64,000 bases of DNA. It comes from Dichotomocladium elegans. Taxonomy: Eukaryota > Mucoromycota > Mucoromycetes > Mucorales > Lichtheimiaceae. Below are positions 1-64,000 of the stretch, in pieces. Numbering within the stretch: the first letter of the stretch is position 1; every line of letters starts with the position of its first letter. The position numbers and the translations under genes were made by a program. The stretch lies in contig JAIXMN010000017.1 of assembly GCA_025716815.1 (NCBI GenBank), forward strand, positions 496,001-560,000, in the 5' to 3' direction. The notes beneath the pieces are model-generated. The model did no database searches, was not told the origin of the DNA, and worked only from the letters and a program-made list of their open reading frames with translations.

Positions 1-285
1 TTTTTTTCCGTCAGGTTCCATTACTTCTTCTCACCGACTTTATCCAAACACCCAGTAACTGACCCTCCTCTTGCATTTAAATACCGTAATAAAGCTAAAG
101 GCGAGGATGGGAGCGCTAGGATCGTATTTTCGCAGCAGGATCTTATAAATTATGCGGTTGATTACAGAACTGCTAGATCGACTGCATCGGCGAGACAATC
201 AAGACTTATGCTATATAGTTGTTGGAAGAAAAGCAAAAAGAGACGACAAATACAACCATACTGCACACTTATTTTTATGCTTTAA
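1..285 (+). CDS. possible partial 3' coding exon of an unidentified gene
   Basis: Frame 1 is open from the window edge to a TAA at 283-285, about 94 codons. It reads as plausible protein, with a stretch around residues 24-60 rich in charged residues and a basic end (KKSKKRRQ). I do not recognise a family. The 5' end lies outside the window and no start can be chosen. It would be convergent with the glucosidase II beta gene, with about 45 bp between stops. An open frame of this size can arise by chance, so the call is weak. Confidence 0.3.
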   Translation, partial: FFSVRFHYFFSPTLSKHPVTDPPLAFKYRNKAKGEDGSARIVFSQQDLINYAVDYRTARSTASARQSRLMLYSCWKKSKKRRQIQPYCTLIFML

Positions 286-329
286 AAATTCAACGCTGCC
301 ATCATTCTTTATCGACAGTTCATGATTAT

Positions 330-2452
330 TCACAATTCCTCATGAGAAGGAATAAAAGGGTTGTTGTCATTTTTGACCTGGTCTTCAGGAAGAGGACAGA
401 CGGCCGGTGTCTTCATTCTGTATCGGTACTCGCACTTTTCTGGCTCAGTCACCTCAAGAATCTCGGTTTGGCCACCACACTCGAATGTAGCATGAACACT
501 ACGCTCCGGACCGTTCCAGCACTTTGTTCCATGAGAATAGAGCTGTTCATCGTGCTTCTCATTCAAGAACTTGTCAAAGCGACTGGTGTATTCGAACATG
601 AGCAACAAACATACGCATACACAACGTCAGTATGGTGGGCTTACCCCAAGTTGATCCTGGCACCATCCTTGTTGGATTTTTGATAAGCATTGCCAAAGAG
701 GCAAACTGAGTATGTGTATCTATTGGCCAGCTTAATGGATATATTCGCTCATACATTGCGAGATAAGGATGTATGATACTTACTCGCCTTCATTCTTCTC
801 AGCACAGACGTCTTTGAGCTTGAGCCATTCATGCCTTTCACCATAATCCTTTTTGAGATCTTCATTGACTGTCTCAAGCTTCCGCTCCAATGATTTGATC
901 TCATCTTCAACGCCATTATATGCGCTGCGCGCAGCGTCGAGAGCTAATCCAAATGGTATTCATACGTGAGCAACCAAAAGCACAAACTAGGTTCACATGC
1001 TCCTAACGCCGCACCTCTGCTGGTTGGGTTGCTCGTGCTTTCATCCTCCTTGGCCGTTTTCACACTCGGTGAGACCAGCTCTTTCCATTTGGATGGGATC
1101 ACATTTCCCACCTTCTCCAACAGTGTGTACACTATGGATTCTTTACCTTTAGTCGATATTTTGTCAATCCAACAGAGAGATGCCGAGAGAAGCAGTTTGT
1201 ATAAGGAATCGGTAATAAGTGTAAATGGTCCTGATGATTCAACAAAAACAAATTACCTTGTTTCTTGGCAGGTTCCAGATGGTCCTCTTGCTTGTTCTGC
1301 TCCGCCTCTTCTTCTTCTTCTTCCTCTACCTCTTCAACAAATCCGTCTATAGCGTCCTCGACAAGATCCTTGTCGATTTCGGCTTTTAGTTCTTCATAAC
1401 CCTCGAGGAAATCTTCATAGCTTGTGATTGCGGCCTTGACAGCCATATCATGATAGTTATGATTGTGATCGCGCTTTAAGTTCTGGAGGATGGTGACAAG
1501 CGAATCGATTTCGGCCTCAAGTGTTTTGATGTGCTCACTCAGCACATCAACATCGCATGGAGGGCATTTCTTTTTCTTCTTGGACGCATTCTGAAAAGTA
1601 CCTGCCTCAGCTTCAAGCACATCGATCTCCTCTATAGGTCCAGACGTAAGAGCGTGTCAAGACTGTATATATCATAGAGTGATAGATACGTACGCTGATA
1701 ACGTAATAATGCTGCCTTTTGTATGACTATTTCGTCCTCTAGCTTCGACTTCTCTTCCTGCCACTTGCTCACAGTATCGAGGCCGTCCTCGATGAGCTTG
1801 CGTTTGGCAGCCCCACCGTCGGCCAGGATCTTTTCAGTGGCAGCCTTGATCTTGGCGTAGTCATCGGCCTGCTGCTTACAAACATTTGGACAGGATATCA
1901 GCCCGCTTGTCTCGTCTGAACCATCGCAGCAAGCCTCGTCTTGAGTCCACACGCGCGTGAGTTCAAAAATGCGTAAATTCGGGTTTGCATGTCAGGAGAC
2001 ATACCGCATACACCATCATTCACAGCATATGATTTGATGTAGGCCGGAATATGGCCCTTGTTCTCACAAAAGAAGTAGCTATTAGGACAAGCCGAGGTTC
2101 CTGTCGATGTGTGTTTATATGTGAGCAAGCGTGATTCTCTCTGCTCCACCTTTTTTTTTTTTCTCCCGTCATGTCCGCTCCTATTCTGTACCTGGCTCGT
2201 CCGAACCATCAGGGCAATCACAGTAGTCATCATTAATAGCAGAATAAGGTAATATCTTGGAGTGGTCGAGACATTCCCACTGTCCATTTGTCGCCTGATA
2301 GAGATGCTGTCCTACGTGACTATCAGCTTCGGCGAGATCGTTATTTGGACGTAAAATGTCATACGATCGGGAGAAACGCCTCGGATAGACGAAGCTTGTA
2401 CAAGTGTCACAGCAGCGAGGATGCAAGGAAGCGTCTTTAAGAAAGGAGACAT
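330..2452 (-). CDS. glucosidase II beta subunit (PRKCSH/Gtb1-like)
   Basis: Regulatory beta subunit of ER glucosidase II, which trims glucose from N-glycans during glycoprotein folding. The ATG at 2450-2452 opens a hydrophobic signal peptide (MSPFLKTLPCILAAVTLVQA) followed by the family motif RGVSP. An intron then joins DRMTFY to ATNGQWECLDHSK. Next come LDL-receptor-like cysteine modules (NDDYCDCPDGSDEPG, then CCDGSDE), a long charged coiled-coil and acidic Glu-run middle (about 1130-1900), and a C-terminal MRH (mannose-6-phosphate receptor homology) domain with FECGGQTEILEV and CEYRYRMKTPAVC. The protein ends in HEEL, an HDEL-like ER retrieval signal. There are several short introns; one near 605-650 joins ARINLG to RFDKFLNE. 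All expected domains are present. The family assignment is confident; some internal exon edges are approximate. Confidence 0.93.
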
Positions 2453-3943
2453 CGCGATTCGTCACTGTAAAAAAAAAAAAAAGAATGAGGATGAGTGGGA
2501 ATGAGGGGTAGCTGGACTTTCCGGGACATTGAATTTCGACTCCGTCTCCACCGCTCTGCCGATGCCACGTCTGCATGGTTGGTGTGCAGAAGATTTGACA
2601 ACTGTTGGCAGTTAGATAAATGCCCAAACCATCCTCATCTTCATGTAGACAATAAATTATAGTCCATCCAGCCTTTGTCACAATGATCTCAACATGATAT
2701 CCTCCAGTCTCTGGCAAAGTCGACACATTCTCGACTCGGCTAACATGAGAGTACGAGTACCTGAGGCTCAGGAAAGCACCTGTGTTGCCGGAGCAATTGC
2801 AGATCCAACTTTTTAATTTTTCTCCATGTGCTTTGAATTGACCGGTACAGCAATATTATAGCCAGGCCAGACACATGGACTAGTTTCTTTGACCTTCTTG
2901 TATTCATCCACTAAATGTTGGCGTCATATGTTTCGCAAGGATAATTCTTTATCTGCAGCTGCATATAGCTCCGAGCCACCAGCATACAGATAGTTGGGTG
3001 GTTCGCGAGTAGGTCTATATTCTTCAACACAGGCGAGAAACCGTGACGGAGTTTTTCTGTCTAGGCTTTTTCATGCAGTTACTATTCTCATCATGTCGAC
3101 CCACAGCCAGTCTTCCCAGCACCCCAACTTTCTCCGCAGGAGAGGCCATTGCTCAACAACGGTAATGCACTCATAATTGAAGCAATCAATGTGTTGTTGA
3201 CGTGTTTTACAAAATGAGTCTATCTTGAGAACCAAGAGGTGGTGTATTCAATGGGAAACCTCCCCCCCATGTGCGTTGGGCTTTGTATTTTTTTTTTTCG
3301 TGCTACATGCTAATGGCATTTCAAAGTGACATTCGACATCAATCTGTTCAAGAATGACAAGCCGGAATATCCGGTCTGCGTGCCCTTGTTGTTCTCCAAA
3401 TGTGCTAATTGGAGACGACGTCTAATCAGCCAACGTGACGATGACATTCCGGCTTGTTTTCGGCAAAAAGGTTTGGCGAGGAAGGAGGAAGAGTGCCTCA
3501 ACAAAAAGAACACAGACACAATCCAAAAAAAAAGAAAGCAAAAGGAAGCAAGCACGCACACACTGTATCCAATGACTGTGCACTACTTGCTTGCACATTA
3601 GAGTGTGAAAAATACAACGCATAACACCTTAATACGTAGTGCACAGCAAGATGAAAGATGTGCGGATATAGTCTACAAGATGAATACAGCCAACTCCACT
3701 TGGGTCGGTCTCACACACAATGTGTATGGGGACTGCAGCTCTCATGTGTTTATCTGTAGGTCATCCTAAAGGCACAAAGGGAGAGAAAGAAAGGCGTACC
3801 CTGCCAGTTCTGGAAATAGAGCCCTGCTTCACCCGTCTGTCCCAGCCCTATGTAACATCGTCAAGAGAAAACAAGGTTTATCTGACTTGAATGTGCTTTA
3901 TGTGATGTGCCAAACACGAGAGACGGAGGGAGAGAGAGATACA
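2453..3943. other. intergenic stretch with a degenerate coding-like remnant
   Basis: No intact gene found. On the minus strand from about 2950 down to 2500, open blocks read like protein (for example VDEYKKVKETSPCVWPGYN, then a Cys-containing block with GGYHVEIIVTKAGWTIIYC), but they are interrupted by stops and frame changes. I do not recognise the family. It could be a decayed gene or transposon fragment. The remainder, 3060-3943, is AT-rich with homopolymer runs and no supported gene. Confidence 0.35.
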
Positions 3944-4204
3944 TCAGAAACACATTTCGCATAGCTCATCGCAACAGCAACAACAGCATTCCTCAAGAGC
4001 ACAGCAAGCCAACATGCCACCGAGACAGCCTAATACGCTATTGCCGCCTGGCCGTCGCCATGGAGGAACGGCTTGCATGTAACCTTGTTGTGGCAGCGGC
4101 TGCGGGTGGTGCGAGCGTCCTTGGTGGGGAAGTGGCGGCAGCGGCTGCCCATAGTATGCCTGTTGAGGCGGCAGTGGCTGACTGTAGTAGTCTTGTTGGT
4201 TCAT
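3944..4204 (-). CDS. CYSTM-type cysteine-rich small membrane protein
   Basis: An 86-residue single-exon protein. The start is the ATG at 4202-4204 (MNQQDYY); upstream in-frame codons read as untranslated leader. Residues 1-50 are Pro/Gln/Tyr-rich with repeats of QPLPP. The C-terminus is a short hydrophobic segment (NSVLGCLGGMLACCALEE) running into CCCCCCDELCEMCF. This Pro/Gln-rich head followed by a Cys-packed membrane tail is the hallmark of the CYSTM family, small tail-anchored stress-response proteins widespread in eukaryotes. The Cys cluster sits at the last 20 residues, as expected. The precise role here is unknown. Confidence 0.75.
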   Translation of the reverse strand: MNQQDYYSQPLPPQQAYYGQPLPPLPHQGRSHHPQPLPQQGYMQAVPPWRRPGGNSVLGCLGGMLACCALEECCCCCCDELCEMCF

Positions 4205-4383
4205 TGGATTGAGAAAGAAACGGGTCTTTGTGCATTTACTTTCCATTCCTTCTTTTATTGGAACTTCCACTACCGAGCTAAACGAAAAAAAAAACAAAGT
4301 GCACGCGTGCGAGAAAGAGAACTTTGCCGTGTTTGGATAGAAAGTAAGACCATGACGTCGCCGAGGCAAAAGATGGAAGGAGT

Positions 4384-7300
4384 CTAAGGCATGCGAGGAC
4401 GCCATGACGCAGGTGATACTGAACCTGAGGCCGCCGGTTCAATCAGAGTCCATTCTTGGTCTTCTTCTATAAAACTACTCTCGAATTGCAGCTCACTTTC
4501 CTCATCAATATCCTCATCTCTGTTGTCTCGTGCTCCTGCTGCAGCTGTCCTTTGCGCCGATACTAAGGTACGATCTCTTGCAAGTTCCATATCACGGTAC
4601 AAGCACTGAATCGCGGTACCTACGCCGTTTTCCTGCCTGATCTTTTCGCCTACAACACCGGCTGTTCGGTACATGTTCTCATCTGTTGACACTATCCGCA
4701 GTGCAGCTGACAGGCTCTCGGCCGTCAATTCTTTGATACACAGGCCGATTCCCATCTCTTGTACGCGGTCTCCCCAAAAGAACTGGTCTGCGAAGAAGGG
4801 CTTAATCACCATTGGCACACCAGCGCGGAGTCCGGCCGCTGTCGTGCCTGCACCGCCGTGATGTACCACCGCCCGCATTCTTGGAAACAGCCAGTCATGC
4901 GGTAGAGCTTGCACGCTCATAATCGTGTCGGGATAATTTTGCAGTAATGCGTCGGTGTCAGTGCTGCTATTTAATCGCGAAGACCAGCCCTTGGAAACAA
5001 TGGCCCGCACATTCGAGAGCAATACGGCATCGATAATCGTCCGTGTCAGCTCATCAGAGTCCGACACAATAATGGACCCAAATCCAATGTACACGACCGG
5101 GCGTGGATCAATGTGGGGATCGATGAACTCGAGTAGCTCTTTACTTGGCGCCCAGCCTGTCTAGGTACGTTCAGCACATCCGGTTGTGAGTGAGAAGCTT
5201 CATACGTAGTCGCATCTATACATACCTGGGGATTGTCAAGGAACCAATAGCCTGTGCAGTGGATCCAATCCATCCAATCCAAGGGACTTGGTACAATATT
5301 TGGACTGAACGAGTAGAGATAGGGTACCTTCCACGTGTCGAGTTTCTCGTAGCTTGTAGGTGGCAATCCGAGTACATCTCGTCGAAAGTTATTTGTCCGA
5401 GTGGCAATCGCCCTCCATATCGCATGGTCAAACAGGACATAGGTCATATCATTGTAAAGACGTCCTTTTGGGTGGTTCGGTGTTGCAAACGGATGAGGGA
5501 ACGACCGGGTTCTCGTCATGGGCATTGGAAACGAACGGAAGTATGGGATGCCTTTTTTTGAAAAAAAAAAAAGAGCAACGGAAAGGTAAGTTTTTGCTTC
5601 GCGGATTGCCGAAGTGGGTCAGTACTCACGCAGCTTCTCGGCCATATGAACGCCAACCATCGCACTTGGACTCTCAATTAGTACGTCCGATCCTTGACAC
5701 GCCTTCCATGTACGGTCAAGCAGCTCGTCAACCCAGCCCTTAAACTAAACGACATACTGTCAATCATTTTGCACAATGTTTGCTTTTCTCTGTACGCTTA
5801 CAATACGGAGGCCTTCCACAACAAAGTTCACACTGAAAAAATTATTTTCAACGCAAAGTCGCTGGATACAGCGATTTTCCATTAAAACCATGCAGTCGTT
5901 ATTCATCTCCCTTTCAGTTTTACCATCAATTCGCTAGGATCGCCGCCTATGGATCGGAACTCGATATTGTGTTCTTCAATCCATTCTTTGAACTCGTCAT
6001 GAGTCGCAATACGGCATGTGTGTCCCTCAGCCATGAGGCCTTTGCAAAGTGCAATATATGGTTGGACATCGCCCCGTGTACCGATAGTAATGCATGTAAA
6101 ATGGAGTGATTTGTCTGGCTTAGAATAGACAAGAGGCTCTTCTGATGTATATGACAGAACAGGTAGTCCATCTAGGTATATGTAAAAGAGGGAGGATCAT
6201 GTGAGTCTGTGTTTGACTTACGCCTCTTCCCATATGATAGACCACCTGCTGGTATTGCTGGAACCAATTGATTTTCAATATGGTCTTCCTCCAGTAACCG
6301 TGCCTCCCAGTCTTCTATGTCTCTGTGAGAAATTGGGGGGGGGGGTTTGCGGGGCGGGAAGGGCCATATTCATTGATTATGTTATGTATAAATATTCAGA
6401 GCGGCCATCATTACCTTTGTACCTGTTCTGGCGAGTATTGAGATTCAAAATACCACTTGTGTTGTAAAAAGAGCCGTGCAAAGCAGCTGTTGCGTTTTGA
6501 GATGGAGGAGAATTCAATGAACATCTGATGAATAGATAGCAAATACAAATCAGCACTTTCCTTGCGGATTTTTTTACTTTTTTTTTTTTTACCTCTTTCT
6601 TATTCTGTGTCTGGATACTGATTGCATGGAATAAATAGCCACGACTTCTGATCTTCTGTATACGTAAAATATCGCTGAATGGTATAATCATCTATCATCT
6701 TGCTATGAGATCTTCTTCTTTGTAGCTTCCTGCGATTCCTTTGTCATCACCTTTGCTTGCGTAGCAAACCCTTTTGAATTAAAGGAGACATGATTGTCTG
6801 ATATATAGAGTTTACCATAACAAGGGAGAGTCTTCATCAATGAACAGCGGTAGACTAGCGTGTGCGTTTGTCAGAGATCTATCAAAGCCCATCTCCCTAT
6901 TTTTACTGTTCTTACCTGCATGAAGTTTGTCAGATTCCGGTAGAACAAAATATTTTCGGAAGTTGGCCTGCGTCCGATCGTCGATCAGACCTTCGTTCCG
7001 AAAGGCGACGCTTTCCCGCGAATCTGTCCGTACCAGAGGAGGCGGTGATCTAGATGTCACTGGCGAACATTGCTGGTGCTTTGCAGAGGCTCCGCCATCC
7101 ACATCGCTGGTGAGTCGATGGACCGTTGCTGCACTACTGGTATTACTTCCACCACCGGTGCCAAGCAGGCCATATACCAACTTTAATCCCGACCGTCGTT
7201 TACCATTTAGCCAATCCATCACATCATCCTCTGAACTTGACGAGTCGCTGACATCCGCAGCACTTGGATCGGGACCCCGGAGCACAGGCGATGGCGTAGA

Positions 7301-8993
7301 CCTTACGGGACCTGTCGCCACAGTAGCGACAGAAGAAAGCGATTTTAAGGCAGGGATGGTGATTGGCTGAGAGCCATCGTACATGTCGGACAGTGAGTAA
7401 GTCGGGGACGCGGATCCACTCATAGAGTGGTATTCGGAATGATCATCGTCCTCTTCCGGCCTTGCCAGATGCTGCTGTTGTGACACATCCCACACTGCCT
7501 TCAACGACTTGTATGTGATGCGGGCATCGTGAAAATAGGCGAAATAATACTTTGTGATATCCACATGACAGATCTCTTGGTTAAATCTCTTGTCTTCGCT
7601 TGTACATTCACTTTTTGTCCTTACCTCATCCATAACAAAGCTGTCGTCAATCCCCACCGCCCGGATCTGCAGGAACTGTTGGAATTCAAATGCTTCGGTA
7701 AGTTCAATATCGAGAATGCTCTCAAAGGGCAGGGCAATCTTCAGCGAGTTGCCGTGGTTTTTCGACTTGAAAATGGCTTTCTGAAGGACATTCATCCTAA
7801 TGCAGCATTAATACTAGAAATCAATGTGATCCATTTTCGCATACCATTCGGTCATAGCAGCCTTAGTGTCTGCCTGTAAATGACATGTCCCATTCATAGT
7901 TACAATCTTGAATCCATATTCTCGTTTCTTGGAAGGGCGAACGGCCAAAGCGTCCTTGAGGTCTATCCGGCCCTTGGGGGAATACTTGTCGCTAGCATTT
8001 TCATGCCAGGCTAAGGTGTGATCTTTGAGCTCGAAATAGCAGCGGTTGAAGCCAGCCGCCGCTTTGCCAGAATTCCTCGCAAGTAGGTATCCGGATTTCC
8101 GATAACCATGCTATGGGAAGGCGCACATGCGACAAGATAATGTCCTGATGTTAGAAGATGTTGTGCTCTCTTCTCTCTTCTCCCCTCCTGCTCTGAATTT
8201 TCAATCATGCAGGTCACAGATCATGTGCGAAATTGTGTTTTGTTTTTACCGGACTTTGAGGTAGCGAGGCATAAAAACAAATGTGTTTTTCTGTCAGGTA
8301 GAGCATGCCTGGCACAATGGCTGAACGTACCATACAGCATGGCCATTCTATGTTATATAATGCAGCGGGTTAGAATTTTTGGCCTAGCAAGAGTTCATAT
8401 GGAAGATGAAGCTTTTACCATGATAGACGGTTTCTTTTCCAGGCAGATTGAAAATGATCTGCAACCTCTCACTGATCGTTCGCTCTTTCAAAACAGCAGC
8501 TATGCTCGTCGAGGGCTGTTCTGTCCCCATTCTTTCCATAAGGCCTCCATTTTCGTCCGGAAGCTCACCCGTGGCCTCGGCAAGCAGTTGAACTATTGCT
8601 TCAGGTTGCTGTTGTGGTTGCTGCCGGTGGGTCTCGGTGCAATCTAGCAGATCGCTTTAGATTTTTGCTTCGTCCTTGGAGGCAGAGTGGAGGGGTTCGG
8701 GCAGGATTGTGTGTGAATGAGCTAACTCCTTACTTGATCGTCTGTCAGACGAATGCAAACTACTGGTGGAGCTACAGCTGTTGTGGACATTAGTAGCAGT
8801 AGTAGCGGTAGTAGCAGCAGCTACAGCGTCGCACTCCTCCGTTTCTAGCTGAAAGGTGATCCCAGTAAAAGAGGGTTATGCCGATTAGTCTCTCCTGGCT
8901 GAGACTGACAAGATTAGGGAATGTTGTCATTACCGCCCGTGCAGCTGCGGATATAAGTTGCAAGAGATTGTGATGTGTGTTGGTCGTGTCCAT
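4384..8993 (-). CDS. sterol 3-beta-glucosyltransferase (Atg26/Ugt51 type)
   Basis: Transfers glucose from UDP-glucose to ergosterol-type membrane sterols. The architecture is GRAM, PH, GRAM, then a GT1 glycosyltransferase, as in yeast Atg26. The start is the ATG at 8991-8993 ([13 protein letters not shown]). A Ser/Thr/Gln-rich head leads into the first GRAM ([17 protein letters not shown]). A PH domain follows at about 8110-7800 (GYLLARNSG to [10 protein letters not shown]), then a second GRAM near 7795-7500. The acidic Ser-rich linker is at 7500-6840. The N-lobe of the transferase includes [18 protein letters not shown]. The C-lobe has VVYIGFGSI and the UDP-sugar donor site [17 protein letters not shown]. 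Many introns are visible, for example CATG/gtaaaa joined to GCATGCTC. The head is shorter than in yeast. Stop at 4384-4386. Confidence 0.9.
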
Positions 8994-10900
8994 CAGAAAA
9001 GAGAGAGGGGGAGAGAAAGAGTATTTCATGCACCTGAACACTTTGCCCTTTTTATACAACGATAGCGACCTAAAAAGGGCGACATGGAAAGAAGGTAAGC
9101 GTGTGCGGCCTTGTGACTGGTTGGATGATTGTCAGGTTCAGAGACTGAGAGACTGAGAGCGAGGAGGGAGGGATGACCGCCCGCCCTGTACACACATTTC
9201 TTAATTGCGGCGTAAACTCCTTATCAAATTTCATGTATCTCATTAAACATCTGCTCTACGCTATTTGAACCCGACACCCAAAAATGGATAGACCCTACCC
9301 TTGCTGCTGCGCCGAGAAACACTTTCGCAGAAGCCAGTGTCAGGATATCTTGTTGTTATAAAGAATCCGAAAACGGTGCTTATTTTGAGGCTTATATCGA
9401 TTTCGGGTGTTGTAGTTGCTGTGGGATGGATAGGCAAGGGTAAATTGCATTCGGAGGGTTGAATTGAGGAATCCCAAACAATACTTCGGATGGACCTGTT
9501 CTTTAATGCATGAAAAGTGATTTTTATTGGCTCGTACGCTTTAGGCAGTGATGAAGCATCGTTCCTGACGCGCTTTTGGGACTTGGAAAAACCTACCAAG
9601 TTTCGCAACACTACGTTAATCCCTACCACAAGATCCTAATCACATCTACAGTTCATTCTCGCATGTGGTTTTATAGTCCTTCGATATGCGTGCTCATTCG
9701 GAGCCACAAGTATATTTCCAGTCATCATGTCTGTGTTTTAAAATAGGTATCGTTGGATGCGTAACCAAGGTAACCTTTGAGGGCAGAGAGAGGTGTCCGC
9801 ATTTGGGCTACGTAGAGGGAGAATTGGTTTGACGCGGTCAGTGGCCTTCAACCAACACAATTGATTCCAAACGGTCCCATGATTGAACCAGGCTGCAGAG
9901 GGATGATAAATAAAGTTTTTATGCGTAGCCACGTTAATTCTCTTTAACCGCGCTTTGGTTAAAGCATTGCAGTCAATGCGATTAGTTCATCCTTCCCACA
10001 GTCAAATACCCCAGCATAGTCCGGATACGTTTATTATCATCCTTTTTCCCCATTCTGCAACGCAGAACTGCAGGACGGTCGATACTCTGATGTCACAGGA
10101 GAAGGGAAGGGTTCTCTGACGTGTGGTAGAATCGGTTAGGGTGCTGTAGATGCTTGGAGATAAATCGCCGGACGAAGGCGAGGTTTATAAGAGGTGCATT
10201 CCATCATGTGGCTAATGAAATGGACTAGTGACTTCAAAAAAGGAGAAAACTCCGCTACTGGATCCCATACGGAACGGGTGCATTGATTGTGAATCCAAGA
10301 TTGACACGATGTTTGCTATACCATGGGTTTCCGGTGCCGGGCCTGCTTGATAAGGGATTGGGACCGGACAAAAGGGAGAAGGGCGTCGAAGGGGCAACCT
10401 TACTCTCTCCTCTCTCCCCTCCCCCCTCTCAACTTTTCGTTATCTCACTATCTTAACAAGGCCCTTGCCCGGGAGGATCCGGGTGATATTGGATTGCAAG
10501 CAACGAAAGTGATGACACTCTGGGCACATACGGCAGCATTTTATTTACCTTATCTGTTCAAGGGAGGGAAATCATCGGGGAGGGGCGAGAGTGAAGTGAA
10601 GGATAATATTCATATTGGCGGTAATGGACCAGAGAGGAGAGAGATAAGGTACAACAGAACAAAGCTTTACCTATTTACAAATCTATATACACACAAACAA
10701 AGGAGCTAAGGAAAGACAGCAAGAAGAAGAGTTCCTTATGCTTGCTGCTGTTGGCTAATATGGCTTTTTTGGTGGAGGCAATAAAGAGGAAGAACAACGT
10801 AGGATGGGCGGGGTGGTTTTGCTGTGAATGAGCAGTTCGCCGAATTTGGAACTATCCGATCTTTGTGGTGGTGAAGGTCGTCTTGGGGTGCAAAACACAA
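8994..10900. other. intergenic region, no gene recognised
   Basis: About 1.9 kb between the sterol glucosyltransferase start and the SERTA-like gene. Open stretches on the minus strand at 9261-9629 and 9738-9932 have no recognisable motif and no convincing splice continuation. Purine-rich and pyrimidine-rich tracts near 9000-9180 fit a promoter or leader for the minus-strand glucosyltransferase. About 10640-10900 is probably the 3' untranslated region of the SERTA-like gene. I saw no tRNA. Confidence 0.5.
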
Positions 10901-11335
10901 CTAGGCCAGCCAGTGCTTGTGATAGTTTCGAAAGGTATAGTAAATTTGGTTCAAGTCATCGTTATTGACTGTTGCAGTTGCAGTTGTGGTGGCCACTACG
11001 GACCAATATGGAGATGGGTTGTCTACGAACGGGCCTCGCTCGTCTGTGCTGTATGCATGAACCTCGTTTTCTGGGGTGGTGTCCATTGGTTCGCCTTCAA
11101 GGTCATCGTCTTGCAGTTCGTCCAGGCAGGAGTTAAGCCATTGCTGCTCAAGCATGTCGTCGTCTTCCTGATCTTTGGATGATTGCTCATGGCGTAAGAG
11201 GTTGGTAATGAGGACCAACTTGCGAATGGAATGATCGACATTGGAATGGTAGAGCTCTTCCAGTTTCGAGGAAGACAGAGTACGGATATATTCTTCTGTC
11301 ATTGTTGTAGCGTACGCGTCGTTGATATTTGACAT
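10901..11335 (-). CDS. small acidic protein with SERTA-like motif
   Basis: A 144-residue single-exon frame from the ATG at 11333-11335 (MSNINDAYATTMTEEYIR). Residues 18-52 read LSSSKLEELYHSNVDHSIRK then LVLITNLLRHEQ, which resembles the SERTA motif found in small transcription-associated proteins (a Ser/His-Arg-x-Leu-Val-Leu-xx-Asn-x-Leu-Arg helix). The middle is acidic (DQEDDDMLEQQ, DELQDDDLEGE), like an activation segment, and the C-terminus is Thr-rich. The role is inferred from motif resemblance only. It could instead be an unrelated Mucoromycota-specific protein. Codon usage and the clean start and stop favour a real gene. Confidence 0.6.
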   Translation of the reverse strand: MSNINDAYATTMTEEYIRTLSSSKLEELYHSNVDHSIRKLVLITNLLRHEQSSKDQEDDDMLEQQWLNSCLDELQDDDLEGEPMDTTPENEVHAYSTDERGPFVDNPSPYWSVVATTTATATVNNDDLNQIYYTFRNYHKHWLA

Positions 11336-14300
11336 GATCCGATGTGAAAGAAAAGCAAAAGAGAAGATAGGAAAAAGGGGTCAGTGGTTGTGCACTATAT
11401 TTATAGCAGTTCACCAGAACAGCAATGCTTGGCACGTTTTTATTTACTTTACTACTAGCATAGACCAGCAAAAAGTCCTCCCCTCTTCTCTTTTCTCTCT
11501 CTTTCTTTTCTGGGTGCTGCTGCTGCGGTTACTCATTGCTGCGGGCGACTATCAAGCGGCCAATATGGATTCACGATGCGAATAGAGGGTCGTTGTCTGT
11601 GGCGTGAGCTTCCGAGCGAAGGTGTGGCACAACGTGTGCCAATAGATCGCACTGGATATCTTCTGTATTTCTGCTGCGCAAGGACGAGTTGCTCCTTGCA
11701 TTGAATTGTCATAATGGACAGACTTAATCGAAAGGATTGTGCGATACCATCGCATTTGCACGCGATAGGCCAGGCCTTCATGTATTTCTCAAGGTGACTC
11801 ACCCCCCCCAAAAAAGAAGCTTCCTCCTCATTCCCCTTCCTCCTGATTTCTCTGTCACTTTCTGCCCTCCCTCCCACACACATACACACACTCTCTCTCT
11901 TCAGTTCAGTTGGGCAAGAGCCACCGCATCATTTCACTGTATAGAGCTGCACGCATCAATAATCAAAGATAAGCAAGTGCATTCAGGTCGTTGTGTCCAG
12001 GATGATTTCATCCGGGGGTTCCTAAAAAGAAAATTGATGATGATGCATGCATGATTTTTTTGCAATGGTCCTCGATTTAGAAGGTGGGGTTGATACTATC
12101 GGGCTGTTAAGGTGATGGCAACCATCGTTACACACCAAGGACGGAAACCCAGCCCTTTTTTGCCTTCTACAGTATCTTGTATGTGTGTGAAAACATTGTG
12201 AATAGAATTCAGGAGTTTGACTGACTTCATCCGTCATAGCCCACCAGCATATCATGAGGCCAGATGGGGTCATCGGGCTTATTATGCAACAACGCATGTT
12301 CAGACACTGTCTGTCTCTCTTTCATACACAAAACGAATGACTCGTTGCGATAAAGATGAGCCAGTGAAAACGAATCAAAAATCTTCTCGCAAGCTGGTGT
12401 TTCTTTTGGGAATCTGCGCCTGCGAATAAACAGAGAGCCCAATCTTAATTATTATGCTGTTGCCCGCACCACCCCTTTTCTCTCTATTGACAAATATTTT
12501 TTTGCCACTCGGCAACTTACCTTGATTGGTAGTCCTTCGCCGTCTATCATATATGCTCCCAGACCAACGGCGCCGTCTGCTGTCCGACTTACCCATGGTA
12601 TGTGTTTATGCGTGTGCTAATGTGCGTCTGCAAGAATCACTTTGTTCCAGCGTGGTGACACTCAACGGAATTTTTTATGCTTTACTGGATTTTAGAATAA
12701 TGATACATAGAGATCAGATGGTCGACTCATCCTGATACACACAGTCTATTGCTGCGATCTTGATATTAACATTTCTTTTCCAACGCTCATGGAAGGCACA
12801 AGGGGCGGTACAGACCGGTGGTATAGCATCGACGACGAGGTACCGTTCTTAAAAGAAATGGATAAATCGTGTAAGAGGTAGGTGCTGTCCCGTCCCCCCC
12901 CTTTTTTTTTATTGACCTGCATGCTAGTTACTATATTTGGCATATCTTTTCATTCTGCCCAAAGCGGAAACAGTAGTGAGATAGATGACTAACCCTTTCG
13001 CATGTTCTGCATTGCCTATCAACCAAAGACACCATAGGAATGATGCCAACAGACAAAACGGATCCATATGATGCAATTCTATCATGGTATCACCTTATCG
13101 ACACTCATTTGCACTCGCAGACGACTGCTCCTGTTTCCTTCTAGCAAACAGAGAGCTATGGATGCAACCGGTAGCTTCCTCCGATGTGCAGCGCATCGCG
13201 CGCTCGTGTAGTTACTACGTATTGAAATCGGACTTATGGGTGTCTCTGCCACTCTCCTGGTGGAAGCTTATGCGCCAAAAAGGTGCAGCAGACTCATAGG
13301 ATCGGTTAAAACATTTCCATGGCAGTAGGCTACCTAGTACCATCTCTTTTTTATTTGCTGCGCTTGATTGTAGCAGATGATCTCTCCCATGACGGAACCA
13401 CCTGGCTTCTTCCTTTCCTTTCCTTTCTTGCACTCAACTTTATTTTGAACAACGCACGAACTGCGCGCAAAAATACGCACACACAAAATACAGTACGAGA
13501 GGGGGGGATGAAAAGATCGACACTGCCTGTCTTTAGATTTCAATTGGATGCATATATTTGCTCATTGTGATTGTCATGTGTGATGATTAAATGCCCTTTG
13601 CTAAGGATGGTGTTTGTGCTGAAATGAAGCACGTCATAAAAATAGAATATTTGTCTATCAGTCAAGGTTGCAACTGTGCAGCATTTTTTATTGGTACCTT
13701 TTCGTTCTGCTAAATTTGAACTCCATTCTTTCCCGCCCTTGTCGTCTTTCTAAGCTAATAAGAGCCGTGTGTGTCCGCATTAAACCCAATAGGTCCATGC
13801 CACAACCCTTTGGAAAGCACACGTCAGGTGCTCATAAACATCTTCGCAGCACATTCCATCAGCGTCCCATTCGCCTCTCGTTTCTGCGCGCTTTAGAAAG
13901 TACGCTTGGCTGGCTTACAAATACATGGTTGCACACCGATCATAATGTATATGACATAGTCTCCAATAGAGAATGACCTGTACGACCTGTCAAGTCTCTG
14001 GGAGATAAAAAAAAAAAGGAAACTCGACCTAAACGGATATCTGGTTGATAATATACCTTCACTATTGATCTGCAGCCAAAAGGTTATACCACTCATATAA
14101 CCTTCATGACGTTGTATTTCATTCACCCGGTAAAGCAGACACGGGCAAAAAAAAGGCGGTCAGGAGGTTATCTGACTGATTAAATGAAGGACCACTTGGT
14201 TCCGATTCGGGGTTGAACTTGCTCATTTCAAATTATGAAGTTGCGCGCACGCGCGTGGGGGGATGTTTATCCGCCACGTGGAAGGCGGCGAAGAACAAAA

Positions 14301-14640
14301 ATGACGTTATGTCTTCTTCGTTTGCGATAGCGTATGCTAGTATTAGAATATCGAAAGGACATAAGACAAGCGTGTCATAGAAGGAGAAGATGAACGAGTA
14401 AAAGAGCGCACTGCCTTTGTCATGTTTAATTTTTGGGGAGTGAGGCAAGTCCCGCCTCTCCGGGTCATTCTTTCCGTGGGAGGGGGGGGCCGTCTGTTCA
14501 TAAAATTTCCGGCTTTGGATTTATTGTTGTTGTCGCTTTCTAGACCAAAAACCATTGTCAGTGTGAAAAGGGAAGAAAAACTTAAAGGAGTGTAGTTGTC
14601 GTCGTTGCATGCTCTTGTTATCGACAATATATATGTGGTG
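11336..14640. other. gene-poor stretch, no confident gene
   Basis: About 3.3 kb with only short frames. CT-rich tracts occur at 11478-11515 and 11880-11905. A minus-strand candidate starts at 12596 (MGKSDSRRRRWSGSIYDRRR), has a plausible donor at gtaagttgcc and an acceptor near 12425, and then runs through more minus-strand open blocks toward 11533. The joined reading has no recognisable domain and competing frames are equally open, so I do not call a gene. 12740-14600 shows nothing recognisable. 14450-14640 is probably the promoter and leader of the kelch gene. Confidence 0.4.
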
Positions 14641-16658
14641 ATGTCTCAGTTCACTTCTTCAACCGCTTCATCGAGTTCACATCATGCCTCGACGGGTTCT
14701 CGGTTCATGACCGCCGATGTTCAATCCAGCAATATTTCAACAAGCTCGGGATTTCGTCGCGATGATGACAGGTACCTTGCCCATCTTCTCTCCTTGAGCA
14801 CTACTATCTCTAATGCGCGCTTTGTCTTTCTCTTTTTTGTGCTCTTACCCTACATCTTGCAGTAGTACCGTTTCCGAACTACCCGAATCGCCTACTTTGC
14901 CTCCAGAAATGAGCCGCGGCGAGGACTACACCGACCTTCCGAGTCAGACCGACTATTACAGCAGCTACCATCACCAGCCCAAAAGCCCAGTAGCCTCCAC
15001 ATCATCACGCGAATCGAGCATGATGCGCTCATCTACCTCCGTGCCTTATGACCCAACTACTTCGTCAGGTAACTGCCACCAAAAGATTTCAACGGTCATT
15101 CTTGGCAAATGATTAATCATACGTATGGATCAGCGATATCCTATTCATCTGTTTACTCGCCAAACGCAGAAGGTTCTACCCCTCATAGCTCGACGATCTC
15201 ACAACCTCTCGATCGAACACGTTCGTCCCAGTCGATTCCGGCCACATCACCACGATATAAACAGCAAGGCAGCGTGCGACACACTGCGTCGTATACCAAT
15301 GGCGTTAATCGACAACAACAGCAGCCCCAATCACAGTCAGCACATTCACATAATCATCGGCGGTCCAAAAGGACCATTCCAGATCACATGGCAGCAGCTA
15401 TGGAGCTCTCGGCAAGTCCTGTGGTGGCGCCTGCGCCTGCAGCTGGTATGTACTGGTCGCGCGCACTCACATACGGTCGTGGTCCATCCCGGCCGCTGCG
15501 TGCTCATACGATCAATTTGATTGGCGAGCAGCTGTTTGTGTTTGGTGGATGCGACATCAAAACCTGCTTCAACACGCTTTACATTCTGGATATGGGTAAG
15601 CGGACGGGCGCGTCGCGGGAGACAAAAGGGACTTATCATGGATTTTTTGCAGATACTATGACATGGTCAAAGCCTCGGATAACAGGCCAACCACCCCCAC
15701 CTTGTCGAGCCCATTCCAGTACCCTTGTCGAGCATGATCTTGGGTCTGGAAAGTACTCTCGCCTCCTCTTCATTTTTGGCGGTGGTGACGGTCCCAACTA
15801 TTTTAATGACCTTTACGTCCTTAATACAAGTAATAATGCGGTAACATGCTGGGATTACACAGAGATAGCTTATTAGATATTTGTCTGATTAGATACACTT
15901 GCCTGGTTTAAGCCGGCGACAGAAGGAGTTCCACCGTCACCTCGCAGGGCACACACAACGTGTCTTTGGAACAACAAGATCATTGTGGTGGGCGGTGGCG
16001 ACGGTGCTAGGGCGCTTTCGGACGTACATACTCTTGATGTTTCAGACCCCATGCGTCCGCGTTGGGCACAAATGACGCCCTCTGGCATTGCACCTATTGC
16101 TCGAGGGTACCATACAAGTAACCTTGTCAAGGACAAGCTTGTTGTGTTTGGCGGCAGTGATGGACATGAATGTTTCAGTGATGTCCATGTCCTCGATCTC
16201 GGTATGGGTGGTGGTGGAGGAGAAAGTGATAGGCAAGAACTCACCTCTCCATTCACTATAGCCGCAAATCACTGGATTCAGGTTGAACTCGACCGTATTA
16301 TGCCGCGTTTGGCGCATTCAGCAACGCAGGTGGGATCTTACGTGTTTGTTATTGGTGGACATGACGGGTCTCGTTATTCAAACGATGTTCTGCTGCTGAA
16401 CCTTGGTAAGTGAAGAGGGCGCGTAAAAAATGGCATTGTCTTATGGTGTTCTCCATAGTAACGATGAGTTGGGAAACCCGTCGGATTTATGGTGGGGCTC
16501 CAAGTCCCCGAGGCTACCATGCAGCTGTGCTGCACGACTCGAGACTTTATATCCTTGGAGGATATGACGGAAAGACTGTTTTCGACGACGTATACATGCT
16601 TGAACTTAGCGCATGCGCATACTTGCCCCAGATCACGAACTTTGAAATCGATCTGTAG
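14641..16658 (+). CDS. six-kelch-repeat beta-propeller protein
   Basis: The start is the ATG at 14641 (MSQFTSSTASSSSHH). A Ser/Thr/Gln-rich disordered head of about 210 residues precedes a kelch beta-propeller. Six repeats are visible by their double-Gly blades: VFGGCD, IFGGGD, VVGGGD, VFGGSD, VIGGHD and ILGGYD, each followed by a W or Y element (for example DTMTWSKP, HWIQVELD). At least five short introns restore the frame exactly: 14772 (DDD-S), 15067, 15595, 15832 and 16404. The protein ends LSACAYLPQITNFEIDL. Kelch propellers with low-complexity heads act as protein-interaction scaffolds in polarity and Ras-type signalling (Tea1, Ral2), but I cannot assign an orthologue. There is no F-box or BTB domain in the visible frame. 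Confidence 0.9.
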
Positions 16659-17447
16659 GCAAGACTCTCCCCTCCTTCTATCTCCCATTGCTTTATCGCA
16701 ATCTTTAACCTCTCATATATATATACATCTTACATTTTTTCTTTTCTATTTTTGCGAACACATATATATTAACTTCCTCCCATACACCTGACCACCCATC
16801 ACTCTAAAAGTCATTCCCCACTGCCCCCACCTGCTCCCCCGCATGATTATGTAATCTTCTCTTATTTCTAGAGCCTCATTCGTGACATGAATATATAGCA
16901 ATCTCTTTTCTTTTTATATCTTTATTAAAAAAAAATATGACTTAAACTACTACACGCTTTGAAATGATGAATCTTCTTTCTATAGTATATGAGCATCGAC
17001 TGGCGACAGAGAGAGACAAAGCCATCAGTGACAGGTGCCAGAGAAAGAAGAGCACTACGCCCCGGCGTTCGTTTCCTTCCTCGAGTTATACCAAAATGAA
17101 AGAGAAGGCGCTGCTTGTTTGGAAACGGACAGGCCCCGCCTCCATCTGCCTTTTGTGAAGAACAAGATCATGTCGGCTCCAACGCAAAGCAATGACAGAG
17201 AAAGCTAAGCTAAGCTAGCTTTTGTGTAAATGCTGTATATTTTTTTTCTTTACAAAAGTATATAACGAGAGATAAGGATGCAAAACAACATGAACAATGA
17301 GGGGGAAAGTGCGTAGAACGAAAAGAAGGGAAGGAAGAAAGAGGTAAAATGAAGCAGCTCTACTCCTTTACAGGAGAGAAATTTTACGACCTACAATGAT
17401 GGCGAGAGTGAGTGAACAGCGCAAATGAGCCCATGAAACAAAAGCAT
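16659..17447. other. convergent 3' region between kelch gene and PRMT1
   Basis: About 790 bp between two convergent stops. It is AT-rich with T-runs and A-runs (16730-16760, 16925-16935, 17238-17250) that fit 3' untranslated and polyadenylation sequence for both genes. No coding frame is supported. Confidence 0.5.
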
Positions 17448-18717
<1,270 letters not shown>

Positions 18718-19540
18718 TGTAAAAAAGTATATATGCGAGTGGAAGAGGAAACAAGGAAAAAGTTCAAATGGGTCTTTCTAAAAAAAAAAACAGGTCCGAA
18801 TCCGAGGAACAGCGGGCAACCCCGAAGTTGGGAAAAAAATACGACTACTTTCTGTGGGTGCTGACACAAGCCACCTGCTGCTTTAGGCATAACGAGAGGA
18901 ACATGAGAAAATTTGCATGACAGAAGGACGATTATTTTGTTTCTCTCCACCTCTCTGAGCGTGCGTGGATGGATGAATCCCAGGATAAGATGCAATCGTA
19001 AAAGTTGTCCCTCGACCGGCGCATTTGTAAGAGGAGGGCGGGCAATGGGTTGCCTTTTCACGTGCCATTGGGACTAGGGGCTCGTCTCTCCAGACCGGAT
19101 TGGAATCATTTCGTTTGGAGGGGGTGTTTGGCCTTCTTTGGAGAACAAGTATCAACGGGTTTTTGTTCCATCCATCATCATACAATAAGCATGCATCCAC
19201 GTTTCTTTGACGCTGCGGGAAAACTCCCCCTCTCCCCTCTGAAAGCACCGGAGGGATTCTGCTCAGAGCTTTTCTATTTTGCGGGGTAGAAAGAATGAGA
19301 GGGCGCGGAACGGAGTTTCAAGTCTTGGGACTGTTGTCTTTTTTTTTTTTTTTTTTTTCTCGTTTCGTGTCACCCAATGATATTGCAAACCTTGTTAGAA
19401 AGGAAGAAAAATAAAAAAAAAATAATCCTTCTTCCCGGCATTTTACGCTTCCCAAACCAACCAACCAAACACACACATAACACACATACAACGAGATTGC
19501 CGCTCGTCTAACACATTCTTGCATACCCTCTGCATTCCTC
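18718..19540. other. divergent promoter region PRMT1 / PRPP synthetase
   Basis: An 823-bp head-to-head intergenic region. It contains a run of about 21 T at 19338-19358 and a Cys-poor, frame-broken interior with no gene. A CAAAC/ACACA-rich leader (19455-19490) precedes the pyrophosphokinase ATG. The region probably houses both promoters. Confidence 0.55.
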
Positions 19541-20714
19541 ATGGCCGACAATTCCATCAAGATCTTTACTGGTAACTCTCACCCGGAGCTTGCCAAGGCG
19601 GTCGCCCGCCGTATCGGTATCGACCTTGCCAAGGCGGACGTGCTCAAGTACTCGAACCAGGAGACGTCGGTGACGATCGGCGAGAGTGTGCGTGACGAGG
19701 ATGTATTTATCATCCAGTCTGGCTGCGGTGAGATCAACGACAACTTGATGGAGTTGCTGATCATGATCAACGCCTGCAAGACCGCCTCGGCGAGAAGAAT
19801 CACGGCCGTCATCCCCTGCTTCCCCTACGCCCGCCAGGACAAGAAGGACAAGAGCCGTGCACCGATCACCGCCAAGCTGACTGCTAACATGCTCACCGTG
19901 GCCGGTGCGGATCACGTCATCACCATGGATCTCCACGCGTCCCAGATCCAGGGCTTCTTCAACGTACCTGTCGATAATCTGTACTGCGAACCATCCATGA
20001 TCAAGTACATCTCTACCCAGATCCCCAACTTCCATAATGCGATCATTGTCTCGCCCGATGCAGGTGGTGCTAAGCGGTGAGTAGGCTGGAACGAGATAAA
20101 AAGTAAAAAGGAACTCGTTGGAAAAGCTGAACTCAATCTTGTTTGTTTGTCTGTCTAGCGCCACCTCCATCGCCGATCGGCTCAATATGGACTTTGCTTT
20201 GATCCACAAGGAACGAAAACGGGCAAACGAAGTATCTCGTATGGTACTTGTCGGTGATGTGAAGGGCAAGATCGCCATCCTCGTGGACGACATGGCCGAT
20301 ACGTGCGGCACCCTTGGCCTCGCTGCAAAGACCCTGGTGGATAATGGCGCAGAGAAGGTGTATGCTATCGTCGCGCACGGTATTCTGTCCGGAAAAGCTA
20401 TCAAGGTCATCAACGAATCGGTCATTGAAAAGCTCGTCGTCACTAACACCATCCCGCACGATGACAAACTGGTAAGGGAGGGGAAGAAGCTTTGTTTATT
20501 CGTTCGTTCGTTCTTTCTTTGCTCACCTCCTTGTTCTAGGCCATCTGCCCCAAGTTGGACGTGATTGACATCTCATTCACCCTCGCAGAGGCTATCAGAA
20601 GGTAAGAAGGATGAATTGAGACAAGACGGTTGTAGCTAATAGAGTCCGTTTTTCATCGCTAGAACCCATAATGGTGAATCTGTATCGTATCTCTTTTCGC
20701 ATGTTCCTGAATAG
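19541..20714 (+). CDS. ribose-phosphate pyrophosphokinase (PRPP synthetase)
   Basis: Makes PRPP from ribose 5-phosphate and ATP for purine, pyrimidine, histidine and tryptophan synthesis. The start is the ATG at 19541 ([18 protein letters not shown]). Diagnostic segments are [19 protein letters not shown] (ATP/flexible loop), the divalent-cation and ATP site [26 protein letters not shown], and the PRPP-binding motif [12 protein letters not shown]. Three introns are placed: about 20078-20159 (AK-R junction), 20472-20539 (DDKL to AICPKL) and about 20601-20662. The last short exon gives [16 protein letters not shown] and stops at 20712-20714. The roughly 320-residue length matches the short catalytic PRPS class without a regulatory insertion. 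The 3' flank is microsatellite-rich. Confidence 0.97.
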
Positions 20715-20819
20715 ACTATTTAGCAATATCTTTATTGTCAAGAGCTCATTAACCATACATAACAACTCATGCCATCTATCTATCTATATATCTATATATA
20801 TATATAGATTCACCTCTAT

Positions 20820-20822
<3 letters not shown>

Positions 20823-20852
<30 letters not shown>
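20823..20852 (+). repeat. (CT)15 microsatellite
   Basis: A perfect dinucleotide run just downstream of the pyrophosphokinase stop, preceded by short ATCT/ATAT tracts (20774-20810) and followed by CACT repeats (20872-20886). Simple-sequence 3' flank. Confidence 0.95.
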
Positions 20853-20855
<3 letters not shown>

Positions 20856-21045
20856 TACCTCTCCTACTCATTCACTCACTCACTCACATACTCATCCTCT
20901 TGCATCCGTTTTGATATATACAGGTTTGGAAGAATTACGAAAAACAAAGAAAAGAAATCACACACCCCATGTTTTATCATCAACTCATATGATTGGCTAG
21001 AAGATATGAATTGACTCTTTTTTTTTTTTTTTTTAGTCTTGCATG

Positions 21046-21190
21046 GGAGCTGAAAAAGTTCAATGGTTTGTTAGGTGGAGGCCGTAGGCCGAACACCCTA
21101 TATTCATTATCTGAGGAGGTGGAGCCAGGGATTGATTGTGTTACCATCTTTCCATTTTTATCTTGAGAAAACTAATATAAAAGGAAATAT
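21046..21190. repeat. diverged repeat copy A (transposon-associated)
   Basis: This segment contains ccgtaggccga, then an ATTC..GAGG..GTGGAGCCA..GATTG..TGTGTTACCATCTTTCC block and ends near tataaaagg. A diverged relative occurs at about 23900-24025 (copy B) in the same order and orientation. I judge similarity by eye at around two thirds. Both copies flank the DIRS-like remnants, so they may be pieces of the same element family's ends. The boundaries are approximate. Confidence 0.4.
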
Positions 21191-22335
21191 TTATCCTATT
21201 TTACATCCTTATTATCGAGAGAGATAGAAAGCGAGCAAGAGGGAGGGATTGTGTTTTGGCCAAAGACAAAGGTTGTGTAAAGTTCCGTGTTTGATTCCGC
21301 GGAGAGTCTGTAAAATGGTGTGTCGAAAACTTTGTGGCTGTCCCAAGAATGCATCATCGATTGTGTGCTTCCAGCTTGGGCTGCTCGTGCTTTGATACGC
21401 TTATGGTTCAGATGGGTGATGAAGATGTGACAGTATGCTTGCACTGGCCCATTTTTCTTTATTTATTTACCTTTCGGTGGCGACTACCATTCAAAAAAGA
21501 GATCCATGACTAGAAAAAAAAAGGCTGGATCACTTTGATCCAAGTCGATCCGATCAATTGTCCGATGGGCGCATGAAGCCAGCATAGCTTGGCTGTTGGA
21601 TCTTACTTGGCTCGGTCCCTTTTGAGAGAAATATTCCAAGATGGGTTCGTTGGACGTTTACATCTCCAACATTGTTAGGACGAAGCACGCGGTGCTTTGA
21701 AGAATGCCTGATAGAGCCAGGAAAAAGCAAGTGGATTGACGGTCGGTCTTTTTTTTTTCGCATACGGGTGACCAATATTGCTGTTGACCACCATCATGCT
21801 TTTCGTTGTTGTGGTGTTCCTCCCCGGGGTTGTCTGAACATTTGTATACTAGGGAGTGTCCCGTTGACTGTCGGTGTGTAAGGTAGTCATCTTTTGCCCC
21901 TGCCCATGGTCAATCGTCGTCGGCTCCGTTCCATGCTCATAGCTTCCACCGGGGATTCTTGTCTAGTACACTCGCGGACATACATGCCAACTACTTGGGG
22001 GGGGGAACTGTCCGGCGTGGAATCTCTGAGAGGATGTTTGCGGGACCACCTGGTACCGGATTGCCGACTGCCATGCCTGATGCTTACTGTTGCCTTTGCT
22101 TTCTCCTGCTATAGTTTCTTGATGATTCGCTGGTGATAAATTCCATGGTGCATGGCGTCCCTGGCGAATGCTGCTGGGTTCCATGACACAAAATTTTTTA
22201 TCTGTACATTCTATCCCAACGCGAGCAGATGGTCCCCATACATTCTAGTAGGATGATAGACCCTTCGAGATAGTAACGTCGGCCCGGGGCTGAACTGGGA
22301 CGGAATGTATTGAGAACCGTAGACTTGTTCCCCCC
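21191..22335. other. non-coding / decayed sequence, no gene recognised
   Basis: Short frames only. The stretch lies downstream, in the minus-strand sense, of a DIRS-like RT remnant. It probably contains further decayed element sequence, but I could not identify RNase H or tyrosine recombinase motifs here. Confidence 0.4.
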
Positions 22336-22339
22336 GGTC

Positions 22340-23700
22340 CGTCCATCTTCAGGCAAACGTTCCCCAACGTGAACAGATTTGGCGGGGACGCAAGTCTCTA
22401 GTCACGATGGAAACCGGCCGGATCGTATTTGCAATCTTGGGTAGCATTGTCGCCGTTCTTTTGAAGTGAGGGATTCGCAACATGGAAATTTCAACTCTTT
22501 CCGGTTGATATGTTGTTCGTAGGAGGAAATCTGTGGATATATCTCTGGGTGGGGTCGATGGTAGGAATCCAAATGCAAACTTAATGTCTTGAGACATGCT
22601 GCTGCTATAATTCCATTTCCTGCGGCCGCTTCTCTCCTCAGGTGGCAAACCTTGTTCGACAATTGATGTGTTTGATCAGAACCTCCCACCCCAGGTCGTG
22701 TAGCTTCTTTTGCGTATTCCCTTATATCTCACCCATTTGAGAACAGGGCGACGAATTCCGATGAAAACGTATAGGTTTCGTGAGAGATCAAAAATCCAAG
22801 GCGCTAGAATTGGTAAAGTTTGTTGCGCCATGGGAACCGTAGGCATGTGTAGGAAGGCGTTCGCGAGATCGATACAGACCAGTTGATCATGTGGTAAGCT
22901 TGATTGATTGCTTCCATTTTGATTGACGAGAAACCATATATTGGTTGAATGGAAGCCGGGGGTCTGCCACGGTACTTCCTCGAGCTTGTTGATGGTCCCA
23001 CTGCTTGTTTTGCTAATATGAAAGCGGCAGATAATGCTGGAAATGACCCAGATGAAGAGTGAGGGGTTTCAAGAAAGGAATCCGGGAGCCTTCCAGTGTA
23101 ACGTTTAGAACCCATTTGTTGGCCTGTCAGAGTTTGCCATGCTTGTGGGAAGAAGGTGGAGCGTCGGACCACCTATTGCAGAGTGATCTCGTCGTTTGCC
23201 ATGTAGGGTCCAGTGGGCCTGAGCAAAAAAATCCTTCTTCTTGTTCCTATTTTGATGTACGGGGTATGACCGCTTTGGGTCGCCTGGTGCACTGATCGGA
23301 GGATGGCAGTTTGTTCAACCAGGTCTTGGGGTTCCAGCCCAAAGGAGATGGTCCGCTCTCACCCATTTCGAGATGGAGCATCGGAAATCCCTCGCAGTGC
23401 GCTATATACGCTCAATGCTAAGTTGCGTGGTGGACGATGCCGTGCCCACCACCCAGCAACTCATGAAACCACTGTCGATAGATTCTGCTGTCTCTTGTTC
23501 CGGAACCTGACCCCCAGAGCGCAGATAGCAGAGGTATTAGCGAAATTTCGAAGACTTTCACCAAATCCCTGTATGTGTTGAAAAACCAGTATCTGGGTCT
23601 CGAGCGGGTATGAAAGAGTCTCCATCCACTGTTCAAGATATGCTTTCGAGAGCTGACACGCACTGAAGGACAGCCACAGACCAAGCAAGGGTATTACTAA
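22340..23700 (-). mobile_element. degenerate DIRS-like retroelement, RT remnant (copy 2)
   Basis: Read on the minus strand with frame changes and stops. Recognisable pieces in order are a pre-RT block (AWQTLTGQQ, then SRIPFLKPLTLHLG), a fragment like the TPGF(Y/H)ST entry of DIRS reverse transcriptases, and then KMEAINQAYHMINW and VCIDLANAFLHMP. The last corresponds to the DL-x-A-(Y/F)-xH-(I/M)-P catalytic-region motif of DIRS/Ty3 RT. Downstream blocks to about 22340 are RT/RNase H-like in composition but not motif-certain. There is no intact ORF. The DIRS assignment rests on motif memory; a Ty3-like element is the alternative. Confidence 0.5.
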
Positions 23701-23899
23701 CGTTACTGGGTTCAGTGTCAATACTACGGCTCAGCGATTCTTGTGCCAAGAGTGAGCTTCCTCGAGAGAAAAAAAAAAAGATAAAAAAAAAAGATAATAG
23801 CGCTATCCCTTGTTCCAACGACAACGAACGATAATGAGGGTTCTCTCCTCGGATTATATAGTCGATGTTGAGCATATAAAAGGAGAAGTACAGGGGGAG

Positions 23900-24025
23900 G
23901 AAGTTATGAACGGATTGTGTTCCTTCACGGCGTAGGTCGTAGGCCGACCGTCTTTTCGCGTTATTCGAGACAGTGAGTCAAGCGATTATGTGGTATTCAT
24001 CTTTCCTTTATTTTCGAGAGATATT
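23900..24025. repeat. diverged repeat copy B (transposon-associated)
   Basis: This segment contains cgtaggtcgtaggccga followed by a TTATTCGAG..GTGAGTCA..GATTATGTGG..ATTCATCTTTCC block that parallels copy A at about 21046-21190. It directly abuts the RT fragment of the first DIRS-like remnant. Confidence 0.4.
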
Positions 24026-25170
24026 CTGTACGTGCCTGTTGAGCGGTCTGAGGTTGAGGACAGGACGGCGATCCCCTGTTTTCTTCTGAACCGTAAACAA
24101 GGGTGATCGAAAGCCAGGTGACACGGATAGAATTTTCTCGATGGCCGTTTTTGCATAGTAGGCCGACGTGGTCTGCAGTTGTGGGAAGAGATGCCGGGCA
24201 CGGTACAAGTGCTGTTGGGTTAGGAGGAGACGGTGGAAAGGGATCTCTTACATAACCAGAACGGATATTACGGGGTACTCACTCCTCGTCCGCCAGTCGA
24301 GACCAGACTTGTTGAAAGAAAGAAAGTCGCCGTCCTCCTGCGATTCGATACGGGGACATCCCAGAGTCTCACGCGGACCCTCCGCGTAAAAATCCTTCTT
24401 AAAAAGATCGTTGGATTTTCTTTTGTATAGTTCACCTCGAGGGTGGTGTTCAGATGGTTTAATTTCATCCAGCCTAGGTTGATGGTAAGTAAAATTTGCA
24501 TTTCCAGTCTTGCTTTTCGGGCCCTAATCGGGACATTGGCCTCATTTTCGAGACTGCCTATGCCAAGTTGACATTATCAACCAGCTCTTTAGGATCAGTA
24601 AGTTGTCATGGATCTGCAGATGAAAGGTGAGCGGTATGGCCCAGTATGCCAGCGTATGATGTTGACGAATTCGATAGCATCTGACATCCAGACACCCCGC
24701 CCCGCAAACTCTGATAAAATGTAATAATCCAGGTCGGCGGGTAATTCCCAAGAGACTATACTGAATGTCTGGCAGCTGATGGTGCTGCACTGTGTTCGGT
24801 GGTGTGCGAGGACATCGGCCGATGAAGCGTCGGCGAGTACCTTCCTACAGAGGATATCGAAAGAAATCCGTGCCCAGTCCTCTCAAAGCCTGTCAATACT
24901 CGGGGTATGAGTGGAAATCCTTTTGGAAGCACGTTCAGTGATGAGTGGATCATCCTCCAACGTAGTATCCAAAGGCGTCGTATCCTCAGCACCAACTGGT
25001 TGTGCGGGAGTGGGCGACGTGGAAGCGAGTTGTTCCAAAGCAGAAATGGGTTCCAGTAAAGCGTCAACACATGGAGGAGGAGACATAGTATGTCCAGGAC
25101 TAGACGGTTCAGGCGATAGTTGCTGCTGACTGGGCATATTCAAACGACATTGTCGGTTGCGTACCAAAGA
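24000..25170 (-). mobile_element. degenerate DIRS-like retroelement, gag-like plus RT remnant (copy 1)
   Basis: On the minus strand, a Pro/Ser/Glu-rich open block starts near 25140 (MPSQQQLSPEPSSPGH) and resembles a gag-type low-complexity head. Interrupted blocks follow, then an RT amino-terminal segment at 24208-24008 with AIEKILSVSPGFRSPLFTVQ and KKTGDRRPVLNLRPLNRHVQ. The latter is the typical TPGFxSPLF-V-KKTGDxRPVLxLxxLN signature of DIRS-type reverse transcriptases. The catalytic YxDD region is not present contiguously. Frame breaks show it is inactive. The family call (DIRS over Ty3) is likely but not proven. Confidence 0.6.
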
Positions 25171-27190
25171 AGCGAACTCACGAGGAAAAAAGACACAAAT
25201 TTATTTAAAGGGATGATTGATGACACACAGTCGCTTGATCCACCTTTCGATGAATAATGGTAATACGAAAGAACCACAACGAGTCATAGAAGGGAGCATA
25301 TATCCACACTACAGAGCAGGTATAGCTGGGCAAATTAGATGAGGCTTTCGAACCTGTGATCAGTTGCGTGTCATTCCGTTTTACAAGAGCAAGTCATTGA
25401 CCAAATCTTCTTCTATCGCATTTGCGACTAGGCGTACTGGAGTTTGTGCTGTAGCCTCCCCAACCTGGTTATGAGAGACACATGACGCTGGTGGGCTCTG
25501 GGGGCGGAGGATGGTCAAGTGAAAGCACTTCAGCCACAACCTCTTCGCCTTCGTCGCTTAATGCTTACAAACGCTCTGTCGTCATCTTCTGATGCTTTAT
25601 TTTCGTAGATCACCGAGTAGATGAACGGGTGCTAGCCTTTCGTCTGTTGCGCATACTTCTGGTCGAGAACGGTCTTCACAGGCGATATCGTTGTTCTTCT
25701 TTTCGGCTGTATCACAAATACATTTGTAGATCAGGCAAGGAACCCAAGATCCTTTCCTTCAACTGCCAGGTTTCGAAATTGCTCGTCTGCATAATACGTG
25801 ACATGGCATCACGCAGATGCTTTCGCTTCCGCCAGAGCCGTCTGACGCTTGTTCAGGATTGAATATGCACCGTCTTGAATGAAACTCTTCCTCGAGGCAC
25901 CTGTCTTGGATTTTTTCAACGTCTCCGCGGCCGCTATCGGCTGCGTCGGTAGCTCGCGTGGTTCCCTTCTTGAACCATTTCACTGCGTATTCAGACATCT
26001 GCTCAGCTTCTGTCTGGACAACCATACTGGTTCATGAGTGCATACACGCGCTTGTCATAGTGGAGTCTTCAGCAACCTCGCTTCTGCCACGTAATGCTCC
26101 ATGTCATCGACCCGAAGTCGGATGTCATACATCAACCATTGGGTTCCTGTATGCTATATAGTCAGACTTTTCAGTTCCACGATGTATCTGACCGAAAACT
26201 TTCTTTGACTCGTATATATTTCTTGTTTTTTTGCTTACATAAAATCTGGAAACCTCTTTGACTCGTAAGCTGGATTCAACTGCCAGTGGCGCGGTCTGGC
26301 GACAACGAATCACTTGCTGGATTGGCGTTCATTCGTTTACTGGAAATTGTAACCATTCATAAATAGTTTAACTCACCTCCCAATAGCAGTATGGATGTCC
26401 TGGCGATAACCAGGATGGAAAACTTGAGGAGTAGGAGAGGGGGGCAAAGGAGGGTTGATGTTGGATTGCAATAAAACAAGTTAGCGGGGTTGTGATCATA
26501 TCGGATGAGAGCGTCAGGTTGGAGTTCAATGAGGAAGCAGCAAATACACTTGGGTTGTCATGAACGACCCCCTTTCAACCGCTGGGTTGTTGTTTTGGTA
26601 TACCCGAATTTGTACGCCACGCTAGGATATGTGAGCATCACGACAGGCTTTGCAGTCACATGGTCGCCAGGGGCGTTCGAAAACACCGAGGACTATCGGT
26701 TGATGTCCAAGAAACTCGCATACTTCTTGAAGGCTCTCTAGATAACATTCACATGGGCATATACGTCAATATCAGGATTTTACTGGGAAGTCCAATTACT
26801 TTCTCAAATGCAAGAAGATGATGGAGAGTGCGAGCTTGTTTCATAACTGCTTGAAAGTACAGATGACTTTTTTGTATGGCCTTACACTTCATTTTTCTTT
26901 CTGTCGACGTCTGGAACGCTGGATGGACCGGGGCGGGGTTGGTCCATGACATGCTTGTGGCAGATTAGGTGTTGAGACGGTAGAATGCAGTGAAGCTCAT
27001 GGTTCGCGAGAAAGGTGGTGAAACGATGCTCCGTACAATGCACAGACGTCCACTATTTATAAGTTTTTCAAAGAGGTCCCGGTCCGGTTAGCTAGACGGT
27101 TTATCCCCTGGGGTTAATTCACAAACGTACTCTGTTTGGACGCCTTCACTCTGATGCACCGTGCCATTATGCACATATTGTCCTTGTATA
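25171..27190. other. probable decayed mobile-element sequence, no intact gene
   Basis: About 2 kb with only interrupted frames. Minus-strand open blocks at 26313-26125 and 26025-25759, and a plus-strand block at 26505-26741, look weakly protein-like but carry no motif I can name. The position, between RT remnants and a mariner remnant, suggests more transposon debris. Confidence 0.35.
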
Positions 27191-27199
27191 GAGGTAATG

Positions 27200-28190
27200 T
27201 GAACGAAAGAGTTGCTTTTTTTGCCGAGTGTTTGCAGTAGTATTTGTTTTTCTTCGTCAATGGCGAGAAAAGTATCTGTGACCGTTCAGGATTGTTCTTT
27301 TAGTTCATGCAAATCAACCCACCAGAACTATGGCAAGTACATGTCTCCGCTGCCTATGCAAGGGATGGAAGTTTGTTCAACAATCAATATGCCTTTTCCA
27401 TTCTATGATGTAAGGCGCTTTCATGACATAGAATGTGGCAGCGTTTAGCATTGTCCTTGTGTAGGTTGAATCCGGGAACTTTTTGCAGCGGAGCATAGCA
27501 GAGGCGATATTGCTTGAATAAATGAGATATCACATCAAACATTCAATATCCACACACTTGGTTTTGATATAGCACCACGAGTACCTCCCCCCCCTGCAGT
27601 CCATGAAGGGATAACGTCCGTGTTATGGGGCGTGCGCTGTGTATTAAACCTTTACTGCAATGGAGTTTCCAGTTTATTTTTGGCTGGTGATTGCTTGGGT
27701 ATCAAGCTACGTTTTATTGGAGCCTGATGCTGAAATTGCTCTCAAGATGGTAGTTGTCTTTGCTCTTGTTTTAGATACTGTAGAGACTGCAAAAAGTCGC
27801 TTTCTTGGACCATGTCATGCTGCTTCATGTTCATATCGAAGCCAGACTTATAAAGGAAAACACAGTTTTCTTCTAAAATCAATATCAGTCATCTCCCATG
27901 GGCGCACCCAAAGGCGCTCTTTGATTTTTGCATCACTGTTCCTGTCTACAGGCTGAAACCGAACCATTTTCAGTGACAGGTTGCACTCATTTTTCCCAAG
28001 TCGATGGAGAGCTTCGTGTTCGATACTTTTAAGACCCTCCAATTTCTGGGGGCAATTCTCATCAACCCATTCTAAAAAAAAAAAAAAAGTAGCAATCTTA
28101 CGCTCTTTGTTGAGAAGACGTGAACGACCTCTGCCTCTACGTATTTTGAAAATACTGCCAGGGTCCTTTTCGTACTGTGATGACCATCGC
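27200..28190 (-). mobile_element. degenerate Tc1/mariner-superfamily (IS630-like) transposase remnant
   Basis: On the minus strand the decayed protein reads, in order across several frames: a GRGRSRLLNKERK helix-turn-helix-side block (near 28120); the block from LEGLKS to ECNLSLKMVRFQPVDRNSDA; KIKERLWVRPWEMTDIDF; NCVFLYKSGFDMNMKQHDM, corresponding to the first catalytic NCVFLDESGF-x-xNM(K/R)R motif; and then TRAKTTTILRAISASG. This order and spacing match fungal Tc1/mariner transposases. The catalytic DE is changed to YK in this copy, and stops and frame changes are frequent, so it is dead. Terminal inverted repeats were not located. The 5' limit is near 28190; the 3' limit is uncertain. Confidence 0.7.
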
Positions 28191-28461
28191 TGAGTTGAAC
28201 GAACGTGGATTCCAAGCTATTCTGCAGCAGCTGATGCACTCAAGATCTTCTCAAACAACATCCTTTTGGGTTCGCAGCAACAAGCTCAGAGTTATTACCG
28301 CTGCAAGAGAGACTACGTACGCGGATATTCTGTGCGAGAACAAACGGATTGAAGAGAGTACGTTTCCTCATCAACATCGTGTGGCCTTGCCCATCTTTGT
28401 GAAAGGAAAAGAAACGGCGAATTTTTTGTGCGACATCTTTTGCCATGCATGCTTTTGGTTT
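28191..28461. other. short open block of unknown nature
   Basis: A plus-strand open frame begins at 28177 (MMTIAELNERGFQAILQQLM) and runs about 98 codons, with a reasonable amino-acid composition in its first 60 codons. It has no recognisable motif, lies beside a dead transposase and has no convincing splicing partner. I leave it uncalled. Confidence 0.3.
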
Positions 28462-28911
28462 TTATTTTTGTGATCCTGCTGACTTCCAGAACTGCCACGG
28501 CCCAACTTCAATTTTGGAAAACGGTGTAGAACGTTGACCATTCGACGCTAATGCAGGTGCCGAAGACCGTCGCTCACCCTGAGGTAATGATGAGGAGGCT
28601 GGATTCAGAGGCATGACCATACGCTGATGACTGCTTTGATTCCGATCGGAAGCTGATGAAGCCCCGAGGATCACGTCGTCGGGCGGAGGACTGATGGCAT
28701 CCGAATACACAAGAGGTTTGGGCGGGTATTGACACATTGTCGCGGAATGGAATGTGGTTGACAGGGGTGATGTCGGCCGGGCGAGAGAGGAAGTCGTCCG
28801 TAGAGCCTGTGGTTGGGGGGTGGTCGCAAAAAGATTGTTGAGGCTCTTCATCTTTTTGAGATGGAAGAGAAGCGATCGGCTCTTGTGAAGTTGCTTGACG
28901 TCGTTGTTCAT
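28462..28911 (-). CDS. hypothetical Ser/Pro-rich small protein
   Basis: A 149-codon single-exon frame from the ATG at 28909-28911 (MNNDVKQLHKSRSLLFHLKK). It has a basic N-terminus, then a Ser/Thr/Pro-rich body with SPPPDDVILG and ERRSSAPAL segments, ending SAGSQK. RRSSAP is a plausible basophilic kinase site. I do not recognise a family and no domain is visible. The reading frame is clean and the start sits downstream of a purine-rich leader, so it may be real, but it could be fortuitous. Confidence 0.45.
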   Translation of the reverse strand: MNNDVKQLHKSRSLLFHLKKMKSLNNLFATTPQPQALRTTSSLARPTSPLSTTFHSATMCQYPPKPLVYSDAISPPPDDVILGASSASDRNQSSHQRMVMPLNPASSSLPQGERRSSAPALASNGQRSTPFSKIEVGPWQFWKSAGSQK

Positions 28912-29153
28912 AGATCGAAAAGAAAAAGGTTAGGGAGATGGAGAGACAGACAGACACCGAGAAAGGAGAAGAATCGTTTTATTGATCATCATCATCAGGG
29001 GAGAGTGAGGGTCTGGGTTGTATGTGTGGCGCGGAAAAGAACTGTCTTTTTCACCCCTTTTCCTTTTCCTCGACTCTCCTTTAGGCGAAGCACTTCTGCA
29101 GAAGTGGCATCAGATTACATGCAAGATATATAGTTTATGAGTAAAAGCGTAAT

Positions 29154-30417
29154 TTAAATCGACTTCGTTTTGTTGTTGTGGGTCGTCAATCTGAGCGTGT
29201 GGCTGAAGGTGAGGAATGTCTCGACGATGCCATAGCGTGTGATAAACATGAGCAGGAGAGCGCTGGTGTACATGATGAACCGATAATACGGACCGGAAGC
29301 AATGAGGAATGACACTAGACCACATGAGTATAGAATTTTCCCATGGTTAGAAACGTAAGTTTTGAAGACCGTGCGCATCGAATACTTTACATGAGGGTGG
29401 AACCAATGCGTAATTAAGATTAAAGCCAGACAGCAACGAAAAGACATGCAAAATAGGGCTGTGATAGGCCGCGTAGAGGAAAAAGCTAAACAAGGCCATG
29501 TCGATCGTGGGAGGCATCACGTAATACCGTCCGGTCAGGGTCATGTAGAGCGGGATGATCAAAATCAAAAGATGTTCTAGCGGCGTTGGGGGAATAGGAC
29601 AGGATCCATTTAGCTCTCTTTCCCTTAACTTCTGATCACATCGTGTTTGAAATACCAAAGAAAAAATTGAACACCTCGCCAAATATATCATGGTCGCGCA
29701 GGTCTGGCCAGATGAGTGCCAGGATAGTGCCCCATAAGGTATGCAAACAAATGTTGAAGAGTAACCGAGGGATAATGGGATACTTGTGATTAGGCCAGCA
29801 CATCACGAGAATCAGAATGCCGGCTGTGGCATGACACGGCTAAAAAAGTTGCTCTTTTTCAGCCCGGAGAAAAAGGAAAGGAACATAATCTACAATGTGC
29901 GCTTTACCTGCATAAGAAAGAGCAGCGTTCCAGTGACGACCTTGTGAAATACGGTCATCCCCAACGAAAAAATCAGCATTGCGAGCAAGATATATTCCAA
30001 TATACTTCGTGGAGGCCGTTTATCGGTAGAGGTCAGCAATTGCAACGTTCTCGGTGAGCTACACAAAGAAAAAAAGATCAACTCATTCCGTTCGTCTTTA
30101 TCCATCTGCCATCCTATCCCTCTTTCTCTCACCTCAACGCTCTACTGGCAAAATGCCGAGTCATGACCAAATAGAGCGGAGCAAGCGTCAGGAACTCGAG
30201 GGCGTGGTGTGTTGGTGTGATGTACCTTGACAGGTAGAATAACCGGGTTGATTGAGAGCCGCCCTTTTTTTTGAAGGGTAGGTTGGGTGTAACCCTTGTA
30301 ATTTCCCCCCCTCGCTTACCATGCGCCGCCGAGTGAGTCGCTGAAATCGTATTCGTGCTTCTGTGGGAGTTCAACCGCCCAACGCTGTACAAATGATCCC
30401 AGATGGTCCATCATCAT
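29154..30417 (-). CDS. TMEM164-family multi-pass membrane protein
   Basis: The start is at the ATG cluster 30409-30417 (MMMDHLGSFVQRW). Exons join cleanly: GGAW to YITPTHHALEFLTLAP, then LLTSTDKRPPRSILEYILL with FHKVVTGTLLFLMQPCHATAG, NHKYPIIPRLLFNICLH, IWPDLRDHDIFGEVFNFFFQ, LYMTLTGRYYVMP, FSLLSGFNLNYALVPPS and a last exon SGPYYRFIMYTSALLL. Around six to seven hydrophobic segments are visible. The central block with a PCH..(L/I)L motif, the intramembrane QH, and the YHF/YHS..L..LLSG-x-NLN-x-(A/M)L-x-P pattern match TMEM164, whose animal member is linked to ether-phospholipid acyl transfer. Stop at 29154-29156. It is head-to-head with the Fanzor locus, 523 bp apart. Some exon edges are approximate. 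Confidence 0.8.
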
Positions 30418-30769
30418 AAGCTCAAACGACAACAAGAGGACCCGCCTCGGGTTCGAAACAGTGAAAATAAAAAAAGAAGAGCGAAAGAAAATTCAAATCA
30501 CCAACATCTGGGGTTTTCATGAATCCTTCATGTCAAACTCCGATCTTAATTCGGGTTCCTGGTCTCTTCGGAGAGGCGATCCAATCAGATGCCAAATGCA
30601 TCTTGAGACAGAGAAGGCCGTACCTAACCCCGCCCCAAATTAACGCCATCACCCAAAAGTTGACAGGTTGTCAAATGCAACAGGGTCGTGTTTCTCTGCC
30701 AGAACCTTTCTTCGTTTGATCCGACGAATAGAACTCTGTTGTGATCATTACGCTATTGCTGTGATGATT

Positions 30770-30796
30770 CAGCAGCAGCAGCAGCAGCAGCAGCAG
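30770..30796 (+). repeat. (CAG)9 trinucleotide repeat
   Basis: A perfect CAG run lying 145 bp upstream of the Fanzor start codon, in the TMEM164/Fanzor divergent region. Confidence 0.95.
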
Positions 30797-32447
30797 TAAT
30801 GGACAGAGAAGGGAGCTTCCCGGAGTAGCTTAATAACCATTGCTAAAGTTGTTGTTGGTCGGGTCACACACAAAGCAAAACGTTCACATTTGATTATCCC
30901 CGTTTTCGTTTTCTCTCTTCCTTCCTTCTCATCCTCTCGGATGGACCCATATCCTAAAAGCGCATTCCGTCGTATCACCTCAACCACAGCCCCGCTCGAG
31001 TTGATTCTTCAAAACAGGAGGGAGGCGGACAGTGACAACGCATCATCGTCTTGTCCCAAAGGTTGCGACGTCTGCCAATCAACAACAACATGTCTCGAGA
31101 CACCCTGCAGGCGCAGCATGTTTGACATGATCCGACAACAGCTCGCGCTGGCCCGCCAAAGAGCTTTTTCTTCTTCGTCGTCGTCATCGTCATCATCCGC
31201 CGCTGCTGCCGCCACAGGATTCAAGCTAGCAATTGCCCGTCAAGGTGTTTTGAGGGAAGATATTAATGCAGAGCCTGGGTTTCTTCGGGAAGCATACGAT
31301 ATCCTACAACCTGTCTTAAACGATTACCCCCGAAACCACCAACTCCAACACCAGAGTATCTATTACGACGCCAAGGCCAATCCTGTTAAGCATTTCAACG
31401 CCTTCTTCCAGCTTGCACGTGTTTGTCAACAGAACGGAATACGCGGATTCAACTGTTTTCCACTTCGTCGCTCGTGGTCACCATGCTATATGGAGATCGA
31501 TACGAAAATCCTTTGCTACCATATCCTGGGCTGCAAAATGGAATCCCACACACGCAGTATGGAGTACTGGAGACGGGTTGTAGACCTGAAATCAAGAGCT
31601 TTCAAACCCCAAGAATCCGAGCTGCTCCAATTCCGTGGGACTATTCACACTGACGGCGTCGGTGTTACTGTGTTCAAGAAGACAAATGGCCTTCAATCGG
31701 GTTTCGGACAGAGATTTGGCATCCAGAGCGAAGATATCGAGTACGTCACCCCACAGATAGTCCGGAACGAAGACTATAGAAGACAATGGGTCACCATTGA
31801 TCCTGGCAGAAGGGACCTGTTGTATTGCGTTCATGAGAACTCTTCACCCGACAACCACCAGACCTTCCGATATACAAAGCAGCTTCAAGATCATACACGG
31901 GAGACCAACCGGTATCGCAGACTCCGAGAACGACACAAGTTAGAGCGATCCGAGGTCGCGCTGGCTGAGCAGAATCTACCTCAATTTCGAAAGTCATACG
32001 CTTTCCGTGCACAACTGCGACGGATACCTCGCCGCCAAGAACCGTGTCTCTGTAGTTCTCAAGTCTTTCTACGCGACAACCACTACGAACCACCCGAACC
32101 CGCAATTTCTTTATCGAAAACTTCGCCTGTCAGCATTTTACAACAAGCAGCAAGCAGATGAAAAGCTTCTCGACTCTTTGAATGCGGAAGTTTGGCAGTA
32201 GGTCTGTTTTCGTGATGGGAAATTGGTCTGCGCCGCATACCAGATATCACGAGCCTATCCGTGGTGTCGGCTTCCGGCGGCTGTTGAAGAAGAACAATTG
32301 CAATATTTATTTGATCGACGAGTACAAGACAAGCAAGTGCTGTCCTGTATGTGACAATGAAAGCCTTGCTACCTTTAAAATGGTTCCTAATCCACGCCCA
32401 TATCGACGACCCGACAATCCGCTCACGATCTGCCGTGGCCTGCTACG

Positions 32448-32512
32448 GTATGAAGGATGGGCATGTTGTGTTTATATTTCCAAAAAGATTTTAATATTAG
32501 ATGTTTCAATAG
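32448..32512 (+). other. 65-nt intron inside the Fanzor zinc ribbon
   Basis: Donor gtatga follows CTACG, and acceptor ttcaatag precedes ATGCACAAAT. Removing it joins CRGLLR to CTNQNCTAG, restoring the conserved GLLRCxNxxC of the family and the reading frame of RuvC-III. An earlier AG (ending ...atattag) would insert extra residues. Confidence 0.8.
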
Positions 32513-32731
32513 ATGCACAAATCAAAACTGTACAGCAGGCATGGCAAAGGGTGTTCGTCAACCAAGGTTATGGAACCGGGATGTGGCGGCGGCGGCTCTC
32601 AACATGCATCATATCCTCCGGGGTCTTTGGGAAGATGGTATCATCCCAGCAAGGTTTCAGAGAAGAAATGCTGCACAAGCGTCCGCAGCTGGTGGAAGGC
32701 CACACTCACCTGAATCAGAGCAGCAGCGCAG

Positions 32732-32890
32732 CGTGAGACCACGACGGGCAAGGCCAGGATGGCCACGAGGTGCACGCTCTGGGCGGGTCGAGACGACCGT
32801 AACCCCCGACCAAGAATCTTCCGCGTCAGTTATCGCTGACGCACTCAGGATAACCACAGCCCTTCGGGGCAGGCCCCTTCCTTTGGAAGG
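32732..32890 (+). ncRNA. candidate Fanzor guide-RNA scaffold (fRNA/omegaRNA), hairpin array
   Basis: Six small perfect hairpins lie in a 159-nt stretch at the 3' end of the Fanzor frame: 32732-32743 (CGTG/CACG), 32752-32764 (GGCC/GGCC), 32786-32798 (GGTCG, AGA loop, CGACC), 32823-32842 (GCGTCAG, 6-nt loop, CTGACGC), 32859-32870 (GCCC, TTCG loop, GGGC) and 32876-32890 (CCTTCC, TTT loop, GGAAGG). In this family the guide scaffold overlaps or immediately follows the 3' end of the nuclease ORF, and the guide is taken from the sequence just beyond the element end. Position and structure fit; expression is not shown. The hairpins overlap the predicted C-terminal tail codons. Confidence 0.6.
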
Positions 32891-32909
32891 ACGGTGTGTT
32901 GTAAGTTAA

Positions 32910-33331
32910 CGGGATTGGAGAAGGCGTAGTGTTCTCTGTTGACTAGCAGGTTTTAATCCATGAATGCGAAATCTTTTTACCTACTGATACGACAACTTTA
33001 TACAATTCTATGCGACATATCTTTTTGAAAATAAAGTATGCTCACCAAAATATTGGGTCTGTGGTCAGTCATGGAGGGTAGGCTGGCTATTGCAAGAGGG
33101 CAACCTATCCCAGCCCTCCAGTACAATGCATAAAAAATGATCGCTTCGATTTATGGCGGTACAATAATAATAGGAAAACATAAAAGCAGCTGGACACATC
33201 CGATAATATAAGATCAGGGAAGAAAAGGAGAAAGATCAAGTGTGTGTGGTTAGTAGTAGTTTGTAGCAATAGTAAACAAAAGACCGAGGCCGAGAGCGGG
33301 CAATAAGGGGGGGTATAATAAATATAAAAGT
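32910..33331. other. intergenic, Fanzor right flank
   Basis: About 420 bp between the Fanzor stop and the convergent TBC gene. It is AT-rich (for example 32985-33030) with no coding frame. If the hairpin array is a guide RNA, its guide segment should lie at the start of this stretch, just after about 32891-32920. No terminal inverted repeat or target-site duplication was identified by eye. Confidence 0.45.
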
Positions 33332-35932
33332 TTAGATAATCTCTTCCGGTTCCTCGATCAAATCGACAGGTCGTGTCGACGCGAGCACAGGGCTTTTGCA
33401 TGCGACACTCGAGGCGGGCGATGTCGCAGCCGTCGATCCAAACGAATTCCAGATGCGCGAATAGATGCTTGATCGCTTGGAGCCGCACGAGGCCATACTG
33501 TCCATGGACCTGCGGCCGGATTCATACGACGGCGAAAGGGGCATCATGGTGCTGCTTATGCTCATGCCCGAGTGGCGCTTGCGCTGGCGGTGTTCTGCGA
33601 GCTTCATCTTGACATCCGCTAGCATCTTTTCCAATTCACGGCACTGCTGCTCGCTCTCGTAGTACTTTTGGCGGTATTCCTGTTCCTCAACACCCGGTCC
33701 TGCTGCTGTCTTTTCCTGCTTCTTTTCGCCAAACAATGTCTCGTGGGCCTTGAACACCTCCTCCGCAAACGACTCACGGGGCGTCATATATTCTTGCTTC
33801 TCCTGCTCCAGCTGCTTCACCCGCTTCTCGAGGGACATGACCCGCTTGGCTAAGCTCAGTTTGCTACGCTGCATATCAGCCGCCGTTTGCTTGGCCTGCC
33901 GAATCTGCTGCTCCGTGGCCTCACGTTCCTCGAGTGCCTCGCGCCGCTCTTCCTCTAGCTGGTCCCGGTCAAACCGCACTCGCTCTAGTGCGGCCTGGAG
34001 CTCGTCGACCTTGGCCTCCATAAGTAATTGCGATGTCTCGTTTTCTCGCAGATCGTCTAGTGCCTTATCGTGCTTATCTTCAAGCTCAGTCAACTTTTCT
34101 GCAAGATCAAAATTTAGGTGTTTGTACGTCAGCAGTTCTCGCAGCTCGCCGGCCTCGCCGCATTCGTCCTGATCCTCTTGTTCCGGTGCAATCAGTCGCT
34201 GCTCGTATCGCACCGCGCGGGCCTCAAGCTCCGTCTGGCGCTTCTTTAGCCATTCAGTCTCATGATCCATCGCACGCAGCGCATCCACACCATGCAACAT
34301 TCGCATATGTTCCTTGTGTAGCTCGGTCAACGCCGTCTGGAGAGTCTGCTGAAGTTTCTCGGGTGGTTCGAACGCGGCCTTGAGCATCAGACTGTGCCGC
34401 TTCTTTTCTTCGAGCCGTTTGTACTGCTGCATGCGCATCATCGACTCGAGTTTTTCTCGTGACACCCGGATCTCCTTGGCCTCCTCAGCCATCACAGGAA
34501 CCATGTGCTTTTGAAGATAGTCAATTAGAGACGAGGTATTATCGAGACGGAGGAGCTCATTTTCATTCTTCTGCATGAGTGCTAGAGCATATCGGGTCAC
34601 AGTCTCGTAAGCACCGAGCAAAAAGACCTGGTCATAAATCTGCAGTACGTGATCCATCGAAAGCGTCGATGCTCCCGCAAACAGTGTCAGGTACCATCGC
34701 GCGGCATACTCTTTCGGCGTAACATGGTGCGCAGCAAGGTGGGCGGCCAGCTTGGGGCACTGCATGTCGAGCAGCATAGCGAATTGATCAAGTCGAAGGT
34801 GGAGACCTTCCATATTAAGCATGTACATCGACCTTAGCTCGTATGTCTCCATCAGTCTGCAATATAAAAATGATGAGCGTTCGTGTAACATCCATTTCAT
34901 GTTGGTCTTATTATTCCTTCTCCGTCCTCACCTGACAAGGGCTCCAAAAGCTTCCTTCTCGGGCATCTGTCAAATAACACGTTAGCGCCCCAGTGACACA
35001 CATAGGATGATTGGATCGAAGGAAAAAAGGAAGGGGTGTTCGATGTTAAATTTTACCGTGGTTAGCAGCGGTCTCGCAAGTTCTGTGATATTCCTGTTAT
35101 ATCCGACGAGAGGGTCGTACAAGCTATAGGCCGCAAGCAAACGCGCGAGCGCCTTATCGGCAGTGTGCCGACGGATCATATGCTCGTAAGGCGATGTCAA
35201 CTGCTGGAACTCAGCGTACAGGCCCATAAGATCCGTCGATTGCGAGAATGCTTGCCAGACCATGCCTCGGATGCTGTTCGGAATGCCTCCTGAGGACGTG
35301 AGTTTCGAGACCAGCAGACGCGGGAGTTTGGCAGCTGTGCCTGGGAAATCGTGTAATACACAAGCCCAGAATTCCCCCTCGTTCACTTGGGTGCGGATCC
35401 ACGCGAGACTGCCTACAGACAAGCGGTTCTCAATGCTTTCCAGGCGCACCAACAGGTCATCTTCGAGACCCTAATGGCGGATATGTACACAAAATGAATA
35501 AAGGTCATGGAATCGCAAAATATGAACTGTTGCTCGAAGCAAATGACCAGGGACGGGGAGAAGAGAGGGTAGAAAGGGAGAGAATGAGGCGGGACAGAGT
35601 TGAGTATAAGCATGTGCGGGCTAATGGATAAAGGACCAGAAAAAAAGGGGGGGCAGCGAGTATCCACAAAAGGAGCGGGTTCAAAAAGGAAGTACCTGAG
35701 AAGCCAACAAGGTATTTGCAGTCTCAAAGCGCTCCATGAGCAGCTCGAATTTCAATTGTTCGGTTGGGTCAGGGAGAAGATAGGGCGGGGATGGCAATGG
35801 GGTGGTCTGCAATGTCACATCGTGATGAGCGATTATGGCTGCCTCCTTTTGTTGCTTCGCAGAATTTCTTCTAGGTGATGGCAGGGTTGATGCTGTGGCC
35901 ATTCCGTATGTGCTTCCCTCTCGGTTATCCAT
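33332..35932 (-). CDS. EVI5/Gyp5-like TBC-domain plus coiled-coil protein with degenerate catalytic fingers
   Basis: The start is the ATG at 35930-35932 (MDNREGSTYGMATAST). After a Pro-rich head come the TBC (Rab-GAP) segments GGIPNSIRGMVWQAFSQSTD, SPYEHMIRR, LAAYSLYDPLVGYNRN, MPEKEAFGALVRLMETYELR and YAARWYLTLFAG. A long coiled coil follows (about residues 400-650, KKRQTELEARAVRYEQR and similar), then a Ser-rich tail ending LIEEPEEII. Typical family members carry RRDIxRT before AYSL and YCQG after it, supplying the Arg and Gln fingers for GTP hydrolysis. Here the first block is replaced by HTADKALARLL and the second reads YNRN. At least three introns are visible. The GAP fold is likely intact but catalysis is doubtful. 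Confidence 0.9.
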
Positions 35933-38900
35933 GTATGTAGGATGTTTGCGAGTGGAGAGAAAAGGGCAAAAGAGGAGGTGAACGAAGAAGGGTCCTTTTT
36001 TTTTTATCAAAAACAAGCGACCTGATTTTTCAAATCCCTTTCAGTGTAAGTGCAACGTGACACTCTCCCCGAGAAGGGTCATGTGGATTGCAGTATTGGG
36101 TTCGGGTAGCAATGGCGGTGCTTATTGTAGTTTAGATGCAATCTTCTCTTCGAAAAGATTAAATGGTCGATCCTGCGAAATCTCTTTCTCATTGCAAACT
36201 GCATTTCATGTTCAACCCTTGGTAATGTCTCTTTATGCATAGCGTCTGCGGAAATACCCTGCCCTGCCTGCAGATTGTGACGAGCGCAATATAATCTGTA
36301 AATACACGTGTCCCTTTATTATAGAGCTTAATATGTTCCATATATCAGAAGAATACTCTACGACACACAGATGGACAATACATCATAGCGGAGTATAGCA
36401 CTGAGGAGTCGACTCTGGGAAGATGACGAAATGAAGGAGGCGGGGAGTGGGGAAAGGGAGAGCACGCAGAAACCCCTACGTTCTTTTGTGGTTACTCTTC
36501 CTGGTGTACTAAGCATATTCTGCCGGTCGACAGGCCTTTACAGCAGCAGCGTTTACTTGTGCATCTCATTGACCGACCGGGAGAACACCACGGTGCCTAC
36601 AATGTCGTTTAGGTTCAACAGATGCTAGACTTCTTTTATGGGAAGACTCTGTGCGGTGGCCGCGCCCATAGCGGAATATCAGATCGCATTTCAGATTCAT
36701 TGATGATTTACGTATGCAAGCATTTCCGGTGTGTCCGGGTAACCAGGTCAAGATGCTCATACTAAGCATCGTACGAGAGCAGGATAAAGTGGTGGCCATT
36801 TTCGTAGTGTTAGTGCCTTTATACATCCCTTTTTTCCCCCATTTTGCACTCCTGCGTACATCTTTACAAAGTACATCAGATAGCATCTGGACCAAACAGT
36901 TGTCAGGGTTTAGCGCTCGCCATAACTCCTGGGACAGCGACCATGGCAGGATTCCTGGACACCCAGCGAGATGGTTCAACAGCCCAGAGAACCCGAATTC
37001 GAGTTTGCAGTACGAGATCCTAGTCAGCGCCCATAAAGTTCATCTCCGCCCGTGCGCTTTAGAGTACTTCGTACTGTGTTAGACGGAGCCAGTCTCCTTT
37101 TACGTATTCCATTTCCAAAAGAAGGTGGCATATGGCTTATGAACTGACTGACATTGTCATTTGTCGCTAGACTTTTATGAGCGGTGTGATGAAGGTTTGA
37201 AGGTATATCGATCATGAAGAATCCACGCAGATAGATAATGAGCGATAGATACTGCAGAAAGCTGGTACTGCACTCTGTTGATCTAGTCTTCTTTCCGCCG
37301 TTTATCGCACCTCATCCAGACGGTAACCATGCACGCACGCACATCTGTATACATACAAACGCCAATATGAGTGCGGAAGTGGAAACACTTTCCGAAAACA
37401 ATTGCAACCACTCCATGGATATGTTTCTTCTCCCAGTATGCTACTGCAAAAACTCATTCGGAGACAGACATCGTGCTTACTATGGACGACGATCTCCAAC
37501 GCCGGTAGGAAGAATGACATCGTCAATTCCATTCAGGCAAATTGGGGAGGTTAGTGTTGCCCAAATCAACAAAGGTGGATACCAGTTCGCTGGATGCTCG
37601 TGCGATTCGACACTTGAAAACGCGAGAGCATCGATGATGCCAAAAATGCTATTGGTCAAAGCAGTATACATCCGTCTACAAAAGCGCTCTATAATAAGTG
37701 CTACATAGCTTTGTTCCCCTTCCCTATCATCTTTCTGGGGTCAGCGTGGAGATGGCCAGAATGCCGTTTATCATCTGCAATGAAAAAAAGGGCATCCGTG
37801 TTATTCAACTTGCCCAAGGCGTCAAGCTCATCAAATAAACAGCAGAACGTTTCATTATCTGCTTATAATCGTTGAATATATTGACGGTAAATATTTCAAT
37901 CTCCCTGTTTACGATTTTTTTTTGTGTTTATTGAATCATGGCATTCTGGAGCAATTCGGAGATGCGTTTGGGGCGGGAGGCGGAACGGAACAGAAGGCTC
38001 TGTCAATAGATCGTCTGTTGCTCTTGTTAAAAATGAGCTGTCTTGTGACAAGGCACAGGGATGCCCATGCCAGAATTATTAGAGCATGAATGATTGTTCA
38101 GACTTCTCGATCCATACTTCAAAAAGAAAATGATTTGTCGGTGTTATACAAAGAATTGCCAGCATAAGATGGGTGACTATAGCATCAGCTGCTTACCAGA
38201 CTCTGATAGTTGAAACTAGAACAAGCAAAGTTATTGGTTACATTTTACTGAAGGGCTGCTGACTGCTACCTTTTGATAAGATATCTAGCTACGCGGCCTA
38301 GTGCTGCTGTCATTAGATAAAATGCCGTCCTTCATGCACTTTCGGCAATATCCCATGAAAGATGGAAATAGCCTACGTTTTGATTCTGGTGTGGTAAGTG
38401 ACGATCTCCAAAATCCAGATTGTGAAAGCAACGGCTCCCACCATACACAGAAGCCGCGTATCCGATGACTCTTATCACATACATCCACCTATTTACTCTG
38501 TGCTCTATGCCTAAGGGCCATGAGGGGTTGATGCGGGGCATCTGCGCATTGTACCCTCTTTGAAAAAAAAGGTTTCTGAGATAAGAAATCTAGTCTATGG
38601 GTCGAGATGAGCATTCTGGGTGTTTGTGAAGATGAAAGAATATTGGCCTTCTTACATAGTACCTGGCATGCGAGTCAAAAAAGGCAATGATTCCAAGAGC
38701 CGAGATCCGCATAATGAATGGAAAGTAGTACAATGAAGCAAACAAATAAACATGTGCTAAGAATGAGCTGAACAGCGCGAATCTGTAAGTTGACTAGGAG
38801 ACGTTTGCGCGCGCCATAGACTAATACGAATGTAGTCTGCTATGTTCACATAATCTTTTCAGACAGAGCATCGGTCCAATTATCGCAATTTGGAAGGAAG

Positions 38901-39538
38901 GGAATCAAGAGGCCCTAAAGAGCTGAGATGCTTTAATAGAGGTCGATCTGGCAAACGCTCTGTGTCACACCTTCTCCCGTGTGCATGTCATATCTATTTT
39001 CGTTCATTCTGCAGCTTCTGAATTGTATGGCTCTGGGTTATTGCTTGTAGTCCTATCTTACAGTTGAGCTCCCTTTCTATATGCAGTCTTTTCGCGAAGA
39101 TCGCCATTCACTTTCCACTGTGCTCATCCTCATGTTTTGAAGAATATTTAATGTGGCAGACGCATACTCTTCGTCATGTGTAACGAGCAGCGGTAAAATT
39201 GGTGGGTTGGGCTCTTCCACACCACTTCGAGTCAGATGTATAGATGTTATCTGCTGGTTGAGCCTATGACTGCGTAATTGTAGAAGTTGAGCTTCCCATC
39301 ATCGTACAAAAAAGGAGATCACCTTTTTCTTTTAGAGCGAGCCCCAGTTATGTGTTTCTTATATATAAGCAAGGTGTATCGGGAGGGAAAGTATACCCGA
39401 ACGTAGAACCCAGTGAAACGCAAGAAGTTGGCCAACTATCCTTCTTGTTGGCGTCAAGTCACAGCTGCCTTCCCATTTACGGTATTCGGAGCCTGGAGTC
39501 CTGGCTTCCGTCCTCTTTCTTTCACTTTTCTCTTTTTA
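35933..39538. other. gene-poor 3.6-kb stretch, nothing recognised
   Basis: 35933-36050 is the probable TBC promoter. Longer interrupted open blocks occur on the minus strand at 36979-36566 and on the plus strand at 37238-37708. Both have ordinary amino-acid composition in part (the latter with CYCKNSFGDRHRAYYGRR) but no motif I can name and no clear splice structure. 37730-39300 is AT-rich with short frames only. Transposon debris is possible. About 39300-39538 is likely the promoter and leader of the next gene. Confidence 0.4.
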
Positions 39539-41205
39539 ATGCCCTCCGTTGTTGAACCATCTGACCGCCACAATATCCAAGCTATGATGGCTTTCACTTT
39601 TGAAGACAGCAATACCATGGAAGATGTCTTGCTACAAGAACGCTTTCATGCAACCGACTTGTACAATGGCCACCGTACTACAACAAATATACCTACTCTC
39701 TCATTTCTACCAGCTATTCCTTCCAACGCTACCATGAACTTCGAAAGTGAAGAAGAGAGCGAAGGAGAGGAAGATAACGCTGAAGATCTCTTCGTAGCAG
39801 AAGATGATATCACTGCAGATCTTGTGTACCTTCGTCCACGGATAACGAGTCATCGTCAACCATCACCGGAGGATCGCTTTTCCTATAATGCGACAACAGG
39901 TGGCACCAACAGACCAAGAGATAGCAGTACCGGCAGACGTAATAATCTTCTTTTGAACGGCCGGCGAAGGTTCGTCCCTCTTAATAATCCTCCTGTTTCA
40001 TCGCCGTCAAGCAGCGGCAGCAACAGCAATTCAAGCACCAGAGGGGATCCCGAAGATCGCCATTATAGCCATGGCCTCCACCCATCGCCACAACACCATC
40101 GTTTGAGGCCAGGACAACGGCAATCCCTCCCAGATTCATGTCGGCGCACTACACGTCAAGTCCAAAATCGCATCGTTGAGGAAATAGCGGCTGATCATCT
40201 TTCCTATGGCTGCCCAACGCAGCCGCACACCGTTCTCGATTTTGATGTGATTATGGAGGATGGCGGAAGATACAGGTAAAAAATAGAATAATGACGGGGA
40301 CATATAATGTTTTAGGTCTCCTTTATGCACAACAAGTACTGACGCCATTTACTCCTTTTGATAAACTTTCAGTTCGCACTACTGTGTGGAAAACATCCTG
40401 CGAAATGATAGCTCCGTATACTGGTATGTTACGCATGAAGGCTGCAAAAAGAATATAGGGCCCATAAACTGTACTTATATCATCCATTTCAAGTTCGAGT
40501 AGAAGTGGAGTCATCAATATCCTATTGCAATACTGCGGAACACGACGCTGTCATCGCATGAAAAACGACAAAAGCTGCGTACTGTCGCGCATTGTCATCA
40601 AATCGCCGCGCCACGGGTAAAACATATGCGCCTTGTATAAAGCAGGGGGTTGGAGCACTGAGACATCATCGACCTTTTTAGATTCACAGCCCCATGTAAG
40701 ATCGCATAAAATCGACCTAGGAGGTCACGCTTGGGAATTGACATCATCGAAACAGGTAAAGAAGGAATGTTTTTCATCTCTCACGAGCCCATCGATGTAG
40801 ACGGTCGGTACTGTTTACTTTTTTCCTTGATGACCCGCTGGAATCGCGTCACTGACATGCCTTCTAAAGCAACATCGAAATTCGATCAATTCACGCGAGC
40901 CGACTTTAATCGTTATATTTCAGCAAAAGACGGACGTGACAATGATGGTCAAGATCCTGCGGTGTGGTTTAGTCTTTCTGATCACCATCGGGACGTAATT
41001 GATTTGGATGACAGGTAGAAAAAAAAGGAATTATAGCGAGGCTGAAACGACGTCAAATGTTCATGCCGCTCCACCTAGGGTCTGCAAATACGTGCTCTTG
41101 AAGCTTCTCCGCGCCGAACACGAATCTGAAAACATTGATTTGCAGTATGTTGCTCTAATAGGTTATTCAGGCGCATGCTCATTTGGTGGTGCACGGCTCT
41201 GCTAG
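39539..41205 (+). CDS. protein with C-terminal galactose-binding-like (discoidin/APC10-type) domain
   Basis: The start chosen is the ATG at 39539 (MPSVVEPSDRHNIQAMMAF). The first exon, to about 40276, encodes an acidic and then Ser/Arg/Asn-rich disordered region. Five introns then build a compact domain: GRYSSHYCVENILRNDSSVY, CSSRSGVINILLQYCG, SRIVIKSPRHGFTAPCK, EGMFFISHEPIDVDATS, KFDQFTRADFNRYIS, WFSLSDHHRDVIDLDDR, VCKYVLLKLLRAEHESEN and IDLQYVALIGYSG. The pattern VENIL..D.S.YCSSR...I.L then KYVLLKLL..E.E..NIDLQ is typical of galactose-binding beta-sandwich domains such as APC10/DOC. A very short exon (GFTAPC) is needed at about 40681-40695. The role is unknown. The gene call is firm; the domain assignment is moderate. 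Confidence 0.75.
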
Positions 41206-41681
41206 AGAGCAGAGAAGATGTATTAGTAGAAAATAAAAAAAAGGAATGCCTGCAAGTGCTTGCATTCATGCAATGGCTGAGATGCTCGATTCGTATCTGT
41301 GCGGAGTAAGCGATCTTGATCAAGCAGTCACGACGGAGAAAAATTGAGCGGGGTTTTGTTGTGGGTAAACCAAAGAACAGAGCAAGTGTGATACGAGCGC
41401 GAAAGCGCGATACAGCGAAAGCGAGGGTGAGGGAGGGTAGCTTAGGCAGAAAGAGAGAGAGGGCAACCAGCTCCAGTACAGAGTCAAGTCTTGTTGTTTG
41501 ATAAAAAATATACTTTTCACGCTTTGAGGGGCAGATCCTCAGCCGACACACATAAATCCTTTTTTCTCTGACTTCGTCAAGCTTGCTTTAAACCCTCCAC
41601 GTCTTGTTCCTATTCTTCCCCTTTCTTGATTTATCAGCTCTGCATCTGGTCGCCGATTTTATTTTCTTTCCTTTCTAGACC
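41206..41681. other. intergenic, promoter of the PHD/bromo/PWWP gene
   Basis: 476 bp with no supported gene. CT-rich leader sequence from about 41560 to 41680 directly precedes the downstream ATG. Confidence 0.5.
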
Positions 41682-44600
41682 ATGCCGTCAGGAGTACGTA
41701 AGGGACACGGGCGTCGCGGTCGCCCAAAGAAGATTTTACGCGGCAGGCAACCATCGAAAGATACAGATCGTGGTGCCATTCTAGCGACACATACGCTGTC
41801 GTCCCTGGGTCCTCATCTGTCGGACACAACAAACAGCAATCCCCCAAATAAACCAAGGGAAGAGCGATCGTACAAGGATTTTTACCCCAATTTGAATATA
41901 AGAGATCCCATTATCATCGTCGATGAGCAGGATTCAACCGATGCCCAATCGGTCATCGTGCCATCCTCTTCACCACCCCTTTCCTCTCCATCACTTCCAC
42001 CTGAGGCTAATATGAGCTGCCACGACCTTCCGAAGGACACACAACTAGTGAGTTCCGATGAGCTCGATGTCGTGTCGTCAGAAGAGCTGTCCTCTATCAG
42101 TGTGGTGGGCGACGAAGACGAGCCACCTCTTCAGCAAAACGGCGACAATGATAATAATTCGGAAGAAAGCGTTCGCGAACAGCCGAGGCGGGAAACACCG
42201 CCGTCGCCACTGTCGCAGCAGCAGCAGCAGAAACGAATAGTAGATCATCAAAAGGAAGGTGACTTGTACCAGGCGCTCTCGACACGACCACAGCAGTACG
42301 GCGTCGATTCTGTTGACCTTTCTCGCTTACCGAAACCTTCATTTCGTATCATCACTGAGGATGATAGGCACGAAAACAATTCTGGATCAGATACGGAGGA
42401 TTCGAACACGGACGGAAATGTGGCCGCCCAACACCGCCGATTTCAGAGACCAGAGAACCACTATATCCGGTATATTGGTAGGACGGTAACGTGTGTGATG
42501 GGCTGGTTGTGGTACAGCTTGTTTGACAATTGTCTTTTATAATCAGAACCTTCGGAGGCTGATTTACTAGACACAGTCGAATACGACATGGATGAACACG
42601 GTAGGTTCACGCCGTCCTTAATACCCCATGGCAGCAGATAACTCACGCCGAGATCTGGCAAAGACGAGGCATGGCTCAATATTTTAAATGAGGAACGAGG
42701 AAAGGATAATCTTGGCGAAGTGTCCTGTGACTTATTCGAAGCTGTCATTGACCAGTTGGAGAAGGAATGGTTTGATTTAGTAAGTGACACATGCACACAC
42801 TACACATACACATAGCTTATTTATTGTTGCCTTTCCAGATAAAAAACTTACCCAAACAGTTGGCCGACGAACCTTCGTTACCCGAGGATTCTGCATGCGC
42901 GATCTGTGATGACACGGAGTGTGAAAATAGCAACGCTATTGTTTTCTGTGATGGCTGCAATCTAGCTGTTCACCAAGGTAAATAGATAATAATAAGAACG
43001 AGGAGCCGTTGCGGCAATAGAAGCTCGCGATTAACAGAATGGGTTAGACTGTTACGGGATTCCATATATTCCTGAAGGCCAATGGCTGTGCCGCAAGTGC
43101 CTAGTATCCCCTGAGAATCCCGTATCATGCATATTCTGCCCCAATGAAGGCGGTGCGTTCAAGCAGACGAACACTAACAAGTGGGGCCATTTATTATGTG
43201 CAATATGGATCCCGGAAGTCGGCCTGAGCAACAGCGTTTACATGGAGCCCATCGATAATATTGAAAGCGTTCCGAAAAGTCGTTGGAAACTACAGTGCTA
43301 CATTTGTCGACGGAAACACGGTGCCTGTATCCAATGTGATAATAAGCACTGCTTTGTCGCTTTCCACGTTACCTGTGCTCGATGGGCCCGCCTCTGCATG
43401 CGAATGAAGTCTCACAGTGCACATTACGATGGTGTCGTCTTCAAAGCATACTGCGATAAACACACACCGCGAGATTACAAGGAACAAGTTAATGTAGAGC
43501 AAACTGTTGCAAATGCGCAGGCGTTTTTCAGCAATAATCACCACCACAGCAAAGGTGTCAACAGAACGCCCCGACAACGCTATGTTGACACAGAGATAAG
43601 TCTGGAAGACCGCCTATCAAGCGATTCTGACGAAGGCAGCAGCAGCAAGAAGCAGATGAAGAAGCGGAGGAGGGAGGGCTCCTCCGGGCATGCCATTACA
43701 GTTACCCAGCTGCTTCCTGGTTCGAAAGCTGCGCGAGCTCATCAGCATCACTATTCTGCTGGGGCCCCGATCGCGCCACAATATATCATTAACAAACTTG
43801 AGAACCTTCGTTGCGTGCGTCAGGCAACGCAGTTGCGCAAGAAAACCCAACTTATCACAAGCATTTGCCGGTATTGGTCTTTAAAACGCGAGTCGCGGCG
43901 TGGAGCACCTTTATTAAAGCGTCTTCATTTGGAGGTAATCTTTTTTTGTGTATTATCATTACCCGAATTCACAGCTCTAAACATGCAACAGCCTTGGACA
44001 GCATCATCGTCACAACATAAACAGACCGAAGTTGAGAAGGCACACAGAGCAAAGGTGAGCTTCTGAGAAGTGGGAAGCAGCTTTAAGACAAGAGGCTAAC
44101 ACTTGTGGCAAATCAAGGCCATGATGAATCTTCGTGCTGATCTAGAGAAGGTGCGCATGCTTTCCGAGCAAGTGCAAAAGCGGGAGAAGCTGAAGCTTGA
44201 ACGGATACGAAAGCAAAAGGCATACCTCGAAACTATCTTGTTCCCCGTTGAATATGTTATGAAACCAGTTGTCGACCAGCTGATCGAGTAAGAATTACGA
44301 AAGATAAGTTTGGCTTTAAATGTGTTGATGTACCTTCATTATATAGGGCAGACAAAAAGGAGCTCTTCAGATACCCTGTGACACCCGATGTTGCACCTGA
44401 CTACACCGATATCATATCTACGCCAATGTCCTTTGCTGACATCTTGGAACGTTTCGGAGTCCATGAGTACACAAGCTTAGAACAAGTCGAGCATGATATC
44501 ATGCTTATTTGGAAGAATAGCATTATCTATAATAAGCCTGAAACCACATATTATCGCACAGCAGAGAGGCTGCAGAAACTCTCCAAAGAGTTGATAGCAC

Positions 44601-45933
44601 AGGCGCGACTGGATTATGGAAGCCTGGAGCTGAAGAAGGAAACGGGAATCCTGGCGATTGATATTCACCCGGAGATCTTCACATACAACACAATCCATAT
44701 TCCTACACCCGAGGAGATTGCAGCAGAGAAGGAGCGAGTAGCAGCAGAGGAAAGGGCACGTGCAGAGGAAGAGGAACGGCGCAAACAGGCAGCCCTAAAG
44801 GAAGAAGCAAGACAGGCAGCCCAGGCTGCGCGTCAACAAGCACGAGCCGCAGCAGTTGAGGCTAAGCGGATAAGGCGAATTGAAATGGCAGCACGACGAG
44901 AGAAAGGACGACAAGAAGCCGCCGCCGCCAAAGCGAGAGCTGCGCTAAATGCAGCCGCAGAAGCAGAGAAGAAGGGAAAAGAACAAGATGAACAGGCGAA
45001 GAAAAAGATGATGATTACACGTTCAGCGCAGGCGTCTGGAAAAGCTGTAGAAACAACTATCCCATCACAACCACCACCAACTTCTGACAAAAAGCAAAGG
45101 GTTTCGAGCAAAGAAACGCCGATACTACGTCGGAAAACACGAAGTATGGGATCAGAAGGTTTGATCGCGCCCACAGCCAAACAACTCCAGAAACGGTCGT
45201 CCAATGAAGCACGGAAACTTTTGTGGCATTCCGACGAAGTGCAAGAGAACGTGGAAGCCAAACCGGACCGGAAACGCAAGGCGCCGCCCGGTTGGCTGTA
45301 TATTGAGAATGGGAGCGATTCAGACCAAACTATTGAAGAAGAAGCGGAAGTACCAGCGAAAAAGCCACGTGGCACTGATGTCCGTTCGTCTAATAAGCAT
45401 CCACACCCTAAGCCTGAACCTATTCCGAGTATTGAGCCTGGAATGATCGTATGGGCCCGGGTGAAGGGCTTCCCACCGCATCCTGCCATGGTAACCACGG
45501 AAAGAAAAGCTGGGTACTCGTTAATGCTGATCGATTGTTCCGAACTACACGATTTAGGTGGTCAATATGACACGGACCAATGTCACTAAAAATGTTTTGG
45601 CTGTTCGACACCCAAACGACGCAGTTCTTGTAGAGTTTTACGAAGTACCGGATAAGCACAAGTGGTAAGGGTGGGGAGTAGAGTGACAAGTGAGGAACAG
45701 TAGCATATAATACTGGATTCATGATGTATAGGGGCTGGATTTCGAAATCAGATATCTTTGAATTTGGTAACGTCGATCAGGACACTGAGATGCTTTTGAT
45801 GGCACGTAAAACGAAAAACCCGCGGCGGATAAAGGAATCCAGAGAAGGTTATCAGCGTGCATGCGGGCTCTTGAAACTGGATCCTAGCGCAGCATTAGAG
45901 GGATCTTTACCTCATCGCACCGGCAAAAAGTAA
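41682..45933 (+). CDS. BRPF/Nto1-like chromatin reader (PHD-ZnK-PHD, bromodomain, PWWP)
   Basis: Scaffold of MYST-type histone acetyltransferase complexes (NuA3 or MOZ/MORF), recognising histone tails and methyl marks. The start is the ATG at 41682 ([17 protein letters not shown], with an AT-hook-like GRRGRPKK). An acidic disordered region leads to the first PHD ([37 protein letters not shown]), a zinc knuckle ([14 protein letters not shown]) and the extended PHD ([35 protein letters not shown]). A bromodomain at about 44290-44600 has [12 protein letters not shown] with the conserved acetyl-lysine Asn. A long Ala/Glu/Arg helix follows (44700-45000), then a PWWP ([19 protein letters not shown]) ending in the last exon at 45933. 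Many short introns. Complete family architecture. Confidence 0.93.
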
Positions 45934-48649
45934 TTACCACATCCCTCTCCTCCCCTCGTACCACCCGCAGAACTGAAAAAGAAAAAGAAAAGGATCTCTT
46001 GTGCAAAATTAACCATTCCTCCCTTAACATCTCACCTGTCCCATTTTTACATTCATATATTGTGCTGTACATATGTGCCTTATTTTCCCACTTCCTTTGT
46101 ATTCTCGGTTTTACTTCCCGAATCTCGATTACATTACATTACATTTCATCCTTCGCTGTTGATGTGTAGGTATCGCGCATTGCTATTGCCAGACATGGCA
46201 AGATTCAGCTTGTCACGGTTGCTGATGCAACTGAAATTGTATGTGCAGCAATGAAACTCACCTATTGCTGCTCGGTCGTTTCTCTCTCTCTCTGAAGGTG
46301 CATCACACGTCTATGTGATCATTGTCATCTTTTGATTCACAAAAAATATCTTATCGTGAGGAATAGATACGATAGGATATTTTTGGCCACCAAAGGCATT
46401 TAGCAGAAGCAAATAGAAAAAGATAATAATCTTGTCACGCTCCTCTGTATTTGGGCTCAAGAACCGACGAAGGAGTAGAGCAAGAGTATAAAAGACGGAT
46501 CAGAAGCTTCTCCTTAATGCCAAAACTGTACCATAAAGACCATATGTGCTGCAATTTTTATATATAGCCTACGGGTATCCAGGACATAACTCGAAGCATT
46601 ATAGTATTTCAGAGAGAGGCATGCGTTTTTTTTTTATTTTCTTGCTAACCGACGTTCCTTTGCTTTAACATATACCAGAGAGGAACGTTCGTTCTGCAGG
46701 TTGATTAATTGTGCGTTGTGGGCTGTTTATGTGTATATTTGACATACCATGGGACCTGGTCTGTTCGATGCGTGGTGCCGCAAAAAGAAACATTCAGATG
46801 CATGATAGCCAAGGCGAGACCGAGACTGGGGAACCATGCAATTATCAGTTTGCATCTGAATTTAAAAGGACAGTTGGGCATTCATGCAAAGTGTTTTGGT
46901 GTATGGCAAAAAGAGTGATCATGTGAGTCCAGTCATATTGTCCGATTCTGTATCTTCAGTCGGTGATCTTGCTGGGTATGGATACGCAAGGCGCGTTAGC
47001 AGAAGGATAACCACCATCTGGTGTTACAGAATTAATTGCGCTCGCTTTGACGTCCTCACTCTAGCTCTGGTTACACCAAATGTAGCGGTGGTAATCGACA
47101 GACCGTTCCCGCATACAGTGTAGTCCAGGAATCCTCAGTCCTTCACCACGATTAACCTATTCACTGTATTTTAAATTTTTCAAGGGGGGCAGAAACGGTT
47201 GTCTCAAAAGGAGGATAACCTGCTTTTTCCAACAGAAGTTTGCTCTGACGAAGCGGGCATCAATCAGCAGTTCCTTCAACGGTTCGGCTACTTTACGACT
47301 GTCATTATTAAACCGATGGTCGGATGTTGAAAGCAACTCACCCCATTGTACGTAGCAGCGCTTGCTAGATCTTTGTGCAGCGTTCCCCAATAGGATTTTC
47401 ATTAGCCGCTAGTCCGCATCCTTTTCATTCATGGCTAATGAACAGCAAACGTAAAAAAATCCTTGCCAGATGTCCTGCGCAAATATATTCAACACATTAA
47501 AAAAAATGTGCAGATTCTTATTTACTATTGGGTCTGTCATGCCAGGAAGGGGCGCGTTTGCCAGCGACATAGCATTAGCAGTGGCTGTCTTCGCAAGTCT
47601 AAAATTTTGGTTAGAATCTATCATCGGGGTGCGTTTGACAAGCTTCCTCGTGCTACGTCTTTTTGGATACAGTATAAATCTGGGCAAACGCGACTTACTG
47701 GTTTTTGTATGTAATCCTGCGACTTCTGAATTGGCGGGGTGCGACCTGGATTGCGGAAAACAGTCTATAAACGAAGAAAGGGGTAACGGAATGGGGAGAG
47801 GCGAGGAGATTGAAGGGGAGGAGGGACACTGTGGAATTCTCTTGCTTCGTAATGCCATTGAATCTTAGAGATGGAGCATTAAAAAGAAAATGAACACGGG
47901 TCTCATAAGTTGAGGAGATGAAGACTGTAGACTCTCTGCTACTATCTCTCTCTCTTTCCCTCTCTCCGGTCAGTGTTCCACAAAATGGTAATAAGCTGTG
48001 CAATTTAGGCTGCTGCTGCACCCCGTCTGAGCCAAGCAGACTAAGCGAGACCATCTTGGAGAAATAACCGCGTGCGTAGGTTATGTAGACAGAATATATA
48101 CACCATATGAATAGAAGGGGGGCTGTTGAAAGAGGAGTGATGGAAGGAAGGAGGAGGCGATGGAAGGGAGAGTGGATGAGAAGAAGGCAGGTCCAAAATT
48201 AGGACTTTGATCTTTCCTTTTCCTTCTGATCCATCCCATTTGGAGAGAGTGTGCTTGAGCCCATCCACATCCCAAAACACCTCATCGTCCTTTCGCTTCA
48301 AAGTAAAAAATAAAAAAAATAAAAAAGCTAAATTTGGCCGGTACAAAAATAGCAGCGATTCAAGTTCCACACACACACGCACACACAAGAGCATACACAC
48401 ACACACACACACACACACACAAGCGTGTAAAGATAGGTCCTTTTTTTTTACATGTCGGACCAGGCGCGAGTCCTCTTTTTCCTCCCCTTCTCTTCTCCTC
48501 TTTCCTCTTTTTTTTTCTCTTTTTGCATTCCTTCATTTCCTGCTTTGCGCTCGAGTGCATTCACTTAATTCCTTTTGACACTCTTCGCTTGTGTACATAT
48601 ATAGACTCCATCGCACTCATCTCTCACTTTCTGAGAGACATATCCTATT
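45934..48649. other. intergenic region with chitin synthase promoter
   Basis: About 2.7 kb with no confident gene. Overlapping open frames on both strands at 47409-47868 have no recognisable domain. The plus-strand one (from ATG 47470, MSCANIFNTLKKMCRFLFTI) is partly hydrophobic and may be fortuitous. 48070-48640 is pyrimidine-rich with simple repeats and is the likely promoter and leader of the chitin synthase. Confidence 0.45.
48368..48421 (+). repeat. (CA)n microsatellite, interrupted
   Basis: CACACACACGCACACACAAG followed by a purer CA run to about 48421, in the upstream region of the chitin synthase gene. Confidence 0.9.
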
Positions 48650-51600
48650 ATGCAAGACGACTCACGTACCGATCTGGTGTACGTCCTCACCTCGGCGAGC
48701 CAGCCGCCCTCCGAGGATAGTATTGTCAATTTTCTGCAGAATCGGTTCAAGCGTAATCAGGTGTATACCCGGGCTGGACACTCAAATCTAGTTGTCATCA
48801 ACCCCTACCAGCCCTTGGAGTCACTCAACGATGCGACGTTGCAGACATACGCTGATGTTGGATACAGAGACGTGTCAGAGAATAAGCCGCTTTTACAGCC
48901 CCATGTCTACGAGCTTGCCACTCGTGCGTATTTTCATATGCGTCGGACAGGAGAGGACCAAAGCATTGTGTTGAGGTAAGATCTTGCTTTTCTATCATGA
49001 TGGGGGAGGGGGGAAGGAGAAAGTGACAGAGAGCAAAAATGATAGAGGAGAAGGGGTGGAGTTCTTAGGCCGCCGTTAGTCCGTCGGGCGGGATGAGGAC
49101 GCACAAATTTGGAAAGTGATTTACACCCGTCTCACACCTTTTTTTTCATCTACAGCGGCATCACAGGCTCGGGCAAAAGTACCACTCGAACCCACTTAGT
49201 CAACCAGTTGACCTTGCTCTCCACTCACAGCAAAAAGGAGACAAAACTTCAGCAACAAATCAGGAATGCCTTGGTCATCCTTGAGGCTTTTGGCCACGCA
49301 CGGACAGCCCAGAACTCTTCTGCGTCAAAGTTTGGCATGTTCCAGGAGCTCCAGTTTAGCGAACGTGGTCGTATCCTCGGCGCGAAAACACTGACCTATG
49401 CCTTTGACAAGGCCCGTCTCACAAAGGTCCCGCTCAACGAACGGACGTACCACATCTTTTACTCCCTTCTCGCAGGCACCACTATTGACGAAAAAAATGC
49501 TCTTCATATCAACTTCCCATTTGACTACTTCCACTATCTGAGTCAGTCCAAATGCATCACCGTTCCCGACAGAAACGACGAAGTTGCCTTTTCCGACCTC
49601 AAGAGTGCCCTCAAAGCTTGTGGTTTTAAGGCGAAGACAGTTACCCAAATCTTCCAGCTCCTCGCTGCAATTCTTCACCTCGGCAACATCGAGTTCCAGG
49701 ACACCCGTGGCGGTGATATGGCCGAAGAGACCTGCTCCGTCAAGAATCCAAAGGTCCTCGAGGTCGTCTCGGCCATGCTCGGAGTTTCCCCATCTAAACT
49801 TGAAACTGCGCTGACCTATAAGCTGCGACTTATCCAAAACGAATTGTGTACGGCCTTCATGAACCAGCACGGTGCCGCGGAGCAGCGAGATTCGCTTGCC
49901 CAGGCCTTGTACCACGTGCTCTTCTTATGGATCGTCGAGTCCATTAATACCAAAATATGCTTCAATGATGGCGATCCTGCAAACTTCATCGGTATTCTCG
50001 ACCAGTTCGGTTTCCAGAACTTCAAGGAGAACGGTTTCGAGGAATTCACTGTCAATTTTGCAAACGAGCGCGTGCACCAGTTCTTAATCAACCAGCGCTT
50101 CAATGACGATGAGGGCCTGAACGCGCTGATGATGCGTGATGGCGTGCCCCTGCCCCGAGTCATCACCATGGACAACTCGGGTTGTTTGGATCTTTTAGTC
50201 GGAAAAGAAAAAGAAAACCGGGATAAAAACATCCAAAAGTCCGCAGCTTTAGGATTGGGCGGTGTTGTTGGTCTCATGGACCGCGATTGTGCACGCTACC
50301 AGAGTGGTGCCACCGATGCCACCGACGCAAACTTCTTGGCCAATCTTCAACGCCAGTTCTCCTCCCATTCCTCCTTTGCAAAAACCACTCAAACATATTC
50401 TTTCGGCATCAACCACTTCTCGGGATCTGTACACTATACTGTCGATGGCTTTGTGGAAAAGAACCTAAACACCTTGTCACCTGACTTTGTCACCCTCTTG
50501 CGTGACAACAGCTCCAATGCCTTTGTGGCCAATCTTTTCCAGAGTACCGCCATGGCCACCGAGTCGCATCCCAAAGACGGTCGTACAATTGTCAAAGCTC
50601 AGCTGTCGAGTAAACCAACGAGAGCACCATCGATGAAACGACCAGCTAAGCGCCGCGGTGATGTCAACCCGATACCCGAGAATGATGCAGAGGGCGAAGA
50701 ACGCAAGAAGGCAGGCAAAGATGCCGAGGACGTTTATCAGAATATGCAGGTTATGACTGTCATGGACCAGCTCTACATCACGCTCCGTGATCTTTTCACG
50801 ACCATGACCGATACCCGTATATACAACATCATCCACATTCGCCCTAATGATATGCAGACCCCAGACATGTTTGATACGAAGCGCGTTAAGTCTCAAGTAC
50901 GCGCTTTTCTCTTGCCTGACCTAACGCTCCGATCAAGCCAAGAGTATGCCAACCATTATGCGTTCGCCGAGTTTTTGATGCGCTATGATCGCCTGGTCCT
51001 TTCATTGCAGATTGATGGGAGCAAGTCAGAACGATCCATGGTCGAGTCCGTGTGTGCCATAATGAACTGGACTTCTGCCCAAGCATGTATCGGTAATGAC
51101 ATGATCTGGCTTTCCTTTGATGTATGGAAGGAGCTAGAGGATAGCCTGCGGTTGGCCGAAAAGGAAGAGCGTGCCCGCATGAAGTCCAATATCAACGAGA
51201 ACAACCCTGATATGATGTCCGATGTCGTTCCAGAGCAACACCATGGTCTTTACGACTATGAGGAGAGCAACGACCGGCTCCTGCCTCCCCACGGCGGCTA
51301 TCTCGACCCTGGTCATGCCGGCAATATGCCCCGGTCCTCTATGTTTGAGGATGGTGCAAGCTATGTCGACAGCGAGTTTGGAATGAAGCGCGAAGTTGAG
51401 GGTAGTCAGTGGGGCGATGAATCCGAGTGGGGCATGAAGGGTTTATCAGATGGGTAAGTGGCCTTCTTTCTTCTGACTGTCATGTAACTGAGCATCTTCT
51501 GGGTTATTCCAGCTTTGGTCCAAACATGGATATGAGCAAGATGGTTGAAGACTACAACCAACCGCATCATGAGCAAGTCGAAGAGATGGAAATCTCTGCC

Positions 51601-54561
51601 TTACGTGTGTGGTGGGTCCGCTTTGTCTGGCTCATGACTTGGTACATTCCCAATCCCTTGCTTCGATGGATTGGCAAGATGAAACGCCAAGACGTCCAGC
51701 TTGCCTGGCGTGAAAAATTCACTTTGTGTCTGCTCATTTTCCTCTTCTCCTGCGTGGTGATCTTTGTCATTGTCGGTCTGTCACCCATCCTCTGCCCAGG
51801 CACAAAACAGATGTATTCCGCCGCCAACGTTGGAATCCACAACGTGGAGGAGGATATGTACGTTAGTCATCATGGCGTTGTCTACGATATCACCAATTTT
51901 GCCCGCAGCAATCACGGCACGACTTCCTATCCAGCTTCAACTGCTACCATGATCGATTTAGCCGGTCTCGACGTGTCGTATACTATTCCTCCTCCTCTCA
52001 CACAGGCTTGTGCAGGCCTTGTCACTTCGAGTTCTATCCGCATCACTCCCAATGCATCGATTGTGCTCGGTCCGTTTGTCCACTATTCGGGTGACCAGAA
52101 CATTCATCCCGATCTGAGTTCTTTGAACGATAACCTCTGGTATTGGAACACGTTCATGCCCGAGATGAAGCTTTATATGAAAGGCAAGGTTGTCGTCGAC
52201 ATGAAAACAATTGCATCGGACTACAGAAGTTGGAGTCGGTACGCCATGGCGATCAACAAACGCGTTTACGACTTGACAGACTACTTCGCTACGGTTGATA
52301 CTTACAGCTCTGGGTCAACTGCATCGCAATATTCCTTTTTGAACGATGCTGTCGAGGAGATTTTCAAAAAGTTCAGCGGCACGGATGGCACAAGCAACTG
52401 GAATACTTACACTGCCGGTCTTTCAGCTGATGAGCTGAACATGAACATGGAATGCCTGAACCAAATGTTCTACATTGGCGATGTCGACGAACGTGAGTCT
52501 CCGAGATGTGTTGTCGCCAACTATCTCTTGCTAGCATTTGCCATGGTCATGTGTCTCGTGATTCTCGTCAAGTTCTTAGCCGCTTTACAGTTTGGAGGTG
52601 CACCAACCCCTGAAGACCATGACAAATTCGTCATTTGCCAGGTTCCGTGCTACACCGAAGGCGAAGAATCGTTAAAAAAGACGATTGATTCGTTGACAGT
52701 GATGAACTATGATGACAAGCGTAAGCTTCTGTTCATCATTGCAGACGGTATGGTCATGGGTGGCGGTAACGACCGACCAACGCCTCGTATTGTGCTCGAC
52801 GTCCTCGGATACGACACGAAGCATGACCCTGAGCCTCTTATGTTTAAGTCCATCGGCGAAGGTTCGAAGCAGCTCAATTATGGAAAGGTTTACTCTGGAC
52901 TATACGAGTGCGAAGGGCATGTTGTCCCCTATCTTGTGGTTGTCAAAGTCGGAAAAGCCTCAGAGCGTGCGAAGCCTGGTAATCGTGGCAAGCGTGATTC
53001 TCAGCTGATTTGTATGAATTTCCTGAATAAGGTTCACTTTGATGGTGAGATGACGCCCCTCGAACTTGAAATGTACCATCAGATCAAGAACGTCATTGGT
53101 GTAAACCCATCCTTCTACGAATATATCCTCATGGTGGATTCCGATACCGAAGTCTTGCCAAACGCTCTGAACCATCTCATCTCGACTATGCTACACGACG
53201 GCCGCATCATCGGCTTGTGTGGTGAAACAATGCTGTCCAACGAAGACCGCTCATTAACGACCATGATCCAAGTGTACGAATACTACATCTCTCATCATCT
53301 TGCCAAAGCATTTGAGTCGCTCTTTGGTTCGGTTACCTGCTTGCCCGGCTGCTTCTGCATGTACCGTGTGCGCACGCCTGTCAAGAACGAACCGCTCATT
53401 GTCTCACCCAAGGTGATACAGGCATACTCGGACAACAATGTCGATACTCTCCACAAGAAGAACTTGCTCCATCTTGGCGAAGATCGCTACTTGACTACGC
53501 TGATGATGAAGCATTTCCCGCAGTATAAGATGAAGTTCACGCCCCATGCGCAGTGTAAGACGGTGGCTCCCGACCGCTGGAAAGTGCTGCTGTCGCAACG
53601 TCGCCGTTGGATTAATTCAACCATTCACAATCTATTTGAGCTTATTCTGCTGCCCGATCTCTGCGGTTTCTGCTGTTTCTCGATGCGTTTTGTAGTCGCT
53701 ATTGATTTGATCGGTACTCTTACACTGCCCGTCTCGGTGGTCTATCTGGTGTATCTGATCTATGTATGCGCGGACGGCACAGACCCTATCCCGATTTTGG
53801 CATTGGCCATGCTGGCGGGTTTATACGGTCTCCAGGCGATCTTGTTTATCTTGAAGCGCCAGTGGCAGCATATTGGATGGATGATCTTCTACATCATTGC
53901 CATTCCTGTATTCTCCTTTGCGCTCCCGGTGTACTCATACTGGCACTTTGACGACTTCTCATGGGGTAACACACGTATTGTTGTTGGCGACAAGAAGCAA
54001 AAGAAGATTATCATCAATGATGACGAGAAATTTGACGAGAAGATGATTCCTCTGAAGAAATGGAGCGTATATGAACAGGAGCTTTGGGAGATGGGGTCGA
54101 CTGGCTCGCGGGAGACAGGCGTCACGGGCCACAGCTACCGCAGCTATTATTCGCAAGGCCAGGGCGGTATGCCTATGGGCGGTGTGCCCACCGGTACAGG
54201 ATCTGTCATCTACGATAACCGCAGTATGTACGGTGGTGGAATGGCCCCAACCGGCGCAGGCTCTGTGATCTACGACGGCCGGAGCATGTACGGTGCCCCG
54301 ACCGGGGGCGTACCCACTGGCGCAGGTTCGGTGATTTACGACGGACGAAGCATGTATGGTAGCGGTATGCCCATGGGGCAAGCACCCATGGGGATGGGTG
54401 GCACGCCTTCGGTGATTTACGACGGACGAAGCATGTATGGCGGCGGCATGGCTCCTCCAACAGGCGCAGGCTCGGTCATCTACGATGGCCGAAGTGTGTA
54501 CGGTGGCAGCCAAGCCGATTACGATTACCGGTACAAGAATAACAGCAGCAACATGCGCTAA
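48650..54561 (+). CDS. class V-type chitin synthase with N-terminal myosin motor domain
   Basis: Polymerises cell-wall chitin from UDP-GlcNAc at the hyphal tip membrane. Three exons: 48650 to about 48974, about 49156 to 51452, and about 51514 to 54561. The start is the ATG at 48650 (MQDDSRTDLVYVLTSA). The myosin-like motor has the P-loop GITGSGKSTTRTH (joined across intron 1), a switch-like NSSASKFGMF and ILDQFGFQNF. A membrane region and cytochrome b5-like segment follow (EEDMYVSHHGVVYDITNFA). The chitin synthase core has QVPCYTEGEESLKKTIDS, MVDSDTEVLPNAL, LPGCFCMYRVR, EDRYLTTLMMKHFP and QRRRWINSTIHN, the signature GT2 motifs. Transmembrane helices come next. The C-terminus carries five SVIYDGRSMYG-type repeats, and I see no DEK_C domain. 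A full-length, apparently functional gene. Confidence 0.96.
54187..54516 (+). repeat. five-copy SVIYDGRSMYG protein repeat in the chitin synthase tail
   Basis: Five copies of (G-[AT]-G or T-P)-SVIYD[GN]RS[MV]YG are separated by Gly/Met/Pro-rich spacers such as GGGMAPT and GGVPT. The DNA repeat is diverged at synonymous positions, so the protein unit seems to be kept by selection rather than by recent duplication. Confidence 0.9.
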
Positions 54562-54831
54562 TAAGACATTCCCTGTTTTCAGCATTCCTTCACCCCATTT
54601 CCCTAAAACACTTCCTCCGCCCCGGCCCCTTTGTGCATTCCATCAAAACACACAGACTCCAGGAGGTTACCACCACTCATTGCACAAAGCCCAAAAAGTC
54701 ATCATATTTGGCCTTACTTCCCAACTCACTGAAACCCTTTATATATAAAAAGTTGTTTGGAAGTTCTCTCTCTCTCTCTCTCTCTTTCTTTTCTTTTTCT
54801 CTACATTTTATTTAAATAAAATCTTACAAAT

Positions 54832-55413
54832 TTAGTGCTGAACCTTAAATTTGTCAGGAACAACCGGCTCGTCGACCTCTTCCCATTGCGGGTTGTGGAT
54901 CGCTTCGTCGACCGTACTGGGCTCAGTCGATGCCGAAACTTGGGCTGCTTCGTGATGCTCCTCCTGCCATATCCTGTCGGCGTTGATCTCCTCGGCCGTC
55001 CAGTCGGGCAACTTGGACCGCATGTACTCCTGAAGCGAGATGAACCCATCCAGGTCCGTGTCCAGGTCCCGGAATACACGGTCGATGATAAGCCGAATGT
55101 GCTTTGCTCCTGCGTCGACGTCTCGCTCAAAGCCATACAGCGCTCGAAGATCGCCCTCATCCCACATGCCATCCCCATCGCGATCGTGCATCTTGAAGAA
55201 CGTCACTTCATCCGAGATGTGAATCTGATGGGTCTCTTGCATGTGCCTAAGTGTGCGCGCTGTATCAGCCAACAGGGCCCATTGTAGGCGCAAAAAGGAT
55301 GTACGTTACTGCTCTTCAAAATTAGCAAAATGCTGTTGCTGCTGCTGTTCGGCACGTATGCCCATCAGCAGTGCTGCTTGAGCCATCACAAGACTAGCAA
55401 AAAAAAGCTTCAT
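54832..55413 (-). CDS. secreted/luminal EF-hand calcium-binding protein (nucleobindin-like)
   Basis: The start is the ATG at 55411-55413, giving a signal peptide MKLFFASLVMAQAALLMGIRA and a Gln run. One intron (about 55256-55306) joins FEEQ to HMQETHQIHISDEVTFF. Two EF-hand loops are visible, DRDGDGMWDEGDL and DTDLDGFISLQEY, each with the expected acidic positions 1, 3, 5 and 12 approximately conserved. The C-terminal part is acidic and ends PDKFKVQH with no HDEL. This resembles small luminal nucleobindin/calumenin-like EF-hand proteins. About 165 residues, short for nucleobindin. Partner and precise compartment are unknown. Confidence 0.82.
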
Positions 55414-55659
55414 GCGGAATCAAATGAGGCAATATAAGAAAGAAAAACGATCTTGGTGTCTCGAGTCTTCCCACCCACCCCCCTTTGGAAGAGAACAATC
55501 TGTCCAACCTACTTTCCGCCGTCCAACTCCCCCCCCTCCCAAAACAAACACACAAAACCACCACCCAAGGGTATCGGTACCCCCAACTCACTTTATCAAT
55601 CACATCTGCTGGCGCCCCCCTCCCTCTCACTCTTTGAAAAAAAAAAGCCAATCTCCTGT

Positions 55660-58600
55660 CTATCGCATATCTGCATATAGTTTCCGGATCTTTGGATCAA
55701 TATGTTTACGTCTATGTCTTTTGCCACGGCCTCCCTTCCGACGCACATGCACACTCTTTCTTGCAAACCGAGTCGACAAGAGCTCATCCATCTCGTCATC
55801 GCACATGATGCAGCCGGAAACAGGAGCTTTGCTTTGGTTTTCCCGAAACTCGGCCTTCAAAATCACCGTGCCACAGTCGCATAGCTCATTGGCGACAATT
55901 GCCACGTCTATATAGAAAGGTTAATTTCAGCTCAACGAAGGAATATTGAGGGACAACTCACGCTTGATGGTATCCACAAACGTCGAGACAATGTTGCATT
56001 CGTTGCAGCTAAGCTTCCAGCGTGGCGCAGATGTAGCATCCAGCACAAGTCGGCCAGGGCACGGGTTCTCGGCACGCTCTGATTCAGGGCACGGGCAGAT
56101 CGCGTTTCGCACCATCGAATGCGCACACGTCGGATGCAGGCAGTGGTTGCATCCCATTCCCTTTTTGATGTTTTCAAAGGGCGGATGGTTGTAGCAATAG
56201 GGGCAAATTGGATATCCGGTCCCCTTTGACCCCGTCGTGTACAACACCAGCTCAAAATCATCCAAAGGCTAAACAACAACAACACACACATTTGCACGCC
56301 AATATCTTTCTGTCAGCTAACGGTATTCCCGGAAAATAATCCTGCCCTTTGACTTACACATTTTAACTCACGATAAAGCTTGATGTTCCCATTCAGAGGT
56401 AGCGCGTATGTCTCATCACAAGTTGCACAGTGAAGGCGATTCGGTTTCAGCGCAATATACTTCATGTACCTACACGTCGTCGTCCTCCGCATCAGCAAGT
56501 GTACCGTACCAGACCCCAAAGGTGCACTAAGGAAAGAAAGGAGGCGGATCGGGAAACAAGACTTACCGCTTGCACTTGCCACACTTCGACATCGGTTTTC
56601 CGGTTGCCGCAAGAGCAGAGAATGTGGCTTCAAACAGTTCGTCCATTTGCTCTATCTAGAAGCACCGATGAACTGGATGCAGTAGATGTCAAAATAGAAC
56701 TTACATGCTTGGTAAAATACGCAAATTTGGCCTCAAATGTGTTTAAAAAGTGTTGCAGAACATCCTTCTGTGGTGCTTTTCCGGACGCAATCAAGCTCAG
56801 CTGTTGCTCCATATCAGAGCGCATGGTTGGAAGCGAGAGCTCAGGATCGATTTTTTCTTCGCACAATTAGTATCAGTCTTTATCCACTCGGAAAAAGAAA
56901 CCTACGATATCTATAAATCATTCGAATAAGCCATCATACGCATCAGTCCATTGATAACTTACCCATGAATTAAAACAATGCCTAGGTTTGTCGGAATTAG
57001 ACGACGACCGCCACCACTGACCTATGTTGCCATCTTCACAGCTCAATCCCCACCCTTCGTATCGTCACTTCATCTTCGGCTCCTTACAGTAACATAGTTG
57101 CGCTGGCAAATATTATTGATGTGTGTCGGGATGCTCGCGTCGGTGCCAATGCCATTTTGTTCCTGTGAGAGTTAAGACTGGATACACAAAATCATCTGCG
57201 TTTGTTTCTCGCTTACCATCAGGCCAATGAGTTCAGCTTCGGTCAGGTAATCGGGGGGACTGGTTTTGCCTTCCTGGAGCGCTAGTGAAACAACCGGCAA
57301 AGTCTCTCCTTTGCTGAATTCGGGAATGTATTCGTCTGCTTTGCTCATCCTAATAGCATGCCGGATCAGGAACTGTGCGTTCAGGCATCCAACAGAATAG
57401 ATAATTACCAGTGCATAACAGAAGCGAAACCTGGAGAGGTCACTCGGGAGCCTGCATAGAGTCGAATGTGCATCAATTGATAGACACGTATCTTTTATTC
57501 TGTAGTCTTGTTGCTATCATACCTTTGCATTCAAACTTTTCGGTGCCTATCTTGATGATGGCGCTGGTGGAAGTATATTGCATATTGGCGCTAATCGAAC
57601 CGATAAACGTTCTCGCAATAAAATCATACACCCGCCACATATCTCCAAATAAATCGCCTTCTTCTGCTACGCGCATTGGAGTTCTATGTAGTAGATGAAG
57701 GGGCTCAGTTCGTCGTGGCTGGGATATTGTTTTGTGGAAGCATACATGGGAGGATGGTCGCCTACGTCGGTACCGCTTGTTGGTCTAGTGTACCCATTGC
57801 GCAAGAGGTCCCCGCAGAAACGTCCCCTGCAAGATATTCATAAATACTTAATAAATGCAGGGAACCTTTGGCTTACCAATCCGATTGCGTGGACTGCTCC
57901 CGGAGCACTGAATCCAGATCGAAATTATCGGGATACTTTGACGTCTCTGTCCGCGGGTAAGATATATAACTCTGCATATACAGGCGTTCTGCAATGCTCA
58001 TCTGTACGATCATACCCATTTTTTCTTTTAGTCGATGATCCAATATTGATCACCGGCAAAGTACTTACAGCCTCGTTGGGACTGATGCCCAAGTTTGACG
58101 AGCAGTGCTTCAACAACTCAACCTAGAAATCATCACTCAATGGATGCTAACCATCTCACTCACGCGATGTTCAATATACCGTGTTGAGTGCTCGCGGCCG
58201 TTGTATCGATTTTTTCTTAGATTCCACATCAATCACCACTGCGGTCTTTTCATTATTAATATTATCTAAGAAAAGATCTGCAATGGTGCGATCAAAAAGG
58301 CGCTCCCGAGACCAGCTCAACTTCACAGGCAGATTCGACTTCTGCACGGTGGCCGCGATGGACCAGAACGATTCGGGCTGAAAACTTTGAATTCGATCGT
58401 GCCGTTCGACACAGAATGATAGCGTTGGTGTCTGACAAGGGCCATAGCTAATCACGGCCGAGTCCAGGTTCCCGTATTTGCCCTGGAAAAACCGAGTCTG
58501 AAATCGTGTGAATGCCACACCGACCTTGAGATCAAATTCTTGCCGGGCATCAACAGCTTTAGCCTCATTCTCGTTGGGTTTCACGAGATTCTCCATAGCC

Positions 58601-59207
58601 CGGCGCACGTCCTGAGCCGTAATGGCTGAGAAGCGAGCGCGCAAAACTTGCGCCATCGTAGCCCCACGTGCCATCGCCGGCAAGCAGTTTTCAATCACCT
58701 CAAAGCAAATATTCTCGCCTTCACGATCACAATCAAGCCATAGCACAAGGTAATCAACGCCTTTCGCTTCAGTGTGTAAATGCTGTGTGAGACGCATCTT
58801 GGGATTCGCCTCTGTCTTCCGGATTCGACCACTAAATAGTCTGAGCGGATCGATGTCCCATGAATTATATTCGGCCGTGAAATCGACATTGTATACATGC
58901 CCTGTCACAGACGTAAACTTATACTGTGCAGGTTCTTCTCGAAATGTACCCTTCCATTCATGGACTGGCGTTGTCCCTTTACGCGTCTCAAACTAGTTTG
59001 TACAGTTGAGTGAATCGTTCTTGGTAAGAACATTTTTGCGAAACAGATGATGCGCGGTGAATTGATAGGTGTCTTACTTGACCGCCCGGGGCAAGGAGCC
59101 GGGAAAGCGCCTCGGCCATAGAAGGCTTCTCTGCTACCTATTCGTGGAATTTGTAAGTGTTTCGGAGGATGTGATTCGCGTTTAAAACATACCATCAACA
59201 CGCGCAT
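55660..59207 (-). CDS. DNA topoisomerase III beta (TOP3B-like, type IA)
   Basis: Type IA topoisomerase that passes single strands of DNA or RNA; family members act with TDRD3-like partners in animals. The start is the ATG at 59205-59207. After a first intron it gives MRVLMVAEKPSMAEALSRLL. The TOPRIM acidic site LWLDCDREGENICFEV is at about 58740-58690. ISYGPCQTPTLSF follows, then the active-site Tyr in MQSYISYPRTETSKYP (about 57960). Next is EAELIGLMEQNGIGTDASIP, and several C-terminal CxxC zinc modules (HCATCDETYALPL, ICPYCYNHPPFE, LSCNECNIV, CDCGTVI). The end is basic, GGRGKRHRRKHIDPKIRKLY, as in topo III beta rather than alpha. Many short introns. Internal exon edges between 56300 and 57700 are approximate. 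Confidence 0.94.
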
Positions 59208-59631
59208 TTTATAGGCAATGCACACACCACACACACACAAGAAAAAAGAACAAATCTGCGTGAACGCTTTTCAAGCATTAGTTTCAACTCCCGCACGGAA
59301 CTTTGAGACATTCGGACTGTTATGCGGCTGATCTGATTCGTTTAAATGCCTAATATTAGATTGACTATGGCGATCATCGTTTCGAATGCATCATTCATCG
59401 CCCAGATTACAAGTGATTTTGATGGTACGAGCAGTGGGTCTTCATCTCTCTCTCTCTCCCAACATAGGTCGAAGGAGGGAAGGGTGATGCCACGACCTGG
59501 GTGATCGGGAATCCAATCCATCCCTCGGTTTCGTCGTCGTGACTGTTTACATCCGATGTTACTTAAATTTTGTTTTGGAGAAGGGGGGCCAACCCCTTTC
59601 TCCATACACCCACGTCCACGTTTTCATTACC
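59208..59631. other. divergent intergenic region TOP3B / CHCHD2-like
   Basis: About 420 bp between divergent starts. No gene. It contains a CT run (59445-59458) and a G-run (59582-59588), and probably carries both promoters. Confidence 0.5.
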
Positions 59632-60258
59632 ATGCCTCGCCAAGTAAGCGAAAAAGCCATGAGATCGTCTAGGGATTCTAGCATTTACGGAATGGTGGAA
59701 TGATTAACAATTGATTTGCGTGATTACCTCTAGACCAGACGCTCTGCTCCCGCTCAACAGACCCGTCAGGCACACACCATGCCTACCCGTCAGGCACCTC
59801 CTCCTGCTGCTCCTGCTCCTGCACCTCAGCACCACGCTGCTCCTCCCGCGCCCGCTCCCGTTCCCCAGCAGCATGCTATGACGCCCGCACCTGCTGCTAG
59901 CGCTCCCATGGTTTCCCAGCCCCAGCAGCCTGGTCTATTTGCTCAGATGGCCACTACTGCTGCGGGTGTTGCTGTTGGTTCGGCTGTCGGCCACACCATC
60001 GCCAATGGTGTTTCCAGTCTCTTCAGCGGCTCCAGCGACGCTCCTGCCGAGCAACCCCAGGCCGCTGCTCCCCAGTACCAGCAGCCTCCTCAGTACATGT
60101 ACCAGCAGCAGCCCCAGCAGCCTGCGGGAGTTTCCGCCTGCGATGCTGATGCCAAGGCCTTCACCAAGTGCCTCGAAAGCAACAACAACGACGTCTCTGC
60201 ATGCCAATGGTATCTTGATGCCCTCAAGTCCTGCCAACAAATGGCTTCCCACTACTAA
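59632..60258 (+). CDS. CHCHD2/Mix17-like mitochondrial twin CX9C protein
   Basis: Two exons. ATG at 59632 gives MPRQ, then an intron 59644-59733 to TRRSAPAQQTRQ. The first 80 residues are Ala/Pro/Gln-rich and basic at the start, like a mitochondrial import leader. A Gly/Ala hydrophobic segment follows (MATTAAGVAVGSAVGHTIAN), then a Gln/Pro linker, and a C-terminal CHCH domain with twin CX9C: CDADAKAFTKC and CQWYLDALKSC. This layout is diagnostic of CHCHD2/CHCHD10 and yeast Mix17, soluble intermembrane-space proteins imported by the Mia40 pathway and linked to cristae and respiratory function. The protein ends MASHY. Strong codon bias suggests high expression. Confidence 0.94.
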
Positions 60259-60591
60259 GACGAAAAAGATTGAAGCGGAATATATCCTTCAAAAAATTAT
60301 GCTCAAAACCTTTTGTTTCTTTTTGTACTTTTTTTTCTTACCTGCTTTTGAATAATTAATAATGAAAGTAAGGTACGCATTAATAAGAATTTTACAGAGT
60401 ACCCCTTGTAGTCATGCTATTGTGTCATTTGATGCCACTCCGCTGAATAATACAATTGTTTTATACGCTCGCTTCCCCGAAAATTAAAAAAAAAATCGAC
60501 CACCATCCCCAAATCCTTGGGTATCACGCTCTTTTGTTCCCGACACTTCTTTTTTTAAACTTTTTATGCGAAAACCGCCTTGCATTGCTCC

Positions 60592-63500
60592 ATGCGCGAT
60601 GCTACAGATCTGAATTCATCTTCCAATGCGGCCTTTTGTTTTCTAAGCGGTGTAGCCTCTGTATTCATGGCGTATTCCATTTATTCCCATTTGAAAAATT
60701 TCACTGAATGCGATGGTACACTGTCTAATCGGAGAAGGCGCGAACTCATGCGACAAGAAACTATCAAAAGGATCGAAGACTGTATGCAGGACATTGCAAT
60801 CTATACTTTGCATACAAATATGGATTTTCTAACTCTCGGTGTAGCTATTCCTTTACGATCGTTGGCTTACCTCACTCAATCAAATAATGCAATGATCCAA
60901 AGCGGGTCAGTTCGGTGATCTTTGTATACGCGTATTCAACTGACGACAAGTGCATTTATGAAAATAACAGAGCTGTCAAAATTATCCTGGACCGTGCTAT
61001 GTCCGGTAAGGGGAGGCCGTGGATGTTGCGGGAGTTCTTACAAATGAGAATATACGAAGAAATTTATGCCGGTCCTTTGTGTTTTAGACAAGTATCTTTC
61101 TTACATCATCAATACCTGTAAAAAGGGGAATTCCAACGATTCGCAGGAAATGGCAGTGTCATCACTTCATCTACTGACTCGGCGAGGTAATAGATAAAAG
61201 CAACAGAATAGATATGTTTGAGATCTGATCCTCGGTTTTCGAAAAGAGATCAATCGGTCTGTGTTGCTAGGAGCAGGGATTCTCGACGTGCTCGTCGACG
61301 CACTGGCGTCTGAACCGCCCATGAGCGAATCCACACAGCGCTATGCTGCGGTAGCAATCTGCGATCTCATCCAAAACAGCGGCAAGTGAAGAAGGCGATG
61401 CGATTACCTGCACCAATGTTTATCAATATCCCCATATTAGACAGCAGCAAATGCTATATTATTGATCTTGGAATCCTCAAGCCAATTAAGCGGATTCTCT
61501 CATCGCCTTCAATACGCAACAATGAACTCAAGTACTGGACATTGATGATTCTCTATCAAATTACACGCACAGGTAAAGAAGGCGTATCTTGTTTGCTCAC
61601 ACACATTAATGCCTTTTTCCTCAGAGCCTTTCCCAAATATCTTGGTCGAAGAAGGCTTTGTATCTATATTAGCAGAGATGGCACGCAGCACATATGGCAA
61701 TACGAATATGCCCAAATTCTGTCTTCAGAGCCTGATCCGTATCATATCCAACGTTGAAGCTTCGGTCGTAAAGTCCATCTTGGAAGAGCTTCTGCAATAT
61801 CGGATCATTGACTTATTGTCAATATGCTTACGAGCTGGTAAATATTTGCTGTTGTGCATTGGAGAAAGAGGGGTAATGTCTACTAATCTCGGTGCCTTAT
61901 TCGCAAAAATCCAGAGGATCTTGAACTGGTATACTGGGCTGCGGGATTGATGCACGAATTTGTGGTGAAAGGTAAATGAAGCTCAAGAGTGCAGCATGAT
62001 GCAAGGCGTAACGTTTACAGGATGCTGATACCGAGGAAACATTGCAGATGTTGCTGCACAGCAATTCCGCGATATTAAAGGTTTGCATGGTATCCTGAAT
62101 GGCTTACTGGCTGCAGAAGAAGTCTATATTTCGCGTTTCGTGCTGCGAACTATCAAGTTCATGGCTCAAGGGCATGGTAAAAGTCAATCAACGTTATGTC
62201 TTTTGCTTTAAAAATTAATGATTTGCTCTTATAGAGAAATTCTGCCTGGAAATGATCCATTCTGATATGGTCAAGAAGATTATGAGGAGTCTTAAACTTG
62301 AGGATGACGATGTGCGCTACTGGAGCGTTATGTGCATTAGCGCAGTGGCGCCCCAAGGTACAGAGACAGTAAATCAATATCAAAGAAACAAGACTGACTT
62401 TATGGATTTTCGCTAGTCGAGTCGCATCCGGATATTATCAATTCTGACGAGTTCGGCCTGTTCCTTGAACTCACTGTCTCTCGCAAAGTCAATATTGCAA
62501 TATTCTCGTCAGATATTCTTTCTTTAATATGCTGTATAGGTATGGTATTTGATTTACCATTTCTTCTTTTGCTAAGCATATCGTCCACAGGTAGCAATTG
62601 TACACTCTTGGGCCCACACCTAGGACCAATGGTGTCAACACTCGATAGACTTCTCCAAATGCAAGAGCTTGAGGTTCAATATAACGCTGCTGGAGCAATA
62701 TTTAATCTAATGGCCATGCGAGGTATATTCCATTGGTCTGGTAAAAGTCTGCTGGTACTTACAAATATGACAAAACCTTTTAAAGACGACTTCGCGTGCC
62801 ACATCAAAGACCAATGTCTGGACACAATAATAAGTTTATGTGTGTCGCCAACCCATGAGAGAATGCAAATGACAGCAGCCAAGTCGCTTGTGATGATGGC
62901 TACCAAATGTGAGAGTCTATGCAACTTTCTTCTTATTATGCATCATCTGACCATCGTTCATGGTAGTCCGCAGTATAATACCTCGCATCATATACCAAGT
63001 TATCAAACCCCTCATTAAGAGCACAACGGATATTACACAGCATACGCTTACTATTACCCTGATGCAGACGTTTATGAAAACCTCGAAATACTGCGACCGG
63101 AAAAGCGGTCGAAAACAGCAGAAGCGGCTTAATATCAAGCGTCGACTTCGAATGAGCCGAATCCCGGCTGAAAACGATTCAGACACTGACAATGGCGGTT
63201 CCAAATTGGACATAGCTTCTTCAGACTCAACCTCTAATCCAAGCACGCAGACTCCGTTCGCGATGAAAACCGCACTTCCTCGTCCTACCCGAATCCAGCT
63301 AGCCGGTGCACTAAGCGCACTGCGAATCTTTTTGGAAAACGGAGAGATTTTCGGTAGTGTTTTCAACGGGACTGAGGAACAATTGATTCGGGAGAACTTG
63401 GACAAAATGAACGAAGTCTTGGAAGAGAACGACCTAGATGCGTATGATGCCGTATCTCGCACCGTGGCACGTCTCTCGGACTTAGACGGATGTATTATAC

Positions 63501-64000
63501 CAAGTGGTATTGGCAATTACCAGCACAAGGATACTTGGATCACCGAAAATCCACTGTCAAGAAGCATGCGAAAATTTGTCGAATCAGTAGTATTTCTTTC
63601 CATCTATCCCGTCCTTAGTACCTGGGGTACATATCACGCCAAGTCTTCATTTGCCTCTTCAGCAATGGACGAAAAAACGGCAATCCGAGCTTATTACGAT
63701 GTTATTGCATGGCTTCGACAAACGATCAACGACTTGCTGCAGGACCAATCAATGGCATCCAGTCGCACAGCAAACCGAGGTTTTATCTATGATGATTCGT
63801 CAGAGGACAGTACAGAAGATGAGGATGACTACGGCGAGGGAGAAGAAGGGGAATCAGATCCATACATGATGTCGGACAAGATAGAGTCAGCCGCAGAACG
63901 TTTAGGGGAAACACGACGTAAGGGAGAAGAGCATGATTCTGCGACAGCTGAAGACTTTGCGGGCACCGGGCAGCGTTTATATTCTGCAAAAGCGTATTCC
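60592..64000 (+). CDS. membrane-anchored armadillo-type repeat protein (3' end outside window)
   Basis: The start is the ATG at 60592 (MRDATDLNSSSNAAF). A single hydrophobic span (AFCFLSGVASVFMAYSIYSHL) lies near the N-terminus, followed by many short exons. Each exon encodes alpha-helical blocks typical of ARM/HEAT repeats, for example VLVDALASEPPMSESTQRYA with AICDLIQN, YWTLMILYQITRT, FCLQSLIRIISNVEASVVKS, YWAAGLMHEFVVK, YWSVMCISAVAPQ and QYNAAGAIFNLMA. From about 63010 a long exon continues with VARLSDLDGCIIP, and then an acidic Ser/Glu region (DDSSEDSTEDEDDYGEGEEG) to the window edge. I do not recognise an orthologue. It may be a tail-less membrane-tethered scaffold. Exon edges before 63000 are approximate. 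Confidence 0.75.

Follow-up and report, generated by a model that had tools for sequence, protein, structure and literature searches.

A conserved stem-loop unit, most likely Fanzor1 omegaRNA-like, in Fanzor1-carrying and transposase-encoding mariner-type elements of Dichotomocladium elegans

The closest described counterparts of the locus analyzed here are Fanzor1 systems. The omegaRNA of the Parasitella parasitica Fanzor1 (PpFz1) is 75 nt long, with an SL1 of 7 bp and an SL2 of 4 bp (PMC11423790), while the SpuFz1 scaffold comprises 75 nt plus a guide of 14 to 15 nt (PMC10432273). In S. punctatus, Fanzor-less "ghost" omegaRNA loci were counted at 134 against 42, and the 3' inverted repeat is part of the Spu-1 omegaRNA. 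Saito et al. report that they found the Spu-1 repeats to contain no transposase, and they name action in trans as possible (PMC10432273). Fanzor1 has also been described in Mariner elements with TA duplications, some of which encode only Fanzor1; RNA structure is not among the features covered by the excerpt of that report (PMC3627910). For the SfAV Fanzor1 reRNA, the scaffold reaches the TIR and TSD, and the published Fanzor1 guide RNAs include both (PMC10711439).

The D. elegans element shares mariner-like ends and TA duplications with the Mariner elements that carry Fanzor1 (PMC3627910), and it resembles the SfAV element in being a non-autonomous DNA transposon that encodes only Fanzor1 and bears TIR and TSD at its 3' end (PMC10711439). 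As in Spu-1, a fungal Fanzor1 is accompanied by a structured unit, which follows the stop codon and precedes the right end, and by many similar Fanzor-less loci; unlike in Spu-1, these loci include mariner transposase elements.

The window analyzed is a stretch of 64,000 nt (contig JAIXMN010000017.1, positions 496,001 to 560,000). Its plus strand, to which all features listed below belong unless stated otherwise, carries a Fanzor1-bearing element of the Tc1/mariner type in a 5'-truncated copy (31211..33036), the right end of which reads ...GAAAATAAAG and is followed by TA; the right terminal repeat plus TA is found as an exact TTTTTGAAAATAAAGTA at 33022..33038. Homology to the family begins only at 31211. 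According to the alignment with family copies, 31211..32447 is a remnant of Fanzor1 exon 1 that has lost its N-terminal part, 32448..32512 is a predicted intron (GTATGA...CAATAG), whose counterpart in the intact copy L032 measures 69 nt, and 32513..32802 is exon 2, which encodes the RuvC-III motif NRD as well as the C-terminal tail. With copy L005 as the reference, +1 frameshifts were located at 31989, 32187, and 32781, the last of which puts the family stop codon (32800-32802) out of frame. The initial annotation had placed a Fanzor ORF here; the family assignment holds, but the truncation and the frameshifts make the copy a pseudogene, which, judged by its sequence, is no longer a working nuclease gene. 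Upstream of the truncation point, a serine/alanine-rich frame at 30890-31210 continues in frame into the Fanzor remnant, giving an ORF of 423 aa; other element copies have no match there. The minus strand carries left-part fragments of the same mariner clan at 27685-28404 (68-91% identity to elements A and E) and, at 47710-47770, a short fragment that resembles the outermost 60 nt on the left side of the element (78-81%).

A search of the D. elegans genome (39.4 Mb, 122 contigs) with 30881-33000, in which 40 of 340 candidates were scored, returned at least 41 matched stretches, the window included, the other 40 showing 93-96% identity. The Fanzor1-carrying element is thus far represented by tens of copies, of about 3.9 kb when full. 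Ten copies start with TATACACC (seven), TATACACT (two), or TATATACC (one), and AAAGTA closes all 10. Of 30 family loci, 28 yielded the right end, each with a different flank; the other two, L017 and L025, were left out of later counts. The terminal inverted repeat appears imperfect by eye. Read from the ends, these features fit a TA duplication and a Tc1/mariner-type element, and the clan was found to combine TA duplication and terminal inverted repeats with a DDE transposase.

The nature of the encoded protein was examined in L032. Removal of the predicted intron from this copy leaves an open frame of 709 aa and joins the motif CHGLLR-CTNQNC of the zinc ribbon. The spliced frame contains NRD and CPVC/CTNQNC, and its segments IDPGRRD and DEYKTS align with segments of SpuFz1; the catalytic acidic residues of RuvC and the zinc ribbon that mark the family are both present. 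Exon 1 of L032 matches SpuFz1 of Spizellomyces (8gkh) at 4.2e-43 and the P. parasitica Fz1 (9cf0) at 1.2e-117, and the Parasitella protein (PDB 9cf0-9cf3; PMC11423790) is the closest solved protein to L032. Between two aligned stretches, about 94 chain residues of 9cf0 have no match in L032, a gap that probably corresponds to the FRI insertion of about 100 aa named in the Parasitella paper. Based on this homology, for which L032 and not the window copy was used, we assign the protein that intact copies encode to Fanzor1. We identified 118 relatives, the named ones belonging to fungal genera that include Mucor, Rhizopus, Syncephalis, and Coemansia; none was found in viral contigs.

Searching the genome with the exon-1 protein (71 of 860 candidates scored) gave at least 80 matching stretches, 19 of which span the whole query without a stop. 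They reveal, besides the family of the window (family A), a second Fanzor family, B, with 51-58% amino-acid identity (L042, L043, L045-L047, L049, and L050). L044 (G000:C57) and L048 (G000:C68) represent further Fanzor types, with 49-52% identity and R/G/P-rich C-terminal tails, and neither an SL1 motif nor the shared right repeat was seen in the stretch fetched for them; an open transposase frame of 475 aa lies near L044 on the opposite strand. Fanzor types C and D showed no SL1-SL2-like motif in about 1.6 kb of 3' region.

Six perfect stems had been reported between 32732 and 32890, and all are present there: stem 1 (CGTG/CACG, 32732-32743), stem 2 (GGCCA/TGGCC, 32752-32764), stem 3 (GGTCG/CGACC, 32786-32798), stem 4, hereafter SL1 (7-bp GCGTCAG/CTGACGC with the conserved loop TTATCG, 32823-32842), stem 5, hereafter SL2 (GCCC-TTCG-GGGC, 32859-32870), and stem 6 (CCTTCC/GGAAGG, 32876-32890), which belongs to an extra segment of family A only. 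Since the family stop codon is 32800-32802, stems 1 to 3 are coding in intact copies and stems 4 to 6 lie in the 3' non-coding part. The density of hairpins also exceeds chance, with 14 starting points of perfect stems (at least 4 bp, loops of 3 to 8 nt) against 4.2 ± 2.3 in dinucleotide shuffles, none of 2,000 reaching as many. The comparison of folding energy with shuffled controls, in contrast, failed for the 159 nt as a whole (z -1.11; 31 of 200 shuffles equally good), and a stretch of 351 nt gave z -0.51, with 33 of 100 shuffles equally good. For the 57-nt part from SL1 to SL2, chosen after the fact, z is -4.0 (0 of 200 shuffles), and the matching A, B, and E stretches give -3.7, -2.1, and -3.4; F-type units fold weakly, with z of -0.5 and -1.0 in two stretches. 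The folding signal of the 159 nt is therefore local, in stems 4 and 5.

Stems 1 to 3 find no support as part of a conserved scaffold: they are coding, no covariation was seen in them, and they are not preserved in the family-B alignment. Stem 6 is likewise unsupported, since the blocks of types B, E, and F are without the insertion that contains it. These stems, without conservation across element types, and the ordinary energy of the 159 nt would be expected if the hairpins had arisen by chance in a GC-rich coding tail and had no function. Against this, which we hold to be very improbable as an account of the array, stand the excess of stems and the covariation of stem 4 described below; chance is refuted for stem 4 and stands for stems 1 to 3.

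Within family A, the mean diversity over 27 copies besides the window is 0.017 for 32732-32890, 0.017 for 31217-32445, and 0.028 for 32891-33038. This variation is too low to test structure, and the test comes from diverged elements. In family B, GTGTCGG/CCGGCAC replaces GCGTCAG/CTGACGC around an unchanged loop. For the SL1 set, rows were selected by motif and two motif matches in flanks were dropped; L057 and L073 are without SL1, L065 was missed by the motif, and L077 was typed by its letters. The 20 distinct SL1 sequences compared come from types A, B, E, and F; in them, 93.6% of cells are paired, and the covariation score is 0.686 against 0.284 ± 0.035 in shuffles (0 of 500), slid controls staying at or below 0.149. 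Cells changed on both sides number 35 against 11.9 shuffled (0 of 500), in shuffles that ignore relatedness. Of the five measures taken, two do not rise above the shuffles, namely, how many pairs have a double change (five of seven against 4.5; 272 of 500) and how many further pair types occur (11 against 11.9).

Because the SL1 rows had been chosen by motif, we also ran a genome-wide pattern blind to pairing, which fixes only CCG, the loop GTTAYCGC, and the final Y. It occurs at 323 sites, and the reversed pattern at 28. Among the 100 sites listed, which are the first by contig order, 63 pair at five of five free positions and 27 at four of five, the mean being 4.47 pairs against 2.71 with the arms dealt anew (maximum 3.08 in 1,000 deals); these sites comprise 56 distinct strings, 23 fully paired, and 18 distinct arm pairs. 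The covariation across paralogues that had been set as a check of the scaffold proposal is thus strongly borne out for stem 4, by the double changes as by the genome-wide sites. Stems 4 and 5 form a conserved structure, in which the SL1 loop is kept while the arms change in step. Such covariation fits RNA or single-stranded DNA alike, RNA being the ordinary reading. A pseudoknot of the SL1 loop with GGATAA or GGTAA looked suggestive by eye but was inconsistent across types and was not counted.

For stem 5, the same check is supported by the outer pairs, on a smaller and partly selected tally. The SL2 core CC-TTYG-GG occurs in types A, B, and E and in the F copy L069, and in 23 of 24 distinct blocks, which had been pre-selected for such a core or TCCGGG. 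Its outer pairs vary in a paired way between types (C-G/A-U/U.G/U-A and G-C/U-A); B has a one-base bulge, and some copies are broken.

The 5' edge of the unit common to the element types is the leader ATCTTCC (ATTTTCC in the family) at 32816..32822. When A is compared ungapped with E, B, and F, respectively, identities number 12, 10, and 9 in the 40 nt upstream of the leader and 3, 7, and 3 in a 17-nt upstream stretch, against 4 to 7 of 7 in the leader and 8, 8, and 7 of 8 in the SL1 loop. The downstream edge after SL2 is GTAAGT (32901..32906), shared by types A, B, and most E and shortened to TAAGT in most F; from there to the right end, A is homologous to the transposase elements. Compact B and F units measure 51 to 52 nt. 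The stop codon precedes SL1 by 19 nt in family A and by 6 nt in four of six family-B copies (12 nt in L043, 33 nt in L050). In types A and E, the stretch beginning at the downstream edge (GTAAGT...CTGACTAACAG; 32901-32949 and its counterparts) looks like a short intron, its 3' part reading TTGACTAGCAG in the window copy; in B and F, the 3' AG is absent and the branch-like motif largely kept.

On the 3' side of SL2, no covariation was found, the terminal repeat is invariant in the aligned rows, and the stretch on to the right end folds no better than chance (z -1.4 in the window, +0.2 in L074). A third stem, AGTYRA...TYGACT, in the intron-like stretch was unsupported (two double changes in 196 cells; 18 of 500 shuffles), and the last 75 nt or so at the right end were discarded as a stand-alone omegaRNA, being AT-rich with a consensus fold that consists of the invariant TIR hairpin only. 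A natural compact version of the whole arrangement is seen in an element of the transposase clan, L074 583-701, with 119 nt from the leader through the terminal TA. Rfam gave no match for the window at gathering scores and none for five loci at E values up to 1.

The right-end sequence has 209 exact sites in the genome, and its reversed pattern none. With 100 right-end sites listed, we inspected 741 nt at each of 20 that lie outside the Fanzor rows. The SL1 loop motif is present in 13 of the 20 tails, including L064, a family-B copy that is 95% identical; three (L057, L065, and L073) have damaged or partial blocks, and four (L062, L063, L066, and L071) lack the motif while sharing the right repeat. 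Three further tails with the motif, L077 to L079, were added, the leader being altered in L077. Element E (L076 plus L058) is 78% identical to the Fanzor element A in its left part and 88% in its right part, and it carries a degraded mariner transposase (DDE_3, 6e-18) with no Fanzor seen; in the single E element inspected for this, roughly 590 nt separate the end of the transposase frame from the unit downstream. By our reading of frames, F elements hold transposase remnants, and the transposase piece matches at least 150 places in the genome. The structure had been proposed as the guide scaffold of the nuclease: it does occur with Fanzor, but it is not exclusive to Fanzor elements, since transposase elements carry the same unit.

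This distribution bears on whether the unit could instead be a cis-acting or non-coding RNA element of the mariner clan and not a guide RNA, a reading that we regard as less likely. Its role could for example lie in the mRNA 3' end, export, or regulation, inherited by transposase and Fanzor transcripts alike. It would account for the unit in transposase elements where no Fanzor was seen, for an excess of unit sites in the genome (323) over the stretches matching Fanzor (at least 80), and for a 3' edge well inside the element. It fits less well with the position of the unit, almost at the Fanzor stop in two families but, in the E element inspected, some 590 nt beyond the transposase frame, and with unit dimensions that match the solved Fanzor1 omegaRNA. 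Moreover, the four tails that retain the right repeat without SL1 suggest that the unit may be dispensable for the end, deletion being possible.

On balance, we consider it somewhat probable that 32816-32870 (leader, SL1, and SL2) is the core of a Fanzor1 omegaRNA on a Tc1/mariner-type element, with a scaffold extending to the right end and the flank as guide. In families A and B, the unit follows closely on the end of the Fanzor ORF; it comprises a 7-bp SL1 with a further stem-loop, and shows compensatory change in SL1 and, in part, in SL2. With regard to the location assumed at the outset, the position 3' of the Fanzor stop is retained for stem 4 in both families (6-33 nt), whereas stems 1 to 3 are coding. 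The order of a 7-bp SL1 and then a short SL2 is that of the Parasitella omegaRNA (PMC11423790), by a comparison of layouts and not of RNA sequences. Unlike the Parasitella RNA, the D. elegans unit sits 105-255 nt inside the element, as counted from loop to right end in the copies measured (514 nt in L059).

In the mechanism that we propose, the RNA would start near 32816 and be bound by Fanzor through SL1, and its scaffold would take in the terminal-repeat hairpin and the TA and so reach the right end at 33036. The first 15 to 20 nt or so of flanking DNA would serve as guide, the RNA-Fanzor complex would cut matching empty sites, with the effect that copies are kept, and Fanzor-less transposase elements with the same unit could supply guides in trans. 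The initial annotation looked to a transcript ending just past 32890, an end that finds no support; a flank-derived guide requires a scaffold to 33036/33038, about 150 nt further, because published scaffolds include the terminal repeat and take the flank as guide, if this is valid here. Unlike in SfAV, we infer this extension to the TIR and TSD by carrying it over from the published cases. That the SL1-SL2 unit itself stops short of the right end, unlike published Fanzor1 guide RNAs, counts against an omegaRNA core.

A more compact omegaRNA, with a scaffold that ends after SL2 at GTAAGT and the next 20 nt or so of the element itself as guide, would agree in size with the Parasitella RNA, since the B and F units of 51 to 52 nt, plus about 21 nt, come close to the published 75 nt. 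We deem it improbable. The sequence after SL2 is nearly fixed within families, and a search with it, allowing up to three mismatches, found 72 sites for A (control 0) and 19 for B (control 3), many of which coincide with family copies, although they were not matched one by one; in families A and B, no outside target was recognised. With an unchanging guide, retention as known for OMEGA systems would no longer work.

Taken as an omegaRNA core, the unit may further belong to a division of labour, which we put forward tentatively, in which Fanzor-only and transposase mariner elements share both terminal repeats and the guide-RNA core and the transposase moves them all. The guide loci that load a nuclease encoded by other copies might then number as many as a few hundred, with many lying in transposase elements. 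Such a system, which we think possible but less likely than not, would amount to the action in trans whose possibility Saito et al. raised. Among the papers listed by a literature search, which covered few subscription papers, we saw none that describes the unit in transposase-encoding mariner elements.

Most likely, as far as sequence comparison can tell, the unit is Fanzor1 omegaRNA-like and common to transposase-encoding relatives. Should the omegaRNA reading fail, what is left is a structural motif conserved in mariner elements and without a match in Rfam. If it is an omegaRNA core, one genome would supply a single nuclease group with a few hundred stems of natural variation, in which evolution has already introduced the compensatory mutations; Fanzor ghost loci would be tied to a known transposon class, and a Fanzor serving other transposons in trans would become directly testable.
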